64,000 nucleotides of DNA, taken from assembly GCA_017433295.1 (NCBI GenBank), contig JAFRHL010000013.1, positions 1 to 64,000 on the forward strand, in the 5' to 3' direction. The position numbers and the translations under genes are program-made. Below are positions 1 to 64,000 of this stretch, in pieces (the first letter of the stretch is position 1; each line of letters opens with the position of its first letter). The notes under the pieces were generated by a model that did no database searches, was not told the DNA's origin, and saw only the letters and a list, made by a program, of their open reading frames with translations. The DNA comes from Eubacterium sp. (GTDB lineage Bacteria > Bacillota > Clostridia > Lachnospirales > Lachnospiraceae).

Positions 1-258
1 ACTGATCAGGTAACCCTTATCAGCGGCGATGGCGATACACTCTTTGATGACATCCATAGCCTTGGGCAGACCCATGCTGACGATCACGATCTTGGTATCG
101 GGATCCTTGTCCTTGATTCTGGCAGCTGCCTCAAGGGCATAGCCGTCGAAAGGATTCAGGATAGCCGGAACGCCTTCACGGATCAGTGTGTTTTTTACAG
201 GGTCGATCTTGATTTCTGTTGTGTCGGGAACCTGTTTTACACAAACAAGAATATTCAT
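1..258 (-). CDS. etfB: Electron transfer flavoprotein beta subunit, N-terminal part
   Basis: EtfB pairs with EtfA to form the cytoplasmic FAD protein that carries electrons between acyl-CoA dehydrogenases and other redox partners. The 86 codons visible begin MNILVCVKQVPDT, the typical EtfB opening, and continue with LNPFDGYALEAA and the first beta-alpha units of the nucleotide-binding fold. EtfB is usually about 260 residues, so roughly two thirds lies beyond the left edge. The ATG at 256-258 is set by an AGAGGAGG site at 266-273, seven bases upstream. The gene has its own promoter and a 177-base leader. No thl, crt, hbd or bcd gene is visible, so its dehydrogenase partner cannot be named. 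Confidence 0.93.
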   Translation of the reverse strand, partial: MNILVCVKQVPDTTEIKIDPVKNTLIREGVPAILNPFDGYALEAAARIKDKDPDTKIVIVSMGLPKAMDVIKECIAIAADKGYLIS

Positions 259-276
259 AATAATTCCTCCTCTTTG

Positions 277-366
277 TTATTTACTGCGGCGCATGGTTAC
301 GCCACCTCCCTGCAGGTACAGGGATGGTGCCTGTAATAATGTTGAAACATCAAGAAAGAGTTTCAT
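277..366 (-). CDS. Possible leader peptide upstream of etfB (29 codons)
   Basis: A short open frame lies in the etfB leader and ends (TAA at 277-279) just before the etfB ribosome binding site. The full frame would start at ATG 364-366, which has no ribosome binding site. An internal in-frame ATG at 292-294 has a strong GGGAGGTGG site (302-310) and would make only MRRSK. That site sits inside a hairpin stem. The arrangement resembles a translated leader coupled to etfB, but nothing shows it is expressed. The codons could equally be chance. Confidence 0.3.
   Translation of the reverse strand: MKLFLDVSTLLQAPSLYLQGGGVTMRRSK
303..329 (-). promoter_or_regulatory. Leader hairpin masking a ribosome binding site upstream of etfB
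   Basis: Bases 303-312 pair with 319-329 around a six-base loop, with one bulged base at 325, giving a 10-bp stem in the etfB leader RNA. The stem covers the GGGAGGTGG sequence of the short leader frame. No U-tract follows, so it is not a terminator. It may tune translation or mRNA stability; no known riboswitch class was recognised. Confidence 0.4.
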
Positions 367-441
367 ATGTAAGTATTTAGGATCAGAGAACAATAAGCAC
401 AGACCTGTCCTCTAAAGCCTGTTAAATACTTGACTTGTTAT

Positions 442-470
442 ATTTTACGACATCTCATATATTTTTTCAA
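442..470 (-). promoter_or_regulatory. Sigma-A promoter of etfB
   Basis: On the minus strand TTGAAA (465-470) and TAAAAT (442-447) are separated by exactly 17 bases. Transcription would start near 435 and give a leader of about 177 bases before the etfB ATG. The rest of the 259-540 gap holds only the leader elements listed here and AT-rich sequence. Confidence 0.7.
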
Positions 471-540
471 CCAGAAAATAATAGTTTGTATAAATAACTC
501 CATTCGATTTCGATTAATTTTCATATCAATTTCGCGCGAA

Positions 541-984
541 TCATACCATGGGGACATTCAGCCGGAACATGGGCTCGCCGGCCACCAGTTCCTCACCATC
601 CTCGATATATTTATCAATGACTTCCCCGTCCCAGTTACTGGTCACTTCAAAGGTTTTTCCCCGGCTTTTCAAGGTTCCGAGCACCTGTCCGCAGCAGATA
701 TGATCTCCTGTATTGACCACACAGCTGCTTCCATCCAATGTTGTAAAATAAAAAATCCCTTCCAGAGGCGACTCGATCACTTCTTTTTTCAGCGTGGGCT
801 CTTTGCTGATCCGGGTATTGGTCTCCACATTATAATCCGGCAGTTCATCGCCATTAGCAACGACCTTATCCCCTGTTTTTGCCGCACTCATTTTTATAAA
901 AAGGTTTCCCTCTCTGTACTCAAAATCAGAAAGGCCTGCCTTTCCTACTTCACGCACCAGATCTAATAATTCTTCAAACTTCAT
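541..984 (-). CDS. Biotin carboxyl carrier-like protein lacking the biotinylation motif
   Basis: The 147-residue protein has the layout of AccB, the biotin carrier of acetyl-CoA carboxylase: an N-terminal helical segment (about 1-33), a polar linker (34-68), and a biotinyl/lipoyl-type beta domain (about 70-144) ending in GEVIDKYIEDGEELVAGEP. The hairpin that should present biotin on the lysine of A-M-K-M instead reads GTLKSRGK (103-110). A lysine is present at 106 and 110, but neither has the flanking methionines. Start chosen at the ATG 982-984 after AAGAGGT. No accA, accC or accD is next to it. It may be a structural or degenerate carrier, or be modified in a non-standard way; function unknown. 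Confidence 0.7.
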   Translation of the reverse strand: MKFEELLDLVREVGKAGLSDFEYREGNLFIKMSAAKTGDKVVANGDELPDYNVETNTRISKEPTLKKEVIESPLEGIFYFTTLDGSSCVVNTGDHICCGQVLGTLKSRGKTFEVTSNWDGEVIDKYIEDGEELVAGEPMFRLNVPMV

Positions 985-1118
985 GGATAATACCTCTTCT
1001 TTTTAATCATTCTATTAATCTCAGACGCAGGAATCTTGTAATCTTCAGTCATGAGAGGACTGCGCAGTATTCGCTTCTCTCTGACCCGGGGCGGGTGGTC
1101 GGGCGCCTGTACAAGACA

Positions 1119-1355
1119 TTACATGAAAATTCTGTGGACCGACTGACAGGGAATATGAAGCTCTGCGATCCTGTCATGCCATTCCTCATATTCATCCCAT
1201 GGCATACGCCAGGAAAGGCCGCAGCCTGCGGAGATCTGTGCGGGCAAAGGTATGATCCTCCCCGGAACCCCTGCTTTCATAAAGGTTTTTTCCGTGGCCA
1301 TGGCGTCTGTGGTGGTTTGAAAGGTTAAAATAATATATTCTTTTTTCTCTCTCAT
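1119..1355 (-). CDS. DUF3343 protein, putative Se/S carrier-like
   Basis: A 78-residue protein of the DUF3343 family, often annotated as a putative selenium or sulfur carrier. It begins with a strand-rich IILTF segment, followed by the family's PxPxxIsaGCGLSW-type stretch near residues 37-49, which carries the conserved cysteine, and a second cysteine near 70. It lies 25 bases downstream of yedF in the selenium cluster and is probably translated from the same message, although no clear ribosome binding site precedes the ATG at 1353-1355. The biochemical role is not established for the family. The 135 bases between it and the next gene contain no feature I recognise. Confidence 0.75.
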   Translation of the reverse strand: MREKKEYIILTFQTTTDAMATEKTFMKAGVPGRIIPLPAQISAGCGLSWRMPWDEYEEWHDRIAELHIPCQSVHRIFM

Positions 1356-1380
1356 AATTTAATGTAAGGATCAAAGGATA

Positions 1381-2004
1381 TCAGGGTTTAATGATCATGG
1401 ATGCCTGCATCATTTTCTCGACGATGGCATACATATTGGTGACCGATCCTACGGCCAGCTTTTCTGTCAGTCCATAATGGTTCAGGCAGGTCCCGCAGGT
1501 CAGGATCTCCACTCCCCTGGCCTCCATGGATCTTAAATCTTCCAGGGCCTGTGACCCTTCCGTACTCATTCTGGCACCGCCGTTATAAAGGAGGATCACA
1601 GAAGGCAGTTCATCCTGCTGGGACAGGGCAAAAATGAATCCCTTAAGGAGAGCCTTTCCAAGCTCATCGCTGCCTTCTCCCATTTTATCTGAGGAGATCA
1701 CCACCGTAATATTCTTTCCTGCATCCGGGAGACAGGTCACAGGTTCCTCCGGCAGGCGATTCTCCGCCTGCTCATCCGGCATGTCGGACGAAACAGTCAT
1801 GACGACACGGAACTCTCCTTCCCGGATTTTTTCAGAAAAGATCTGGTATCCTTTCTGATTTGCCATCTTAGCCAGATTCTGGACTGCAATCTCATTATCC
1901 ACCAATGTCTCCACTTGTCCGGAACCTTTTAGTTCCTTTATGGCATTCTTGGTTTTTACTACAGGGATGGGACATGCATCACCCAAAGCGTTTACTTTTA
2001 TCAT
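1381..2004 (-). CDS. yedF: Selenium metabolism protein YedF (TusA-like plus DsrE-like)
   Basis: The 207-residue protein has an N-terminal TusA-like domain (about 1-75) with the sulfur-carrier motif CPIP at 11-14. A C-terminal DsrE-like domain (about 98-200) carries a CGTC pair (C170, C173). This fusion is the form described as YedF in selenium-using bacteria, thought to help deliver reduced selenium to SelD or to maturation of selenium-containing enzymes. The start follows AGAGGA by eight bases. It lies 53 bases downstream of selD and directly ahead of the DUF3343 gene, as in other selenium clusters. The exact reaction is unknown. Confidence 0.88.
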   Translation of the reverse strand: MIKVNALGDACPIPVVKTKNAIKELKGSGQVETLVDNEIAVQNLAKMANQKGYQIFSEKIREGEFRVVMTVSSDMPDEQAENRLPEEPVTCLPDAGKNITVVISSDKMGEGSDELGKALLKGFIFALSQQDELPSVILLYNGGARMSTEGSQALEDLRSMEARGVEILTCGTCLNHYGLTEKLAVGSVTNMYAIVEKMMQASMIIKP

Positions 2005-2057
2005 CAGTTATTTCCTCTCGCAATTATATACTCCGGCATGGGGGGATTATTATACAA

Positions 2058-3095
2058 CTATCCTCTAACCAGGATCTCCGGTTTCTGTTTGTCCGGCAGG
2101 ACCATCTCCCCCACAATGGCGGCCGGCAGCCCGGCAGCCCGCAATTTGTCAAGCAGCTTTTCCGCCTGGCAGCCCGGCACCGCCATCAGCAGGCCGCCGG
2201 ATGTCTGGGGATCAAATAAAACTTCCTCCATGGCAAAACTGACATTTTCAAAACATACATTTTTACCCACATAGTTCCGGTTTTTCTGCCCGGCCGCCGT
2301 AAGAAGAAATTCATCGGCATGCTTTAAAGCTTCCTGCATGACCGGTACCCGGGCTGCTTCTATCCTGCAGGACAGTCTTCCGGAAAGCATCTCATGCAGG
2401 TGCCCCAGAAATCCGAACCCGGTGACATCCGTGCAGGCATGAATCTCATAACTGCGGCTGATCAAGGCGGCGTCCTTATTGAGGGTGGTCATGGAAGCGA
2501 TTGCCTCCTGCATGGCTTCCCGGGAAGCCTCTCCCACCCGGTTTGCCGTACATATGATCCCGACTCCCAGCTTTTTTGTGAGAATCAGTTTATCTCCCGG
2601 AAGAGCTTTGTTGTTTTGATATATCTGATCGGGGTGGATGGTTCCCATAACAGACAAGCCATATTTTACGCTGCTGTCAGCGATGGAATGGCCTCCCGCC
2701 AGGATCCCTCCTGCCTCAATGACCTTCTCGGCTCCTCCCTGCATGATCCGGCCCAGTATATTCAGATCCATATTTTCCGGAAAACATACGATATTGAGGG
2801 CTGTTTTTACCTCGCCTCCCATGGCGTAAATATCACTCAATGCATTGGCGGCGGCAATCTGTCCGAAAATATAGGGATCGTCTACCATGGGCGGAAAGAA
2901 GTCCAGGGTCTGAACAATGGCCGTATCCTCTGAAATCTTGTATACTGCCGCATCGTCTTTGTTGTCATAGCCTACCAGGAGTCTATCATCCTTATCCCCT
3001 TTCGGCAGTCTGGACAAAACCCGTGACAGGACCCCGGCACCAAGCTTTGCGGTACAGCCTCCTCCGCTGCAAAATATGATCTCTTCTTTACTCAT
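2058..3095 (-). CDS. selD: Selenide, water dikinase
   Basis: SelD makes monoselenophosphate from selenide and ATP, the selenium donor for selenocysteine and selenouridine. The 345-residue length fits. The glycine-rich N-terminus GGGCTAKLG carries the catalytic Cys14 and Lys17. [14 protein letters not shown] and the [11 protein letters not shown] stretch form the ATP/Mg-binding core, and DPQTSGGLL closes the C-terminal domain. Many clostridial SelD enzymes are selenoproteins at the catalytic position, but here the codon is an ordinary TGT. The ATG overlaps the end of the desulfurase gene (ATGA), so the two are translationally coupled. No selA, selB or selC is visible in the window. Confidence 0.95.
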
Positions 3096-4234
3096 AATAG
3101 TTCCTCCGCCAGTTCCTTCAGGGCATTGGCCGTCCTGCTTACCTCTTCCTCAGTATTATAATAAGAAAAGCTTACCCGCACTGCCCCCTGTCCTGCTGTT
3201 CCCAGGGCCCGGTGCATGAGGGGTGCGCAGTGACCCCCGGTGCGGACCGAAATGTCATAGTTCTCCGACAGGGCATCACCCACCAGCGCAGAATCACAAT
3301 TGCCCAGGTTAAAGGTTACGATGGGACAGCGCAGTCTCCATCTGAAATCCCCATAAACCACAAGGCCGTCAATGTCCGTGACCTGCCGGTAAAATGACCA
3401 CATAAGCCCCAGTTCCCTTTCTCTGATCACATCCATTCCGGTCTTGTTGATAAAATCCACAGCCGCTCCCAGCCCGGCGATCCCGTGGCCGTTTTGTGTA
3501 CCGGCTTCCAGGGCGACGGGCATGTCCGCAGGATGTTCTCTCTGGAAGGTCTTTATTCCGCTTCCCCCGGTAAGCAGGGGACGGACGTCCACTCCCTCCC
3601 TGACGTAAAGACCGCCGGTTCCCTGGGGTCCCAGCATGCTTTTATGGCCGGTAAAGCACAAAATACTGATCTTCATCTGCTCCACATCAATGTCAAAAAT
3701 CCCGGCAGTCTGGGAAGCGTCCACAATAAAAAGCAGGTCATGATCTGCGGCGATTCTTCCGATGGCTTTTATATCAAGAAGATTCCCCGTAAGATTTGAC
3801 CCGTGGGTACAGATGATGGCTCTGGTATGTTTTCGGATAGCTTTTGCGAAAGCCTCCGGTTCCACCATTCCGTATTCATCTGCGGGCAGCAGTGTAAGCT
3901 CCACACCTTTGGCTTCCATTTCATATAAGGGTCTCAGTACCGAATTATGTTCCAGCACCGTCGAGATCACATGGTCTCCCTTTTTAAGAGTTCCCTTAAT
4001 GGCAATATTCAGGCTTTCTGTTGAATTGGCTGTAAAAGCAATACGACTCGGATCCGTTCCGTGAAAAAAGGCCGCCAGCAGCTCTCTTACTTCAAAAACA
4101 TTCCTTGAAGCCTTAAGGGATGCGTGATTGACGCCCCTTCCTGCATTTCCCAGAGACCGCATTGCCCCTGCCACTGCCTCCACCACCGGATCCGGTTTTC
4201 TTATGGTGGTGGCAGCATTATCAAGATAAATCAT
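3092..4234 (-). CDS. Cysteine desulfurase (Csd/SufS-like, PLP-dependent)
   Basis: This class V aminotransferase-fold enzyme removes sulfur or selenium from cysteine or selenocysteine. It starts [10 protein letters not shown], binds PLP through Lys198 in FTGHKSMLG, and has the active-site Cys336 in [10 protein letters not shown]. Start taken as the ATG 4232-4234 after GGAGG; an upstream GTG at 4238-4240 is in frame but less likely. It sits two bases after the GGDEF gene and overlaps selD, so it probably supplies selenide for SelD. No iscU or sufU neighbour argues for an Fe-S role. Confidence 0.9.
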
Positions 4235-4236
4235 GG

Positions 4237-5328
4237 TCACCTCCGCCGCCTGTCTCTGCCATTTATCTCATAATACCTGGCTTTTGCCTTATACATCCTT
4301 GTATCTGACAATCTGGCAAAGTCCGTTATGGTTTTGTCTTTTTCTGGAAATTCAGAACAGCTCACATATCCATATGCTGTACTTAAAGGCATGTCGTTGC
4401 TGCCGGACCATTCTTCCTGGATCTTTTCAAATTCTTTTAACTGGATTTCCAGGTTCCCCTGACAAGAATCCAGGAGTACCACAAATTCATCTCCCCCGAT
4501 CCTGTAGGTCTTCCCTTTTTCGCCAAAGCACTGTTCTATGCACCTGGCCGCGCCGATGATCAGTTTATCCCCTGCTTCATGACCGCAGGTATCATTGATC
4601 TCCTTTAAGCCGTTTAAATCTATGGAAATGTAAGTCAGGTCATCCAGCAGAGGTTCACTTCCCAGTCTCTCCATATCTTCTTCATAGACCCGCCGGTTAA
4701 AAAAACCTGTCATGACATCTATATCCGCATTATCCTCCTCTTCCACGATGCGCTCGGCCAGTATCTTTTTCAGCCGGAGAAAGCTGATTCCCAGAACAAA
4801 CTGAAATACAAAAAAAATGGAAGTATTGATGATGGAAGCCAGACTGCCCGATACTGCCACGATCATGTACAGCATAAGAGTGTCCGCTATGATGGTTATT
4901 GCGCCATAGGCTGCCGGAAACATATAAAAAATCAGGGGAATGGTCAATGAAAACGTCATAAATATCGTAGAGTCTATCACACCATACTTTGCTGCGTCCG
5001 ACCAGGTGACGAGCATAGCCCAGCCAAAAAAGAAAACTGTACAAAGGGGATTCGCAATATTAAGCAGGACATAGCGATGATTAACGTCTTTTCTTACATA
5101 GAGATAAAGGAATAAATAAATCACTGCCACACTCAGCAGAGAGATATAATAAGCCCGGTATTTCCACAGATCATTTCCATACAAAGATAAATTAATCGTA
5201 GAATAGATCAGCATGACGATTTCCAGGGTACTCACCAAAGCAAGTGCTGTGAGTGAGATTCCCATAGATGAGCTGTATATTCCTGCCAGTATCCGGTTTC
5301 TTTTGTTTATTGGTTTTTTATTATCCAT
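4237..5328 (-). CDS. Membrane-anchored GGDEF protein, probable diguanylate cyclase
   Basis: The 363-residue protein has about six hydrophobic segments in residues 15-185 and a cytoplasmic GGDEF domain (about 200-355). The active-site loop is intact as IGGDEF (277-282), and the substrate-binding DLNGLKEIND stretch is present, so c-di-GMP synthesis is likely. The RxxD product-inhibition site is absent upstream of the GGDEF loop. The first ATG has only a weak GGGG-type site 6-10 bases upstream. It is in line with larB and the selenium genes, but a functional link is not evident. The membrane part resembles no sensor family I can name. Confidence 0.88.
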   Translation of the reverse strand: MDNKKPINKRNRILAGIYSSSMGISLTALALVSTLEIVMLIYSTINLSLYGNDLWKYRAYYISLLSVAVIYLFLYLYVRKDVNHRYVLLNIANPLCTVFFFGWAMLVTWSDAAKYGVIDSTIFMTFSLTIPLIFYMFPAAYGAITIIADTLMLYMIVAVSGSLASIINTSIFFVFQFVLGISFLRLKKILAERIVEEEDNADIDVMTGFFNRRVYEEDMERLGSEPLLDDLTYISIDLNGLKEINDTCGHEAGDKLIIGAARCIEQCFGEKGKTYRIGGDEFVVLLDSCQGNLEIQLKEFEKIQEEWSGSNDMPLSTAYGYVSCSEFPEKDKTITDFARLSDTRMYKAKARYYEINGRDRRRR

Positions 5329-5339
5329 TTAAGACCCCG

Positions 5340-6098
5340 TCAGTTTTTGTCTTCTCTGATACCCATCCGGTTAATCTGGGCAGCGATATATCCTGCTCCG
5401 TAACCATTGTCTATATTTACTACCGCCACGCCGTTGGCGCAGGAATTGATCATGGTAAGAAGGGCAGACAGGCCATGCATACTGGCACCGTATCCCACAG
5501 AGGTGGGAACCGCGATCACCGGTTTATCCACCAGGCCGCCGATCACACTGGCCAGGGCACCCTCCATGCCCGCCACGGCAATCACACAATTTGCCCTCTG
5601 CAGTTCCCCTGTATGGGCTAAAAGGCGGTGGATACCTGCCACACCCGCATCATAGATCCTTTCCACCCTTGCTCCGAAATACTCGGCTGTCCGGGCAGCT
5701 TCCTCGGCCACGGGGATGTCCGCAGTGCCGGCGGAGCAGACTACGATGAGCCCCTTCCTTTCTTTGCCCGGTTTCTCATATTTCAATATCCGGGATACCG
5801 GATCATATTCGATCTCGGGTATCAGGCCGGCAATCAGCTCATATTGTTCCTTCGTCGCCCTGGTGCCGAACACTTCTCCATCAGCATCATACAGGGACTG
5901 ATAAATCCGGCTTAAGAATTCATCCGGTTTGCCGCTGCAGAATACCACCTCGGGAAACCCCGACCGGATTTTCCTGTGGGTATCGAGCTTGGCGTAATTC
6001 CCCACTTCTTCATAGGGTGCCCTTTTAAAGAAGGCTTCTGTCTCCTCAAGAGATAATTCTCCCTTTTTAAAGTTTTCAAGAATCTCTCTGGTATCCAT
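5340..6098 (-). CDS. larB: Nickel-pincer cofactor biosynthesis protein LarB
   Basis: LarB carboxylates and hydrolyses nicotinic acid adenine dinucleotide to give pyridinium-3,5-biscarboxylate mononucleotide, the first step of the nickel-pincer cofactor used by lactate racemase and relatives. The 252 residues carry an N-terminal helical part and a PurE-like domain. The catalytic glutamate (E179 in AGMEG) and cysteine (C220 in NSCANG) match family positions. Seven bases separate it from the kinase gene upstream. larC and larE, which complete the pathway, are not in the window, and no racemase homologue is visible. Confidence 0.92.
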   Translation of the reverse strand: MDTREILENFKKGELSLEETEAFFKRAPYEEVGNYAKLDTHRKIRSGFPEVVFCSGKPDEFLSRIYQSLYDADGEVFGTRATKEQYELIAGLIPEIEYDPVSRILKYEKPGKERKGLIVVCSAGTADIPVAEEAARTAEYFGARVERIYDAGVAGIHRLLAHTGELQRANCVIAVAGMEGALASVIGGLVDKPVIAVPTSVGYGASMHGLSALLTMINSCANGVAVVNIDNGYGAGYIAAQINRMGIREDKN

Positions 6099-6104
6099 TC
6101 CAAA

Positions 6105-8597
6105 TTATCCCTTCTTCTGATCAATGTTTCCCGGGTCAAAGATCAATTCTTTCAGTGTCCTGAACAGATGATCCGATTCCACGGGCTTGGTAAGATGGGC
6201 ATCCATTCCCGCCTGCAGAGACCGCTGCACATCCTCGTCAAAGGCATTGGCTGTCAGGGCAATAATGGGTATTTTCCTTGCGTCCGGCCTGTCCATTGCC
6301 CGGATCGCTTCAGCCGCTTCCAGGCCATCCATCACCGGCATGCGGATATCCATCAGAATTGCCGCATAGGTGCCCGGCTGACTCTTTCCGTACAAATCCA
6401 CGGCTATCTTACCGTTTTCAGCATGGTCTGCTTCTATCCCTTCCATGGAGAGGATATCCATCATGATCTCTGCATTGATCTCCGTATCCTCCGCCAGAAG
6501 GATACGGCACTCACTGAGTGTCTCTTCCTCATCCGCTTTCGGCTCTTTCATACTGCCGGGGCCTGGGATATTATCCTCCGGGGATTCCGTGGAGTCACAG
6601 TTTTTCAGTGTAATTACCACTGTAAATTCGGTGCCGGCTCCTTTTTCCGAATCCACACTGATGCTGCCGTTCATTATATCCACGAGATTTTTCGTTATGG
6701 CCATGCCCAGGCCCGTACTGCCGTATTTATTTTTACGGCTGCTGTCCTCCTGGGAAAAGGGTTCAAATATCTTCGGGAGATACTCTTTGTCCATTCCGAT
6801 TCCCGTGTCACGTATCGAAAACTTAATGGTGGACTGGTCCTCAAATACAGCAGTCCTTTCAATGGTCATTGTGACATTTCCCGGGGCGTCGGTAAATTTC
6901 ACAGCATTGCTCAGTATATTGATGAGGACCTCTTTGAGCCTCATATCATCACCGATATAACAGTCATCCATATTGCTTATAATATGACATTCATAGGTCA
7001 GGCCCTTGTCACTGCACTGGGACATGACCATAGTATTGATCTGCTCAATCATTCCGCCGAAGGAAAACTGTTCTTTCCTCAATGAAATCTTTCCGGATTC
7101 AATACGGCTCATGTCAAGTATGTCATTGATCAGCCCCAGCAGGTGGCGGGCACTTCCGCCGGTCTTCTCCAGATATTCCCTGGTCTGGGCCGACAGATTC
7201 TCGTCATGCAATGCCAGCTCGTTCAGGCCGATAATTGCATTCATCGGGGTACGGATCTCATGGCTCATGTTGGAAAGAAATGCTGTTTTTGCCTGATTGG
7301 CTTCTTCCGCCAGGCTTAAAGCCCGGGCCAGAGCTTCATTTCTGGCCAGAGCCTCCCGCATTTCCTCATCGATCACCGTCAGGCCCAGCCCCACCGCATG
7401 GACCATATGATCATCCCGGTCCTCTGCCCGGCGCACTCCGGCCATACGAATCATCTCATAATATTCCCGCCCGTTTCTCCGGGCCAGATAACGGTAGGCA
7501 ATGATGGGCTGATCTGCAAGACTCTTACGAATATTATCCGGCTCAATAAAAATCAGAAAGCCCTCTCTGTAATTCTCCGTGACGCTGTGCATTGCATACC
7601 AGGTAAATCTCTCAAGGTAAGGAAAATGAATCCCCTCACCGGTCTGTTCCTTATCTTCCGGGTCGCTGCGGTAGCAGATCCCTTCATCCTCATCCAGGTT
7701 GACATAATATACACTCCGGTAATCAGAGGCCATGGCTGTGATCATACTGTTAGCCTGGGTGCGGGCGTGGGTCACATATTCCCGCACATCATTTTTCAGC
7801 ACAAAAATACGATTTCCCAGAACCTGGATCTCATCATCAGCCTGCATATCCTTAACCGGAGCATCCTTTCCTTCTTTTCCATCAGAAAGCTCACCGGTAA
7901 GCTCGTCCAGATCATCTGCCAGTTCTGTCAGGTTCTGATTAATCACATTCATGCGCCGGCTGTACTGACGGGAAATAAAAGCTGTAATCCCGATACCGAT
8001 GATCATAAACAGGGCGCAGGCTATGATAATGATCTTTGCATTCTTATTGAGATGGGCATCATACCAGTCAGCCTGAAAATCAGCGGCCACCACTCCGGCT
8101 ACTTTCCCCGAAGAGTCAAAAACCGGACTGTAGGCACTGTAAAAGTGTCCGAAATCATCAACATAGGACTTTTCATCCACGGTAGGGGTCCCCTGCCCTG
8201 CTTTCCGCAGTGCTTCCGTGTCATGGATCAGCTTTCCGTACTGACCCTTTTCATCCCCTGAGGGACCAATGACCACCATAAAGGAGCCATCTGCCGTCTC
8301 CCGGATAGCATAAACATACTCCAGACCGATGTTGCTTTGAAAACAGACGAGAGTATTCTTCAGCGAATCATAGCCCGGCGTTCCCCGGTCTGCGATAGAT
8401 ACCTGCTCCAGCTGATCGCCGTCCATCATATCGGCAGCAGTGTTGACCACATCCAGCATACGGCCGTCAATCAGCTCTTTCATGGCAAGCTTTGACTGGT
8501 GCATCAGAAGCGTGCCCAGGATCAGATTCATTATAAGCAATAATACAACCACCAGAAGTATAATCTTAGTCTGTAGCTTCATTTTCTTCAAAGTCAT
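6105..8597 (-). CDS. Hybrid sensor histidine kinase with C-terminal receiver
   Basis: An 830-residue membrane kinase. Residues 11-33 and 189-209 are transmembrane and enclose an extracytoplasmic sensor of about 155 residues with a Cache-like FYSAYSPVFDSSGKVAG stretch. A linker and PAS-like region (about 285-410) follow. The phosphoacceptor is His446 in MSHEIRTP. The ATPase domain shows N564, DTGIG at 597-601 and STGLGMA at 627-633. The receiver (about 697-820) has Asp750 and Lys804. No separate response regulator gene is adjacent. The ligand cannot be deduced, and the output probably passes to a remote phosphotransfer protein. Confidence 0.93.
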   Translation of the reverse strand: MTLKKMKLQTKIILLVVVLLLIMNLILGTLLMHQSKLAMKELIDGRMLDVVNTAADMMDGDQLEQVSIADRGTPGYDSLKNTLVCFQSNIGLEYVYAIRETADGSFMVVIGPSGDEKGQYGKLIHDTEALRKAGQGTPTVDEKSYVDDFGHFYSAYSPVFDSSGKVAGVVAADFQADWYDAHLNKNAKIIIIACALFMIIGIGITAFISRQYSRRMNVINQNLTELADDLDELTGELSDGKEGKDAPVKDMQADDEIQVLGNRIFVLKNDVREYVTHARTQANSMITAMASDYRSVYYVNLDEDEGICYRSDPEDKEQTGEGIHFPYLERFTWYAMHSVTENYREGFLIFIEPDNIRKSLADQPIIAYRYLARRNGREYYEMIRMAGVRRAEDRDDHMVHAVGLGLTVIDEEMREALARNEALARALSLAEEANQAKTAFLSNMSHEIRTPMNAIIGLNELALHDENLSAQTREYLEKTGGSARHLLGLINDILDMSRIESGKISLRKEQFSFGGMIEQINTMVMSQCSDKGLTYECHIISNMDDCYIGDDMRLKEVLINILSNAVKFTDAPGNVTMTIERTAVFEDQSTIKFSIRDTGIGMDKEYLPKIFEPFSQEDSSRKNKYGSTGLGMAITKNLVDIMNGSISVDSEKGAGTEFTVVITLKNCDSTESPEDNIPGPGSMKEPKADEEETLSECRILLAEDTEINAEIMMDILSMEGIEADHAENGKIAVDLYGKSQPGTYAAILMDIRMPVMDGLEAAEAIRAMDRPDARKIPIIALTANAFDEDVQRSLQAGMDAHLTKPVESDHLFRTLKELIFDPGNIDQKKG

Positions 8598-8679
8598 GGG
8601 TCTGCCCCCTTATATTATGCATGAAGATCAGTACTTTTTTATTATAATAGCACAAATTATGCCATTTTTGTGGCTTTTT

Positions 8680-9525
8680 TTATAAAAGATACTCTTTCAT
8701 TTTTCCCATAAGGCTTCTCGCGTCCTCCAGTCCGGCCTTATACAGGGTCAGGAGTTTCTCTTTATCCTTCTCCAGCCTCCCCACCTCTATCTTGGTCCGG
8801 GGCCGGATAATAAATACCCTTCCCGCGGTTTCTTCCTTCGCCAGGAAATCCAGAGTTTCATTATAACGGATATGCCGGTCGGCCATTTTCTCAAGGAATG
8901 CCTTTGAACGGGGATATCTTAATTTCATCAGCTTCATCATACTGTTAGCCTCCTTACGATAAGAGGCGTCCCTGGTAAGGATGACAACATTTTTACTGTT
9001 GCCGTCCTGAATGGACCTGCGTATGGGTATACTGTCAGCAACTCCTCCATCCAGATAGGAATGTCCTTTTACCACCAGAGTCCTGGAGATCAGGGGCAGG
9101 GAGCTGGAAGCCCGGATCATCCACATCTGTTTGTCCATGTCCCGAACCCTGAGATACCTTGCTTCCCCGGTATCCACATCCGTAGCCACCGCGTAAAACT
9201 TTCCCTGATATTTCTTAAAGGTTTCATAATCAAAGGGCTCATAAACATTCGGGATCTGGGAATACAGCAGGTCCACACCGAAAAAATCGCCGGTCTTCAA
9301 AAAACTCTTCATGCTGCAGTAATCCGGGTCATCCAGATAGTTAATTGACGCCCGAAGAGCCCTTCCCGGCTGCTTTGCAATAAAGCTGCCCGCATGACAG
9401 CTGCCGGCGGACACGCCGTATATACTGGAAAACTCAATCCCTTCTTCCATAAAGACATCCAGCACGCCTGCCGTGTAAATACCTCTCATTCCTCCGCCTT
9501 CCAGGATCAATCCTGCCTGATACAT
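8680..9525 (-). CDS. Patatin-like phospholipase family protein
   Basis: A cytoplasmic acyl hydrolase of the patatin fold, with the oxyanion-hole GGGMRG (10-15), nucleophile Ser39 in GVSAG and the dyad aspartate D159 in LDGG. The length (281 residues) and the C-terminal helical tail fit the bacterial RssA/YjjU-like group, which has no signal peptide. Start taken as ATG 9523-9525 behind AGGTG; a GTG nine bases upstream is also in frame. It follows tmcAL by 25 bases. The substrate is unknown. The short gap to the kinase gene (8598-8679) holds a TATTATAAT box but no convincing -35. Confidence 0.88.
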   Translation of the reverse strand: MYQAGLILEGGGMRGIYTAGVLDVFMEEGIEFSSIYGVSAGSCHAGSFIAKQPGRALRASINYLDDPDYCSMKSFLKTGDFFGVDLLYSQIPNVYEPFDYETFKKYQGKFYAVATDVDTGEARYLRVRDMDKQMWMIRASSSLPLISRTLVVKGHSYLDGGVADSIPIRRSIQDGNSKNVVILTRDASYRKEANSMMKLMKLRYPRSKAFLEKMADRHIRYNETLDFLAKEETAGRVFIIRPRTKIEVGRLEKDKEKLLTLYKAGLEDARSLMGKMKEYLL

Positions 9526-9550
9526 ATCATGCACCTGCCTTTCTGTATAT

Positions 9551-10810
9551 TCAGATAATGACCTGCTGTCTTGATAACTCCCTCACAGCCTGTCTCTTAC
9601 ATTTTCCTGCCATGACCTGTTCATACAGGTCTGCACATCTTAAATCCATTTGATATAATATAAGCTCCCCGGGACTGTTTTTAAGAAGGCTGATCCCCTC
9701 CGCCGGTCTCTGGATCACCGGAATATCAGAGCTTTTTCTCATGGTCTTTAAAAGGCCGGATGCCTCCTTCCGGAATCCCAGCACCCGGGCATAGGGTACC
9801 TTAAGGTCTCCTGCATATTCGGGAACAGCCTCTTTCCCGATTTTAAGCAGTATATGAAGAAGAGCTCTTCTTAAAGCCGCGTCTGTGCGGTTTTTTGTAT
9901 GAAGTATATCCACCATCTCAGGAAGCGTCTTTCCGGGAAGATATCGCTTCTGTATCCGCTGAAACAGCTCATGGTCCACTCCGAAGCAGCCTTCCTCCAG
10001 ATTCAGGACCGCATAATCCAGCAGGGGCATCAGGTCTTCCCAGGTCACATACTCATGCCTGTCAATATGCTCCAGAAACAGATCTGCAGCCGGTCCCAGG
10101 TAAGGCTTTAGCTTGTTTATGGCAAGATCTTTGTCTGTACCTTCAAAAACAGCCTTCCGGATGGCGGTCGCCGAAGAAAACCCTCTTCCCGGATCCGGGT
10201 CATGATAGCCCGGTCCCTGTCTTAGGACCGCAACAGGTTCCATGGAAGGGTCTTCCCTTTTTAGAGCTTTCAGGTATTCCAGACCCAGAATATGATTCGG
10301 TTCTTTAAGAAAACGATCCGCTTCTTCCTCCTTGATAAAACCGAAAGTCTTTTCGGACAGGATACGGCCTGCTGCCAGGCTCCTGGCCGAAGGATAAGAA
10401 GCCCCCTGTCTGAGGTAGTCCTGAAGGAGGTTCCGGTAGGGGTCCTCTTCCTCACAGAATAATTCCACATAGGGCCGGTATTCCTCCAGGCTTCCCCATT
10501 CACTGCCGAAGGAAAGATGATCCACACAGTGAAGGCCTGCCAGAAGCTTGACCCCTGCTGTGGCAAAATACTCGGCGCTGGCCGTGGCATAAAGGGCCGG
10601 CAGCTCGATCACCAGGTCTGCGCCGCCCATGAGGGCCATCCTGGTCCGTAAATACTTATCTGCACAGGCCGGATCTCCCCGCTGAACAAAGTCACCGCTC
10701 ATGACCACGACAATGTAATCCGCCCCGGTCAGCTTCCTGGTCTGTTCAATATGATAGCCATGTCCCGAATGAAATGGATTATACTCTGCGATGATTCCCG
10801 CTGCTTTCAT
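9551..10810 (-). CDS. tmcAL: tRNA(Met) cytidine acetate ligase TmcAL (YlbM)
   Basis: TmcAL activates acetate with ATP and acetylates the wobble cytidine C34 of elongator tRNA-Met. The N-terminus KAAGIIAEYNPFHSGHGYH is the nucleotidyltransferase opening with the HSGH motif (14-17), followed by MSGDFVQRG and LSFGSE. The 419-residue length agrees with the family. ATG 10808-10810 behind GGAG is preferred; an in-frame TTG at 10835-10837 would add nine residues without homology. It diverges from ackA. In relatives a pta gene often stands between ylbM and ackA, but it is absent here. Confidence 0.93.
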   Translation of the reverse strand: MKAAGIIAEYNPFHSGHGYHIEQTRKLTGADYIVVVMSGDFVQRGDPACADKYLRTRMALMGGADLVIELPALYATASAEYFATAGVKLLAGLHCVDHLSFGSEWGSLEEYRPYVELFCEEEDPYRNLLQDYLRQGASYPSARSLAAGRILSEKTFGFIKEEEADRFLKEPNHILGLEYLKALKREDPSMEPVAVLRQGPGYHDPDPGRGFSSATAIRKAVFEGTDKDLAINKLKPYLGPAADLFLEHIDRHEYVTWEDLMPLLDYAVLNLEEGCFGVDHELFQRIQKRYLPGKTLPEMVDILHTKNRTDAALRRALLHILLKIGKEAVPEYAGDLKVPYARVLGFRKEASGLLKTMRKSSDIPVIQRPAEGISLLKNSPGELILYQMDLRCADLYEQVMAGKCKRQAVRELSRQQVII

Positions 10811-11062
10811 ATTCTTTTCTCCAAAACATGTTTTCAACTTTTATATTATATCCAATTCCTCAGCGGGAAACAACAGTCTTTTTGAAAGTTCCCGGACAGG
10901 TTTCCCTGCGTCCTTTCTGATGATACAAAGAAAGGCATTTGTCACAGATTTATTTTCAAACATAATAATAGTTTGTTAAAAATGAAATAGTTTTATATAT
11001 CAAAAATAATACGTTTGTGTCCCGGAAGCAAAAAAACTATCATTTATATGCAAGATAAACCC

Positions 11063-11090
11063 TTCACATTTTAAAAAAAAGCGGTATAAT
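11063..11090 (+). promoter_or_regulatory. Sigma-A promoter and leader of ackA
   Basis: TTCACA (11063-11068) and TATAAT (11085-11090) are 16 bases apart. The start near 11097 gives a leader of about 110 bases with a 7-bp hairpin (11113-11119 with 11127-11133). This accounts for the 397-base gap between tmcAL and ackA; the AT-rich part before 11060 shows nothing else convincing, and the promoter of tmcAL was not identified. Confidence 0.6.
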
Positions 11091-11207
11091 AACGACGGAT
11101 ATCAATATAATTGGTGAAATATTGCATTTCGCCGGTTATTCTATGCCGAAGTCATGATCCCGTATCTGCTCCGGCCGGTAATTACATATTTTTAAAGGAG
11201 AAAAAAC

Positions 11208-12437
11208 ATGAAGGTATTAGTAATTAACTGTGGAAGTTCTTCCCTTAAGTACCAGGTGATTGATTCCGACACTGAGAATGTTTTAGCCAAGGGTTTATGC
11301 GAGCGTATCGGTATCGACGGTGTTCTTACCTATCAGAAGCCCGGCATCGACAAGATTAAGTTTGAAGCCCCCATGCCAAAGCATCGCCAGGCTGTTGAGC
11401 TGGTATTAAAGCAGCTCATGGATCCCGAGGTTGGTGTGATCAAGTCCATTGACGAGATCCAGGCAGTGGGCCATCGTATGGTACACGGCGGCGAGAAGTT
11501 CGCATGCTCCACATTACTTACCGATGAAGTGCTGCAAACTGTTGAGTCCTGCAATGACCTTGCTCCTCTCCACAATCCTCCCACACTGGTCGGCGTGAAT
11601 GCCTGCAAGGAGCTTATGCCCACCACACCCATGGTTGGCGTTTTCGACACCGCATTCCATCAGACCATGCCGGCTGAGGCTTACATTTACGGTGTTCCCT
11701 ACGAGTACTATGAGAAATATACACTGCGCCGCTTCGGCTTCCACGGAACCTCCCACAGATTCGTATCCCAGAGGGTTGCTGAAATCTTAGGCAAAAAGCC
11801 GGAAGATCTCAAGATCATTGTATGCCACCTTGGTAACGGTTCCTCCATCACAGCCGTAGATCACGGCAAGAGTGTTGATACCTCCATGGGCCTTACCCCC
11901 CTCGGCGGCGTGATCATGGGAACCCGCTGCGGCGATATTGATCCCACCGTTGTTGAATATGTCGCTCAGAAAGAGGATCTTTCCCTTGAGGAAGCCATGG
12001 CCGTTATGAACAAGAAGTCCGGTGTTCTCGGCATCTCCGGAGTATCCTCCGATTTCCGTGATCTGGAAGAAGCAGCTGCCAATGGAAATGAAAGAGCAGA
12101 CCTGGCTCTTAAGACCTTCGTTCACACCGTAGTTAAGACCGTAGGAAGCTATGTGGCAGTAATGAATGGTGTGGATGTCATCGTCTTTACAGCAGGTATC
12201 GGAGAGAACGACACCGCAATCCGCGCTTCTGTACTTGAGCATTTCGGCTATCTTGGAGTAACCCTTGATCCGGTTGCCAACGATGTACACGGCAAAGAGA
12301 GAATCATCTCCACGAAAGATTCAAAGGTAACGGCAATGGTTGTTCCCACCAACGAAGAACTGGCCATCTGCCGCGATACAGTTGAGATCGTTACAAAGAA
12401 GGTTGTGGAAGAAGCAGTTAAAGAAGTGCTTAAGTAA
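11208..12437 (+). CDS. ackA: Acetate kinase
   Basis: AckA converts acetyl phosphate and ADP to acetate and ATP, the energy-conserving end of acetogenic fermentation. The 409 residues contain the N-terminal NCGSSSLK phosphate-binding segment, the FGFHGTSHR stretch, CHLGNGSS and the C-terminal TAGIGEND. AAAGGAGAA precedes the ATG. Codon use is more biased toward C- and T-ending major codons than in the neighbours, as expected for a highly expressed gene. It is a single-gene unit between its own promoter and a strong terminator; phosphate acetyltransferase is not adjacent. Confidence 0.97.
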   Translation: MKVLVINCGSSSLKYQVIDSDTENVLAKGLCERIGIDGVLTYQKPGIDKIKFEAPMPKHRQAVELVLKQLMDPEVGVIKSIDEIQAVGHRMVHGGEKFACSTLLTDEVLQTVESCNDLAPLHNPPTLVGVNACKELMPTTPMVGVFDTAFHQTMPAEAYIYGVPYEYYEKYTLRRFGFHGTSHRFVSQRVAEILGKKPEDLKIIVCHLGNGSSITAVDHGKSVDTSMGLTPLGGVIMGTRCGDIDPTVVEYVAQKEDLSLEEAMAVMNKKSGVLGISGVSSDFRDLEEAAANGNERADLALKTFVHTVVKTVGSYVAVMNGVDVIVFTAGIGENDTAIRASVLEHFGYLGVTLDPVANDVHGKERIISTKDSKVTAMVVPTNEELAICRDTVEIVTKKVVEEAVKEVLK

Positions 12438-12461
12438 GATATTATAATTAAACAGCACCCT

Positions 12462-12520
12462 AACCGTCAGGATTCATTTTCATGTAGCTTATACATGGAA
12501 TCCTGACGGTTTTCTGTTTT
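12462..12520 (+). terminator. Intrinsic terminator of ackA
   Basis: A perfect 14-bp stem (12462-12475 with 12498-12511) encloses a 22-base loop and is followed by TTCTGTTTT. It lies 25 bases after the ackA stop codon. Confidence 0.85.
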
Positions 12521-12607
12521 GAGGGGTTCTGCAGGACAAGTTGCGTTTTGGTAGGGATTTATCAAATTTCTTCACTATCTGCCCCTTCATTTTCAACAAT
12601 CATAACA

Positions 12608-12841
12608 GGTTACCTGTATCTATTAAACAGCCTGCCTGCAGGCAAACCTCTTTGCATTTTAGAAACACAGCCGGAAATGGCCCCATATATTTCAACGGGT
12701 GACTTTGCACCGCAGGAAAACAGAGACAAAAGATTTATCAAAAGTCCCCAATTTCCGAGGAGCAACGGAACCCGGGGAAATATATGGGGCCACTTCCGGC
12801 GTCTTTCTATGAATACAAGGTCTGTTTACCGATACAAAAAC
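12608..12841. ncRNA. Long hairpin element with conserved core, copy 1
   Basis: The sequence folds on itself over about 234 bases. The inner arms 12671-12693 and 12777-12799 are almost perfectly complementary (23 bp). Weaker pairing continues outward to 12608 and 12841, interrupted by a small palindrome TGCCTGCAGGCA on the left. The unpaired centre carries TGACTTTGCACCGCAGGAAA (12700-12719) and CAATTTCCGAGGAG followed by AACGGAA (to 12770). Both segments recur nearly unchanged at 52756-52824. The core is closed by GGG:CCC here and by AAG:CTT there. The right arm begins immediately after the stop codon of the aminotransferase gene. I do not recognise the class. It could be a non-coding RNA read in either direction or a hairpin mobile element. 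Confidence 0.6.
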
Positions 12842-14038
12842 CTATTCTCCCACTCCGTATACTTCTTTAGCGAATCGCTCCAGAACGGGAATCGCTCTTT
12901 TTACCTTCTCGGTATCAATGCAGTATGCCATGCGGAAATATCCGGGGCAGCCGAAATTATCGGCGGGCACCAGGATCAGGTCATACTCCTTTGCCTTCAT
13001 GCAGAAAGCTTTGGCATCCTCCTCCAGGGCTTTGGGGAAGATATAGAAGGTCCCGCCTGGTTTTACAACTTCAAAACCTATACGGGTCAGGGCATCATAC
13101 AGGAGGTTCATATTTGTCTCATAAACGCTTAAATCGCTGGTCTGATCGATGACTTCTGCCACGGCCAGCTGAACACTGGAGGACGGACAGTTGTGGCCGA
13201 TGCCCCGGCTGATCTGGCCGCAGATGGCGGAGATGATCCCGGCATCCCTGCATCTGGGGTTTGCTGCCACGTAGCCGATACGCTCTCCGGGCAGACTCAG
13301 GCTCTTTGAAAAAGAATAGCAGGAAAGGCTGTTATCGTAAAACTTTGTTACATAAGGATGATCGGCCCCCTTAAAGACGATCTCCCGGTAAGGCTCGTCA
13401 CTGATCAGGAATATATCATGACCAAATTCCCCCTGCTTTGCATAAAGGATATCCGCCAGTTTCTCTATGGTGGCTGTACTGTAGGCTATTCCGGAAGGAT
13501 TATTGGGAGTATTAATAAGGACTGCGGCCACGTTCTCATTCAGCATTTCCTCAAAGGCCTCGAAATTGATCTGGAAATCCCTGGTGTTGGCTGGAACCAC
13601 CTTAAGGACTGCCCCTGTATCGTTAATATAGGGTGTGTATTCCGGGAAAAACGGAGCAAAGGTCAGCACCTCATCTCCCGGTTTAGTCACACAGCGGGCT
13701 GCATGGGCAATGGCTCCGGCCGCTCCGGAGGTCATAAAAATATGCTTCGCCTCATAATCCATGTCAAATCTTCTGTTCAGGCTGTCAGCCACTGTCTTTC
13801 TGACCGACTCTATTCCCAGGGAGGGACTGTATCCGTGAACTGCCATGGGATCACCTTCGGAAAGCAGTTTTATGGCTGCATTGGTATAGTCATCGGTACA
13901 GGGGACGCTGGGATTACCCAGGCTGAAGTCAAAAACGTTCTCATAACCAATTTCCCTGCCTCTTTCATTGGCATATTCACTTAATACACGAATGATGTTT
14001 TTTCCCTGAAGCATTGCCTTATACCGTTCATTAATCAT
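12842..14038 (-). CDS. PLP-dependent aminotransferase, class I/II
   Basis: A fold-type I aminotransferase of about 398 residues. NTPNNPSG (177-183), SDEPYR (213-218) and the PLP lysine K245 in SFSKSLSLPGERIGY are all present. Start taken as ATG 14036-14038 behind AGGAAGAG; an in-frame ATG at 14087-14089 behind AGAGG would add 17 residues. It diverges from the prephenate dehydrogenase gene, so a role in aromatic or other amino acid transamination is reasonable, but specificity cannot be read from the sequence. Its 3' end runs straight into the long hairpin element. Confidence 0.88.
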   Translation of the reverse strand: MINERYKAMLQGKNIIRVLSEYANERGREIGYENVFDFSLGNPSVPCTDDYTNAAIKLLSEGDPMAVHGYSPSLGIESVRKTVADSLNRRFDMDYEAKHIFMTSGAAGAIAHAARCVTKPGDEVLTFAPFFPEYTPYINDTGAVLKVVPANTRDFQINFEAFEEMLNENVAAVLINTPNNPSGIAYSTATIEKLADILYAKQGEFGHDIFLISDEPYREIVFKGADHPYVTKFYDNSLSCYSFSKSLSLPGERIGYVAANPRCRDAGIISAICGQISRGIGHNCPSSSVQLAVAEVIDQTSDLSVYETNMNLLYDALTRIGFEVVKPGGTFYIFPKALEEDAKAFCMKAKEYDLILVPADNFGCPGYFRMAYCIDTEKVKRAIPVLERFAKEVYGVGE

Positions 14039-14234
14039 TTTTAACTCTTCCTTTCTTGTTTTCTCCAGATCGTTTCCAGAATTATCCATCGGAGTCGCCT
14101 CTGCGACGTCCGGATCATTTCAACGAATTTATTTAATTGTACACCAAAAAACATGATCTATCTATAAAAATCTTTGTGTATTTCCTTGAAAACATAATAT
14201 CTTTAATTATTTTTAGCTTTAAAGCAGCAAATTA

Positions 14235-14263
14235 TTGACATTTTTTGTATGTCAGTATAAAAT
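14235..14263 (+). promoter_or_regulatory. Sigma-A promoter of tyrA
   Basis: A consensus TTGACA (14235-14240) and TAAAAT (14258-14263) are separated by 17 bases. The start near 14270 gives a leader of only about 30 bases, ending in an AAAGGAGA ribosome binding site. Confidence 0.85.
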
Positions 14264-14298
14264 AATAATACCGAAAGATAATTAAAGGAGACGTACAT

Positions 14299-15399
14299 AT
14301 GTATACCAGTAGTTTTTCCATCGGCTTTATCGGATTGGGACTCATGGGCGGTTCCATTGCCAGAACCATTCGCAGGATCCATCCGGACAGCTTTATCGCA
14401 GCTTATGACACGGACACGGTTTCCATCAGGGCAGCCTTATCTGATCAGGTGGTGAATGAATATTATGATAAGATTGACGACCGTTTCTCTACCTGTGACA
14501 TCATTTTCCTGTGCGCGCCGGTATCCGTTAATGTGGAGAATATCGGCAAGCTTAAGACTTTTATCCCTGAGAATGTACTGATCACGGATGTGGGCAGTGT
14601 CAAGGCCCCCATGCAGGCAGCGGTAAAGGAGCTGGGCATGGAGCAGCAGTTTATCGGAGGACACCCCATGGTGGGTTCGGAGCAGACCGGTTATATTAAT
14701 TCCAGTGAGTACCTGATTGAGAACGCCTATTATTTTATCACGCCCAGCAGTGTGACCCAGTTCAGGCATACAGCCATGTTCTCCTCCTTCATACAGGGGC
14801 TTGGAGCCCTGGCAGTGACTTTGCCGCCGGAACAGCATGACTTTATCACGGCTTCTTTAAGCCATGTACCCCATATTATTGCGGCAGAGCTGGTACACCT
14901 GGTGGAAAGGGGGGACAGCAGCAACGGTATGCTTAAGCAGCTGGCCGCCGGAGGTTTTAAGAGTATGACCCGGATCGCCTCCTCCTCTCCCATCATGTGG
15001 GAGCAGATCTGCATGAACAATAAGGCAAATATCATAGAACTTTTATCGGATATGATCTCAGACCTTGAGGGAGTGATTACCCACCTGAAAGAAGGGGACA
15101 ACCTTTTTATCAATGACTATTTCCGGACAGCCGGCCAATACCGCAATTCCGTTCCTGAGCATGCTGTAGGCCTCTTTGACAAGGTCCATAAGGTATATAT
15201 CGACATCCCTGATGAGCCCGGTACCATAGCCAATGTCACACTGCAGCTGGCGCTGAATAATATCAGCATTAAAAACCTGGGAATCGTATATAACAGGGAG
15301 GAGGAAGGTGCTCTGGAGATAGAGTTTTATCATGATGATGACTGTGTGAGAGCAGCAGAGGTGCTGGAGAAGAGAAATTACAGAGTATTTTTAAGATAA
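14299..15399 (+). CDS. tyrA: Prephenate dehydrogenase with C-terminal ACT domain
   Basis: TyrA oxidatively decarboxylates prephenate to 4-hydroxyphenylpyruvate in tyrosine synthesis. The 366 residues begin with a Rossmann NAD site GLGLMG (12-17). The central helical region has the conserved GGHPMVGSEQTG and LSHVPH stretches, and a C-terminal ACT domain (about 297-366, HKVYIDIPDEPGT) probably senses tyrosine. The gene is single, between its own promoter and terminator. No aroA, aroF or pheA gene lies in the window, so the rest of the pathway is encoded elsewhere. Confidence 0.95.
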   Translation: MYTSSFSIGFIGLGLMGGSIARTIRRIHPDSFIAAYDTDTVSIRAALSDQVVNEYYDKIDDRFSTCDIIFLCAPVSVNVENIGKLKTFIPENVLITDVGSVKAPMQAAVKELGMEQQFIGGHPMVGSEQTGYINSSEYLIENAYYFITPSSVTQFRHTAMFSSFIQGLGALAVTLPPEQHDFITASLSHVPHIIAAELVHLVERGDSSNGMLKQLAAGGFKSMTRIASSSPIMWEQICMNNKANIIELLSDMISDLEGVITHLKEGDNLFINDYFRTAGQYRNSVPEHAVGLFDKVHKVYIDIPDEPGTIANVTLQLALNNISIKNLGIVYNREEEGALEIEFYHDDDCVRAAEVLEKRNYRVFLR

Positions 15400-15402
15400 C
15401 CT

Positions 15403-15434
15403 AAAAAACCGCCGAACACCGGCGGTTTTTCTTA
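15403..15434 (+). terminator. Intrinsic terminator of tyrA
   Basis: AAAAAACCGCCG pairs with CGGCGGTTTTT around a short AACAC-type loop, ending in T5 and a further T-rich stretch. The A-rich left side means it may also stop transcription arriving from the right. Confidence 0.85.
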
Positions 15435-15476
15435 TTATGAGCCTGACGGCACACGCTTCTGATATACAAAATGATA

Positions 15477-15911
15477 TTACAATAAACCCATCAGCTTATA
15501 AAGCAGGCGATACAGCTCTTTGCAGTCTTCTCCGGAAAAGTCGACACTCTGCTCTATCTTCAGGGGTATCTCCGCGGCCTCGCTCCTCAGCCTCTCCCCC
15601 TTTTCAGTAATAGAAACGATCAGGTTTCTCTCATCCCGGGTGGAACGGTTCCGGTTCACATATCCTTTCTGTTCAAGCTTTTTTAATACCGGGGTCAGGG
15701 TTCCTGAATCAAGAAATAACTGCTTACCCAGTTCTTTCACATTGAGTTCCTTTTTCTCCCAGAGCACCAGCATGGTGATATATTGTGTGTAGGTCAGATT
15801 AAGTTTATCGAGATGTGGTTTATACTTTCGAACAATCTCTTTTGAACAGGCATATAAGGGAAAACAAATCTGGTTCTCCAGCTTTAACCTGTCAATTCTG
15901 GAATCGTCCAT
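15477..15911 (-). CDS. MarR-family regulator, OhrR-like (two-cysteine type)
   Basis: A 144-residue winged-helix protein of the organic peroxide-sensing OhrR branch of MarR. Cys16 sits in LENQICFPLYACSKE, the position of the reactive cysteine. The winged helix (about 48-98) contains LFLDSGTLTPVLKKLE and the wing RSTRDERN. A further cysteine at C130 matches the resolving position of two-cysteine OhrR proteins such as that of Xanthomonas. ohr, the usual target, is not nearby, so it may control itself or a distant gene. The start lies behind AGGAGG. Confidence 0.85.
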   Translation of the reverse strand: MDDSRIDRLKLENQICFPLYACSKEIVRKYKPHLDKLNLTYTQYITMLVLWEKKELNVKELGKQLFLDSGTLTPVLKKLEQKGYVNRNRSTRDERNLIVSITEKGERLRSEAAEIPLKIEQSVDFSGEDCKELYRLLYKLMGLL

Positions 15912-16037
15912 CGTAAATGTCCTCCTGATGGTTTCGTAACATATAATGTCTCTTACCTATATAATTTATATCATATTACTAAAAAAAGCAATGTTTTATT
16001 TAGTATATTGGACAAAATAGTGCATTTGTAGTCTCAA

Positions 16038-16071
16038 GGAGACAGGGGACGGTTCTCCGTCTCCTGTCTCC
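16038..16071. repeat. REP-like palindrome
   Basis: A near-perfect hairpin: GGAGACAGG at the left pairs with CCTGTCTCC at the right, and the inner GGACGG and CCGTCT pair (one G-T) around a TTCT loop. This gives a 15-bp stem followed by another CCTGTCTCC. The sequence type GGAGACAGGGGACGGTTCTC is one I know as a dispersed repeat in many bacterial genomes, often linked to IS200-like Y1 transposases. No transposase is present here. Together with the AT-rich ohrR upstream region it fills the 15912-16090 gap. Confidence 0.6.
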
Positions 16072-16092
16072 TCCCTGTCTCCTAAATCAGAA

Positions 16093-16119
16093 GAAGATGC
16101 CGCAAATGGCGGCATCTTC
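16093..16119 (-). terminator. Probable terminator of the Nudix gene
   Basis: An 11-bp perfect stem (16093-16103 with 16109-16119) with a five-base loop lies 32 bases beyond the stop codon. The following minus-strand sequence TTCTGATTT is only moderately T-rich, so termination may be partial. Confidence 0.6.
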
Positions 16120-16150
16120 CCTGTGCTTCATATTGTTTCCTGTGTGATGT

Positions 16151-16603
16151 TCAATAGTACTTCTTGCTGCCCCAAAGATTCGCCTTCTTAAGATCCAGGT
16201 ATTGCTGGTAGGCTTCCTCCAGGATCTGCTTCTCATTGGGAAAACGAAGCAGATGATATGCTTCATGATACTTGTAATAACCGGAATCTACAAAATACTC
16301 CTCCCGCTGGGGTCTGGAATAATAGCTTTCGCCCATCATAAGATACCAGTGGACATCCTTTACTACCACATCATGGGCAGTATTAAAGGTGTACTGGCTC
16401 TTACCCACATACCGTATAATGGATGCCCGGGCTCCGGTTTCTTCCTTTACTTCACGCAAAGCGGTCTCTTTGTACTCTTCACCTTCCTCGACAGTTCCTT
16501 TGGGAAGCACCCACCCTTCATACTTGTTCTTGTAATTCTTATACAGAAGAAGGATCTTCCCCCGAAATATTACCACACCACCACAGCTTGTTGCCTTGAT
16601 CAT
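16151..16603 (-). CDS. Nudix hydrolase
   Basis: A 150-residue Nudix protein; the family hydrolyses nucleoside diphosphates linked to another group. The Nudix box runs from G36 to A58 with its REVKEETG core (50-57), and the fold opens with KATSCGGVVIF. The substrate cannot be predicted from the box alone. The PKGTVEEGE context resembles the Ap4A/NTP group. The tail QYLDLKKANLWGSKKYY is aromatic and basic. ATG at 16601-16603 behind AGGAGGAAA. It has its own promoter and terminator. Confidence 0.9.
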   Translation of the reverse strand: MIKATSCGGVVIFRGKILLLYKNYKNKYEGWVLPKGTVEEGEEYKETALREVKEETGARASIIRYVGKSQYTFNTAHDVVVKDVHWYLMMGESYYSRPQREEYFVDSGYYKYHEAYHLLRFPNEKQILEEAYQQYLDLKKANLWGSKKYY

Positions 16604-16656
16604 TCCATCATTTTCCTCCTATGCAAACAATACCGGTGTGTATTACACTTGTATTA

Positions 16657-16685
16657 ATTATAGCAAATAAGGAAATAATATGCAA
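16657..16685 (-). promoter_or_regulatory. Sigma-A promoter of the Nudix gene
   Basis: On the minus strand TTGCAT (16680-16685) and a consensus TATAAT (16657-16662) are 17 bases apart. The -35 box begins just beyond the stop codon of the penicillin-binding protein gene. Confidence 0.8.
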
Positions 16686-16698
16686 GGGAATGGAGAGT

Positions 16699-18399
16699 TT
16701 ATTTATTATCTCCTTTTCTGTAGTCCTTATACATTTCGTTCTCGTAGTATGAATCGAATATCTCATCGGCGATGGGCGCGGCCACTTCACTGCCTGCTCC
16801 CCCGTTTTCCACCAGGACGCATACCACAAGGTCGGGATCCTCAATATTGGAAAAGCCCACAAACCAGGAATGGTCCTCATCCCCGCCGTGCTCTGCAGTC
16901 CCTGTCTTTCCCGCCACGGTATATTTGTCTGTTTTTAAAGCCCTTCCCGTCCCTTCTGTCACGACTTCTCTTAAGAGCTTCTGCATGATCTTTGCATCAG
17001 AATCATCCGCAAGCCGTTTCCACTTTTCAGGTTTAACCCGGGAGACAATGGATCCATCCGCGCTTTCTATGTGATCCACCAGGGTCGGCTTCATCAGCAC
17101 CCCGTCGTTGGCAACGGCGCACATGATGAGGGCATTATGGAAAGGTGTGACCAGAGTATCGCCCTGACCAATGGAAGCCTGGGGAATCTGACTTTTATCC
17201 GACTTGATGTTAAGTCCCAGCCGGCTCCTTTTTACCGGCAGGTCAAAGGGTATCCCCGAGTCAAAAAGGAATCTCTGATTCAGATTTATAAACTTTCTCA
17301 GATTAAGCTTACTTCCTATGGTTACAAAGGCAGTATTGCAGGAATGGGCAAAGGCGTAGGAAAGATCCTCCTTGCCATGCTCGGCACCACCGTAACATTT
17401 GATGCGGACACTGTTGACTATGGTCTCTCCTTTGCACTTATATTTGAAATTCTGGTAAGTACCAGGATTTTCCTCTATATACTCCAGAGCTGTCAGGGTT
17501 TTATAGGTGGAGCCCGGGGGATACATACCTGAAATGGCCCGGTTTACAAGAATACTGCTGCCCTCGGTGTTGATGTCCTCCCAGTCCTCATCCAGAGTAT
17601 TCGGATCAAAATCGGGCTTGGATACCATGGCTCTGACCCTGCCAGTTTTCGGTTCGATGGCAATGATGCTTCCACGTCTTCCTTCCATCTCCTGATATGC
17701 CCTTTTCTGCAGACGGGTATCAAGAGTGGTATACAGTGTATCTCCGGTGTTCTTTTTCCCGGTAATTCCCTTTTTAAACTGTTCAAGAAGTTTCTCATGG
17801 GAGGTCAGCATTTCATAATTATAGGATGATTCCAATCCTCCTTTACCATGCCTGTTGTATCCGACCACATGGGCAAACATATTCTCATAAGGGTAATAAC
17901 GGTATTCATCTCCCTCATCATTTACCTTCGTGCTGGCCAGTATCTTATCGTTGGCACTTTTTATACTTCCCTTTTTAATATTTTCGGCCAGAGCTGTTGT
18001 CCTTTTATTGTAGGGACTGGTGATCACAGCGCTGGAGTCATAAATCGTAAAATGAACCAGGTAGACGATCAGCCCCGCAAACAGGGCGATGATCATAAAG
18101 CTTGTATAGAGCATATAGCGATTTGTCCTGAGACATCGTCCGCTCCTGGGCACAAAGATGCTCTCCAGCTTTTTCACTTTGGACAGGTCGGTCCGGGGAC
18201 TTCTTTCCAGCTCAATATATTCCGGCTCCATCTCACTATCCTGACTGCCGTCAGACGAATAATAATCATCCCTTCTCTTCGCTTGCTCCGCCTGTTCCAG
18301 CACAATATCCCGGTTGCTCTTCCTCCGTCCGAAAGGAAGACGGTCTCTAAGCCTGGTTTTGTTCTTCCCGCTGTAGTCCCTGTTCTTCTTTCTCATCAT
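16699..18399 (-). CDS. Penicillin-binding protein, transpeptidase (PBP2/FtsI-like)
   Basis: A monofunctional class B type wall transpeptidase. A basic N-terminal cytoplasmic tail of about 90 residues precedes one membrane span (about 95-118) and a short extracytoplasmic module. The catalytic domain has S297-T-Y-K300, S353-C-N and K498-T-G. Of several in-frame ATGs at the 5' end, 18397-18399 is preferred because AAGAGG lies six bases upstream; the frame could open at 18420. It overlaps the end of the FtsW-family gene upstream, so enzyme and polymerase partner are translated together. The short catalytic module and pairing fit the PbpA/FtsI group seen with FtsW in Gram-positives. Confidence 0.9.
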   Translation of the reverse strand: MMRKKNRDYSGKNKTRLRDRLPFGRRKSNRDIVLEQAEQAKRRDDYYSSDGSQDSEMEPEYIELERSPRTDLSKVKKLESIFVPRSGRCLRTNRYMLYTSFMIIALFAGLIVYLVHFTIYDSSAVITSPYNKRTTALAENIKKGSIKSANDKILASTKVNDEGDEYRYYPYENMFAHVVGYNRHGKGGLESSYNYEMLTSHEKLLEQFKKGITGKKNTGDTLYTTLDTRLQKRAYQEMEGRRGSIIAIEPKTGRVRAMVSKPDFDPNTLDEDWEDINTEGSSILVNRAISGMYPPGSTYKTLTALEYIEENPGTYQNFKYKCKGETIVNSVRIKCYGGAEHGKEDLSYAFAHSCNTAFVTIGSKLNLRKFINLNQRFLFDSGIPFDLPVKRSRLGLNIKSDKSQIPQASIGQGDTLVTPFHNALIMCAVANDGVLMKPTLVDHIESADGSIVSRVKPEKWKRLADDSDAKIMQKLLREVVTEGTGRALKTDKYTVAGKTGTAEHGGDEDHSWFVGFSNIEDPDLVVCVLVENGGAGSEVAAPIADEIFDSYYENEMYKDYRKGDNK

Positions 18400-19705
18400 T
18401 ATCATCCTCTTTATATGCAATCATAAATACGCCCTGCATTATGGCAAATATGATCAGGGTACTGGCCACAGAGCTCCCGCCATAGCTGATCAGGGGCAGG
18501 GTCACCCCGGTGGAGGGGATAAATTTCGTAACCCCTCCCATGGTCAGGAATACCTGAAAAATAAAACAGATGGAAAAGCCATAGGCAACCAGCTTGTAGA
18601 ACCTTTCCTCCACATCCATGGCGATCATCAGAAAATGCACAAAAATCCCCAGATAGATCAGGATCAGGCAGATGGCAAAAAAGACGCCCAGTTCCTCAGC
18701 GATGGCCGCAAAGATAAAATCACTGGACACCACGGGAATATCTCCCGGCCGTCCCTGGGTAAGTCCCAGGCCGAACCAGCCTCCTGTCCCGATGGCAAAA
18801 AGAGACTGGGTGATCTGGTAGCCCCTGCCCTCAATAATGGACCAGGGATCCCTCCAGGCCTGGAAACGGACCCTGACATGGGCGAAAAGCTGGTAAGCCA
18901 GCCGGGCTGCCAGTGCTCCTCCTGTAAAGCCCCCCAACAGATACACCAGCCTGCCGGTGGCTGCATAGCACATAAAAATATATATCACAAAATATAGTAA
19001 TGCCCCTCCAAGATCCTTCTCCAGGATCAGGACCATCACATGGCAGGCAGAAAAAATACTGGTTCCGAGCACCGTCTTAAAATCAGCTTTTTTCTCCAGC
19101 ATGGCGGCAATAAAGAAAACAAAGGCAATCTTTACAAATTCGGAGGGCTGGAAGGCAACAGGCCCGAATGATATCCAGTTGGTGGAACCGTTTTTGGTAG
19201 TGCCTATGACAAAAACCGTTGAGAGCAAAAGAAAACCCACTATGCCATAGACCCACCGGAGTTTCTTAAGCCAGTAGGCCTTCTCCACAAAGAAGGGAAC
19301 GATCAGTACTGCCAGGGAGCAGGCCACCACGATGACAAACTGCTTTACTGCCTGGTCAAAGGATAACCTGGTGAGCATGACAAAACCAATGAACAGGAGG
19401 AAACAGGTGTGGTTCATCATGATCCTGGAAGAATCAACGTAAATGTGAGCATAAATAAAGATCAGCACCTTGAAGAAGACCGCCTGGGCCAGATACAGTA
19501 TGATCACCCTGGTGTCAAAGGTCTTACAGAACAAAACCCCGTAACAGATAAAATGAAAGATGAACATAAACAGCTCCTGCCGGTTCATCCTCTTTATCTG
19601 CCGTTCCTGTGAGGAAGGAAGGAATACGGTAAAACATGACAGGGCATAAATGGCGCACATGATCATAAATATGTAATTAGAACCTGTAGAAATAATATTC
19701 AGCAT
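18347..19705 (-). CDS. FtsW/RodA/SpoVE family peptidoglycan polymerase
   Basis: A 452-residue SEDS glycosyltransferase with about ten membrane segments, which polymerises lipid II in partnership with a class B PBP. The SEDS signature FIPSTGVTLPLISYGGSS lies near the C-terminus, and the TNWISFG-PVAFQPSEFVKIA stretch is in the middle. The C-terminal tail is charged (KEDDNDEKEEQ) and overlaps the downstream PBP gene. AAGGTGAT precedes the ATG. In relatives an FHA-domain gene often heads this pair; here the gene upstream is a U32 protein. Whether it acts in division, elongation or sporulation cannot be told. Confidence 0.92.
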   Translation of the reverse strand: MLNIISTGSNYIFMIMCAIYALSCFTVFLPSSQERQIKRMNRQELFMFIFHFICYGVLFCKTFDTRVIILYLAQAVFFKVLIFIYAHIYVDSSRIMMNHTCFLLFIGFVMLTRLSFDQAVKQFVIVVACSLAVLIVPFFVEKAYWLKKLRWVYGIVGFLLLSTVFVIGTTKNGSTNWISFGPVAFQPSEFVKIAFVFFIAAMLEKKADFKTVLGTSIFSACHVMVLILEKDLGGALLYFVIYIFMCYAATGRLVYLLGGFTGGALAARLAYQLFAHVRVRFQAWRDPWSIIEGRGYQITQSLFAIGTGGWFGLGLTQGRPGDIPVVSSDFIFAAIAEELGVFFAICLILIYLGIFVHFLMIAMDVEERFYKLVAYGFSICFIFQVFLTMGGVTKFIPSTGVTLPLISYGGSSVASTLIIFAIMQGVFMIAYKEDDNDEKEEQGLQREEQNQA

Positions 19706-19762
19706 ATTTTATCACCTTTTTATGTCCGAAAGGCTGTCCCTGTCGGGCAGCAGCCCCTTGTA

Positions 19763-22123
19763 TTATAAAGACCGGAACTGCCCCTCTTCCCAGATAAGAC
19801 ATTTTTCCATGACTTCTTCTACAATCCCTTGTCCGGCCAGATAAAAGTCAAAAACCAGATCTGTCCTTCCATTGAGAAGATCGTGGATATCGCTTCCGAC
19901 CCGGTCAAGGGGCTGATGAGACCAGATTTTGTTATAACAGTAATCACAATGGGTACTTACCGGCAGTTTCCTGCCCTGCCGGTCCTCAAGCCACAGATTT
20001 TTACTTTGATGATCACATTTTCCTGCAGCCTTCTTCTGGCACTGGGCTGTGACCATCAGCGGTATACGCCCGTATACCAGGAGTTCTCTGCATAACCCGG
20101 GATCCTCTATCCCCATGTATTCACCGGTATCAAGCTCCGGAGAAAGCTGGAATCTGCCAATCCCCGTAATCCGGCGCGAAACCTCCAGAGACTCCCGGTT
20201 CCACTGGTAGAAGGAAGCACCCGCAATCCTTTCCCCTTTAAAGCCGGTAAGCTTTTTCAGCCAGAAAGCCTCATTGATATTGTGAACATAGATCCCGTCC
20301 CAGAAAAGGGAAGTACAGATATCCTCAAAACTGCCCCTGCCGGACCTCATGACAGATGGGAGAGACAACAGAGCCCTTTTCCCGCTCTCCCGGATCCGGC
20401 GGTTCAGGTCCCCCAGTTCCTCTTCCTTCCAGACATCAGCCGGAAGACATATCCCTGTATAATAATCCAGAGAAAGACACTCGTTAAGCACCTTCCTGTC
20501 ATAGATGAATGCTGTTTTGCCGGGTGCAGGAACCAGGTCTTCCTTAACTGTCACAGTCCCTGTCCCTGTTCCTGACCGGACGGGCAGTTCTTTTCTCTTA
20601 TCCCTGTCATACCTGGAACCCATTTTCTTCTCCAGCAGGAGAAAAGCCTCCTGACGAAGTCCTTTCAGGACTGACAGAGGTATGAAACAGTTATCCTCAA
20701 GAATGACGGAAAGATCTATCATTTCAAAGGGAGTTTCCCCGGTCTTGTGGAACTGTTTACTGACATCCGCTTCCGATATGGCCTTCTTTTTTGCCGGTTC
20801 AGCTTCTGCCCCCTCCAGGCTTACGGGCACACCGCCGGAACTTAATGTGACCCGGGTGGGCCTGCCGCGCCGGATCTCCACCTTCCCTTCCGCCGGAAGG
20901 GTCATCCTCTTATGGATAATCTCTTTTTGAATCTTTTCAGCAAGGAGTGAATTTCTCCTTCGATAGACCGGCATGGAAGCCTTAAGCCCCCTGCTGTCTG
21001 CTATATTGAGGTCAGCCACTTTCCCGGATCCGGGTTCTTTTGGAACTGTCAGCACCAGCTCCCGGTCCTTCCCCCGGGGGATAACCAGCAGGTCCCTGGG
21101 TTGAAGTGTATCAAAGAGACGTATCCTGACCTTATGTCTGCTTACTTTAAGGATCTCTCCTATCTGTCTTCCCAGGTTCTTCTGGGTGTGCAGTGCCATC
21201 ATGGACGCACCGTTATGACGGTTCCAGTATCCGACGGTGAATCCTCCCCGGCAGTAAAGCTCTTCCAGCGTGTTGAGATCTTCTTCCTCAACCCGGAAAT
21301 GCTCCGGATGCCCCTGGGTCTTCAGCTCTTTATAGAGATCAAGGTATTTCCGGTAAATCGATGTTACCCCTGCTACATATTCCACATTCTTCATGCGGCC
21401 TTCTATCTTAAGGGAATCAAATCCTCTCTCCACCAGCTCGGGCAGATATTCCAGCGAGCACAGATCCCGAAGACTTAAGAAACAGGCCTCCTGTCCTGCG
21501 GCATTCTTATAGGGAAGCCTGCAGGGCTGGGCACACCTGCCCCGGTTGCCGCTGCGGCCGCCGTAAAAGCTGCTGAGCAGGCACTGTCCGGAATAACAAT
21601 AGCATAAAGCTCCATGAACGAAGACTTCAAGCTCCAGCCCGGACTCCTTTTTTATCAGTGTCAGTTCTTCAAGAGACAGCTCCCTTGCCGGAACGACCCT
21701 GGTCATACCCATCTTCCCGGCTGCCAGGGCTCCTGCAGGATGGGTGATGGTCATCTGGGTGCTTCCATGGACCTCCATGTCGGGAAAATTCTTACGAATG
21801 AAAGAAGCAGTCCCCAAATCCTGTACTATCACACCATCCAGTCCTGCTTCATAATATGGCTGCAAAAAGCCATACAATATATGATTTATTTCATCCTCTT
21901 TCATCAGGGTATTCACGGTAAGGTAGAGACGACGGCCATAAAAATGGGCATAATGCAGGGCATCCGCCAGCTCCTCATCCGCAAGGTTGCGGGCGTAAGC
22001 CCTGGCCCCAAATCGCTGTCCCCCCATATAGACCGCATCCGCCCCGGCCTTTATGGCTGCTTTGAGGTGTTCAAAGGAACCGGCCGGTGCCAGCAGCTCC
22101 GGCAGCTTAAACCTGTCTTGCAT
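19763..22123 (-). CDS. U32 family peptidase-like protein (RlhA/TrhP-like) with C-terminal extension
   Basis: A 786-residue protein. Residues 1-400 are the U32 domain, opening LPELLAPAGSFEHLKAAIKAGADAVYMGG, with the cysteine cluster CYSGQCLLSSFYGGRSGNRGRC that may bind a metal or Fe-S centre. Another collagenase-like domain (DUF3656-type) and an extra cysteine set (CDHQ...HCDYCY) occupy the C-terminal part. U32 proteins were first called collagenases, but several are prephenate-dependent RNA hydroxylases, so rRNA or tRNA modification is plausible. Start at ATG 22121-22123 behind GGAG, overlapping zapA by 17 bases. A weak hairpin lies between it and the downstream FtsW-family gene. Confidence 0.88.
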   Translation of the reverse strand: MQDRFKLPELLAPAGSFEHLKAAIKAGADAVYMGGQRFGARAYARNLADEELADALHYAHFYGRRLYLTVNTLMKEDEINHILYGFLQPYYEAGLDGVIVQDLGTASFIRKNFPDMEVHGSTQMTITHPAGALAAGKMGMTRVVPARELSLEELTLIKKESGLELEVFVHGALCYCYSGQCLLSSFYGGRSGNRGRCAQPCRLPYKNAAGQEACFLSLRDLCSLEYLPELVERGFDSLKIEGRMKNVEYVAGVTSIYRKYLDLYKELKTQGHPEHFRVEEEDLNTLEELYCRGGFTVGYWNRHNGASMMALHTQKNLGRQIGEILKVSRHKVRIRLFDTLQPRDLLVIPRGKDRELVLTVPKEPGSGKVADLNIADSRGLKASMPVYRRRNSLLAEKIQKEIIHKRMTLPAEGKVEIRRGRPTRVTLSSGGVPVSLEGAEAEPAKKKAISEADVSKQFHKTGETPFEMIDLSVILEDNCFIPLSVLKGLRQEAFLLLEKKMGSRYDRDKRKELPVRSGTGTGTVTVKEDLVPAPGKTAFIYDRKVLNECLSLDYYTGICLPADVWKEEELGDLNRRIRESGKRALLSLPSVMRSGRGSFEDICTSLFWDGIYVHNINEAFWLKKLTGFKGERIAGASFYQWNRESLEVSRRITGIGRFQLSPELDTGEYMGIEDPGLCRELLVYGRIPLMVTAQCQKKAAGKCDHQSKNLWLEDRQGRKLPVSTHCDYCYNKIWSHQPLDRVGSDIHDLLNGRTDLVFDFYLAGQGIVEEVMEKCLIWEEGQFRSL

Positions 22124-22508
22124 TACGTGTCTCCAGGTCAATGATTCTTTTTTGCAGCTCATTGACCTTTGTCTTATACTCGATCACCAGTTTACTGGCA
22201 GTATCATTACGCATATCCTTATCCACGATCTCCTGCTTCAGGCGGTAGAGCTCCTGTTCGTTCTCCATATGCTCCTGCTTGATCACCTTAAGCTCATCCT
22301 GAAGCTTGAAGAGCTCCTCGGCGATATTCAGAGAGAGAAGAATATTCTTGTACTCCCCGGAAAGCTTTCCGTAATTGTTCTGAATCTTTATCTCCCTGAG
22401 CTTGCTGTCCACATAGGCTGCCACCCGCTGCATATGGGCTTCACTCTCAGAGCCTGACAAAATGTAAACCTTCCCGTCAATTACTACTGAAATCTTTTTC
22501 TTATCCAT
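22107..22508 (-). CDS. zapA: Cell division protein ZapA
   Basis: A 133-residue ZapA homologue that would bundle FtsZ at the division site. The N-terminal globular part (KISVVIDGKVYILSGSESEAHMQRVAAYVDSK) is typical, followed by NILLSLNIAEELFK and a C-terminal coiled coil that forms the tetramer. The ATG at 22506-22508 behind GGGGGAT is preferred over an upstream start that would overlap ruvB. The gene lies 19 bases after ruvB and overlaps the U32 gene; the ruvB-zapA-U32 order is common in Clostridia. Confidence 0.88.
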   Translation of the reverse strand: MDKKKISVVIDGKVYILSGSESEAHMQRVAAYVDSKLREIKIQNNYGKLSGEYKNILLSLNIAEELFKLQDELKVIKQEHMENEQELYRLKQEIVDKDMRNDTASKLVIEYKTKVNELQKRIIDLETRNARQV

Positions 22509-22527
22509 TTTATCCCCCGCGTGTTCA

Positions 22528-23532
22528 TTAATAAATGATCTCCGGGACTTCCAGTCCCAGATGTCTGTAAGCATGCTCAGTAAGAACCCTTCCCCTGGGC
22601 GTTCTTTTTATTAATCCTGTTTGTATCAGATAAGGTTCACAGACATCCTCAATGGTCCCCGCATCCTCGCCGATGGAAGCGGCAAGGGTATCCAGTCCCA
22701 CAGGACGTCCTCCGAACTTATCGATCATGGCAAATAAAATATTCCGGTCCGTATTATCCAGGCCCAGGCTGTCAATCTCCAGCAGGTTTAAAGCCTCATT
22801 GGCCACATCCCTGGTGACCTTCCCGTCAAATCTCACCTGGGCAAAATCCCTGACTCTTTTTAACAGCCGGTTTGCGAGCCTCGGGGTCCCCCGGCTCCGC
22901 CGGCCGATCTCTGCCGCCCCGGAATCATCGATCTCTACTTCCAGAAGACGGGCTGACCTTTTTACAATGACGGTCAGTTCCTCCTCTGTATAAAACTCCA
23001 GTCTCTGCATCACACCGAACCGGTCCCGCAGAGGTGCTGTGAGCATTCCGGCTCTGGTGGTGGCTCCCACCAGGGTAAATCTTGGAAGGTCAAGCCGGAT
23101 GGACTTGGCCGAGGCTCCCTTGCCTATGATGATATCAATGGCAAAGTCCTCCATGGCGGGATAAAGAACCTCTTCCACCTGGCGGTTCAACCTGTGGATC
23201 TCGTCGATAAAGAGGACATCTCCGTCAGAAAGGTTGTTTAATATTGCTGCAATATCTCCCGGCTTCTCTATGGCGGGACCCGATGTGATCTTCAGCTGGC
23301 TTCCCATCTCATTGGCAATGATCCCCGCAAGGGTCGTCTTGCCCAGTCCCGGCGGCCCGAATAAAAGGACATGGTCCAGGGCTTCTCCCCGAAGTCTTGC
23401 GGCGGAAATAAAAACCCCCAGATTCTTCTTGACTTTCTCCTGGCCGATATATTCTGTTAGCTTTACGGGACGGAGACTGCCTTCCTGGATAATATCCTCT
23501 TCTTTCAGCTCCGTGCTAATGATCCTGTCCAT
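22528..23532 (-). CDS. ruvB: Holliday junction branch migration ATPase RuvB
   Basis: The AAA+ motor that drives branch migration on RuvA-bound Holliday junctions. The 334 residues have Walker A GPPGLGKT, Walker B FIDEIHR, the sensor [18 protein letters not shown] and the C-terminal winged-helix domain ([14 protein letters not shown]). Length and order are standard. It is 12 bases downstream of ruvA, so the complex is co-translated. ruvC is not in the window. Confidence 0.97.
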
Positions 23533-23544
23533 GTATGTCTTCCT

Positions 23545-24165
23545 TTATATCCCCTGGGAAATGATCTGTAATGCCTTCTTAAGCAGTTCTCCGGCATCCA
23601 TATCCGATGCCCCCTTTACCTTGTGAACGGCCCGATAGGCCTCACCATTGGAATAGCCCAGGGCTGTCAGGGCTTCCATGGTATCCATGATCTGGTCGCT
23701 GTCATTGTCCCCGGACGTCCCGGGGCTTTCACCGACAGCAACGGCCTCCACAGATTCAAGGTCCGTAAGCTTAAGCTTGTCCTTTAGCTCCATGATCACC
23801 CTTTTGGCTCCCTTGGGACCAATGCCCGGTGTCCGGGCAATGCTCTTTGCATCATCACTGAAGACAGCGTAATAAAGCTCCTCCACCGTGAGGGTGGATA
23901 AAATGGACATGGCCGCCTTGGGACCGATGCCATTCACTCCGAGAAGTATCCCGAAAACAGTAAGCTCCTCTCTGCTTTCAAAGCCGTATAGGGCCATGAT
24001 ATCCTCCCGGACATAAAAATGCGTATAAAGCATCATCTCCTGTCCCCGGCCGGCCCCGGCCGCTGTTCTTCCGGTGACCTTTATCCGGTAACCGATCCCA
24101 TGGTTATCGATCACGATATTCTCATTATCCGTATAGGCAACCATGCCTTTCACAAATGAAATCAA
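23545..24165 (-). CDS. ruvA: Holliday junction DNA-binding protein RuvA
   Basis: RuvA binds the four-way junction and recruits RuvB. The 206 residues show the N-terminal OB fold (ISFVKGMVAYTDNENIVIDNHGIGYRI), the two helix-hairpin-helix motifs (GVNGIGPKAAMSIL and TPGIGPKGAKRVIMELK) and the C-terminal RuvB-binding domain. The start is taken as the TTG at 24163-24165, which has AGGAGAG upstream and gives the usual ISFVKG opening; an in-frame ATG at 24211-24213 would add 16 residues without homology. The 140-base gap to yprB holds a promoter facing right. Confidence 0.93.
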   Translation of the reverse strand: MISFVKGMVAYTDNENIVIDNHGIGYRIKVTGRTAAGAGRGQEMMLYTHFYVREDIMALYGFESREELTVFGILLGVNGIGPKAAMSILSTLTVEELYYAVFSDDAKSIARTPGIGPKGAKRVIMELKDKLKLTDLESVEAVAVGESPGTSGDNDSDQIMDTMEALTALGYSNGEAYRAVHKVKGASDMDAGELLKKALQIISQGI

Positions 24166-24281
24166 ATCTTTCTCTCCTGTCCGGGAACTCACGTTCCTAA
24201 GGGATAATAACATAAATCAGCGGAAATTACAATGTGAAAAGCATAGAGGGATTTAAAGCTTGCAGCGTGAAAGAAGCTATT

Positions 24282-24310
24282 TTGACATATTTACGAATCC
24301 CTGATACAAT
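24282..24310 (+). promoter_or_regulatory. Sigma-A promoter of yprB
   Basis: A consensus TTGACA (24282-24287) and TACAAT (24305-24310) are 17 bases apart. The start near 24317 gives a leader of about 35 bases with AGGAAGG before the ATG. Confidence 0.8.
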
Positions 24311-24351
24311 TTTAAATAGATTTCTTGAAACTATGAAAAGGAAGGTCCATT

Positions 24352-25503
24352 ATGATAACAAAGCAATCTTTTTACAGGACTTCTTCCGGGAACCTCCCTG
24401 ATGACAGTAACCGCTTTCTTTATATAGATATCGAAACCACGGGTCTTTCCGCCGGCAGCTCCATGATCTACATGATCGGCTGCGGATATCTGACGGGCCG
24501 GGGACCTGACCGGGGGCTTACGCTTATCCAGTGGTTTAATGATGACGCAGTCAGCGAAGAAATGATCCTTAAGGTTTTCCGTGACCTGCTTGCCGAAAAG
24601 GAGCGGACCCTGGTTACCTTTAACGGTGACAGCTTCGACCTGCCCTATCTCCGGCAGCGCTTTCAGCTTCTTGATCTTCCCCTGGCGGAGACAGTCAGAT
24701 CTTATCCTACCATTGACCTTTACCGCATTCTTAAGCCCTTCCGTAATCTTTTCAGTTTGCCCCGGGGAAGACAGAAGAACTGGGAAATCTTCATGGGAAT
24801 CAGCAGAGAGGATACCATGAGCGGCCGTGATCTCATCAAGATCTACAAAAACTGGCTTGCCGGCCGGGATCCGGCTGCAAAAGACATGCTGTTTTTACAT
24901 AACTATGAAGATATCTGCCATTTATACAGGCTTTCCCCCCTGATGGCCCTGGCCGATGTGACAGAAGGAGCTTTCTTACATTGTGAGGCCCGGCTGTCTT
25001 CCCGGGATCCTGCCGCAGATGAGAAGGAAGCAGTCTTTTCCTGCTTCCTTAAAACACCTCTGCCTATGGGCTTTACCCTTAAAAGCTCCAGAGGCAAACT
25101 TACAGCCTGTAAGGACAGGATCATGATAAAACTCCCCCCGGTCACCGGTTCTATGAAGCATTTTTTCCGGGATTACAATAACTATTACTATCTTCCCCTG
25201 GAAGACCGGGCAATCCATAAGAGTGTGGGGATCTATGTGGAAAAGCAGCATCGCAGGAAATGCAGTGCATCAGACTGTTACGTTAAAAAATATGGGGTTT
25301 TTCTTCCCCTTCCCTATAAGATGGAGGACAGGCATTTTACCTCATTCAGACCTGATTATTCTTCTCAAGAATACTACGTTGAAATAGATGAACTGCTCTC
25401 GGCAGAACAGGAACAGCTTAGAGAATATCTTGCCGGACAGGTGCGCTTTCTTCTGTTTTCAAAGAAGCTTAGGGACAGAACTGTTACACAGTTGAAAGAT
25501 TGA
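24352..25503 (+). CDS. yprB: YprB-like ribonuclease H-fold exonuclease
   Basis: A predicted 3'-5' exonuclease with a DEDD-type RNase H fold. The 383 residues contain YIDIETTGLSAGS (motif I, D and E), VTFNGDSFDLPYL (motif II) and a later HNYEDICHLYRL segment carrying the last acidic residue. This is the same arrangement as B. subtilis YprB, usually encoded beside the helicase YprA. No yprA homologue is present in the window. The C-terminal 150 residues resemble no domain I can name. The mntR-like promoter begins inside the last codons. Confidence 0.85.
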   Translation: MITKQSFYRTSSGNLPDDSNRFLYIDIETTGLSAGSSMIYMIGCGYLTGRGPDRGLTLIQWFNDDAVSEEMILKVFRDLLAEKERTLVTFNGDSFDLPYLRQRFQLLDLPLAETVRSYPTIDLYRILKPFRNLFSLPRGRQKNWEIFMGISREDTMSGRDLIKIYKNWLAGRDPAAKDMLFLHNYEDICHLYRLSPLMALADVTEGAFLHCEARLSSRDPAADEKEAVFSCFLKTPLPMGFTLKSSRGKLTACKDRIMIKLPPVTGSMKHFFRDYNNYYYLPLEDRAIHKSVGIYVEKQHRRKCSASDCYVKKYGVFLPLPYKMEDRHFTSFRPDYSSQEYYVEIDELLSAEQEQLREYLAGQVRFLLFSKKLRDRTVTQLKD

Positions 25504-25520
25504 GGTATTTATGATATGAT
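25492..25520 (+). promoter_or_regulatory. Promoter of the MntR-like gene
   Basis: TTGAAA (25492-25497) and TATGAT (25515-25520) have a 17-base spacer. The -35 box lies in the last codons of yprB and the start point would be near 25527. Confidence 0.65.
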
Positions 25521-25564
25521 TATGAAATGGAAAAGGTATTAATAATTGTTTTGAGGTGAACATA

Positions 25565-25945
25565 ATGAGAGAACGTACCAATGAATCTGCCGAAAATTAT
25601 CTGGAGACTATCCTGATCCTGAGTGAAAGGCTTCCGGTAGTACGCTCCGTTGATATTGCCAATGAACTGGATTTTAAAAAGTCCAGTGTCAGTATAGCCA
25701 TGAAAAACCTTCGGGAAAAGAAACATATCACTATGACCTCAGCGGGATATATTTACCTGACCGAAGAAGGCAGGACTATAGCAGAGATGATCTATGAACG
25801 GCATAAGCTTCTGTCAAAGTGCCTTGAGAAGCTTGGTGTTGAGAAAGAGACGGCGGATAAGGATGCCTGCCGGATCGAACATGTTATCAGCATAGAAAGC
25901 TTTGAAGCCATCAAGCGGTATACGACAAAGCTCTGGAATTCGTAA
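25565..25945 (+). CDS. DtxR/MntR-family metal-dependent regulator
   Basis: A 126-residue regulator with an N-terminal winged helix (residues 5-65, ESAENYLETI and DFKKSSVSIAMKNL) and a dimerisation domain. It has no C-terminal SH3-like domain, as in MntR. Candidate metal ligands are in the early acidic helix, in ERHKLL (histidine) and in ACRIEH (glutamate and histidine). MntR represses manganese uptake when manganese is sufficient, and iron is an alternative effector. ATG at 25565 behind GAGGTG. No transporter is adjacent. Confidence 0.85.
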   Translation: MRERTNESAENYLETILILSERLPVVRSVDIANELDFKKSSVSIAMKNLREKKHITMTSAGYIYLTEEGRTIAEMIYERHKLLSKCLEKLGVEKETADKDACRIEHVISIESFEAIKRYTTKLWNS

Positions 25946-25958
25946 TTCGATAAATTAT

Positions 25959-25988
25959 GGGGAGCCATCAAAGGCTCCCCTTTTCATT
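25959..25988 (+). terminator. Terminator of the MntR-like gene
   Basis: A perfect 8-bp GGGGAGCC/GGCTCCCC stem (25959-25966, 25973-25980) is followed by TTTTCATTT. It separates the gene from the convergent spoIVB. Confidence 0.85.
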
Positions 25989-25991
25989 TAA

Positions 25992-27053
25992 TCAGTTTCT
26001 CCCCCGGCAGGCCAGCATATCCTCCGCCAGGATTCCGTATCCCCGGGCCGGATCATTTACCATCACATGGGTAACTGCCCCCGCCAGTTTTCCCTCCTGT
26101 ATGATGGGGCTGCCGCTTAGTCCCTGGATAATACCCCCTGTCATATTAAGGAGTCTTTCATCTGTGACCCGGATGCCAAGGGTCTTCTGCCTGTCTTTTT
26201 TATCCGGCCATATCTTTTCTATCTCAATTGTATAATCCTGGCTTTTTCCGGAAATACTTGTTCTTAAGAAAGCTTTTCCCTTTTTGACCTGGGATTTTGA
26301 TGCCACAGTCAGGAGATCTTTTTCACCCCTGTCACAGATTCCCGCGCTGTTATCCCTCGGGCTGATCCCGGGCCTCCTTTTCAGACTGCCCCGTATCCCC
26401 AGTGGGGAATTCGTGCTGACAGAGCCAAGATAGCTGCCGGGAGAATAATCAACACTTCCTACGATCTCGCCGGGATGCCGGGCAGCACCTTTGATCACTG
26501 TGGATATGTCTGCCCTGCAGATGCATCCGCCTGAAATGTCCATGGGTACTCCCAGATCATAGTCACTGATCCCGTGTCCCAGGGCAAGAAAGCTGCCATC
26601 CGGGCAAATGCATGTGATGGTCCCGATCCCCTGGGTATCACTGCGCACCCAGGCCCCGATCTGCCATGTATCGTTCTTTCCTGAATATACCGGCCTGATC
26701 CTGATCTTCTGTTTTTCTCCCTTTCGCATTATTGTAAAAAGGACTTCCTTCTCCCGGTTCTTTTTCAGAAAATCCATCAGTTCCCGCCGGCTGTTCATAT
26801 CCTGATTATCTGCTTTGAGGATATAATCTCCGGCCATGAGCTTTTTGCCGGAAGGGTCGCTCTTCTTTATCCCGTCAGAATCCTCAAGCTCCTGGGTGCC
26901 CAGCACCAGCAGACCTCTGGTCCGGATGTAGATTCCCACAGGTTCTCCGGAAACATAGACCTGGGGGGATTCGGCGTGGACAGGAATATGGATAACGACC
27001 TGCAAAGCCAGAATCATCAGCAGAAGCTTCCGTATCCCATTTGTTTTTTTCAT
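25992..27053 (-). CDS. spoIVB: SpoIVB serine peptidase (sigma-K checkpoint signal)
   Basis: SpoIVB is secreted from the forespore and cleaves SpoIVFA, releasing pro-sigma-K processing. A signal anchor (7-27) is followed by a PDZ domain (about 35-120) and an S55 protease domain. The triad is H160 (LGHG), D298 (RVTDE) and S313 (GLSGSP), with the same D-to-S spacing as in B. subtilis. ATG 27051-27053 behind GGAGG is preferred over an upstream frame to 27125. It follows recN, as usual, but spo0A, which normally comes next, is not there; instead the gene converges on the MntR-like gene. Confidence 0.95.
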   Translation of the reverse strand: MKKTNGIRKLLLMILALQVVIHIPVHAESPQVYVSGEPVGIYIRTRGLLVLGTQELEDSDGIKKSDPSGKKLMAGDYILKADNQDMNSRRELMDFLKKNREKEVLFTIMRKGEKQKIRIRPVYSGKNDTWQIGAWVRSDTQGIGTITCICPDGSFLALGHGISDYDLGVPMDISGGCICRADISTVIKGAARHPGEIVGSVDYSPGSYLGSVSTNSPLGIRGSLKRRPGISPRDNSAGICDRGEKDLLTVASKSQVKKGKAFLRTSISGKSQDYTIEIEKIWPDKKDRQKTLGIRVTDERLLNMTGGIIQGLSGSPIIQEGKLAGAVTHVMVNDPARGYGILAEDMLACRGRN

Positions 27054-27165
27054 AAAAAACCTCCATACTGATAAATGACTTAAAAAAGTTACACTCATAG
27101 TATGGAGATAAGATGTCTGATCCAAACAGACAGAATATTCTACCTGACGAAGTATTCAGCTCTTT

Positions 27166-28833
27166 TTACATTTTTGCCAGTTTTTTCATTTCACGGGCAT
27201 TGGCAAGCACGGTATCGGTGATCCGGACTCCGCCAAGCATTCTGGCCAGCTCATGGACCGATTCGTCGTCGTTCAGCAGGCATATTCTGCTGATGGTGGA
27301 ATTTTCGTCACTGGTTTTTTCAATCAGAAAATGTGAATCCGCCATGGCGGCTATCTGGGGCAGATGGGTGATGGCAATGACCTGACGGTCCTTAGCCAGC
27401 CCGGCAAGTCTCTCTGAAACCTTCTGAGCCGTCCTTCCGCTGATTCCCGTGTCTATCTCATCGAATATGAGGGTCTCGATCTGTTCTTCTCCGGCCAGGA
27501 TTGATTTCACCGCCAGCATAATCCGGGAAAGTTCTCCTCCCGAGGCGATCTCATGAAGGGGTCTTACCGGAAGACCCGGGTTGGTTGAGATCATAAAGCA
27601 GACCCTGTCCGTTCCGTCTGCGCTGAAATGATCCGTTTCCGAAAAAGCGATCTCGAATCTCACATCCTTGAAATTCAAATCGAGCAGGGCTGCTCCTACA
27701 GCTTCCGCCAGAGGCTTTGCCGCGCTTTCTCTCAGGTCATGGAGCCTCTTACAAAGGGCCGTAAGTTTTTTCTCGGAGGCCGCTGCTTCCTTCTTCAGGG
27801 CACTGATCTCCTCATCATGGTTGAGGAGCTGCTCATACCTGGCCCTGCTTTTATCCCTGTAGGCAAAAATCTTCGGTATACTGTCACCGTATCTGGCTTT
27901 CAGATGGTTGATCTGATCCAGGCGTTCTTCTGTATCATGGTAGGCCTGCTCATCGAACTCCATGGAGGACATGTAATCAGAGAGCTCCCTGTTAAGATCA
28001 TTCAGAAGGGTATCCACCGTGGAAGCCTGCTCCATCAGAGAAAGGACTGCCTCATCATAATCAGAAGCATCGGAAAGAAAACGTATGGCGCTGCCCATCC
28101 GGTCTGAGGCGCTGTCACTGCCCTTGCCGGTCAGCTCATAGGCTTTCCCGCAGGCGGAAAGAATATCCCTGGCGTGTGATATTTTCTCAAAAAAGCTTTC
28201 CAGTTCTTCGTCTTCTCCTTCCCTTAGGGAGGCCGCTTCAATATCCCGGATCTCATACTGAAGAAATTCCATCTCCCGCAGTCTTTCTTCCTCACCGATA
28301 TCCTGTTCCGATAATCTGTGCTTAAGCTCCTGATACCTATGGTATTCCCAGGCCACCTGCTCTTTCACGGGGTAAATATTTCCCTTGTCATAGCTGTCCA
28401 GTATCTTTAAATGATTGACCGGCTTTAATAAGAGCTGGTTTTCATGCTGGCCGCTTAAGTCCAGAAGGAAAGGAGACAGCTCTTTTAAACGGCTTAAGGT
28501 GATGTTGCAGCCGTTTACCTTATTTACCACTCTCTGATTCGTGATCCTCCGTGAGATAATGATCTCACCCTCTTCAAAGGGGATCTCATAGTCACAAAGC
28601 AGCTTTTTTACCATCTCATTATCTGTGTGAAATACCAGCTCGATTAGAGCCAGATCACTGCCCTCGCGAATCATGTCTTTGGGTATTTTCCCTCCCAGGG
28701 CAGACTGGATGGAGCCGATGAGGACAGATTTTCCTGCTCCTGTTTCTCCTGTCAGTATATTCAGATGATCTGTAAAATCGATGTCTGCTTCTTCGATCAG
28801 CGCAAGATTCTTTACATGAAGATTAATAAGCAT
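27166..28833 (-). CDS. recN: DNA repair protein RecN
   Basis: An SMC-like ATPase of double-strand break repair, 555 residues. The N-terminal Walker A is GETGAGKSVLIGS, coiled-coil arms fill the middle, and the C-terminal half has the ASGGELSRIMLA signature and FDEIDTGISG Walker B. GGAGGATAG precedes the ATG. It sits between argR and spoIVB, the standard clostridial order. Confidence 0.97.
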   Translation of the reverse strand: MLINLHVKNLALIEEADIDFTDHLNILTGETGAGKSVLIGSIQSALGGKIPKDMIREGSDLALIELVFHTDNEMVKKLLCDYEIPFEEGEIIISRRITNQRVVNKVNGCNITLSRLKELSPFLLDLSGQHENQLLLKPVNHLKILDSYDKGNIYPVKEQVAWEYHRYQELKHRLSEQDIGEEERLREMEFLQYEIRDIEAASLREGEDEELESFFEKISHARDILSACGKAYELTGKGSDSASDRMGSAIRFLSDASDYDEAVLSLMEQASTVDTLLNDLNRELSDYMSSMEFDEQAYHDTEERLDQINHLKARYGDSIPKIFAYRDKSRARYEQLLNHDEEISALKKEAAASEKKLTALCKRLHDLRESAAKPLAEAVGAALLDLNFKDVRFEIAFSETDHFSADGTDRVCFMISTNPGLPVRPLHEIASGGELSRIMLAVKSILAGEEQIETLIFDEIDTGISGRTAQKVSERLAGLAKDRQVIAITHLPQIAAMADSHFLIEKTSDENSTISRICLLNDDESVHELARMLGGVRITDTVLANAREMKKLAKM

Positions 28834-28877
28834 TCTATCCTCCCAACATACTATATCCGGGCGGTCCCGGCTGCCGC

Positions 28878-29336
28878 TCAGGCTGATCCCTTTATGATCT
28901 GGTCCAGCTCAAGCATGACCTCCGGTACCAGGGACGCCTGCTTGATAACGCATAGAATAGTATCATCCCCGGCAATACTCCCCACGATTCCCTTTATGGC
29001 TATGGAATCTATGGCCGCCGCGCAGGCCATGGCCATGCCGGACACCGTCTTTATCACCAGGATATTCTCCGCCTCCTCCATGTGCAGGATCGCTTCGGAA
29101 AGCACCCTGCGGTATTTACTGGAAACATGAAGGTTTTCCCTCAGTATGGGAGCATATTTGGGTCTTCCGTTCTCTCCGGTGACCTTTGTAAGCTTCAGCT
29201 CCCGGATATCCCTTGAAATGGTACCCTGGGTTGAAGAAAAGCCTGCCCTTTTCAGATAGCCTGCCAGCTCCTCCTGCGTCTCAATATCATAATTCTTAAT
29301 AAGCTCTAAAATCTTTTCCTGACGTTTTCCTTTCAT
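28878..29336 (-). CDS. argR: Arginine repressor ArgR
   Basis: A 152-residue ArgR: N-terminal winged helix with SSTQGTISRDIRELKL, and a C-terminal hexamerisation and arginine-binding domain with GSIAGDDTILCV. It represses arginine synthesis and activates catabolism in response to arginine. GAGGGAC precedes the ATG. No arg genes are nearby; its place between nadK and recN is conserved and does not reflect its regulon. Confidence 0.95.
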   Translation of the reverse strand: MKGKRQEKILELIKNYDIETQEELAGYLKRAGFSSTQGTISRDIRELKLTKVTGENGRPKYAPILRENLHVSSKYRRVLSEAILHMEEAENILVIKTVSGMAMACAAAIDSIAIKGIVGSIAGDDTILCVIKQASLVPEVMLELDQIIKGSA

Positions 29337-29348
29337 ACTGTCCCTCTG

Positions 29349-30188
29349 TCAAACCAGCTTTTCTTTTAAAATCTTTGTGAAACCTACTTCTCTTGTCTTG
29401 ATAAAGGGTGTCACCTCTTCTGCCCTGCGGATCCTGACCTGATCACCCGTCCTGATATGGATCCCTTCTTTTCCGTCAAATGAAACCACCGCCTGCTCCT
29501 TTTTTGTTCCCCGCAGGTCCTCCACCTCTATGGTGACGGTATCTTCCTTGGCCAGCACAACGCTTCTGGTGGCCAGGGAATGGGGACAGACAGGGGTGAT
29601 AACGAAGTTCTTACATGTGGGATTGATGATGGGGCCGCCGGCGGACAGGTTATAGCCGGTGGCTCCGGTGGGAGTACAGACGATCACACCATCAGCCCGG
29701 TAACTGTCGCTTAGGGTATCGTTGATCAGTACGGAAAATCCGGTTGCCCGGCCGAAATCCGCATGGCTGACCACCACATCATTCAAAACTGTGTAGGATA
29801 TCAGACACTCTCCCTCTCGGTAGACATCCGCCCGGAGCATGATCCTCTTTTCCAGCTGGTAATGATCGGCCATCAGGTCATCAATGGCCATATCCAGCTC
29901 ATGGACATCGATTTCAGCAAGAAAACCCAGTCTTCCCCGGTTAATACCCAGAAGCGGTATGTTGCTGCCGATGAGACGGCTTGCTGCGTTTAATATGGTG
30001 CCGTCTCCGCCGATCACCAGGATGCACTCTGTCCCCTCGGGGATCTCTATGGGCTCCGTATCATCCTTCTTGTAGGCATGACATATCTGGCAGGAGGCGC
30101 CCCGGCTTTCCAGCATGGAACGTACATGGCCCGACAGGGCCAGCTTTTTATCTTTTTGTTTATTGGTAATAATCAGAAAATTTTTCAT
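29349..30188 (-). CDS. nadK: NAD kinase
   Basis: NadK phosphorylates NAD to NADP. The 279-residue form shows the GGDGTILNA motif near residue 57 and a NLSAGGPI stretch near residue 177. Start taken as the ATG at 30186-30188, giving the usual MKNFLIITN opening; it has only a weak AAAGAT site, but an upstream ATG at 30222-30224 would overlap the end of tlyA. Translational coupling with tlyA (16 bases upstream) may compensate. Confidence 0.94.
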   Translation of the reverse strand: MKNFLIITNKQKDKKLALSGHVRSMLESRGASCQICHAYKKDDTEPIEIPEGTECILVIGGDGTILNAASRLIGSNIPLLGINRGRLGFLAEIDVHELDMAIDDLMADHYQLEKRIMLRADVYREGECLISYTVLNDVVVSHADFGRATGFSVLINDTLSDSYRADGVIVCTPTGATGYNLSAGGPIINPTCKNFVITPVCPHSLATRSVVLAKEDTVTIEVEDLRGTKKEQAVVSFDGKEGIHIRTGDQVRIRRAEEVTPFIKTREVGFTKILKEKLV

Positions 30189-30204
30189 TTTTATATATCT
30201 TTTA

Positions 30205-31014
30205 TTATCGGGCGAGCGCTTCATGGGAAGCTTTTACCACTAAAGCCGCCTCTTCCTCACTGATCTTATGGGCACCGGGCATATTCGTAAGATGCAGAAG
30301 ATACTCTATGTTCCCCTCCGGGCCCTTTATGGGGGAATAATCCAGATGAAGCAGGGAGAAGCCGATGGATACTGCATACTGCATGATCAACCGGATCACC
30401 TCTTCATGGACCCGGGTGTCTCTCACAACGCCCTTTTTCCCGACCTTGTCCCTTCCTGCTTCAAATTGCGGTTTAATCAGGCAGACCACCTCCGCCTCCT
30501 CATTTAAACAGTTTTTTACCGGAATCAGAATTTTGGTCAGGGAAATAAAGGATACGTCGATGGAAGCAAAGTCGATCTTCTCGCCGATATCCTCCGGCCT
30601 GACGTAACGCATATTGGTTTTTTCCATGCAGACTACTCTGGGGTCGCTGCGAAGCTTCCAGTCCAGCTGCCCTCTGCCCACATCAACCGAATAGACCCTG
30701 GCCGCCCCGTTTTGAAGCATGCAGTCGGTAAAACCTCCGGTGGAAGCTCCCACATCCATGCATATCCTGTCCGTAAGTTCCAGACCGAACCGGTCTACAG
30801 CCTTCTCAAGCTTCAGGCCGCCCCGGCTGACATATGGCAGGGCCGTGCCCTTTACCTCAACAGTCTCCGCTTCCTTTTCATCAAAGCCCGTCCCGGCCTT
30901 ATCTTCCTTCTGTCCCTGAACATAAACGATGCCGGACATGATCATGGCTTTTGCTTTTTCCCGGGAGGGGGCCAGGCCTTTTTCCACCAGAATGATATCC
31001 AGCCTTTTTTTCAT
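30205..31014 (-). CDS. tlyA: TlyA family rRNA (cytidine-2'-O)-methyltransferase
   Basis: A 269-residue protein with an N-terminal S4 RNA-binding domain (RLDIILVEKGLAPSREKAKAMIMSG) and a Rossmann methyltransferase domain with the SAM loop DVGASTGGFTD. TlyA proteins methylate cytidines in 16S and 23S rRNA in mycobacteria, and the older name hemolysin is misleading. ATG at 31012-31014 behind AGGAG. It sits between ispA and nadK, but dxs, which often separates ispA from tlyA, is missing. Confidence 0.93.
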   Translation of the reverse strand: MKKRLDIILVEKGLAPSREKAKAMIMSGIVYVQGQKEDKAGTGFDEKEAETVEVKGTALPYVSRGGLKLEKAVDRFGLELTDRICMDVGASTGGFTDCMLQNGAARVYSVDVGRGQLDWKLRSDPRVVCMEKTNMRYVRPEDIGEKIDFASIDVSFISLTKILIPVKNCLNEEAEVVCLIKPQFEAGRDKVGKKGVVRDTRVHEEVIRLIMQYAVSIGFSLLHLDYSPIKGPEGNIEYLLHLTNMPGAHKISEEEAALVVKASHEALAR

Positions 31015-31036
31015 GGTCTTTCTCCTTTTATCTGTC

Positions 31037-31933
31037 TTAATACCTCCTGCCGGTAAGGGCCAGCAGCAGCTCTTTAAGAAAATCATTTTTTCCGGAAAGC
31101 TGATCAAAGGCTTCGATGGCCTCCATGGTCAGTCTCTTCTGATCCAGCCCGGCCTGCTCAATTCCCACCAGAGAAACATAGGTATTCTTTTCGTTCTTTT
31201 TATCACTTCCCACCGGTTTCCCCAGTTGGCTGGAGGAAGCAGTACAGTCCAGAATATCATCCTGTATCTGAAAGGCCACTCCCACCTTATCGGCAATGGC
31301 TTCCACCATCTTTATCTCTTTCTCCGGCGCTCCTGCCAGAATGGCTCCGATCATCATGGCACATTCGATCAGGGCTGCCGTCTTATTCTTATGGATGAAC
31401 AGAAGCTTGTCCATGCTGATGGCGCAGCCTTCACTTTCCACATCCGCTGTCTGCCCTCCGATCATGCCGTAAATGCCGGGCTTTGCGGCCAGTACCTGAA
31501 AGGCCCTGGCTGTGCGGATGTCTCTTTCGGTTCCGTTGAAAGCCCCGGAGGCAGTTTCAAAAGCATAGTTAAGAAGAGCATCTCCTGCCAGAATGGCCAT
31601 AGCTTCTCCGTAGATCACATGGGCGGTTTTCCTTCCCCGTCGGTAATCATCATTATCAAGGGCAGGAAGGTCATCATGGATCAGTGAATAGGTATGGATC
31701 ATCTCAATGGCCGCCATGAAGGGTTCAATAAGGTCCCTGTCCTGCCCGCCGTACATTCGATAGGTCTCATCCATCAATAAGGGGCGAAGGCGCTTGCCCC
31801 CGGCTTTCATGGTATAATTCATGGCAGAAAGAACTGTTTTCTGCCATCCTTTTTCCTCCGGAAGAAAACGGCAGACGATCTCCTCAGTCCTTCTGGTTCT
31901 CGACAGAAGCTCTTCCTTCATCATATCCTGCAT
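31037..31933 (-). CDS. ispA: Polyprenyl synthetase (farnesyl diphosphate synthase type)
   Basis: A 298-residue trans-prenyltransferase that condenses isopentenyl diphosphate with allylic diphosphates. The first aspartate-rich motif is DDLPALDNDD, the second is DDILDCT, and KAGGKRLRP carries the substrate-binding basic residues. The ATG overlaps xseB by 50 bases and follows GAGGA. Chain length (C15 against C20) cannot be settled by eye, though the xseB-ispA location favours farnesyl diphosphate synthase. Confidence 0.93.
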   Translation of the reverse strand: MQDMMKEELLSRTRRTEEIVCRFLPEEKGWQKTVLSAMNYTMKAGGKRLRPLLMDETYRMYGGQDRDLIEPFMAAIEMIHTYSLIHDDLPALDNDDYRRGRKTAHVIYGEAMAILAGDALLNYAFETASGAFNGTERDIRTARAFQVLAAKPGIYGMIGGQTADVESEGCAISMDKLLFIHKNKTAALIECAMMIGAILAGAPEKEIKMVEAIADKVGVAFQIQDDILDCTASSSQLGKPVGSDKKNEKNTYVSLVGIEQAGLDQKRLTMEAIEAFDQLSGKNDFLKELLLALTGRRY

Positions 31934-32126
31934 TCTGTTCCTCCTGCAATATCTGTATTTCTTTTTCTGTTTTATCCAGGGCCCTGCCGCATTTATCCAG
32001 CAGCTTCATGCCCTTTTTATAGTATGCCATGGAATCCGACAGGGAGAGGGAGGGGTCTTCCATCTGTTCAAGGATTCTGTCCAGTTCTCCGAAGGCATCT
32101 TCTATAGAAAACTTATTTCCAGCCAT
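31884..32126 (-). CDS. xseB: Exodeoxyribonuclease VII small subunit
   Basis: An 80-residue helical subunit with the typical FSIEDAFGELDRILEQMEDPSLSLSDSMAYYKKGMKLL pattern, which binds the large subunit XseA in repeated copies. It follows xseA by 19 bases and overlaps ispA, indicating coupled translation. Confidence 0.93.
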   Translation of the reverse strand: MAGNKFSIEDAFGELDRILEQMEDPSLSLSDSMAYYKKGMKLLDKCGRALDKTEKEIQILQEEQNAGYDEGRASVENQKD

Positions 32127-32145
32127 ATCAAACCTCGCGAATCAT

Positions 32146-33351
32146 TTAATTATTATCAGGATCAGGCAGGGGGACTGCCCGGATCTGTCCATCTGCGAAT
32201 ATCAGGGTAAAAGCCTGTCCCGCTGTCAGCTGGCTTACAGAGCTGATGGGATGGCCCCGGTCATCCTGGGCAAATACATAGCCTCCCCTCAGTCTTTCCG
32301 AAGGGGAAAGGGCAGTCAGCTTTCCGGAAAGAATATCCATTCTGTGTTTCTTTTCCGACAGAATCTGCTCCATCTTAACATGAAGAGCTGTCTTCAGGCC
32401 GGTAAGCCGCATCTGCTGTTTTAACAGCATAGCTCCCGGATGCCTGGCATCCAGAAGTCTTCTGCATCTTTCATATCTCTGGCGGTATCCGTCTGTCTTC
32501 CGCTCCATCATAAGATCCAGGGATACTCTGTACTGGGTGATCTGCTGGAGGATGGAGTAAATATCCGGTATGGCCAGTTCACAGGCTGCTGAGGGTGTGG
32601 CCGCCCGCACATCGGCGCAATAATCCGCAATGGTCATATCGATTTCATGACCGGTTCCTGAAATTACAGGGGTCTTTGCGGCGAAAATGGCATCGGCCAC
32701 CTCTCGTTCATTAAAGGCCCAGAGATCCTCAATGGATCCTCCGCCCCTTCCTATGATGATGATATCCACATCATTCCGGTCAAAATAACGTATTCCTTCT
32801 GCTATGGTCTTTGCAGCCCCTTCCCCCTGGACCCTGGCGGGATAAAGGATCAGCTGGACAAAGGGATTCCTTCTTCCGGCAATGCTGGTAATATCTTTAA
32901 TGGCTGCCCCGGTCGGGGCTGTAACGATCCCGATACGTTCCGGATAGGGAGGAAGCTCTTTCTTCCTTTCAAAGTCAAAATAGCCTGCCGCATACAGTTC
33001 CTTTTTTAGCTCTTCATAACGGATATACAGCTCTCCCAGTCCGTCAGAAACGATCTTCCTGGCATAGAGCTGGTAGGTACCGTCCCTTCCATAGACCGTA
33101 ATGTTACCGCTGGCTGTCACCTGCTGTCCGTTTTCCATCCTGAAATTCAGTCCACCGGCCCGGTCCGACGAAAACATGATGCAGCGGATAGAGGCTCCGG
33201 CATCCTTGAGCGTAAAATAAATATGCCCTGAAGAATGGTACTTACAGTTGGATACCTCACCTTTTATGCTAATGTTCCTAAGAGCGTAATCCCCGTCAAA
33301 TATTCTCCTGATATAAGAATTGACCTGGGATACGGAAAAAACTCTTTTCAT
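32146..33351 (-). CDS. xseA: Exodeoxyribonuclease VII large subunit
   Basis: The 401-residue catalytic subunit that degrades single-stranded DNA. It has an N-terminal OB fold (SQVNSYIRRIFDGDYALRNISIKGEVSN), the nuclease core with GRGGGSIEDLWAFNE and SGTGHEID, and a C-terminal coiled-coil region. It starts 84 bases downstream of nusB, across a terminator-like hairpin, so expression may be reduced relative to nusB. Confidence 0.95.
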   Translation of the reverse strand: MKRVFSVSQVNSYIRRIFDGDYALRNISIKGEVSNCKYHSSGHIYFTLKDAGASIRCIMFSSDRAGGLNFRMENGQQVTASGNITVYGRDGTYQLYARKIVSDGLGELYIRYEELKKELYAAGYFDFERKKELPPYPERIGIVTAPTGAAIKDITSIAGRRNPFVQLILYPARVQGEGAAKTIAEGIRYFDRNDVDIIIIGRGGGSIEDLWAFNEREVADAIFAAKTPVISGTGHEIDMTIADYCADVRAATPSAACELAIPDIYSILQQITQYRVSLDLMMERKTDGYRQRYERCRRLLDARHPGAMLLKQQMRLTGLKTALHVKMEQILSEKKHRMDILSGKLTALSPSERLRGGYVFAQDDRGHPISSVSQLTAGQAFTLIFADGQIRAVPLPDPDNN

Positions 33352-33394
33352 TTAAAAAGACTCCGTCACAGTCAAAATCTCCCCGCTGATGAAA

Positions 33395-33428
33395 AGCCTT
33401 ACATGCGGTCATAAAGGCATGTAAGGCT
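33395..33428 (-). terminator. Terminator-like hairpin between nusB and xseA
   Basis: A perfect 12-bp stem, AGCCTTACATGC with GCATGTAAGGCT, flanks a 10-base loop. On the minus strand it is followed by TTTTCATC. It lies seven bases after the nusB stop and may act as a partial terminator or as an mRNA 3' end stabiliser inside the operon. Confidence 0.6.
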
Positions 33429-33435
33429 GTTCGTC

Positions 33436-33837
33436 TCATGCCAGCTTGGCCAGTACCCCGTTGATAAATCTGGGAGCCTCTTCGCTGCAATAGATCTTGG
33501 CGATCTCCACAGCTTCATTAATAGCCACGCCGGTGGGTATATCTTCGTCCTCAAGGATCTCATAAACTGCCAGTCGTAAAATAGCCAGCTCGGCCTTCCC
33601 CAGGCGGCTGATACGCCAGCCGTCACATATCTCCATGATCTTTGCGTCATATCCGGAAAGTCCTGAGATGACTGCCTTCAGCTTATCCCTGATATAGGTC
33701 TCATCTGTTTCTTCTATTTCCTGCCGGTCTGAAAAATAGTCATCCACCTGTTCCCAGAGCTCCTCCGGGGTATTGAATTCCAGCCGGAACAACAGAAGGA
33801 ATATGGTTTCCCTCAGCTTTCGTCTTGTCATCTTCAT
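33436..33837 (-). CDS. nusB: Transcription antitermination factor NusB
   Basis: A 133-residue all-helical protein that binds boxA RNA with S10 in rRNA antitermination. It has the RRKLRETIFLLLFRLEF start and the C-terminal LRLAVYEIL and GVAINEAVEIAK stretches typical of NusB. ATG behind GAGGAAC. It follows the Gls24 gene by 13 bases. Confidence 0.95.
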   Translation of the reverse strand: MKMTRRKLRETIFLLLFRLEFNTPEELWEQVDDYFSDRQEIEETDETYIRDKLKAVISGLSGYDAKIMEICDGWRISRLGKAELAILRLAVYEILEDEDIPTGVAINEAVEIAKIYCSEEAPRFINGVLAKLA

Positions 33838-33850
33838 GACGGTTCCTCCA

Positions 33851-34231
33851 TTATTTCTGTCCTTCGTCCATCTGAACCCCTGCGATGCGGATGTTCACAT
33901 CAATGACAGTGAGACCTGTCATGGTCTCGATGGCATTCTTGACTTTCTCCTGGACTTCCCGGGATGTTTTCGGGATACTGACGCCATAATTAAGCACAAG
34001 GCTGAGTTTAACCTCTACTTCTTCTCCCAGGATCTCAACCTTTACTCCGCTTGACAGGTTCTTCATCCCCAGTTTGCTCACGATCTCATTGGTAATATTC
34101 CCGGACATCTTGGCTACCCCGTCCACCTCGGTGGCTGCCAGTCCTGCTATGACAGCGATCACTTCATCGGCTATCTGGACCTGTCCAATCTCCTCAACTT
34201 TATATGAATGGTTTAATTTATCCTTTTCCAT
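33851..34231 (-). CDS. Asp23/Gls24 family protein
   Basis: A 126-residue cytoplasmic protein of the Asp23/Gls24 (DUF322) family, with VQIADEVIAVIAGLAATEVDGVAKMSG and a C-terminal VNIRIAGVQ strand. In Clostridia and Bacilli (YqhY) this gene stands just before nusB and has been linked to membrane or fatty-acid homeostasis. ATG at 34229-34231 behind AGGAGG. It opens the nusB-to-spoIVB series from its own promoter. A second family member is at 59569-59925. Confidence 0.9.
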   Translation of the reverse strand: MEKDKLNHSYKVEEIGQVQIADEVIAVIAGLAATEVDGVAKMSGNITNEIVSKLGMKNLSSGVKVEILGEEVEVKLSLVLNYGVSIPKTSREVQEKVKNAIETMTGLTVIDVNIRIAGVQMDEGQK

Positions 34232-34312
34232 CGGAAATCCTCCTGTATAGTTATTATTTTGAGACTTATCCGCCTCTTTGATACCGGCAGCACCGGCATG
34301 AGAGTTTATTTT

Positions 34313-34341
34313 ATTATAACCATACACGGGATCTTTTGCAA
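34313..34341 (-). promoter_or_regulatory. Sigma-A promoter heading the Gls24-nusB operon
   Basis: TTGCAA (34336-34341) and TATAAT (34313-34318) on the minus strand are 17 bases apart. The start near 34306 gives a 75-base leader. The -35 box abuts the spoIIIA terminator. Confidence 0.8.
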
Positions 34342-34342
34342 C

Positions 34343-34366
34343 CAAAAAGGAGGATTTCCTTTTTTG
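34343..34366 (-). terminator. Terminator of the spoIIIA operon
   Basis: On the minus strand AAAAAGGA pairs with TCCTTTTT around a five-base loop, starting about ten bases after the spoIIIAH stop. The 3' arm supplies the T-run. Confidence 0.7.
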
Positions 34367-34376
34367 ATTATTTTTC

Positions 34377-35126
34377 TTACCTCTTATCCGGGGTTGAGAC
34401 CCGCATCCGGCTGATTACAATCTGGCTGACCTGATAGCCGGTTTTCCTGGTTACGATATCTTCTATCTGGGCCCTGTCAGACTGGTCCAGATCCTTATAG
34501 TTCAGGATCACATCAATACTGTCTTCGCCGATGGAAACCACTGCCTGGCCATAGCCTTTGGATTTCAACAGCTGTTCAATGGCGGCTTCCTTTTCTATAA
34601 CATCCGCCAGCCTTTCCAGCCTTGCTGCAGCCTCCTGTTTGGCGTCCTCTGACAGTTTGTCGTTTTCGATGATCTGGTTTAGGGCATCCTTTGTCTTTGA
34701 ATGGGTCTGCTCCCGTTCCATTTTTGCCCCTGCAATATACTCACCCACCTGGGCCTGTGTCAGGACCGCATCGCCGATGGTCTCTTCATCCTCTACCTTA
34801 GCAGGGTCATCAACCTTCTCACTGATCAAACTGTCGGCGTCGGAAATATCAAGGCTGCCGGCAGAAACCATTGTCTCTTCTTCTTTCTTTTCCTCTGCCG
34901 CCCCCTTACTTTGCTCTGTTTTCCCAGATGTTTTTTCTTTTGCTGCTTTTTCTTTCCCGCTGTCCTTCTTTTCTCCGACGGCCCTATTCTGACCTGTCAC
35001 TTTCTGTCCGGTATTCTGGCTTATGGTAGGAATATCATTCTGGGTAAAATTCAGATATCCTGCTATTGCGATCAGCACAGCAAGAGATGTGATGGCTATC
35101 TGATTTTTATGAAACATTTTTTTCAT
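34377..35126 (-). CDS. spoIIIAH: Stage III sporulation protein AH
   Basis: The mother-cell partner of forespore SpoIIQ, forming part of the feeding-tube channel. The 249 residues have one membrane span (about 10-28), a charged Lys/Glu-rich linker, and a C-terminal ring-building domain related to YscJ/FliF (SKGYGQAVVSIGEDSIDVILNY). The linker is long and low in complexity. The start overlaps the spoIIIAG stop (ATGA). Confidence 0.94.
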   Translation of the reverse strand: MKKMFHKNQIAITSLAVLIAIAGYLNFTQNDIPTISQNTGQKVTGQNRAVGEKKDSGKEKAAKEKTSGKTEQSKGAAEEKKEEETMVSAGSLDISDADSLISEKVDDPAKVEDEETIGDAVLTQAQVGEYIAGAKMEREQTHSKTKDALNQIIENDKLSEDAKQEAAARLERLADVIEKEAAIEQLLKSKGYGQAVVSIGEDSIDVILNYKDLDQSDRAQIEDIVTRKTGYQVSQIVISRMRVSTPDKR

Positions 35127-35701
35127 GGCTGGTCCTCCATCTTTAAGATTGCTATACGGTCTGCGGATATTCCGTAAACTGACTGGGCTGCCTGCAGAAC
35201 GCGGGATGCGACCCTGTTGCTGCCTGCTCCTTCACAAATGATCAGCAGACCTGATATTTCCGGTGACATTTCTTTGATTACGTAGGGAGCACGGCTTCCA
35301 TTTTTATCCGACAAAATGGTTTCCTCCCCTTCTTTTATACTGTCTGAATTCTTACTGTCACTGCCTTCAGATTCACTCTGCCCGGCCTCCTCTCTGGAAT
35401 AATCCTTGTTTAATACTGCCTCACCTGATGACCGTAATGTGATCATCACCTCCACTTTTCCTACCCCCTCCACAGTTTGTAGAATCTGCTTTAATCTATT
35501 CTCCTGCTGTCTGATATATTCCTGATCATAATAGCTTTTTACGGATGAATCTTCTCCCCCCTTCTTTCCGGTCTCCCCAGATAAGCCGGATTTTTTTATA
35601 GGAAAGCTGCTGACAAGGAGAAAAATGCCGCATATCGCCAGAATTGCGATCCTGGCAGGACCGATATCCTTTAAAGACAGTTTATTAAGCTTATTATTCA
35701 T
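35123..35701 (-). CDS. spoIIIAG: Stage III sporulation protein AG
   Basis: A ring-forming channel component of about 192 residues: membrane span near 18-34, a linker, then LKQILQTVEGVGKVEVMITLRSSGE as the start of the ring-building domain and a C-terminal VASRVLQAAQSVYGI segment. ATG 35699-35701 behind GGAG is preferred; ATG 35711-35713 is an alternative. 73 bases separate it from spoIIIAF. Confidence 0.92.
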   Translation of the reverse strand: MNNKLNKLSLKDIGPARIAILAICGIFLLVSSFPIKKSGLSGETGKKGGEDSSVKSYYDQEYIRQQENRLKQILQTVEGVGKVEVMITLRSSGEAVLNKDYSREEAGQSESEGSDSKNSDSIKEGEETILSDKNGSRAPYVIKEMSPEISGLLIICEGAGSNRVASRVLQAAQSVYGISADRIAILKMEDQP

Positions 35702-35774
35702 ATGAATCTCCATTCTGCCGCCCCCTGGGGGCAGCATAACAATAAGACAGGGGTTTCGTTGCTTATGCATGATT

Positions 35775-36281
35775 CTATGTGTTTTCAACAAAGATATGCT
35801 CTGGCTCTAACTGATACAATACCGAAAGATCATTTCTGAAACTGTCTATTTTTGTCTCTTCCTCAGGAGAATGGTCTGCATGAATGGTCAGATAAAGGTC
35901 CCGGATCCTTCCATCGCTTTCCGAGAGTTCAAGCCTGGTGTTATGAATGTCAAGACCCGCGGATTGTCCCATGGTTTTGATTTGTCCCATTATCATATTC
36001 TCATATTCCTGAATAAGCCTGTCTTTTCCCCGGTCCATCTGGTTTTCCTCCAGGGACCGCAATTCGCAGGAAATGGAGGAACGGAGATAAGCTGCATCAA
36101 ATATATCCTGCATGCCTGCCAGGCGTATCAGTGGAAGGATCAGGCAGAAAAGCATGAGAAAACCTGTAAATAACCTCACATATTTTTCAAAACCCGATCT
36201 TTCCAGGAGAATACTTAAGATGCAGAGTAGAATATCCAGATATAAAACCATTTTTATCCAGCTTCTGAAATAATCAGCCAT
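35775..36281 (-). CDS. spoIIIAF: Stage III sporulation protein AF
   Basis: A 168-residue membrane protein with two N-terminal hydrophobic helices (about 11-27 and 34-54) followed by a soluble ring-building-like domain that contains GLDIHNTRLELSESDGRIRDLYLTI. It is part of the SpoIIIA-SpoIIQ channel complex in the mother-cell membrane. It follows spoIIIAE by 21 bases. Confidence 0.92.
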   Translation of the reverse strand: MADYFRSWIKMVLYLDILLCILSILLERSGFEKYVRLFTGFLMLFCLILPLIRLAGMQDIFDAAYLRSSISCELRSLEENQMDRGKDRLIQEYENMIMGQIKTMGQSAGLDIHNTRLELSESDGRIRDLYLTIHADHSPEEETKIDSFRNDLSVLYQLEPEHIFVENT

Positions 36282-36302
36282 TTTCCATATCCTCTTATAC
36301 AG

Positions 36303-37490
36303 CTATATCATCCGGTTTGTTACCATGGTAGTCAGGGCAATCACAAGAACCAGCAGGGCAACAGCCATTGTCAGTCCGTACATCATCAGGAATCCGCATT
36401 TCCCGGCTGTATGGATGCCCTCGGTAAACCTGTGGTCAGATACCGGTTCCAGCAGGATGGTCAGGATTACATTGAACAAAACATATAGAAGCATTTTCGA
36501 TAAAGGAACTGCCAGCACTGCCAGCAGGAAAAGAATAACCGACACTCCAAGGGTATTTTTTATCATCAGTCCGGAGGCAATGACGGTTCCGGCCACAGTC
36601 TGCATGGCAGAACCTGCACCGGGAATCACCCCTGCCAGGTGGGAAAGAAGTCCCGTCCTGGTCAGGTCAAAGGAAGGAGCCAGCATACTCTCCAGCAGGT
36701 GAGCGCCGAAAAAGAGAAAGAACAGGAGCCTGATCCCCCTGTAGAGGGCTTCATATAATACATGACACAGCTTTGAAAGGTACTGCTTCCTGGTGATCTG
36801 CTGAAACAACTGCAGAACAAAGTAATACTGAATTCCCGGCAGAAAAATGTGGATGAGGATCCAGTTTAAGAACAGGACCAGGATCATGTAGTATTCATAA
36901 AAAGCGATCCCCGCGGTCAGACTTCCGCTGGCTGTAACGGCAGCCGTATATACCGGGATCAGGATCTTCATAAGCCCCGACAGATGCAGGATCGTTGAAC
37001 GAAACAATTCTGTCATTATCCTGAAATTTGAAAACAGAGCCATAAAGAGGATGATCCAGGAGACCATGAAACTGCTTTCCCCTGCCGCCGGATTCGGGAA
37101 GGCCGATGCAAGCACCGAAAAAATCGCAGAAAAAACTGCTATGCATATGATTTCCCTGTACAGGACCCCAGAGACACGTATTTCATAGCTGACAGTTTCA
37201 AGAAACCATGTTAGAAGGCAGTCAGCGGCTTCCTTCCATTTCATGGAACGGATAAGGCCAAAGAGGTCTTTAAAATCAGGATAATCATAATCTTCTTCCA
37301 CCAGATGCAGTTCCTCTGATAAGGCTCCGATGTCAATGGTGTCCGAAGCTTGCTTCTTATCCGATGCCTGCAGGGTCCTGCCTGAGCAGGGCACCTGCTT
37401 TGCAAAAGCCGGAACAGGACCGTAAAAAAGCCGTAGAATGCCTGCTACTATCATAAATAGGATGATCCTGTTTATATTTTTTTTAAGCAC
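36303..37490 (-). CDS. spoIIIAE: Stage III sporulation protein AE
   Basis: The largest membrane subunit of the channel, 395 residues, with an N-terminal signal-like segment (8-30, ending AFA) and six to eight further hydrophobic helices. The conserved YEIRVSGVLYREIICIAVFSAIFSVLASAF and GVIPGAGSAMQTVAGTV stretches are present. The start codon is GTG (37488-37490) behind a GAGAAG-type site. 14 bases separate it from spoIIIAD. Confidence 0.93.
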   Translation of the reverse strand: MLKKNINRIILFMIVAGILRLFYGPVPAFAKQVPCSGRTLQASDKKQASDTIDIGALSEELHLVEEDYDYPDFKDLFGLIRSMKWKEAADCLLTWFLETVSYEIRVSGVLYREIICIAVFSAIFSVLASAFPNPAAGESSFMVSWIILFMALFSNFRIMTELFRSTILHLSGLMKILIPVYTAAVTASGSLTAGIAFYEYYMILVLFLNWILIHIFLPGIQYYFVLQLFQQITRKQYLSKLCHVLYEALYRGIRLLFFLFFGAHLLESMLAPSFDLTRTGLLSHLAGVIPGAGSAMQTVAGTVIASGLMIKNTLGVSVILFLLAVLAVPLSKMLLYVLFNVILTILLEPVSDHRFTEGIHTAGKCGFLMMYGLTMAVALLVLVIALTTMVTNRMI

Positions 37491-37504
37491 TTCTCACCAC
37501 CCGC

Positions 37505-37888
37505 CTATAAGACCTGATCCATCATTTCAAACAGAGAATTAAGCATGGGAATACTTAAGATCAGTATGGAAAGTTTTCCTGCCAGCTCAATCTGGTATGC
37601 CACGGATTTATAGCCCATATCCTCACATAATCCGGATGAAATACGGGAAACGAAGGATATCCCCAGCAGCTTATAAAGAAGCCTCAGATAGGTATCACTG
37701 ATCCCCACTTTCTGACTGACACCGTCAAGAAAGGTGAGGATCTCCCTGAGTCTTGAGACCAGAAAACCATTCATGACCAGGGCCAGACCCAGCAGAACAA
37801 TTATCCCGTATTCTTTCCTGGCCTGTCCCGCAATGACAGCAAGCAGGGCCCCTAAAACCCCTGCCAGTGCAATCTTAAACGTGATCAT
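37505..37888 (-). CDS. spoIIIAD: Stage III sporulation protein AD
   Basis: A 127-residue integral membrane protein with about four hydrophobic helices and the family's SDTYLRLLYKLLGISFVSRISSGLCEDMG stretch. It resembles SpoIIIAC in its second half and probably contributes to the membrane base of the channel. Confidence 0.93.
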   Translation of the reverse strand: MITFKIALAGVLGALLAVIAGQARKEYGIIVLLGLALVMNGFLVSRLREILTFLDGVSQKVGISDTYLRLLYKLLGISFVSRISSGLCEDMGYKSVAYQIELAGKLSILILSIPMLNSLFEMMDQVL

Positions 37889-37967
37889 AAGATCCAGATC
37901 CCTCCCCTGTTACCATATAAATCTCCCCTTGTCTCCGCCGGACCGGGCCTTAAGGCGGGGATCCTGG

Positions 37968-38162
37968 CTAAAGTGTAAAAAGGTCATGGATATCCTGAAA
38001 CAGGCTGCTGATGCATGGAATGATCCAGGACAGGACGATAAATAATCCTGCCAGTCCCACCATAAATGCCTGTTCCTCCCTGCCGGACTGCTTTAAGACC
38101 TGTGACAGGATGGTAACCAGTATACCTACTGCTGCTATTTTAAACAAAAGCTCAATTGTCAT
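37968..38162 (-). CDS. spoIIIAC: Stage III sporulation protein AC
   Basis: A 64-residue protein with two membrane helices (about 8-23 and 31-50) and the invariant-looking LSQVLKQSGREEQAFMVGLAGLFIVL stretch. The size is normal for the family. A 79-base gap to spoIIIAD contains no recognised feature. Confidence 0.93.
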   Translation of the reverse strand: MTIELLFKIAAVGILVTILSQVLKQSGREEQAFMVGLAGLFIVLSWIIPCISSLFQDIHDLFTL

Positions 38163-38189
38163 TTTCCTGCCCTCATCTTACAAACCTCA

Positions 38190-38702
38190 TCAGATCAGGA
38201 TGATGATCACCAATATGCTCATTGCCGTACAAAAGATCCTGATAACCTTTTCTCTGTTTTTCAGTTCCTTTCTTAAAGACATCACATCATTCATCAGCTC
38301 AGTGGAGAAACGTCCGGCACAATCTCTCTGCAGGGTGTGATCACCGGTCAGGATGGCTTCTCCAAATCGAAAGAAAAGTTTTCTTTCTTCCGCTGTCAGT
38401 TCATTTCCCGGGTACCACTCCAGCAGCTGTTCAAATATCTCAAGATAATCCTGATCCGGTTTCTCCTCAAGGATTCGTCCCAGCTGCAAGAAGAAGAGCC
38501 GCCAGGCGGATTCTGTTTTCCCGGATAATCGGGCGGCCAGGTCAGTAAGGGGTATTTTCCTGTGTCTGACCTCCGAATCCATCAGGCAGAACAGATGATT
38601 TCCTTCCTGCAGGAGGGCAATGTGTTCTTTATAGGGCCGAAGAATCCAAAGGCCTGTCAGATAACCGGCCATTATGATGAGCACGGCACCTGCCAGCTTC
38701 AC
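38190..38702 (-). CDS. spoIIIAB: Stage III sporulation protein AB
   Basis: A 170-residue protein with an N-terminal membrane helix, a helical cytosolic middle related to type II secretion F proteins (LAARLSGKTESAWRLFFLQLGRILEEK) and a C-terminal helix. Translation starts at GTG 38700-38702, overlapping the spoIIIAA stop as GTGA. Confidence 0.92.
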   Translation of the reverse strand: MKLAGAVLIIMAGYLTGLWILRPYKEHIALLQEGNHLFCLMDSEVRHRKIPLTDLAARLSGKTESAWRLFFLQLGRILEEKPDQDYLEIFEQLLEWYPGNELTAEERKLFFRFGEAILTGDHTLQRDCAGRFSTELMNDVMSLRKELKNREKVIRIFCTAMSILVIIILI

Positions 38703-39613
38703 AGGATCCTTCCCTTCTCATCATAAACCACTGTCATTCTCTCTCCTCCTCTTTTCTTTTTGATCACAAGATAACGGCGGAAGGGCCGGTCTTTAAGGTA
38801 GGGTCCCAGGCCGGGTTTCTCCAGGACTTCTTCCGGATCCCTGCCATGGACGGTAATAAGGAGGCTGCAGCCGCTGTTCCTTATAACTTTCATTGCTTCA
38901 ATATCCTCCCTGCTGCCGATCTCATCCGCTGCGATGATTTCCGGATTCATGGACCGGACCATCAGCAGCATCCCCTCTGCCTTGGGGCACCGGTCCAGTA
39001 CATCGGTTCTTTTTCCAAGATAAAAGCTTTCTCCCTCCCGGGTAACATCCGCTAGCTCCCCCCTCTCATCCACAACAGATACCCTTTTTCCAGGAAAAGA
39101 TCCGAAACCGTCTGACAGATGCCGGATCAGGTCACGAAGAAGGGTTGTCTTGCCAAAGCCGGGAGGAGAAATGATCATGGTATCAGGAAAGAGCTCATTC
39201 TCGACAAGAAGGTTTAAAACAGACCTGCAGCAGCCTGGCATCTGTCTGGCCACACGGATATTCATGGATGTGATATCCCTGATCTGCCGGCATCCTTCCG
39301 AGTCTGTATAAACTCTCCCGCACAGGCCCGCCCGGTGGCCGCCGGGCAGGGTGATAAAGCCTTCCTTCAGCTCCTCCCTGCATGCGTAGGCAGAATATCC
39401 GCTGATCTTCTGAAAAGTGATATTAAGCATTTCCCGGCTGATGACGGACTCTGTCAGAAAGCATTCCTTATATGTACAAATCAGCTGTACTGGACGGTTT
39501 ATCCTGAATCTTATCTCCTCCAGTGAATCCCAAAGACCGGCTTTATCCAGGACCCGTCCGACGGTTTCAGGGAGAAATGGCCGGATCTGGACGGCGGGCG
39601 AAGAGTCATTCAA
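38699..39613 (-). CDS. spoIIIAA: Stage III sporulation protein AA (ATPase)
   Basis: A secretion-type ATPase of 304 residues that would energise the SpoIIIA channel. Walker A is PPGFGKTT (150-157), followed by DERGE (182-186) and a Walker B-like IIAADEIG. The start is a TTG at 39611-39613 behind GAAGGAG; the nearby ATGs are out of frame. It opens the eight-gene operon, all genes of which are present and intact. Confidence 0.94.
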   Translation of the reverse strand: MNDSSPAVQIRPFLPETVGRVLDKAGLWDSLEEIRFRINRPVQLICTYKECFLTESVISREMLNITFQKISGYSAYACREELKEGFITLPGGHRAGLCGRVYTDSEGCRQIRDITSMNIRVARQMPGCCRSVLNLLVENELFPDTMIISPPGFGKTTLLRDLIRHLSDGFGSFPGKRVSVVDERGELADVTREGESFYLGKRTDVLDRCPKAEGMLLMVRSMNPEIIAADEIGSREDIEAMKVIRNSGCSLLITVHGRDPEEVLEKPGLGPYLKDRPFRRYLVIKKKRGGERMTVVYDEKGRIL

Positions 39614-39649
39614 TTCGCTTCATCTCCTTCTTGTCTAAGTTTTATTCTA

Positions 39650-39678
39650 TATATATGAAACAAGCAGTGAGATATGAA
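39650..39678 (-). promoter_or_regulatory. Candidate sigma-E promoter of the spoIIIA operon
   Basis: On the minus strand TTCATATC (39671-39678) and CATATATA (39650-39657) are 13 bases apart, close to the sigma-E pattern (CATATT-type -35 and CATACA-type -10). The spoIIIA operon is under sigma-E in B. subtilis. The start would fall about 30 bases before the TTG start codon. Confidence 0.5.
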
Positions 39679-39740
39679 TGATTTTAGAAAGTGTATCTTC
39701 CTGTAAAAGAAAAAAGAACTTCTTTATGAAGCTCTTTTTA

Positions 39741-39769
39741 TTGAAAATACCGATTCATTATATTAAACT
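39741..39769 (+). promoter_or_regulatory. Promoter of the Rrf2-family gene
   Basis: TTGAAA (39741-39746) and TAAACT (39764-39769) have a 17-base spacer. The -10 is weak, in line with an autoregulated gene. A terminator-like AAAAAGAACTTC/GAAGCTCTTTTT hairpin lies just upstream (about 39709-39740). Confidence 0.55.
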
Positions 39770-39821
39770 AAGTAATAAGAAAAAACCACAGCAATCACAC
39801 AGATATGACAAGGAGATTACC

Positions 39822-40253
39822 ATGGTTTCAACAAAGGGACGTTACGCATTAAGAGTCATGATCGACATGGCCGAACGACATACAGACACCTATATACCTT
39901 TAAAAGATATTGCTGATAAACAGCAGATATCCCTGAAATATCTTGAAGCGATCATCAAGCTTTTAGTCAGGGCAAAACTGGTCAAGGGGCTTCGCGGAAA
40001 AGGCGGCGGCTATAAACTGACCAGGAAGCCGGAAGAATACACCATAGGAGAGATCCTGGAGCTGACTGAAGGAGACCTGTCTCCGGTAGCCTGCCTGACA
40101 GATCACGCCGATGCCTGCGACCGGGCTGATAGCTGCCCCACTCTCCCCATGTGGAAAAAGCTGAAGCAGCTGGAGCACGATTTTTATTACGGCATCACTC
40201 TGGAAGACCTGATGACTCCAATGACTCCCGATGCCTGGGAAAAGCATCAGTAG
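39822..40253 (+). CDS. Rrf2-family regulator, IscR-like with three cysteines
   Basis: A 143-residue regulator starting STKGRYALRVMIDMAER, with a winged helix (about 8-60) and a C-terminal segment holding three cysteines spaced C-x7-C-x5-C (CLTDHADACDRADSC), the pattern that binds an Fe-S cluster in IscR. It could sense Fe-S status or redox stress. AAGGAG lies before the ATG at 39822. Its stop overlaps the end of convergent ilvA by seven bases. No isc or suf operon follows. Confidence 0.9.
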   Translation: MVSTKGRYALRVMIDMAERHTDTYIPLKDIADKQQISLKYLEAIIKLLVRAKLVKGLRGKGGGYKLTRKPEEYTIGEILELTEGDLSPVACLTDHADACDRADSCPTLPMWKKLKQLEHDFYYGITLEDLMTPMTPDAWEKHQ

Positions 40254-41473
40254 GTCGCCCTGGGATTCTTTTCCGTCACCGGAAGCCCTGCCTCCATCAG
40301 GGCCCCTATGATCTTCTTTTTATGATCTTCCCCAAAGGCCTCCATGGTAATGGTCAGCTCCACGGAGCTGTTACGGTTCACACTCACAAACTGGTTATGC
40401 TCCAGACGGATGATATTTCCCTGCTCTTCGGCAATGATCCCTGCCACCTTATTAAGCTGTCCGGGCACATCCGGAAGCAGAATGGAAACCGTAAAGATAC
40501 GGGATCTCTGGATCAGTCCGTTCTGCACCACGGAAGAAAGGGTAATAATATCCATATTTCCGCCGCTTAAGACCGAAACGACCTTTTTGTTCTCCGGCGC
40601 CAGATGTTTCAGGGCAGCCACGGTAAGCAGGCCGGAATTCTCCACCAGCAGTTTGTGGTTCTCCAGTATATCCAGGAAGGCCACAATGAGCTCATCATCC
40701 TCGATGGTGATCACACTGTCCAGGTTTTCCTGAAGATAGGGGAATATCTTCTCCCCCGGTGTCTTGACCGCAGTACCGTCAGCAATGGTGTTTACCTTAT
40801 CCAGAGTCACCACATGCCCCCGGGCCAGAGACTCGGTAAGACAGCAGGCGCCGGCAGGTTCCACACCGATGACCCGGATCTTGGGGTTGAGCATCCTGGC
40901 CAGGGTGGAAATACCCGTGGCAAGACCGCCTCCACCCACAGGCACCAGGATAATATCCACTGTGGGCAGCTCTTTTACGATCTCCATGGCTATGGATCCC
41001 TGTCCGGTGGCCACCTCCAGATCATCAAAGGGATGGATAAAGGTCAGGCCCTCCTCATCTGCCAGTTCCAGGGCCTTATCACAGGCTTCATCATACACAT
41101 TGCCAAAAAGGATCACCTCTGCTCCCAGGGCCCTGGTGCGGTTGACTTTAAGAAGGGGTGTCGTTACCGGCATCACGATCTTTGCCGGGGCACCGAATCT
41201 TTTTGCGGCGTAGGCCACACCCTGGGCATGATTTCCGGCGGAGGCGGTAACCAGGCCCCTTTTCTTTTCTTCTTCAGAAAGAGTGCTTATCTTGTAGTAA
41301 GCTCCCCGGATCTTATAAGCGCCGGTGAGCTGAAGATTCTCCGGCTTAAAATACACTTTATTTCCCGTATTTCTGGAAAAGAAGTCACTCTGGATCAGGT
41401 TTGTGGGAAGGACCACCTCCTGAACCCGTTCATAGGCTTCTTCAAATTTATCCAGTGATAATTTTTCAAGCAT
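40247..41473 (-). CDS. ilvA: Threonine ammonia-lyase (threonine dehydratase) with ACT domain
   Basis: A 408-residue PLP enzyme converting threonine to 2-oxobutanoate. The PLP lysine is in LTGAYKIRGA, the phosphate-binding loop is GGGGLATG, and SAGNHAQGV is present. A single C-terminal ACT domain (about 330-400) suggests regulation by an amino acid. Biosynthetic IlvA and catabolic TdcB forms are hard to tell apart in Clostridia; the length favours the short single-ACT type. It follows ftsY by 24 bases and is likely co-transcribed. Confidence 0.92.
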   Translation of the reverse strand: MLEKLSLDKFEEAYERVQEVVLPTNLIQSDFFSRNTGNKVYFKPENLQLTGAYKIRGAYYKISTLSEEEKKRGLVTASAGNHAQGVAYAAKRFGAPAKIVMPVTTPLLKVNRTRALGAEVILFGNVYDEACDKALELADEEGLTFIHPFDDLEVATGQGSIAMEIVKELPTVDIILVPVGGGGLATGISTLARMLNPKIRVIGVEPAGACCLTESLARGHVVTLDKVNTIADGTAVKTPGEKIFPYLQENLDSVITIEDDELIVAFLDILENHKLLVENSGLLTVAALKHLAPENKKVVSVLSGGNMDIITLSSVVQNGLIQRSRIFTVSILLPDVPGQLNKVAGIIAEEQGNIIRLEHNQFVSVNRNSSVELTITMEAFGEDHKKKIIGALMEAGLPVTEKNPRATY

Positions 41474-41497
41474 TATTTTTCTCCTATACAGTCAGAT

Positions 41498-42466
41498 CTA
41501 TTCTTCATCCGGGCCGTCCCCGGCATTCTCATGATTTTCTTCCGAACCCTCCCGGGGTCTTTCAAAGAGAGCGTTTACAAAGGAATCCGGATCAAACTTC
41601 TGAAGATCATCGATCTGCTCCCCGACCCCGATATATTTCACGGGGATCCCCATTTCTGCCTGGATGGCAATGGCGATACCGCCCTTGGCGGTGCCGTCAA
41701 GCTTGGTGAGGACAATACCGGATACATCTGTCACTTCCTTGAACTGCCTGGCCTGAACAACAGCATTCTGGCCTGTGGTGGAGTCAAGGACGATCAGGGT
41801 CTCAAGATAAGCCTCGGGATATTCTCTTTCAATGACACGGCGGATCTTACCCAGTTCATTCATCAGGTTCTTCTTATTGTGGAGACGGCCGGCAGTATCC
41901 ACCAGCAATATGTCTGCATTTCTCGACCGGGCTGCCTGACAGGCATCAAATACAACTGCCGCCGGGTCAGCGCCTTCCTGATGAGCTATGATATCAACGC
42001 CTGCCCTTGACGCCCACTCGGTCAGCTGCTCAATGGCCGCAGCCCTGAAGGTATCTGCCGCAGCCATGATGACCTTTTTGTTCCGGGCCTTAAGCTGGGA
42101 TGCCAGTTTTCCTATGGTAGTAGTTTTTCCCACACCGTTCACACCGATAATCAGGACCACGGATGTCCTGTCCTCATAATCGTAGGCATCCTCTGAGACC
42201 TCCATCTGGTCCTTTATGATATCGATAAGGAGCTTCTGGCAGGCTGCCGGTTCCTTGATCTTTTCTTCCTTTACCCGGTCCTTAAGATCTTCTATTATGT
42301 TCATGGTGGTCTCCACACCCAGATCCCCCATGATCAGGACCTCTTCCAGTTCCTCATAAAAATCATCATCTATTTTGGAAAACCCATGAAAAATAGAATC
42401 CAGGCCGGAAGCGATACTGTCTCTGGTTTTGGTCAGTCCACTGACCAGTCTGCTGAAAAATCCCAT
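41498..42466 (-). CDS. ftsY: Signal recognition particle receptor FtsY
   Basis: The membrane-associated GTPase that docks SRP-ribosome complexes. The 322 residues form a short N domain and a G domain with GVNGVGKTTTIGKLA (G1), DTAGRLHNK (G3) and TKLDGTAKGG (G4). The long acidic A domain of enteric FtsY is absent, as is usual in Gram-positives. AGGAGGAGAAAGGT precedes the ATG. It follows smc across a 103-base gap with a small hairpin at 42520-42537. Confidence 0.96.
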   Translation of the reverse strand: MGFFSRLVSGLTKTRDSIASGLDSIFHGFSKIDDDFYEELEEVLIMGDLGVETTMNIIEDLKDRVKEEKIKEPAACQKLLIDIIKDQMEVSEDAYDYEDRTSVVLIIGVNGVGKTTTIGKLASQLKARNKKVIMAAADTFRAAAIEQLTEWASRAGVDIIAHQEGADPAAVVFDACQAARSRNADILLVDTAGRLHNKKNLMNELGKIRRVIEREYPEAYLETLIVLDSTTGQNAVVQARQFKEVTDVSGIVLTKLDGTAKGGIAIAIQAEMGIPVKYIGVGEQIDDLQKFDPDSFVNALFERPREGSEENHENAGDGPDEE

Positions 42467-42569
42467 ACCTTTCTCCTCCTTAAATTCAATGCGGGATCAT
42501 ACCGGCGATTATGAATCAAGTTCGCTTTTTTGCGAACCGGGCCGGCTGCAGGAGAGCTGCTTAAACATT

Positions 42570-45500
42570 TCATGCATCCAGTTCTTTGTCAATAAGGTCC
42601 ACGGAGATCAGGGTGGAGATTCCCTTCTCCTGCATAGTTATACCATAAAGCGCGTCCGCTGCTGTCATGGTACCCCGGCGGTGGGTAATGACAATAAACT
42701 GGGTATCTCCTGCTAATTTCTTTAAATACTTTGAAAATCGTACAATATTGGCATCGTCCAGTGCCGCCTCTATCTCGTCCAGTAAACAGAAGGGCGAAGG
42801 CTTTAACTGCTGAATGGCAAAAAGAAGGGCTATCGCGGTGAGGGCTCTTTCTCCTCCGGATAAGAGCAGGATATTCTGCAGTTTTTTGCCCGGCGGCTGG
42901 GCCACAATCCTGATACCGCATTCCAGGATATTCTCCTGGTCCATCAGCTCAAGATCCGCCTTTCCACCCTCAAAAAGATCTCTGAATACATTCTGGAAGG
43001 CTGTCCTGATCTGGGCAAACTGGTCTGTGAAAAGCTCTTTCATGGCCGTATTCAGATCGCGGATCATATTCTTGAGGTTCTCTTCAGCCTTACTGATATC
43101 ATCATACTGGCCTTTCATGAACTCATAGCGTTCTCCGACCTCTTTGTATTCTTCGATGGCATTGATATTTACATTCCCCAGCTGTCTGACCTTCCGCACG
43201 GTTTCCTTTTGTTCTTTGCGATAGCCGGCGACATCTGCCGGACTAATGTCGTACCTTTTGAACTCCAGAGCATAATTATATGTGATCTCATAATTATCCC
43301 ACATATGATTGATCTGATTCTCAAGACTTTCCCCGATCTTTTCCAGCCGGCTTTTCATCCGGTCAGCTTCCTTCTCCAGCAGGATCAGCCTTTCATTTTT
43401 CTCGTTGAGCTGGTCAAAGATCCGGCTCTGTTTTGCCTGCAGGTCTTTTTGTCCCTCCCGCAGTTTTACAAGATCCTCCGTCAAAGCCTGGATAGTCTTC
43501 GTTAATTCCTGGATCCGTCCCTCGATGACAGCTGTTTCTTCAGAAAGCTTCCGGTTGGCCAGGATCAGTGCTTCTGTTTCCTTTTCATTTTCTTTCTGCT
43601 GGTTTTTCAACGTCTCCTTTTCCTGGCGGAGACGGATGTCTTCTGCCTTACGGAACTCTATCTGCTGTTCCTTCTTTGAAATGTCAAGCAGGAGGGCATT
43701 TTTTTCTTCTTCCTGCCGGCCGATTTTCTGATCCAGTTCCTCCATCTGCCTGTTCAGCCGGTCAATCACATCATGATTCTCTTCGTGAAGTTTTTCGCTG
43801 GTTTCCTGCTCCTTTGCCAGCTGCTCCATCTGTGACAGAATGTCATTCAGCTGCCTGCGCAGCATCTTATGTTCTGCCTTAAGGGACAGAATGGCCTTAT
43901 CCAGGTCTTCCCTGCGCCTTTTTACTTCCGGCAGCTTCTGAGACAGGTCATGAAGACGGAGCCTCCATGCGGAAAGCTCCTCGGAGACATCCTCCAGTTC
44001 TTTGGAGACCTTCTTTCTTTCCGCCTTCAGGGCCGCGATCTCTTCCTGTAATCTCCGGCAGCTTTCACCCTTGTCATTCATTTTTATCTTGCATTCTTCT
44101 ACTTCACGTTTTCTCCCCAGCAGGTTGCCCGCATGGCGAAAGGCGCCGCCGGTGATGGCGCCGCCGGGATTTAGCAGTTCACCGTCCAGGGTGACAATGC
44201 GAAGGCTGAAGTTATTCTTCCGGTTCAAAAACAGGGCGTGGTCGATGGTGTCCACAACTACGGTCCTGCCCAGCAGGGATACAACCAGGTCTACATACCT
44301 GGCATCTGTTTTTACCAGGCTGCTGGCCACCCCGATAACACCCTCTTCCTCTAAAACATAGGGAGAAATGGTAATGTTTCTCTTCCTGATATTAGAAAGG
44401 GGGAGGAAAGTCGCCCGTCCCTTACGGTTTCTTTTCAGCCAGGCAATCATTTCTTTGGCTGTGCCGTTATCCTCCGTGACGATGTTCTGCAGTGCTCCGC
44501 CCAGGGCAATCTCAATGGCAGTCTCATATTTCTTATCCATGGTCAGGATATCCGCCACTACTCCCAGGATTCCGGGATGGGACTTCTTCTGTTCCATAAC
44601 ATGACGGATGGACTGCTGGTAACCATCATATCTTTCCGAAATATTTCTCAGGGTTTCGTACTGGGATCTTGCCCGCAGAAGTTCATGGTTCTCCTGATCC
44701 AGTTCTTTGTTGCAGACCCGCTCTCTTTCGCGAAGATCATCCTTCCTTCCGGACAGGTCTTCTTCCTTCCGGGAGTATTCTTCCTCTTTCTCTTTGACCA
44801 GGGCATATTCTTCTTTGAAAGCATCTACCTGATCCTGGTATTCCTTACGCTCTGACTGAAAAGCCAGAAGCCGGCTGGCATATTCCGCATTCCGGATATT
44901 CAGCTGCTCTTCCATGGTCTGGTAGCGGCCCATTTTTTCCTTGGTATCAGAATCATTACTGATTATGGAGAAAAGTCTGTCCCTTTCTCCCTGGGCTTCT
45001 CTGCTTATGGCTTCCTTACGCTTTTTTAAAACCTCGATCTCCAGCTCCTGGTCTTCCAGCTTCCGGCCCAGCTCATCACATTTTGCGGACAGGTCTTTCA
45101 GTCCCGCTTCATTTCCGGCCAGCTCCTCCGCCTTCTTCAGCTCCTCCGCCCGGGCATTCTCCGCCAGTTCCCTGTAATGGTCCATAAGCCTCATATTAGA
45201 CCGGACTTTGAGTGTCAGTTCCTGCTTATGCTTTTCCAGAGACTCACGGCTTTGAAGATTTTCTTCTCTCAGACCCGAGAGTTGTTCGGTTCTGTCAGTC
45301 AGTTCCTTCAGTTCCTGTCCAAGGCTGGTATTTTGTTCCCTGATATGGGTTACAGCCAGGCGGGTATCCTCCAGATCCTTCTCTGTAATGGCATACTGGC
45401 GGTTAAGCTGGCTTTCTTCCTGTTTAAGCCGGGCCTGATCGTAGAGAAATAAATGCAGGTCCAGGTCTTTTTCCTTCTCCTTAAGGCGCAAAAACTCTTT

Positions 45501-46136
45501 CGCTTTTTTGCTCTGGCTCTCCAGGGGTCCTACCCTCTGTTCCAGTTCCTTCAATATATCCGTGACGCGCTCCAGATTCTGCCGTTCCTGCTCCAGGGAC
45601 TTTTCTGTCAGGGCACGGTTCTTTTTATACTTGGCGATTCCTGCCGCTTCGTCAAAAAGCTCCCGGCTGTCCTCGATCTTGCCGCTTAGGATCTTCTCCA
45701 CCTGCCCCTGTCCGATAATGGAATATCCTTCCTTACCGATTCCGGTGTCATAGAATAGTTCCACTATATCCCTTCTGCGGCAGGTACTTCCGTTGATCAG
45801 ATACTCGCTTTCTCCGGAGCGGTAAACCCTCCTGGCCACCTTGACCTGATCATAGTCCAGGTTGATCCTGCGGTCAGAATTATCAAAGACCATGGCCACA
45901 TAGGCAAAACCAAGGGGTTTCCGATTTTCGGTTCCGGAAAAGATCACATCCTCCATTCTGGAGCCTCGAAGCTGCTTTGCGCTCTGTTCACCCAGAACCC
46001 AGCGGACAGCATCACCGATATTGCTCTTTCCACTGCCGTTGGGGCCTACGATACCCGTGATACCATGGGGGAATTCAAAAGTAAGCTTATTTGCAAAGGA
46101 TTTAAATCCATTAATTTCGATACTTTGTAAATGCAT
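42570..46136 (-). CDS. smc: Chromosome segregation ATPase SMC
   Basis: The 1188-residue condensin subunit that organises the chromosome with ScpA and ScpB. The N-terminal head has GPNGSGKSNIGDA (32-44). Long coiled coils flank the hinge (about 510-670, with the glycine-rich GGAITGGAFRHAGN after it), and the C-terminal head has LSGGERALTAIALLF and LLDEIEAALDDAN. It is six bases downstream of rnc. Confidence 0.97.
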   Translation of the reverse strand: MHLQSIEINGFKSFANKLTFEFPHGITGIVGPNGSGKSNIGDAVRWVLGEQSAKQLRGSRMEDVIFSGTENRKPLGFAYVAMVFDNSDRRINLDYDQVKVARRVYRSGESEYLINGSTCRRRDIVELFYDTGIGKEGYSIIGQGQVEKILSGKIEDSRELFDEAAGIAKYKKNRALTEKSLEQERQNLERVTDILKELEQRVGPLESQSKKAKEFLRLKEKEKDLDLHLFLYDQARLKQEESQLNRQYAITEKDLEDTRLAVTHIREQNTSLGQELKELTDRTEQLSGLREENLQSRESLEKHKQELTLKVRSNMRLMDHYRELAENARAEELKKAEELAGNEAGLKDLSAKCDELGRKLEDQELEIEVLKKRKEAISREAQGERDRLFSIISNDSDTKEKMGRYQTMEEQLNIRNAEYASRLLAFQSERKEYQDQVDAFKEEYALVKEKEEEYSRKEEDLSGRKDDLRERERVCNKELDQENHELLRARSQYETLRNISERYDGYQQSIRHVMEQKKSHPGILGVVADILTMDKKYETAIEIALGGALQNIVTEDNGTAKEMIAWLKRNRKGRATFLPLSNIRKRNITISPYVLEEEGVIGVASSLVKTDARYVDLVVSLLGRTVVVDTIDHALFLNRKNNFSLRIVTLDGELLNPGGAITGGAFRHAGNLLGRKREVEECKIKMNDKGESCRRLQEEIAALKAERKKVSKELEDVSEELSAWRLRLHDLSQKLPEVKRRREDLDKAILSLKAEHKMLRRQLNDILSQMEQLAKEQETSEKLHEENHDVIDRLNRQMEELDQKIGRQEEEKNALLLDISKKEQQIEFRKAEDIRLRQEKETLKNQQKENEKETEALILANRKLSEETAVIEGRIQELTKTIQALTEDLVKLREGQKDLQAKQSRIFDQLNEKNERLILLEKEADRMKSRLEKIGESLENQINHMWDNYEITYNYALEFKRYDISPADVAGYRKEQKETVRKVRQLGNVNINAIEEYKEVGERYEFMKGQYDDISKAEENLKNMIRDLNTAMKELFTDQFAQIRTAFQNVFRDLFEGGKADLELMDQENILECGIRIVAQPPGKKLQNILLLSGGERALTAIALLFAIQQLKPSPFCLLDEIEAALDDANIVRFSKYLKKLAGDTQFIVITHRRGTMTAADALYGITMQEKGISTLISVDLIDKELDA

Positions 46137-46142
46137 TCTTCC

Positions 46143-46844
46143 TTATCCCTTTTCCTGCTGCCTGCGAAGCATGAGGATGGTCTGATATGCAGCGATCTGC
46201 TCTGCTCCTTTCTTTGTCTTGCCCACACCACCGGCATAGGCTTTCTCTCCGATAAAGACCTTTACTTCAAACTCCTTGTTATGGTCCGGTCCCTTCTCTC
46301 CCAGGAGCTTATAGGTGAGCTTTCCGCTTTCCCCGGCCTGGACGATCTCCTGCAGAATGGTCTTGGCATCATAAAAGAGACTCTTGTCCTCAACATCCTT
46401 TAACAGGTTTTCGTGAATAAACCCGGCAGCCTTATCCAGTCCTCCGTCCAGATAGATTGCTCCTATCACAGCCTCAAAGGCGTCTGACAGGATAGAGTCC
46501 CTCTCCCTGCCTCCGGTCAGGTCCTCTCCCTTGCTTAAGAGCAGGTAGCGGCCAAGGGAAATATCTCTGGCGCAGATAGCCAGAGTATATTCACAAACCA
46601 GGCTGGAGCGGAGTTTGGTCAGCTTCCCCTCATCCCGGTCCGGATACTCGCGAAAAAGATAATCCGAGATGGTAAGTTCCAGCACTGCGTCTCCCAGAAA
46701 CTCCAGCCGCTCGTTATTGCTTTTTTTATTTTTTTTATGTTCATTGGCATATGAGCTGTGGGTCAGGGCCAGCAAAAGAAGATTCTTATCTTTAAAGCTG
46801 TAACCGATGATCTCCTCCAGCTCATGAAATTTTATCGGTTTCAT
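46143..46844 (-). CDS. rnc: Ribonuclease III
   Basis: A double-strand-specific RNase that processes rRNA precursors. The 233 residues show the signature NERLEFLGDAVL, the second acidic site DAFEAVIGA and a C-terminal dsRNA-binding domain (about 158-229). The start overlaps the plsX stop by four bases. acpP, usually between plsX and rnc, is absent. Confidence 0.96.
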   Translation of the reverse strand: MKPIKFHELEEIIGYSFKDKNLLLLALTHSSYANEHKKNKKSNNERLEFLGDAVLELTISDYLFREYPDRDEGKLTKLRSSLVCEYTLAICARDISLGRYLLLSKGEDLTGGRERDSILSDAFEAVIGAIYLDGGLDKAAGFIHENLLKDVEDKSLFYDAKTILQEIVQAGESGKLTYKLLGEKGPDHNKEFEVKVFIGEKAYAGGVGKTKKGAEQIAAYQTILMLRRQQEKG

Positions 46845-47935
46845 ACACGGATACGCTCCCCTGTTTTTATACTGTGACGCGGCTTGTCCCCGGTCCCTTC
46901 CTGTTTTCCGGCGACTTCTTCCTCCTTTACCGGGCGGGCAAAGCGCTCGCGTATCTTTTCATTGATATTCTCCTCTTTAAAGGAAAGGCACTGGAAAATG
47001 GCGTTCTTCGTCTCCTTGGCCTTTGAGCTGCCGTGGATCTTCACCACCAGGCCCTTAAGCCCCAGCAGGGGTGCTCCGCCATACTCGCTGGCGTCAAAGG
47101 CCTTTAATGTTTCTTTAAGGGCCGGCTTGGCCAGCAGTCCGCCTATCTTGCCTCTGGTTGAGGACATCATTCCTTCTTTGATCACGTGGATCAGAGTAGC
47201 AGCAAGGCCTTCCATCAGCTTTAATATCACATTGCCCGTAAAAGCTTCCGTAACAATAACATCCGCAGTACCTTTAGGGATATCCCTGGCTTCGATACTG
47301 CCGGTAAAATTGATATCACTGCATTCCTTAAGCAGGGGGTAGGTTTCCTTTACAAGGGCATTCCCCTTGGCCTCCTCCTCCCCGATATTGACGATAGCGA
47401 CTTTGGGTTTCTTTACTCCCACCACGTGCTCCATATAGATAGAGCCCATCTGGGCAAACTGGAGAAGATGCTCCGGTCTTGCGTCAACATTTGCCCCGCA
47501 GTCGATAAGGAGGGATACCCCCTTCTCGGTGGGGATCAGGGGAGCCAGAGGTGCCCGTTTTACTCCCCGGCATTTTCCCACCAGGACCTGTCCTCCTACC
47601 AGGACGGCCCCTGAGCTGCCCGCAGAGATAAAGGCATCGCAGTCACCGGCCTTTACTGAGCGGAGACCCATGACCATGGAGGAATTTTTTTTCTTCTTTA
47701 TGGCAATTGCCGGCGACTCATCACAGCTGATCTCCTCTGTGGTGTGAGTGATGGTTATCTGGTCCGCAGGATATTCATATTTGGCAAGCTCTTTCCGGAT
47801 CTTGTCCTGATCTCCGAAAAAATGAATCTTGATATCTTTTCTTTCATTAATGGCTTCCACCGCGCCCTTGACGATTTCTCCCGGCGCATTATCACCGCCC
47901 ATGGCATCCAGGGCTATGGTAGTTCTTATACTCAT
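46841..47935 (-). CDS. plsX: Phosphate acyltransferase PlsX
   Basis: PlsX makes acyl phosphate from acyl-ACP for phosphatidic acid synthesis by PlsY. The 364 residues open with TTIALDAMGGDNAPGEIVKGAVEA and contain GSSGAVLVGG and EAFTGNVILKLMEG. ATG 47933-47935 behind AAAGGAAG is preferred; the frame runs upstream to 47986. It leads the plsX-rnc-smc-ftsY operon. The leader contains a long inverted repeat. Confidence 0.95.
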   Translation of the reverse strand: MSIRTTIALDAMGGDNAPGEIVKGAVEAINERKDIKIHFFGDQDKIRKELAKYEYPADQITITHTTEEISCDESPAIAIKKKKNSSMVMGLRSVKAGDCDAFISAGSSGAVLVGGQVLVGKCRGVKRAPLAPLIPTEKGVSLLIDCGANVDARPEHLLQFAQMGSIYMEHVVGVKKPKVAIVNIGEEEAKGNALVKETYPLLKECSDINFTGSIEARDIPKGTADVIVTEAFTGNVILKLMEGLAATLIHVIKEGMMSSTRGKIGGLLAKPALKETLKAFDASEYGGAPLLGLKGLVVKIHGSSKAKETKNAIFQCLSFKEENINEKIRERFARPVKEEEVAGKQEGTGDKPRHSIKTGERIRV

Positions 47936-47980
47936 AGGATTACTTCCTTTCACTTGGATAGATCTGATGTTACAATCACT

Positions 47981-48044
47981 AATCACCTGAAATGTCCGTC
48001 AAGTACAAACGTAAGTCTGCTGTTGTCGGACATTTCAGATGATT
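47981..48044 (-). promoter_or_regulatory. Long inverted repeat in the plsX leader
   Basis: Arms 47981-47998 and 48027-48044 match over 18 positions with one mismatch; the core is CTGAAATGTCCG/CGGACATTTCAG. The arms are separated by 28 bases. It begins about five bases after the predicted start point and ends some 45 bases before the ATG, with no U-run, so it is an operator or RNA leader structure rather than a terminator. It does not match the FapR operator. Confidence 0.55.
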
Positions 48045-48055
48045 ACTGAATGAAT

Positions 48056-48084
48056 ATAATACCATATCCTGAGTTATTTTGCAA
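48056..48084 (-). promoter_or_regulatory. Sigma-A promoter of plsX-rnc-smc-ftsY
   Basis: TTGCAA (48079-48084) and TATTAT (48056-48061) on the minus strand have a 17-base spacer. Transcription would start near 48049, giving a leader of about 114 bases. Confidence 0.65.
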
Positions 48085-48159
48085 ATTTCATTCCGATATG
48101 CATCAATATCTTTGACAGGCTTTGCTTCCTTCGCTGGACAGATGTTTACCGTCCCGCCC

Positions 48160-49536
48160 TCAACCCCGGCGATTTTGATCTTTGAAATCTGATACCAGCT
48201 TCCGGTAGACCGTAAAATACATGGTGGTAAAACATGCCGTCCCGCCGATAAAGTTGGAAATGGGCTCTGCCAGGAACACTCCATCCACCCCAAATCCCAG
48301 ATGGGGAAGGAGGATAGTCAGAGGTACCACAATGATAGCTTTCCTCAGGATGGAGAAAAAAATGGCTCTTTTGGAGAAGCCCAGACCGGTAAAGGTGGCC
48401 TGGCCGGAAAACTGCAGGGCCATAAAACAGAATCCGAAAAAGTGGATCAGGATGGGCCTTACACCATGGGTAAGCATGGCGGTATCATTGGTAAATATGT
48501 GTAAAAACATTCCGGGTTTCAGGAGGATCACCAGCCAGATCCCTACTGTATATATAATTCCAAGAAATGACATAAAGCGGATTCCTTCCCTGACCCGCTC
48601 CTTCTCACCGGCTCCGAAGTTAAAGCCCAGCACCGGCTGGGCTCCGCTGGTAAGGCCGTGAATTGGCAGGGAACAGATCTCCCGTATGGAATTGATCACT
48701 GTCATAACCCCCACGTAGAGGTCTCCCAGATTTCCGCCCCAGGACTTTAAGGTCACATTGCAGACCACCTGCACCAGGCAATTGGTCCCCTGGACCATAA
48801 AACCGGCCGTACCGAGACCTGTGATCCTTTTTACGATCCGGCCTTCGGGCTTCATGGCTCTCCTTTTCAGATGGATCACAGCCCGTCTTCCTCTGAGAAA
48901 GCGGATGACCCAGACGGCAGAAAATGTCTGGCTGATGACAGTTGCCAGGGCCGCCCCCGCAATACCCATATGGAAACCGAAGATAAAGACCGGGTCCAGG
49001 ATCAGATTGAGGATGGCGCCGAAGACTGTGGTCAGCATCCCGATGGTGGGATAACCCTGGGCATTGATATAGCCGTTCATCCCCGTGGCGATCATGGAGC
49101 AGGGTGTTCCCAGAAGATAGATCTTCAGATAGGCATCCGCATAGCTGTAGGTTGCGTCGCTGGCACCGAAAAGATACATTACCGGCCTGCGAAATATATA
49201 ACAGAGAATCATCAGAAGCAGGGAACTGACTGCCAGAAGAAAAAAGGAATTACCCATGATCTTCTCGGCTTCTCCTCTTCGTCCTGCTCCCCTGGCAATG
49301 GAAAAAAGGGGTGTGCCGCCGTTGCCGAACAAATTGGTGAAGGCCGCGATCAGCGTGGTCAGCGGGAAAACAAGTCCCACTCCCGTCAGAGCCAGACTTC
49401 CCACATCCTTAAGATGTCCGATATAGATCCGGTCCACTACATTATATAATAACTGTACCAGTTGGGCCAGCATCAGCGGAACTGCCTGAACAATAATGAT
49501 CCCTGACACTTTTCCCTTTGAAAAATCATTTGTCAA
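48160..49536 (-). CDS. MATE family efflux transporter
   Basis: A 458-residue membrane protein with about twelve helices in two similar halves. It exports drugs or metabolites by cation antiport. The first half has VQLLYNVVDRIYIGHL, the second NSIREICSLPIHGLTSGAQPVLGFNFGA, as in the NorM/DinF-like clostridial group. The start appears to be TTG (49534-49536) with only a weak AGG site. No ATG lies near, and an upstream stop blocks extension into the tandem repeat. The substrate is unknown. The N-terminal TNDFSKGKVSG is typical for this subgroup. Confidence 0.9.
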   Translation of the reverse strand: MTNDFSKGKVSGIIIVQAVPLMLAQLVQLLYNVVDRIYIGHLKDVGSLALTGVGLVFPLTTLIAAFTNLFGNGGTPLFSIARGAGRRGEAEKIMGNSFFLLAVSSLLLMILCYIFRRPVMYLFGASDATYSYADAYLKIYLLGTPCSMIATGMNGYINAQGYPTIGMLTTVFGAILNLILDPVFIFGFHMGIAGAALATVISQTFSAVWVIRFLRGRRAVIHLKRRAMKPEGRIVKRITGLGTAGFMVQGTNCLVQVVCNVTLKSWGGNLGDLYVGVMTVINSIREICSLPIHGLTSGAQPVLGFNFGAGEKERVREGIRFMSFLGIIYTVGIWLVILLKPGMFLHIFTNDTAMLTHGVRPILIHFFGFCFMALQFSGQATFTGLGFSKRAIFFSILRKAIIVVPLTILLPHLGFGVDGVFLAEPISNFIGGTACFTTMYFTVYRKLVSDFKDQNRRG

Positions 49537-49542
49537 TGTACC

Positions 49543-49626
49543 TGTGCCCCCGTTTCATTTGTGCCTCCGGTTCATCTGTGCCCCGGTTCCATCTGTGCCC
49601 CGGTTCCATTTGTGTCCCGGTTCATC
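49543..49626. repeat. 17-bp tandem repeat, five units, at the 5' end of the MATE gene
   Basis: Five adjacent units with consensus TGTGCCCCGGTTCCATC occupy 49543-49559, 49560-49576, 49577-49593, 49594-49610 and a 16-base last unit 49611-49626. Units 3 and 4 differ at one position. The array ends six bases before the TTG start codon of the MATE gene, where its minus-strand GGCACAGG is the only ribosome-binding-like sequence. Copy number changes could therefore alter expression. Confidence 0.8.
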
Positions 49627-49665
49627 TGGCGTCACGGTCCTTTACGGCATAAAAAACGCAATAAG

Positions 49666-50259
49666 TCAGTCCTCAAATGCCTTAATAATGATGTCTGCAC
49701 ACTTATCCACTCCCAGACTGCCGCTGTTTAAAGACAAATCATAATTCTTAGATTTTCCCCATTCCTGTCCGGTAAAATATTGATAATTGATGCTTCTTCT
49801 GACATCCATATTATGAATCCGGTTCTTATCCCTGAGAACCACATCCCCGTAGAGTTCCCGGATCCTCTCCTGCTTTGTCTCTTCATCCGCGTAAAGGAAT
49901 ACCTTCAGGCAGTCTCTTCTGTCTTTTAAGATGTAGTCGGCGCCAACCCCTACGATCACACAGGGTTCCCGGTCGGCAAATTCCCTGATGACCTTTTTCC
50001 TGGCTTCCCAGAGTCTTAGTACCGGCGAGTTCCCTTCTTCCATATAATCAACAAAGCTATAGGCGAAGCGGTCATCGGCCGAGGGAGAAAACTCACCATA
50101 TTCCTCCACATATCTTTCGTTAAGGCCGGACTCCTTTGCAGCCTCCCGGATGATATCCCTGTCATAATACATAATACCCAGCTCTTTAGCCACCTTTTTC
50201 CCTATGGTCCTTCCGCCGCTGCCGAATTCCCTGCTGATGGTAATGATGTTTTTCTTCAT
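49666..50259 (-). CDS. Cytidylate kinase-like family protein
   Basis: A 197-residue P-loop kinase-fold protein with ITISREFGSGGRTIGKKVAKELG as its phosphate-binding segment and REPCVIVGVGADYIL as a second core strand. This family is common in gut Firmicutes and distinct from the housekeeping CMP kinase; the substrate is not established. ATG 50257-50259 behind GGAG is chosen over an upstream in-frame start at 50319. It follows the nitroreductase gene by 47 bases. Confidence 0.82.
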   Translation of the reverse strand: MKKNIITISREFGSGGRTIGKKVAKELGIMYYDRDIIREAAKESGLNERYVEEYGEFSPSADDRFAYSFVDYMEEGNSPVLRLWEARKKVIREFADREPCVIVGVGADYILKDRRDCLKVFLYADEETKQERIRELYGDVVLRDKNRIHNMDVRRSINYQYFTGQEWGKSKNYDLSLNSGSLGVDKCADIIIKAFED

Positions 50260-50306
50260 ATTCTGTTCTCCATTCTGCCGCCTTATAGCCGGTGGCTGTA
50301 TTCCTG

Positions 50307-50900
50307 CTAACTGATCCATGTCACCGGATTACCGGTAATGTCTTTTTTGTCCCGCAGGGGCTTTCCATCTGCTGTATCCGGATATCCCAGGATCATCCCT
50401 CCTGTGATAAATTCATCCTCAGTAAGCCCGAGATCTTCCATGCATCCCCTGACAGTATCATTATCTGTCAGCCAGTGAAGCTGGTTGATATAACAAGATC
50501 CAAGATCCAGGGCATTGGCCGCGATCATCATATTCTCCAGTGCGCAGGCACTGTCAGCCATGGCATTTCCGTAACCTGTTTTGTTGGCGGTCACCACCAG
50601 GACCGGGGCGCCATAATGGAAAACATAATCCCCTCTTTTTGAGGCTATGATCGATTTTCTCAGGGATTTATAAGTATCTTTTTTTACCCCCATCCCGGCA
50701 AATGCCTGGCAGACGATTCCGGCAAGCGCTTCCAATATTTGCTGATTCTCTATCACAATGAAATGGGTTGTCTGGCTGTTTCCTCCACAGGGCGCGACCC
50801 TTCCCGCCTCAAGGATTTTCTCAACCAGTCCATGGGGTACCGGGTCTTTTCTTAACTTTCTCGTACTTCTTCTTGTAAAAATAGCTTCCAGTGTATCCAT
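50307..50900 (-). CDS. Nitroreductase family protein
   Basis: A flavin-dependent reductase of about 197 residues, with TRRSTRKLRKDPVP near the N-terminus (FMN phosphate contacts), VAPCGGNSQTTHFIVI, and the C-terminal GYPDTADGKPLRDK tail. The natural substrate is unknown. ATG 50898-50900 behind GGAG is preferred; an ATG at 50910-50912 overlaps the stop of the HD gene (TAATG) and is also plausible. Confidence 0.88.
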   Translation of the reverse strand: MDTLEAIFTRRSTRKLRKDPVPHGLVEKILEAGRVAPCGGNSQTTHFIVIENQQILEALAGIVCQAFAGMGVKKDTYKSLRKSIIASKRGDYVFHYGAPVLVVTANKTGYGNAMADSACALENMMIAANALDLGSCYINQLHWLTDNDTVRGCMEDLGLTEDEFITGGMILGYPDTADGKPLRDKKDITGNPVTWIS

Positions 50901-50911
50901 ATCTGTCTCCA

Positions 50912-51391
50912 TTACAAATCATTCTGCGCCATCATACCAAATTCTTCGCAGAGTGCCGCAAACCTCTTCTTTTCCTTATCTTTTACCGCCTTGGACAGAT
51001 CATTCATACAGTGATGGATAACATCGGCATCCTTCAGGACCTCATCCATGGGACTGTCCACCACAAGCTTATCATCGTGATGGTAGATCATGGAACAAAT
51101 CTGCTCCGTTTCCTTTTCACTTGTGAGCTTCAGTTCCTCCAGGATCTTTTTTGCAAGATCAGCCCCTTTATGAGCATGATCATCATAGGAACCTGTCTTA
51201 TAAGCATGAAGATCGTGAAGCATGGCTGCCATGGAACAAAGCTCCGGATCAAATCCACGTTTTCTTGCGATCATAGTTGCAGCCAGCGACACCCCATAGA
51301 GGTGAGCTATGGCACCGGTGCGTTTTCCTGCGTTTTCCATTCTTTCTAACTCTTCATCAACATATTGCCGAAGCTGCTTTAATCTGCTCAT
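50912..51391 (-). CDS. HD-domain protein (predicted phosphohydrolase)
   Basis: A 159-residue helical protein with an HD-type metal site: H in IAHLYGVSLA, the HD pair in AMLHDLHAYK, another H in DDHAHKG, and YHHDDKL. These proteins hydrolyse phosphomonoesters or phosphodiesters of nucleotides; the substrate here is unknown. It begins a small operon with the nitroreductase and kinase-like genes. AAGGAGGGT precedes the ATG. Confidence 0.88.
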   Translation of the reverse strand: MSRLKQLRQYVDEELERMENAGKRTGAIAHLYGVSLAATMIARKRGFDPELCSMAAMLHDLHAYKTGSYDDHAHKGADLAKKILEELKLTSEKETEQICSMIYHHDDKLVVDSPMDEVLKDADVIHHCMNDLSKAVKDKEKKRFAALCEEFGMMAQNDL

Positions 51392-51683
51392 AATAACCCT
51401 CCTTCCGGCTGTTCAAATGTGCTGTTGTTCAACTGGATTTTACCATATCGCCCATCCGATTTCCACAAAAAAGATTGGCGGGGCTCCTTTCTTATCTTTC
51501 TGCCCCGTAAAAAGCGAACTTACATCAACCTTTTCCTAAAAGGGACCCATGGCCCAGATGACTGCCCCGGAGGAAGTCCCCACCATGAACCAGGAATCAC
51601 AAGGCCGACTATCATGGCCCGGGTAATTGTCTTGTTTGCTGAGCCATAGAAGACTATCTTAAAGAGAAAACAATTAACAGACA
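51392..51683. other. Unassigned intergenic region with a GC-rich, self-complementary island
   Basis: These 292 bases lie between the HD gene and the rpmF terminator. The flanks are AT-rich, but 51540-51625 is GC-rich and holds nested pairing: CATGG (51548-51552) with CCATG (51583-51587), and GACT (51560-51563) with AGTC (51575-51578). CATGGCCC occurs twice (51548, 51613). Short open frames on both strands have no ribosome binding site. It may encode a small RNA or be a remnant; no known RNA class was recognised. Confidence 0.4.
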
Positions 51684-51687
51684 TATA

Positions 51688-51720
51688 TAAAAAGAGGTCC
51701 TCACATATTGTGAAAACCCC
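51688..51720 (-). terminator. Terminator of rpmF
   Basis: On the minus strand AGGGGTTTTCACA pairs with TGTGAGGACCTCT (three G-U pairs) around an ATA loop, followed by TTTTTATAT. It lies about 25 bases after the rpmF stop. Confidence 0.8.
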
Positions 51721-51744
51721 TTGATTATCAGCCGTATTCAAAAA

Positions 51745-51924
51745 TCAGTCAACAGCAATGATCTCTTTTTTGTTGTAAGATCCACATGCCTTACATACTC
51801 TGTGAGGCATTGTTAATGCACCGCATTTACTGCACTTTACCAGTGTCGGAGCAGTCATCTTCCAGTTTGCTCTGCGGCGGTCTCTTCTTCCTTTGGAAGA
51901 TTTATTCTTAGGACAAATTGACAT
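51745..51924 (-). CDS. rpmF: 50S ribosomal protein L32
   Basis: A 59-residue L32 with the basic N-terminus SICPKNKSSKGRRDRRRA and a zinc-binding set CSKC and CKAC nine residues apart. ATG 51922-51924 behind AGGAGG. It follows yceD by 73 bases in the conserved yceD-rpmF order. In many Firmicutes plsX comes next, but here about 3.8 kb of other genes intervene. Confidence 0.95.
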   Translation of the reverse strand: MSICPKNKSSKGRRDRRRANWKMTAPTLVKCSKCGALTMPHRVCKACGSYNKKEIIAVD

Positions 51925-51997
51925 GGTCACACCTCCTCTTACGCAATATTAAAACAGACGTACGATGTATATTCCGGTCGATCATAACACAGATATA

Positions 51998-52561
51998 TCA
52001 GGAATCTGAATTAAATTCCTTAAATATATCCCGGATGGCTGCCATACGCGGATCTCCCACTGAACGGTCACAGCTGCAGGAACTGTGGTTCAGGTTAGTC
52101 CCGCAGACGCTGCACAATCCTTTACAATCTTCTTTACAAAGAACCTTCGTAGGGAGTGCAACCACAATCTCGTCAGAAACAAGCTTGTCCACATCCAGTA
52201 TACATCCGTCCAGAAAACTATACTCATCAGGATCAGTTAAATCTGAATCAGAAGAGTCATGATCCGGAGCGTCTGATGTTCCATCTGATGCCTGATATGG
52301 CTTAACCCTGGTATCAATGTGAATGGGAAAAGGAATCTCTACCTCATCCAGACACCGGTCACAGGGCATCAGCAGATTCACCCTGGTCTCGCCCTCAAGC
52401 AGAAGTCTTCCTGCCTTATTGGAAACTGTCAGAACAAAGGGTTCTTTATAACTGACAGGATAACTGGTATGTGTCAGTTCCAGCTTCTCAAACTCCGGAC
52501 AGACCTTATATTGTCTGATAACAGATGGATTAGCCAAGATCTCCGATATATTGATTCTCAC
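51998..52561 (-). CDS. yceD: YceD/DUF177 family protein
   Basis: A 187-residue protein of the YceD family, encoded before rpmF in most bacteria and linked to 23S rRNA accumulation in E. coli and plants. It contains CDRCLDEVEIPF and the late cysteine set CKEDCKGLCSVCGTNLNHSSCSC, probably a metal site. The start codon is GTG (52559-52561) with a weak, distant AAAGG. A 14-residue Asp/Ser-rich stretch (about 100-115) is an acidic insert. Confidence 0.9.
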   Translation of the reverse strand: MRINISEILANPSVIRQYKVCPEFEKLELTHTSYPVSYKEPFVLTVSNKAGRLLLEGETRVNLLMPCDRCLDEVEIPFPIHIDTRVKPYQASDGTSDAPDHDSSDSDLTDPDEYSFLDGCILDVDKLVSDEIVVALPTKVLCKEDCKGLCSVCGTNLNHSSCSCDRSVGDPRMAAIRDIFKEFNSDS

Positions 52562-52595
52562 AATATCAGCAACCTTTCGTACTCATACTCTTGCT

Positions 52596-52624
52596 ATTAT
52601 ACACATCCGCATTTTCTTTGTCAA
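52596..52624 (-). promoter_or_regulatory. Sigma-A promoter of yceD-rpmF
   Basis: On the minus strand a consensus TTGACA (52619-52624) and TATAAT (52596-52601) are 17 bases apart, giving a leader of about 30 bases. Confidence 0.88.
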
Positions 52625-52674
52625 GCAATAATTCATACGGACTGTATTAATTGAATATACTGTTTTGAAGTCAG

Positions 52675-52893
52675 GAATGCATAAAATGTTGATTTGTGGG
52701 GGTGGTTTTGGTTTTGCCAGGTAAACGCAGCAGAGGAGGGGTATATGTCTGAAAGTGACTTTGCACCGCAGGAAATCATAGACAAAAACTGCCAAATGAC
52801 TTCAATTTCCGAGGAGGAACGGAACTTGCAGACATAGTCCCCCTCGTTCTCTGCGTCTGTCTGGCCAAACAAACCCCCCATAAATTAGCATTC
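52675..52893. ncRNA. Long hairpin element with conserved core, copy 2
   Basis: About 219 bases fold as one long imperfect hairpin: GAATGC at 52675 pairs with GCATTC at 52888, and strong pairing holds close to the core, where ATGTCTG meets CAGACAT. Its arms have no sequence likeness to copy 1, yet the centre repeats TGACTTTGCACCGCAGGAAA (52756-52775) and CAATTTCCGAGGAG followed by AACGGAA (52803-52823). On the plus strand a weak promoter (TTCATA 52632-52637, TATACT 52656-52661, 18-base spacer) ends just before the element, and the right arm stops a few bases before the ribosome binding site of the ylbJ-like gene. It may be a leader RNA for that gene or an independent RNA. Confidence 0.6.
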
Positions 52894-52909
52894 ATCAAGG
52901 AGAAATCAC

Positions 52910-53869
52910 ATGGTTCAAACCAGATCCCTATATAGAAATTCCATGGCTGCCCTGTGTATAGCCGCATTATTAATGCTTCTGCTCTTTTCAGAGGACGTAT
53001 CCCTATATGCCACCCAGGGATTAGAGCTGTGGGCATACTCTGTTCTTCCGGTTCTTTTTCCTTCCATCATCCTGTCAAAATTCTGGATCTATTATCAGGT
53101 TCCGGAAGAGCTGATCCAAACTTCCCGGAGATTATTCAGAAGAAAGTCTCTTTTGTCTGAGACCTTGCCCCTGATGATCCTCGGTCTATGCTCCGGTCTT
53201 CCCATCGGAGCCATATATGTCAGACATTTTTATGAGAATGGCTTACTGCCCCGGAGGGCTGCTGAAAGACTGCTCCCCTTATGCTCCTTCGTGAGCCCTG
53301 TTTTTCTGTTGGGATATGTTTACAGACTGCTTGGAGAATCCCTCTGGCAAACAACAAAAAAACAGTGGCACATTATGCTTTTTTGTCTCTATGCGCCACT
53401 GATCTTATTATACATTGTAATGATCCTGCAGGAAAAGAAAGCGAATTACCGCTGCCGGCCTTCCGGTGCCCATCCTTCTGTCAGGAAATGTGCAGAGGGA
53501 AAAGGCTCCATTCGGCAGATATGGCTTTCATCCCTGGAAATTATAGCTACCATCGGAATTTATATCATGCTGTTCTCCATCCTCTTCGGATTATCAGAAA
53601 AGCTTCCCGTATCCGGCTCTGTGCCCTTTTTGTTTTTCCTCTCTAATCTGGAGGTCACAACAGGAAGCCAGTTTATCATCACCGCCCGGATTGGAGGACA
53701 TATGCTGTCTTCTGCACTCCTTTTATCTGCTCTGTCTCTGGGAGGGTTGTGCAGTCTGGCCCAGATTGGCAGCGTAGTAAGCGGTTCCGGTCTCTCCATA
53801 AAACCTTATGTACGCTTAAAGCTGATGTCTGCCCTGTTGACAGTGCTGCTCTGCCTTCTTCTTTTGTAG
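52910..53869 (+). CDS. ylbJ: YlbJ-like sporulation integral membrane protein
   Basis: A 319-residue membrane protein with about eight hydrophobic helices. The conserved features are YSVLPVLFPSIILSKF, LGLCSGLPIGA and ITARIGGHMLS near the C-terminus, typical of the YlbJ/nucleoside-recognition (Gate-like) group. YlbJ is under sigma-E and needed for spore cortex formation in B. subtilis. AAGGAGA precedes the ATG. Here it faces right, alone, between the hairpin element and convergent coaD genes; coaD proximity also occurs in B. subtilis (ylbI-ylbJ). Confidence 0.85.
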   Translation: MVQTRSLYRNSMAALCIAALLMLLLFSEDVSLYATQGLELWAYSVLPVLFPSIILSKFWIYYQVPEELIQTSRRLFRRKSLLSETLPLMILGLCSGLPIGAIYVRHFYENGLLPRRAAERLLPLCSFVSPVFLLGYVYRLLGESLWQTTKKQWHIMLFCLYAPLILLYIVMILQEKKANYRCRPSGAHPSVRKCAEGKGSIRQIWLSSLEIIATIGIYIMLFSILFGLSEKLPVSGSVPFLFFLSNLEVTTGSQFIITARIGGHMLSSALLLSALSLGGLCSLAQIGSVVSGSGLSIKPYVRLKLMSALLTVLLCLLLL

Positions 53870-53893
53870 ATTTCTAAAACGAAAAAGAACGGA

Positions 53894-54502
53894 TCACTGG
53901 CCTGCCGGCTCTTCCTTTTTCTCAAAATCCTCTTTGCTGCGTGCGGATTTACCGTTGTAGCCCAACTGGAGATCTATCTCGTGTTTATTCTCAAGGATCT
54001 GCTTATGGTCTTCCTTTAACTTACTGATCACAGCGTCGAAGTATTTCTTTTCCTGGTCGATCATGCTGCTGTAAAGATACTCCATCCCGCCCATCATGCT
54101 CTGGGTGTATTCCAGAGCACCGTTCTGGAGTGTGCGGGCTGTCTCTCTGGCATTGGCCATAATGTCATCAGCCTCTGCATTGGCATGATCCAGGATCTCC
54201 TGGGCACGCATATTGGCCAGATTCACGATCTCATTGTCATCAATAAGAATTCCGGCTTCCTTGGCCGCATCCTGAACGATCTTCTCCCCCTTGGAACGGG
54301 CATCCGCCAGAATAGACTCTCTGGTAGCCAGAACCTGCCGGCTTTCACTCAGTTCCCTGGGCAGCTGGTCTCTGAGTTCATCCAGCATGGCCATAAGCTC
54401 CTCCCGGTTTACCTTAATCATGCTTCCGCCGCCGAGCACTCCTGTGGTCTTGCAGTTGTCAATATACACTTCAATTTCTTCGATCAGCTGTTCAACGTTC
54501 AT
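53894..54502 (-). CDS. Coiled-coil protein of unknown function
   Basis: A 202-residue hydrophilic protein, mostly predicted helix: VNREELMAMLDELRDQLPRELSESRQVLATRESILADARSKGEKIV followed by an Ala/Glu-rich region (about 105-135), reminiscent of DivIVA-like or V-ATPase subunit H/E-like coiled coils. No signal peptide or catalytic motif is seen. GGAGGATAAAA precedes the ATG, which overlaps coaD by 11 bases. The same neighbour order (rsmD-coaD-this gene) recurs in Lachnospiraceae, so a conserved housekeeping role is likely but unknown. Confidence 0.8.
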   Translation of the reverse strand: MNVEQLIEEIEVYIDNCKTTGVLGGGSMIKVNREELMAMLDELRDQLPRELSESRQVLATRESILADARSKGEKIVQDAAKEAGILIDDNEIVNLANMRAQEILDHANAEADDIMANARETARTLQNGALEYTQSMMGGMEYLYSSMIDQEKKYFDAVISKLKEDHKQILENKHEIDLQLGYNGKSARSKEDFEKKEEPAGQ

Positions 54503-54986
54503 TTTTATCCTCCATAATCTTATTATATATCCTTAACCGGATCTGGTCCGGTACAAATGCAGTGATATCTCCATGAAAGGCAAGCAGTTCCCTTACCGAA
54601 CTGGAGCTGACAAAGGAATACTCCGGGCTGGTTGTCAAAAATAAAGTATCTACCCGGGGATTCAGCTTCCGGTTGGTCTGGGCCATGACCAGCTCGTAAT
54701 CAAAATCCGCGCCTGACCTGATTCCCCTGACGATGACGCCGGCTCCCGTCTTCTCGCAAAAATCCACCACCAGGCCGTCAAAGGCTGTGATCTCAACATT
54801 GGACAGACCGGAAGTGACCTCTTTAAGCATCTCCAGTCTTTCCTCAAGATCAAACAGAGGCTTCTTGGTATAATTGGTGAGAACTCCCACCACCAGCTTG
54901 TCAAAGGCTGCCGAAGCCCGGCGGATCATATCTATATGTCCATAGGTGACCGGGTCAAAGGATCCCGGATAAACAGCAATACTCAT
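54492..54986 (-). CDS. coaD: Phosphopantetheine adenylyltransferase
   Basis: CoaD adenylates 4'-phosphopantetheine in coenzyme A synthesis. The 164 residues contain GSFDPVTYGHIDMI (the TxGH nucleotidyltransferase motif, as TYGH), RGIRSGADFDYE and SSSVREL. Its start overlaps rsmD by four bases. Confidence 0.96.
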   Translation of the reverse strand: MSIAVYPGSFDPVTYGHIDMIRRASAAFDKLVVGVLTNYTKKPLFDLEERLEMLKEVTSGLSNVEITAFDGLVVDFCEKTGAGVIVRGIRSGADFDYELVMAQTNRKLNPRVDTLFLTTSPEYSFVSSSSVRELLAFHGDITAFVPDQIRLRIYNKIMEDKNER

Positions 54987-55546
54987 GTGTGAGCTTCCTT
55001 TATAATAAATGTATGCTTATTGGTCTTATATCTTTTTTCCCTGCTGATTACAAAGCCTGTCCCCTCAAGCCATGGAAAATCTGTTTCAAGATCAGACTCG
55101 ACTATGATGACCGTATCATCATGGCAGAGAAAAGAAGTTGCCGGAAAGGATAGCACCTTCTGTTCCCAGCCTTTCCCATAGGGGGGATCCATAAAAATAT
55201 AATCAAACTGCGTCTCCCGGCTCTCCAGCAGGCACAGGGCAGTCATGACATCCTTCTGAATCAGATCTGCCTGTTCTTCCAGATGGGTATGGCGGAGATT
55301 CTCCCTGATACAGGAAGCAGCCCTGCGGTTATTCTCCACGAATACCGCCTCCTTCGCTCCCCGGCTTAAAGCCTCGATACCTATGGCCCCGCTGCCGGCG
55401 AAAAGATCCAGAAAAAGGCTGCCTTCAATACGGAAGGACAGTATATTAAACAAGGTCTCTTTAATTCGGTCTGTGGTGGGCCTCGTGGCAGTACCCTCGA
55501 TGGTCTTCAGCTTTAAATGTCTGGCCTTGCCGGCAATCACTCTCAT
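54983..55546 (-). CDS. rsmD: 16S rRNA (guanine-966-N2)-methyltransferase RsmD
   Basis: A 187-residue methyltransferase with LDLFAGSGAIGIEALSRGA as the SAM-binding loop and the catalytic MDPPYGKG. The N-terminal RVIAGKARHLKLKTIEG is typical. The rsmD-coaD pair is standard. The 145 bases before it (55547-55691) show no gene or obvious promoter box pair. Confidence 0.95.
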   Translation of the reverse strand: MRVIAGKARHLKLKTIEGTATRPTTDRIKETLFNILSFRIEGSLFLDLFAGSGAIGIEALSRGAKEAVFVENNRRAASCIRENLRHTHLEEQADLIQKDVMTALCLLESRETQFDYIFMDPPYGKGWEQKVLSFPATSFLCHDDTVIIVESDLETDFPWLEGTGFVISREKRYKTNKHTFIIKEAHT

Positions 55547-55691
55547 AAAGCAGCCGCCTTTCGAAAGAACGCAATCTCAGACGCAGACTTGTCGTGACAC
55601 CGGTCGTGCGAGAAGTGCGAAATCAGGGAATGTGTTTACTATTATTCTACAATATGTATCATTTTTGTCAAGTATATTAGCAAAGGGGGCA

Positions 55692-57710
55692 CTACAGATT
55701 TCTGGCAAAATTGAGGCTCTCATCCAGAGAGTACTGCCCCACCTCAAGGAAATTAAAACCTGTTCCCCTTAAATGGTCAACAGCCTCAGAAGCTGCTTTT
55801 AAGATATCCGCATTGGAATAAATGTCTCCCAGGGCAAAATTCATGGTACCGCTCTGTTTTGTGCCGAAAAACTCTCCCGGCCCCCTGAGCTTCAGATCTT
55901 CTCCGGCTATATAAAAACCATCATTGGATCTTCCCACCACCGACAATCTCTCAAGGGCTTCCTCCTGATCCGATCCGGAAATAAAGATACAATAGGACTG
56001 GGCTTTTCCTCTTCCCACCCTGCCCCGCAGCTGGTGGAGCTGGGCAAGTCCGAATCTTTCCGCATTCTCGATGAGCATCACGGTGGCATTGGGCACATCG
56101 ATCCCCACCTCAACCACGGTGGTGGAAACCAGGACTTTTATCTCTCCTGCGGCAAACCTATCCATGATGTCATTCTTCTGATCCGCCGACATCCTGCCGT
56201 TTAAGCTTTCCACACTGATTTCCGGAGGCAGATTCCGGGCCAGCATCCCGGTATACTGTGTGACATTCTCCACATCCATGGTCTCATTTTCTTCTATCAT
56301 GGGACAGATCACGAAGGCCTGATGTCCGGCCTCCACTTCCTTCTTAATAAAGTTCCAGGCAGTCATTCTGGCACTCTGCTTCACAACGCAGTTCTTTATA
56401 GGCAGCCTGGAGGCAGGCATTTCATCCATGATACTCACATCCAGATCCCGGTAAAGGATGATCCCCAGGGTCCTGGGAATGGGAGTGGCACTCATGATCA
56501 GAACGTGGGGTTCCCTTCCCTTATTAAATAAAGCATCTCTTTGTTTTACACCGAAACGGTGCTGTTCGTCCGTCACCACCAGGGCCAGGTTTTTATATGT
56601 GACATTTTCCTGGATCAGGGCATGGGTTCCCACGATCAGATCCAGCTCTCCCGTCTCCAGTTTCTTTCTGATCTCCTTCTTTTCAGAAGCCTTCCCGGAT
56701 CCTGTCAGCAGGCCCACCCGGACACCCTCCTTTCCAAGCATGGCGGTAAAGGTCTCATAATGCTGCCGGGCCAGTACCTCTGTGGGTGCCATCAGGGCTG
56801 CCTGGTAGCCTGCTTTCACCGCTGCCAGCATTGCCGCCATGGCCACAACGGTCTTTCCCGAACCCACATCTCCCTGCACCAGGCGGTTCATGGCCATGGT
56901 ACCTGAAAGGTCATTCCGGATATCCTTAAGGGTCCTTTTCTGAGCCCCGGTTAGTTCATAGGGAAGCGAGTCCAAAAAAGAGGAAATGCTTTCATCCATT
57001 TCTATAACATAATGGTTTAATGCCTGGTTTTCCCTTTCCTTTACCAGCTCCAGGGCACTGAAGAAGCGGAAAAACTCGTCAAAAATAATTCTCTTTTTTG
57101 CCTCCATCAGATTATCGGTCCCTGACGGAAAATGTACCTCTTTCAGTGCCCGGTTTTCATCCCACAGGTCATAATAGTCTCTAATCTGTTCAGGTAGAAA
57201 CTCCCGGGCATAATAAAGGTCAAATGCAGCCGCAATGGCCTTCTGAAGAGTTTTATTGGAGAGGCCGGCAGTCAGGGGGTAGACCGGCTGAAAGGTCTCT
57301 GTGAGCTTCTCATATTTTTCAGGGCTGTTGATTTCCGGCTGTTCCAGCATGATCCTGCCGTCCTTGAAAACAGGGGTTCCTGTAAATATAAATCTTTCCC
57401 CCTGTTTTAAAGTGTTCTTAAGATAAGGCATATTAAACCATCGAAGAAAAATCTGGCCGGACTGGTCCGCCGCCAGGCATGTAATAAGCTTCAGCCTCCG
57501 CACCGCCCGAAGGACGGGAGGCGATGCAACCTGACAGCAGATGGAGCACCTGACTCCTGTACGGACTTCTGAAACAAGTACCGGATCCGGGTAAGTGGTA
57601 TAACATCTGGGATAATGATGAACCAGGTCCTCCACCGACTCTATATGAAGTTTAAGCAATAATTTCTGGGTCTTCTCCCCGATCCCCTTTATTTCTCTGA
57701 CCGATGTCAT
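55692..57710 (-). CDS. recG: ATP-dependent DNA helicase RecG
   Basis: A 672-residue helicase that remodels stalled forks and junctions. It has an N-terminal wedge domain with an OB fold, Walker A GDVGSGKTVVA, the DEQH box, SATPIPRTL (motif III) and LRGRVGRGKAQSYC in the C-terminal helicase lobe. ATG 57708-57710 behind AGGAGAAGGG is chosen over the longer frame to 57821. It follows fakA by 125 bases. Confidence 0.96.
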   Translation of the reverse strand: MTSVREIKGIGEKTQKLLLKLHIESVEDLVHHYPRCYTTYPDPVLVSEVRTGVRCSICCQVASPPVLRAVRRLKLITCLAADQSGQIFLRWFNMPYLKNTLKQGERFIFTGTPVFKDGRIMLEQPEINSPEKYEKLTETFQPVYPLTAGLSNKTLQKAIAAAFDLYYAREFLPEQIRDYYDLWDENRALKEVHFPSGTDNLMEAKKRIIFDEFFRFFSALELVKERENQALNHYVIEMDESISSFLDSLPYELTGAQKRTLKDIRNDLSGTMAMNRLVQGDVGSGKTVVAMAAMLAAVKAGYQAALMAPTEVLARQHYETFTAMLGKEGVRVGLLTGSGKASEKKEIRKKLETGELDLIVGTHALIQENVTYKNLALVVTDEQHRFGVKQRDALFNKGREPHVLIMSATPIPRTLGIILYRDLDVSIMDEMPASRLPIKNCVVKQSARMTAWNFIKKEVEAGHQAFVICPMIEENETMDVENVTQYTGMLARNLPPEISVESLNGRMSADQKNDIMDRFAAGEIKVLVSTTVVEVGIDVPNATVMLIENAERFGLAQLHQLRGRVGRGKAQSYCIFISGSDQEEALERLSVVGRSNDGFYIAGEDLKLRGPGEFFGTKQSGTMNFALGDIYSNADILKAASEAVDHLRGTGFNFLEVGQYSLDESLNFARNL

Positions 57711-57835
57711 CCCTTCTCCTTTTGAAATCGTCTTTTTCTGTTTACAGATACCCACTTTCCCGGGCAGGCCGGACTTATATACAAAAAACCGGGAGAGGTT
57801 TAGCTGCACCCCTCCCGGCATCTTTATAATGATAA

Positions 57836-59542
57836 TTATTCCACTGAAATCAGATAGTAATAGATGGGCTGGCCGCCGAAGCTGATTTCCACTTCCACGT
57901 TTTCATACTGGTCCTGGATCCTGTCCCCGATGGTCTCAGCGCGTTCTTCTGTCGAATCATCCCCGTAATAGATGGTTACGAGCTCTGTATCCTCGTCTAT
58001 CATACTCCCGATCAGTTCCAGAGCAGTCTCATCGACATCTTTACCCACAACAGAAATTCCATCATCATTGATTCCCATGATATCACCATCATGGATCTCC
58101 AGGCCGTTGACAGAAGTATCCCTCACGGCATAGGTGATCTGTCCGGTACGGACTTCACCGCAGGCTTCCATCATGGCTTCTTTATTCTCTTCTACACTGA
58201 CATCAGGCATATAGCCAATCATGGCAGCGATCCCCTGGGGAATCGTTTTGGTGGGAAGGACGATGATATTCTTGTCTTCCGTCAGGTCTCTTGCCTGTTC
58301 CGCCGCCAGGATGATATTCTTATTATTGGGAAGGATAAAAATATTTTTCGCATTGACCTGGTCAATGGCGTTAAGCATGTCCTCTGTACTGGGGTTCATG
58401 GTCTGACCGCCTTCGATCAGATAATCTGCGCCCAGTCCCTTGAAGATATCCGTAAGCCCTTCACCAATGGATACCGAGATGAATCCCGTTTCCTTCTCCG
58501 GCTCGGCTTTTTCGGTTTTCTGTCTGGCCAGTTCTTCCTCTCTGGCTTCCTCCAGTCTCTGGGAAGCAGCCACCCGTTCCGCATCCTTGATCAGTTTCTC
58601 CTGATGTTCCAGACGCATATTATCTACCTTCATATTAGAAAGGGCGCCGTAGGTAAGTCCCTTCTCAAAGGCCTGTCCCGGATGATTGGTATGCACATGG
58701 ATCTTGCAGATTTCCTCATCGGCCACCAGTACCAGAGAATCACCGATGGACAGGAGGAACTTTTTAAGTTCTTTCTCCTCCTCCGCAGACATCTCTTTAT
58801 CGAGCATAATGATAAACTCTGTACAATAGCCGAACTTAATATCTTTCTCCTCAAGGGGTTCCGTTGAAACAGAGGATGCCGGTCCGCCTGCAGCGATTCC
58901 TTCTGAGATCACAACCTCGGTAACCTTGCCGGTCAGCGCATCCAGTACTCCCTGGAGAACCTCCATCAGTCCCTGGCCGCCGGAATCCACAACTCCCGCT
59001 TCCTTTAATACCGGAAGCATGTCCGGTGTCTTCGCCAGTACCTCATATCCATAGTTAACGATCTCCTGGCAGTAGGGAATCAGGTCCATGTCAGAATCAC
59101 AAAGTTCAGTTGCCTTTTGGGACATGGCCTTGGCCACCGTGAGGATCGTCCCTTCTTTTGGCTTCATTACCGCCTTATAGGCTGTCTCCACAGCCCGCTC
59201 AAAGCCGGCGGATATTTCTTCCTTGCCAATGCTTTCCTTTTTGGAGATCACTTTTGTAAATCCCCGGAAAAGCTGGGACAGGATCACGCCCGAATTCCCT
59301 CTGGCTCCCCGGAGGGATCCGTTGCTTATGGCCTTGCACAGGGCGGGGATGGTCGGATCGTTCAGTTTCTGGACCTCCCTGGCTGCAGACAAAATGGTTA
59401 AGGACATATTGGTTCCGGTATCACCGTCCGGTACCGGAAATACGTTTAACTCGTTAATATATTCTTTTTGTGCATTAATACGATTTGCGCCAGCCAGAAA
59501 AAGCTTCTGGAACTTTATGGCATCTATGTTGTGAGTGCTCAC
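57836..59542 (-). CDS. fakA: Fatty acid kinase FakA (DAK2 domain)
   Basis: FakA phosphorylates fatty acids held by a FakB protein, feeding exogenous fatty acids into PlsX-PlsY phospholipid synthesis. The 568 residues have an N-terminal DAK2 kinase domain with FPVPDGDTGTNM and ARGNSGVILSQLFRG and a C-terminal FakB-like part (FILPNNKNI). The start is GTG 59540-59542 with GGAGG seven bases upstream; an ATG at 59561-59563 is in frame but precedes the binding site. It follows a Gls24-family gene, the standard order. No fakB gene is in the window. Confidence 0.93.
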   Translation of the reverse strand: MSTHNIDAIKFQKLFLAGANRINAQKEYINELNVFPVPDGDTGTNMSLTILSAAREVQKLNDPTIPALCKAISNGSLRGARGNSGVILSQLFRGFTKVISKKESIGKEEISAGFERAVETAYKAVMKPKEGTILTVAKAMSQKATELCDSDMDLIPYCQEIVNYGYEVLAKTPDMLPVLKEAGVVDSGGQGLMEVLQGVLDALTGKVTEVVISEGIAAGGPASSVSTEPLEEKDIKFGYCTEFIIMLDKEMSAEEEKELKKFLLSIGDSLVLVADEEICKIHVHTNHPGQAFEKGLTYGALSNMKVDNMRLEHQEKLIKDAERVAASQRLEEAREEELARQKTEKAEPEKETGFISVSIGEGLTDIFKGLGADYLIEGGQTMNPSTEDMLNAIDQVNAKNIFILPNNKNIILAAEQARDLTEDKNIIVLPTKTIPQGIAAMIGYMPDVSVEENKEAMMEACGEVRTGQITYAVRDTSVNGLEIHDGDIMGINDDGISVVGKDVDETALELIGSMIDEDTELVTIYYGDDSTEERAETIGDRIQDQYENVEVEISFGGQPIYYYLISVE

Positions 59543-59568
59543 AGCATTTCCTCCTTTTATCATCTATA

Positions 59569-59925
59569 TCAGTCAACGATGCGGACACCCTCCACATATA
59601 CATTGATCTTTTCCACTGTCATATCGGTCAGGGTCTCTAATTTGTACTTTACATTTTCAATCAGATTCTCGGTAACAGTTGCAATGGAAACACCATACAC
59701 CACAATAATATGAAAGTCAATCTCAATCTTATTCTCGTTTATCTTAACATGAACGCCCTTGGTAAGATTGTCCCTCTTAAGAAGCTTTACTAATCCGTCC
59801 CTTTTACTGACTGAAGCCATACCCACGATTCCAAAGCATTCCAGGGCATTCATGCCCGCGTACTGCGCAATTACTTCTTCATCTATAACGATCTGGCCAT
59901 AATCTGTAATAATCTGTCCCCTCAT
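59569..59925 (-). CDS. Asp23/Gls24 family protein (YloU-like)
   Basis: A 118-residue family member starting RGQIITDYGQIVIDEEVIAQYAG, ending with KINVYVEGVRI. This form, encoded just before fakA, corresponds to YloU of B. subtilis. ATG 59923-59925 behind GGAGG. Its link to fatty acid uptake is by gene order only. Confidence 0.9.
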   Translation of the reverse strand: MRGQIITDYGQIVIDEEVIAQYAGMNALECFGIVGMASVSKRDGLVKLLKRDNLTKGVHVKINENKIEIDFHIIVVYGVSIATVTENLIENVKYKLETLTDMTVEKINVYVEGVRIVD

Positions 59926-60038
59926 ATAGAATACCTCCGAAATATAAACTGATCCGGCAGCCTTGCTACCCGTCCGTCTTATCAATCAAACATTTATATT
60001 ATACCCTTTTTTCTCCAAAAAAGGAATAAGAAATCATC

Positions 60039-60066
60039 ACAAATATCAGTGTGGTAACATAACTTA
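60039..60066 (+). promoter_or_regulatory. Candidate sigma-K-like promoter
   Basis: AC (60039-60040), a 17-base spacer and CATAACTTA (60058-60066) fit the sigma-K pattern AC-N16/17-CATAnnnTA. No sigma-A box pair is evident here. The pattern is short, so chance is possible; it would place the start near 60073, before the ribosome binding site of the small membrane protein. Confidence 0.3.
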
Positions 60067-60098
60067 AACTATAAGGAGTCATAAACAGGAGCTTTGTT

Positions 60099-60254
60099 AT
60101 GAAAAAAGTATGTGGATTTGCCCTGATTTTTTTCTCTCTGGGCATGTTATGCGCCTGCCTCCTGAATGGCCCTGCTGAAAAGACCCTGCTGATCCTCGGA
60201 TTCATGACGGCAGGAGTCCTGCTTTTCAGATCTCCCTGTTCCTGCGGTAAGTGA
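60099..60254 (+). CDS. Small membrane protein, 51 residues
   Basis: A short gene with AGGAG eight bases before ATG 60099. It encodes a 51-residue protein with two hydrophobic helices (about 6-22 and 29-43) joined by LNGPAEKT, and a cysteine-containing end CSCGK. Cysteines are frequent (C5, C18, C20, C47, C49). It is on the opposite strand to its neighbours, in the 420-base space between the YloU-like gene and rpmB. No family is recognised. Reading frame, binding site and amphipathic design support a real gene. Confidence 0.6.
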   Translation: MKKVCGFALIFFSLGMLCACLLNGPAEKTLLILGFMTAGVLLFRSPCSCGK

Positions 60255-60297
60255 CCGTCCCCTTCCCCGGGCCCGGTGTTGTAAATCAAAGCAATCG

Positions 60298-60325
60298 AAA
60301 AAAAGAGGGAATCAATGATTCCCTC
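60298..60325 (-). terminator. Terminator of rpmB
   Basis: On the minus strand GAGGGAATCA and TGATTCCCTC form a palindromic stem (60305-60325), with only a base or so between the arms if fully paired, followed by seven Ts. It ends about 20 bases after the rpmB stop. Confidence 0.85.
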
Positions 60326-60346
60326 ATATCTTTCATGCCAATAATA

Positions 60347-60541
60347 CTATGCAAGTGTGATCTTGCCGTTCCGTGCAGATCTTAAACAGGATGTACAAAC
60401 ATACATTCTCTTGGAAGCTCCGTTCACATCAACCCTTACGGACTTAATGTTAGACTTCCACATCTTGTTAGATCTTCTATGAGAATGGCTCACCTTGATA
60501 CCGAAATGAGCACCTTTGTCACAAATAGCGCATCTTGCCAT
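60347..60541 (-). CDS. rpmB: 50S ribosomal protein L28
   Basis: A 64-residue L28 with CAICDKGAHFG at the start and CTSCLRSARNGKI near the end, forming a probable four-cysteine zinc site (C4, C7 and two later). AGGAGGTG precedes the ATG. It is a single-gene unit with its own promoter and terminator. Confidence 0.96.
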   Translation of the reverse strand: MARCAICDKGAHFGIKVSHSHRRSNKMWKSNIKSVRVDVNGASKRMYVCTSCLRSARNGKITLA

Positions 60542-60593
60542 GGTCGCACCTCCTCGCTGGTAAACTTAAGCCCTAAAGACTTACAACGAGTCT

Positions 60594-60622
60594 ATACTAT
60601 CAGAAATGAAATGAAAAAGCAA
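60594..60622 (-). promoter_or_regulatory. Sigma-A promoter of rpmB
   Basis: On the minus strand TTGCTT (60617-60622) and TAGTAT (60594-60599) are 17 bases apart, just beyond the end of ytfJ. The leader of about 45 bases ends in GAGGAGGTG. Confidence 0.7.
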
Positions 60623-60630
60623 GTAAAATT

Positions 60631-61050
60631 TTATATTTCTTCTCTGACGGGTTCGCTGGAAATGTCAGCCGACTTAACAGCCCTGTCCATCTCACTATTT
60701 CCCCGGCCTCTGCTGCTGATGAGTGATGATACCTTGTTCACGGCATCCGGAACCAGGTCAAGAACTTTGGTCACGGCATCCTGATTACGGACATTGACAA
60801 GCCTGGTCTCCCCGTTCTTAATGACAAGGATCGCGCTGGGAGACATCTTTCCTCCGATTCCGCCGGCTCCTGAATCTGATTTATCCTTGCCGAAAGCGCC
60901 GGCTCCCATGCCGAAGGATACATCCACCAGGGGCAGAATAATGGTATCTCCGATCACCTGGGGCTCACCCACCACTGTTTTTGTGGATATGACCTGGTCC
61001 ATACCTTTAAATAATGATTGCACAGTCTGATCAAAATGATTATTCTCCAT
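60631..61050 (-). CDS. ytfJ: Sporulation protein YtfJ (GerW family)
   Basis: A 139-residue protein of the GerW/YtfJ family, spore-associated and needed for normal germination in Bacillus. The hallmark is VVGEPQVIGDTIILPLVDVSFGMGAG followed by a Gly/Ser-rich loop, GGKMSPSAILVI and the strand RLVNV. AGGAGGA precedes the ATG. It follows the DUF2953 gene, as ytfJ follows ytfI in Bacillus. Confidence 0.93.
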   Translation of the reverse strand: MENNHFDQTVQSLFKGMDQVISTKTVVGEPQVIGDTIILPLVDVSFGMGAGAFGKDKSDSGAGGIGGKMSPSAILVIKNGETRLVNVRNQDAVTKVLDLVPDAVNKVSSLISSRGRGNSEMDRAVKSADISSEPVREEI

Positions 61051-61156
61051 AACGTCCTCCTGAAATTCAATAATATCAATACCGGTCTCTTCCAGCCCGG
61101 TTTATGCGCTGAACTTTTTACTACTATACTTTATATAAAAAGAAATCTCCCGGCTG

Positions 61157-62059
61157 TTATTTATTACGCCATACCTTTATCAGATCTCTGATATTCTTAT
61201 CCAGCAGCAGCCAGACAATAAGATATAATAAGAATACCGGTCTGACCAGTCCCTTACCATGACAGTCAGCCTCGAAGCATTTCTCCTGGAAGTCAGGCTG
61301 AAGCCTGAATCTCTTTCCGTAAAGGGGGTAAAAGGAAGCAGCAAAGGCAGTAACGTAACCTGTAACCGCAGGATCATCAAAACCGAATCTCATCCACCCC
61401 TTAAGCTTCCTGGGCAGAATATGTGAGAGAAGCTTGCGGACAGCCTGCCACAGTCTGCTGATCACCGGACCCAAATGATACTCTTCATAAGAAGATCTCA
61501 GCCCCTTCAGCTTTTCCATGGCGCCGGTAAGCTTCCGTCCCGGATTTATGTCTGATAAGCCCTTTCTGGTTTTTTTGCCGTTCCCGGAACCTCCTTTGCT
61601 TTTATTACTCGAGGCTTTCTCCTTCGGGACTTCCTTCTCCGGGGCTTCCTCCTCCGGGGCTTCCTCCTTCCGGGCTTTCTCCTCCAGGGAAGCCGCAGAT
61701 AATTCTTCCTTTTCTTTCAAATCTGACCCGGCCTTCTTTTTACTTTTTTCCGCTTCCTTTTTTGCCTTCCTCTTCCGCTTTTCTTCCTTTGCCTCCAGAA
61801 ATTCCGGGTCGTTGCCCAGCACCTGGAATCCGAAAATCTTTAACCGGTATTCGAGAGCCTGATTTATGTAAGCAACAGAAAAAACCACTGCTCTCAAAAA
61901 CCAGGTTATCCGGGCCTGTCCCCAAAGAGGAGTTTCTACCTCTTTTTTCAGCTCAAACTGATATCGGAAAGGAGTGAAAAGTATAAGGAGAAGGAGGGCG
62001 AGCAGAAACAGGAGTATACACCCCAATATCTTCAGCAGGATCACTAATATATGCAGCAA
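61157..62059 (-). CDS. DUF2953 domain protein (YtfI-like)
   Basis: A 300-residue protein: N-terminal membrane helix (about 4-28), a DUF2953 part, a variable Lys/Glu-rich middle (about 95-165, including EEAPEEEAPEKEVPKE) and a C-terminal domain with FGFDDPAVTGYV and a final hydrophobic segment. The family is linked to sporulation by its constant pairing with ytfJ; function unknown. The start is TTG 62057-62059 behind AGGAGGAG. The middle is encoded by a short coding tandem repeat. Confidence 0.85.
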   Translation of the reverse strand: MLHILVILLKILGCILLFLLALLLLILFTPFRYQFELKKEVETPLWGQARITWFLRAVVFSVAYINQALEYRLKIFGFQVLGNDPEFLEAKEEKRKRKAKKEAEKSKKKAGSDLKEKEELSAASLEEKARKEEAPEEEAPEKEVPKEKASSNKSKGGSGNGKKTRKGLSDINPGRKLTGAMEKLKGLRSSYEEYHLGPVISRLWQAVRKLLSHILPRKLKGWMRFGFDDPAVTGYVTAFAASFYPLYGKRFRLQPDFQEKCFEADCHGKGLVRPVFLLYLIVWLLLDKNIRDLIKVWRNK

Positions 62060-62088
62060 AACACTCCTCCTGCAGGTTCAAGACCTGC

Positions 62089-62406
62089 TTAATAAGCTTG
62101 CAGGTAATTCTTCATGTCTGATATTACATTTTCAGTATACCCACTTTTCGTGATCTCCATTACAATATCATAGGCCTCATTTCTCGATCCGGCCAGTCCT
62201 AAAAGTCTCAGGGACGAGTCCCTGTATAAGGGCAGTCCGTATTCCCGGCTGCTTAATATGTACATGAGTTCGTCCTGTTTTAAAGCTGTGGTCACCGCAT
62301 ACCAGACCTTATATGAGGGTTTTTCCCCTTTTTCCAGTGCCTCTAATATCTCCGGGGCCTTATGGGCGATTCCCCCGGCAATCATTACATGGTCAGATAT
62401 CATCAT
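62089..62406 (-). CDS. Hypothetical protein, 105-106 residues
   Basis: Not recognised. A soluble, helix-rich protein: ISDHVMIAGGIAHKAPEILEALEKGEK, YAVTTALKQDELMYILSSREYG and LRLLGLAGSRNEAYDIVMEI. There is no signal peptide or metal motif. Start at ATG 62404-62406 (or the next codon) behind AAAGGTGAG. It lies 28 bases after the rhomboid-like gene and 29 before the DUF2953 gene, so it belongs to the same operon. Confidence 0.65.
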   Translation of the reverse strand: MMISDHVMIAGGIAHKAPEILEALEKGEKPSYKVWYAVTTALKQDELMYILSSREYGLPLYRDSSLRLLGLAGSRNEAYDIVMEITKSGYTENVISDMKNYLQAY

Positions 62407-62434
62407 GGTCTCACCTTTATCAATCAACCTGAAA

Positions 62435-63244
62435 TCATTTCACATGGGTATGAGTAAATAAATGTTCATTACAATACTCATAATTCCCATTACATTTGGA
62501 ACAGAAGCGGAACTCCAGATCGGGGTCATCCTCCTCGGTCCGTCCGCAGACTGCACATCTGTGCCTGGCCGTTCCTTCAACCTTTTGAACCTTCTTTCTG
62601 TATGTCCGTTTCCTTTTTACCTCCCGGGGAGATATCTTTTTATAATTCCTGGAAGAAAAATAAAACAGGATAAAGTTCAACAGACTGACCACAATACTGA
62701 TCCTCGTCCCCATTCCTCCCTGTACAAAGGAAAAAGCCAGAAGAACGATATCAAGCAAAGCCAGCCATTTTATCTTTATGGGCAGGATCCCGTAAAGATA
62801 TAGCTGCATATCGGGAAAAATTGCCGCATAAGCCAGAAATAAAGAAAGGGTCACATAATATGTATCCATAAAAATATAAGGAGAAGGATAAATGGCATAT
62901 ACGATAAAAGCCGCCGCAAGGGTTCCCAGTACTCCGCAGAATACGTACATATTAAACCGGAATGCGCCCCATACCTGGACCAGCGACTCACCGATACTGT
63001 AATACAGCAGCAGAATAAAAATCAGAAAGATAATATTGGTGCCGGATGTTACAGCCAGAAATGTGACCACTCTCCAGGGTTCCCCATGCAGTACCATGTA
63101 GGGATTGAGTGCAAAGTTGACATAAAACTTATCGGAAATAAAATTCATTACCGCGCCGAATCCGTACAACACTACAATATATAATGGCAGATTGCGGAGG
63201 GCATACCGGCCGAATCTGCGCTCCAGCTTGTTTAACCAGTTCAT
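62435..63244 (-). CDS. Rhomboid-like membrane protein with C-terminal zinc ribbon, catalytic residues absent
   Basis: A 269-residue protein with six hydrophobic helices (about 18-195) in the rhomboid layout, including GEPWRVVTF before the second helix. The catalytic GxSG position reads GVLG (104-107), with no serine, and the later helix that should carry histidine reads GMGTRIS, so it is unlikely to be a protease. A basic linker leads to a zinc ribbon with C230, C233, C248 and C251 plus C258 and H261. The cytoplasmic ribbon may bind a protein or nucleic acid. ATG at 63242-63244 behind GGAGG. Head of the four-gene operon to ytfJ. Confidence 0.8.
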   Translation of the reverse strand: MNWLNKLERRFGRYALRNLPLYIVVLYGFGAVMNFISDKFYVNFALNPYMVLHGEPWRVVTFLAVTSGTNIIFLIFILLLYYSIGESLVQVWGAFRFNMYVFCGVLGTLAAAFIVYAIYPSPYIFMDTYYVTLSLFLAYAAIFPDMQLYLYGILPIKIKWLALLDIVLLAFSFVQGGMGTRISIVVSLLNFILFYFSSRNYKKISPREVKRKRTYRKKVQKVEGTARHRCAVCGRTEEDDPDLEFRFCSKCNGNYEYCNEHLFTHTHVK

Positions 63245-63398
63245 AAAAATCCTCCATAAAAATAACAGGGCAGAAGCTGCCGGGGATTGCCCCGGAAGCT
63301 TCCGGACCCCGCATCTCCGCTACCGCTCCGGTCGGTGCTTCTGCTTCTCAGAGTCGTCCACTGGACGACTGCACCCCCCAAATCTGTTCAGACATACT
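63245..63398 (-). promoter_or_regulatory. Structured leader of the rhomboid-like operon
   Basis: The leader of about 154 bases contains a perfect 8-bp dyad (63353-63369, GTCGTCCA/TGGACGAC) and a 12-bp hairpin with one mismatch (63273-63285 with 63290-63302), followed on the minus strand by TGCCCTGTTATTTTT. GCAGAAGC further upstream can pair with GCTTCTGC in the second hairpin's 3' side, so two alternative folds exist. This resembles an attenuator; no known class was recognised. Confidence 0.45.
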
Positions 63399-63404
63399 TT
63401 CTAT

Positions 63405-63433
63405 ATTATAAAGAATATCATGTGCTTTGTCAA
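63405..63433 (-). promoter_or_regulatory. Sigma-A promoter of the rhomboid-like operon
   Basis: On the minus strand a consensus TTGACA (63428-63433) and TATAAT (63405-63410) are exactly 17 bases apart; the start is near 63398. Confidence 0.88.
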
Positions 63434-63468
63434 ACTTAAATAAAGGAGGTATCCGGCCGGATAAACTG

Positions 63469-63837
63469 CTATTTTTGTCCCGGCAATAATAGGATCATCC
63501 CTTCCGGAATAGTAATATCATAGAGACAGCGGTTGCTTTTTAAAAGCTCCGCCGGACTCCCCTGATATTTCTCAAGTATATGACCGATGGTTTCACCCTT
63601 TTTGACCACATGGGGTACCAGCTGTGTTTCCCCGGCAGGGGTATCCATGGGAACACAGATTTCTTCACCGGGCTGTAAATTATAAATATCCACGAAGGGA
63701 TTCAGCGCCAGTAATATCCTGACCCTGGTATGATATTTCTTTGCAATACTATATAAGGTATCCCCCGGTTCAATCACATGAACAGGACCGGGACAGCTTT
63801 TCGGGGCACAGGAGCCCAGATAAACCTTTTTATCCAT
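63469..63837 (-). CDS. Protein with two LysM domains
   Basis: A 122-residue protein with LysM repeats at about 20-63 (HVIEPGDTLYSIAKKY...EEICVP) and 76-119 (HVVKKGETIGHILEKY...ILLLP). LysM binds peptidoglycan or chitin-like glycans. There is no signal peptide. The N-terminus carries CAPKSC, so it may be a spore coat or cortex-associated protein of the SafA kind, made in the mother cell. A TATAAT-like box lies upstream but without a good -35. GAGGTGG precedes the ATG. Confidence 0.85.
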   Translation of the reverse strand: MDKKVYLGSCAPKSCPGPVHVIEPGDTLYSIAKKYHTRVRILLALNPFVDIYNLQPGEEICVPMDTPAGETQLVPHVVKKGETIGHILEKYQGSPAELLKSNRCLYDITIPEGMILLLPGQK

Positions 63838-63928
63838 GAGCCACCTCTGAAAAATTCTTTATTATACTTATATATATGAGAAGGACATGGCCCATGTCAC
63901 ATTATGACCGCCAGATTTTCCCACAGGA

Positions 63929-63974
63929 TTTTTGTCGGATATTTGTTGATTTTTGTCGAGGGTTCCCCTATAAT
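63929..63974 (+). promoter_or_regulatory. Rightward sigma-A promoter with two Spo0A-box-like repeats
   Basis: TTGATT (63946-63951) and TATAAT (63969-63974) are 17 bases apart and read out of the window; GGAG near 63995 may be a ribosome binding site. Two direct repeats TTTTTGTCG (63929-63937 and 63950-63958) resemble Spo0A boxes (TGTCGAA) with one mismatch each. They are 21 bases apart and overlap the -35 region, a typical site for repression or activation by Spo0A. The target gene is not visible. Confidence 0.5.
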
Positions 63975-64000
63975 ATTCACATTCGATATGATAAGGAGTT

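Follow-up and report, generated by a model that had tools for sequence, protein, structure and literature searches.

Two intergenic elements in the window, the whole 64,000-nucleotide stretch of DNA analysed here, share a near-identical bipartite core enclosed in a long helix, and the question they raise is whether such hairpins form a new structured RNA family, as the original prediction proposed, or a class of repeats that operates as DNA. Both elements were recovered, and each folds as RNA more stably than every shuffled version (copy 1: -96.6 kcal/mol, z -9.2; copy 2: -91.7 kcal/mol, z -8.0; 0/200 shuffles as stable in either case).

Architecture of the hairpins

Copy 1 is a compact hairpin element at 12668-12804 on the forward strand, matched by the family covariance model R1 with 129.3 bits (E 2.5e-37). 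Its 5′ arm (12668-12699), with the foot CAG, is complementary to the 3′ arm (12771-12804), which terminates in the foot CGTCT; between them lie the 5′ core half TGACTTTGCACCGCAGGAAA (12700-12719), a variable apical loop (12720-12748), loops being unlike between copies, and the 3′ core half CAATTTCCGAGGAGCAACGGAA (12749-12770). Copy 2 contains a hairpin at 52724-52858 on the same strand (R1, 129.3 bits, E 2.6e-37), with core halves at 52756-52775 (TGACTTTGCACCGCAGGAAA again) and 52803-52824; CAATTTCCGAGGAGNAACGGAA is found at both 12749-12770 and 52803-52824. This copy is the larger variant, an extended element running from 52683 (start approximate) to 52893 on the forward strand, with TIR-like ends (AAATGTTGATTTGTGGGGG... 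and ...CCCCCCATAAATTAGCATT) that were located by a TIR-like pattern and by comparison of ends, and that are common to other copies, the right end being degraded. R1 detected these two elements and no others in the window, and the pairs closing the core change together as predicted (GGG:CCC against AAG:CTT).

The neighbouring genes encode an acetate kinase, an aminotransferase and a YceD protein, the fourth neighbour having no Pfam match. A perfect consensus promoter (TTGACA, 17, TATAAT) occupies 52596-52624 on the reverse strand, in the region upstream of the YceD gene, and adjoins the second element. A separate imperfect inverted repeat at 47973-48052, with 30-nt arms that are 87% complementary, has no R1 match.

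Across the family the hairpin measures ~120-170 nt. On the core strand, the foot CAG is followed by a 5′ arm (~25-30 nt) and the first half of the core; beyond a variable apex come the second half, the 3′ arm and the foot CGTCTG. The arms (~25-30 bp) vary in sequence yet stay Watson-Crick complementary. CGTCTG is found in the window's genome, where the feet of compact copies are conserved, and in some relatives, and it is absent from many others. Core half 1 reads TGACTTTGCACCGCAGGAAA in this genome and G[AC]CTTTG[CT]A[CG]C[AG]CA across species; core half 2 reads TTTCCGAGGAGNAACGGAA and CGAG[CG]A[AG][CG]AACG[AG]A, respectively. The apex is mostly unstructured in this genome, and in relatives (e.g. 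L105:385-507 and L098:1150-1279) it can form an A-tract/stem/T-tract palindrome resembling a two-way terminator.

The core is an alternation of paired steps and conserved non-pairs, the latter comprising G.A/A.G, T.C, A.A and a GCA/GA loop; the conserved mismatches are mostly G.A/A.G on one strand. Additional G.A mismatches occur at positions 5-7 outside the core, in 27, 20 and 7 of 56 elements, respectively; these positions hold 54 of the 65 G.A mismatches in the arms. Because the opposite strand would carry C.T mismatches, folding is likelier for the core strand, and it is probably this strand, folded, that is recognized. As the asymmetric core is conserved from species to species, something in it must be under selection.

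Copies, classes and distribution

The original prediction described two copies, and the genome holds about 40, forming a dispersed hairpin family. R1, which was built from 34 of the genome's own copies and has 136 model positions, identified 38 places scoring at least 55 bits in 2.9 Mb, the weaker reverse-strand echoes expected of a palindrome having been set aside. The core 20-mer was found at 36 sites with up to three mismatches, 29 of them exact, and its reversed control at none. Since four contigs (C27, C36, C43 and C44) terminate in or near element pieces, the true copy number is probably above 38.

Copies occur singly or as inverted pairs, several of the latter being present, and fall into two size classes. 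Compact copies measure ~150-160 bp; extended ones hold a single hairpin, or two in inverted orientation, enclosed by the TIR-like ends AAATGTTGATTTGTGGGG. The seven extended copies with both ends located range from 208 to 672 bp. Only this class has TIR-like ends, the compact copies and the relatives inspected being without them. The TIR-like pattern occurs at 17 genomic sites, 15 of which coincide with known copies, the other two being on C36, near a contig end, and on C23. Three composites (L005:1848-1981, L025:1744-1878 and L012:1469-1604) carry a hairpin of one arm family inside the halves of the other family's, as if one hairpin had replaced the apex of another. At two further loci (L033 and L052), about three tandem repeats of the 3′ foot motif (CCTGCGTCTGTTA-like, or CGGCGTCT) follow the hairpin just past its 3′ foot.

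The prediction that the helices are unrelated between copies and complementary within each was correct in its second part. By eye, the arms of the window's genome form two main families; mean 5′ arm identity over that genome's copies is 0.54, against 0.26 for shuffled letters. The corresponding value is 0.87 in RUG14137, 0.50, 0.42 and 0.32 in three other genomes and 0.40 between genomes, and core identity is 0.97 within genomes and 0.88 between them. Judged by these values, some lineages seem to have amplified their copies independently.

A covariance-model search yielded homologues: among 24 genomes of the genus, eight match R1 at E 0.01 or better, and seven of these eight, the window's own included, have core-bearing copies, so that six relatives carry the element, one of them (G011) with a partial core. 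The R1 match in G003 has no core. Long near-perfect palindromes in G003 (L054:1501-1595) and G015 (L061:363-454) match R1 through their arms only and possibly represent another class of long palindromes in the genus; the G003 match and L061 were left out of later counts. A degenerate core pattern recovered 22 stretches in five named MAGs, labelled Lachnospiraceae or Eubacterium, from a collection that represents 84,980 species by one genome each and may omit records near the window's own genome. The same pattern, which misses diverged cores, was found in 0/396 other genomes of the family (397 genomes and 334 genera, own included). The strict core pattern matched nothing outside the window's genome, and spread was therefore judged by the models and the looser pattern; a family-wide model search, in which eight candidates were scored per genome, is a weak negative, the pattern search being the firmer. 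So far, then, the family has been seen in one small group of bacteria. The 16-mer CTTTGCACCGCAGGAA is absent from the literature searched, and publications on MITEs and Lachnospiraceae, judged by title and the start of the abstract, included nothing related; this large, clade-restricted palindromic repeat family is apparently undescribed.

Complementary arms as RNA or as DNA

Compensatory change in the arms was confirmed on a broader sample. In the 34 own copies, standard pairs fill 95.1% of pair cells, 21/33 pairs show two-sided changes, and the covariation score is 0.404, compared with 0.129 for shuffles (0/500 reach the observed value) and at most 0.134 for slid versions. In 52 distinct rows that include five other genomes, in an alignment that was itself fitted to the model, 95.5% of cells are standard, 28/33 pairs change on both sides, and the score rises to 0.589, against 0.168 for shuffles (again 0/500) and at most 0.129 for slid versions. 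Orthologous copies, which in two or three species have flanks about 77-92% identical, display the same behaviour, with the core unchanged and blocks of the arms altered on both sides (L048 and L049). The arms of L073 and L074 differ by mismatches on one side only (A.G, C.A).

Covariation of this strength, within the genome and across species, would fit a structured RNA, such as a 3′-UTR element or small RNA, in which an internal-loop core binds a protein and selection on the RNA helix holds the arms. The conserved one-sided G.A mismatches agree with it, tandem G.A being equally typical of RNA, as does an upstream neighbour that is co-directional in 16/17 non-duplicate relatives. Structured RNA under selection, however, normally shows many G-U intermediates. 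In the arms of 56 elements (the first 28 positions in 34 of the 38 own copies and in 22 from relatives that fit a strict core pattern), we counted 1365 Watson-Crick pairs, 25 G.T, 33 A.C, 65 G.A, 30 other mismatches and 20 gaps. G.T makes up a share statistically indistinguishable from one half (p 0.36) and far short of an arbitrary RNA-like yardstick of 80% (p 7e-10), the cells of related copies not being independent. Apical stems are similar, with 266 Watson-Crick, 3 G.T, 1 A.C and 6 other among 276 ungapped cells in relatives, and 229, 4, 8 and 10, respectively, in the window's genome. Wobble pairs are thus not favoured over A.C mismatches in the covarying helices, measured against a general expectation for RNA rather than against this genome's own RNAs.

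Two further features sit poorly with a transcript: pairing continues into the TIR-like ends, and in some relatives an apex that looks terminator-like by eye would stop transcription before the second core half, although a simple terminator scan scored neither apex at the one locus scanned. The original prediction recognized no known RNA class in the core, and Rfam likewise gave no window match at the gathering score, with only three sub-threshold plant or animal miRNA matches in the element region, and over 18 loci it gave two tRNAs and one sub-threshold match, none on an element. For want of an Rfam match, a riboswitch, ribozyme, 6S, SRP RNA and the like were rejected; a kink-turn was discounted on inspection, since the tandem G.A of the core lacks an adjacent 3-nt bulge.

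The covarying family with homologues therefore stands, whereas its RNA nature is not established; an RNA identity is possible, and we consider it rather unlikely. Because selection on an RNA helix would tolerate G.U, the simplest account of the missing wobble preference is that complementarity is upheld in DNA, either by selection on the hairpin or by the copying of one arm from the other during replication; mutation alone could also produce the lack of wobble. An RNA is often regarded as proven by compensatory change, which here is very strong yet comes with no wobble preference and with DNA-like features; this makes the family a test case for separating RNA selection from palindrome upkeep in DNA.

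Gene context, spread and relation to known repeats

According to a crude ORF caller, and ignoring short ORFs within the element region, 25/27 own loci lie outside kept ORFs; at L007 an ORF overlaps the element by 35 bp, and at L024 a long reading frame contains the copy in its upstream portion. Most copies are found just past gene ends, mostly near gene 3′ ends. In 31 own rows, taken from the window and 19 other stretches, the downstream neighbour opposes the core strand in 21, within 72 bp in 20 of these; such opposing neighbours are found in 20/22 rows of relatives (18/20 minus two duplicate rows). The 3′ foot thus usually points towards an oncoming gene's end. The expectation is ~47-48%, from local gaps of at least 100 bp (p 0.016 for own rows; p 2.9e-5 for the relatives' 22 rows, duplicates included). 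The relatives' rows are not independent, L101/L107 and L095/L100/L108 being orthologous, and three loci that misfit the strict core pattern (L092, L065 and L076) were omitted from both the arm-pair and the neighbour-orientation counts.

Convergent genes flank 13/15 non-duplicate relatives with both neighbours (two of the 13 mutually orthologous), in gaps mostly under 60 bp, against a baseline in the relatives' contigs, element gaps included, of 20/101 for gaps of any length and 17/59 for gaps of at least 100 bp. In the window's genome, 12/31 rows are convergent. Placement between convergent genes would suit two-way terminators or 3′-end barriers serving such genes, which would have been spread or copied inside the clade and would use the core as the functional stop. 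Among own loci with both neighbours, however, 5/25 are divergent and 11/25 tandem. Moreover, the acetate kinase gene has its own terminator-like hairpin at ~12462-12513 (recognized by eye; unlisted by the scan, which has a loop limit of 8), long T-tracts beyond the feet are rare in the copies inspected, and a terminator has no need of a conserved core of about 35 nt. On balance, a terminator role is improbable.

By GC skew, the core strand is on the lagging side in 16/19 single own copies (p 0.004 for 16:3), in 15/18 when one with a divergent partner is removed, and in 22/31 of all own rows. This bias is weak in relatives (15/24 rows, or 14/22 without duplicates), whose contigs are short.

Extended copies at unlinked loci are 84-91% identical over 190-520 bp, and the core-bearing element is absent from the compared place at one locus of G016 (L110). 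By eye, none is present downstream of the aminotransferase gene in G016, where the neighbouring gene differs, or in the 164 bp available from G006. Together, these similarities and absences suggest that copies have spread. Other copies share their places in two and in three species; such retention argues against simple hopping and for long residence.

The original prediction had set a MITE aside on the grounds that its ends would be conserved, an exclusion that fails in view of the TIR-like ends of extended copies and the conserved feet of compact ones; of the identical terminal repeats with target-site duplications that it named as signs of a MITE, the extended copies have TIR-like ends, and no consistent duplication was found among 11 copies compared, end coordinates being uncertain for four. 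The family could accordingly consist of MITEs in decay, derived from an ordinary insertion sequence with a transposase that reads the TIR-like ends, hairpin and core being passengers, and the elements resemble MITEs in being non-coding and multi-copy. Against this reading, however, it is the core rather than the ends that is conserved across species, the body being better conserved than the ends, which the compact copies and the relatives inspected lack. No parent transposon or insertion sequence with such ends was identified at the 15 pattern sites that coincide with known copies, and the middle of the composite is unmatched away from the copies except for 35 bp. We regard a MITE origin as distinctly improbable. 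An origin from phages or plasmids was rejected, as neither phages (copy 1 as query) nor plasmids (copy 2 as query) gave a match and viral contigs contained neither the strict nor the degenerate core pattern.

The closest parallels are REP/BIME repeats of the GTAG class, which go with TnpA-REP (RAYT) and are likewise dispersed intergenic palindromes, often in inverted pairs and near gene 3′ ends. According to excerpts of PMC8266576, TnpA-REP reads a folded single strand, relying on the loop, the tag or mismatches in the stem, and disregards the complementary strand; in E. coli REP, a conserved stem mismatch is needed and single-stranded DNA is bound strand-specifically, which is reminiscent of the core mismatches conserved here on one strand. 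Excerpts of PMC3733652, the main text of which contains neither "Firmicutes" nor "Clostridi", describe small tagged REPs that often lie between convergent genes and, in two species, are mostly no more than 20 bp from 3′ ends, as well as a CGTC-tagged class without a dedicated transposase. The present elements share with that class the CGTC at the foot of many copies, the intergenic and often convergent placement, the inverted dimers and the lack of a dedicated transposase. In behaviour, then, the elements resemble REPs, being intergenic, next to convergent or same-direction genes apart from the divergent loci counted above, and often in inverted pairs, but they differ in size, tag and enzyme. 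REPs of the GTAG class measure 20-40 bp and carry a GTAG tag, whereas the elements are ~120-170 nt long, with no GTAG tag seen, no conserved arm sequence and no linked RAYT. CGTC-tagged REPs, in the same excerpts, have 8-9 bp stems, a terminal tag and a short CCA-like tail at the opposite end; here the stems are 25-30 bp, and CGTC occupies the 3′ foot of the core strand and is missing in many relatives.

A Y1 transposase (RAYT) as partner is not supported. Y1 genes do not track the element, being present in 16/24 genomes, element-free ones included, and having no match in three genomes that carry elements (G011, G015 and G016). No element adjoins a Y1 gene at the seven loci inspected of 39 listed, in genomes that are incomplete, and no transposase was seen by eye in five intervals between neighbouring copies.

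We consider, with about even confidence, that the family is a REP/BIME-like palindromic DNA repeat of unusual size, working as DNA and read as a folded single strand. This reading draws on the copy number, the genome-specific arm families, the lack of wobble preference, the inverted pairs and TIR-like ends, the absences at relatives' compared places, the convergent placement, the lagging-side core strand and the REP precedents. It is weakened by the lack of a partner enzyme and of a consistent target-site duplication, by the orthologous copies and the weak lagging bias in relatives, by the non-independence of the relatives' rows, and by the two points raised above, that mutation alone could explain the missing wobble and that G.A mismatches are equally RNA-typical. 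Under this REP-like reading, the core strand would be folded in its single-stranded form, for instance on the lagging strand; IS608 and ISDra2 are known to move through such DNA (excerpts of PMC6006769). A putative hairpin-binding enzyme would recognize the folded core through its mismatches, as TnpA-REP does the E. coli REP, and would have spread the copies. Drifting arms may be kept complementary by arm-to-arm copying at the palindrome (quasipalindrome correction), by selection on the DNA hairpin or by both. Copies would survive near gene ends because such sites tolerate insertions or profit from them, for instance in supercoiling or 3′-end formation.

Integron attC sites are likewise variable self-complementary stems with conserved unpaired positions that are read as a folded single strand. 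It is conceivable, if rather doubtful, that an enzyme distinct from both REP transposases and integron integrases reads the long folded strand through its series of G.A mismatches, so that the arms can change from copy to copy and between species provided that they stay complementary. The REP-like reading would extend REP-like biology, with much larger hairpins, to a Lachnospiraceae clade, and the family points to a hairpin-binding protein as a candidate.

The argument that the elements are not coding DNA was upheld, as core-to-core distances vary by lengths that are not multiples of three, so that no coding is conserved. Some copies are open in one frame and extend called ORFs N-terminally (L209:10170-11804 and L196:13429-13746), which could mislead annotation.
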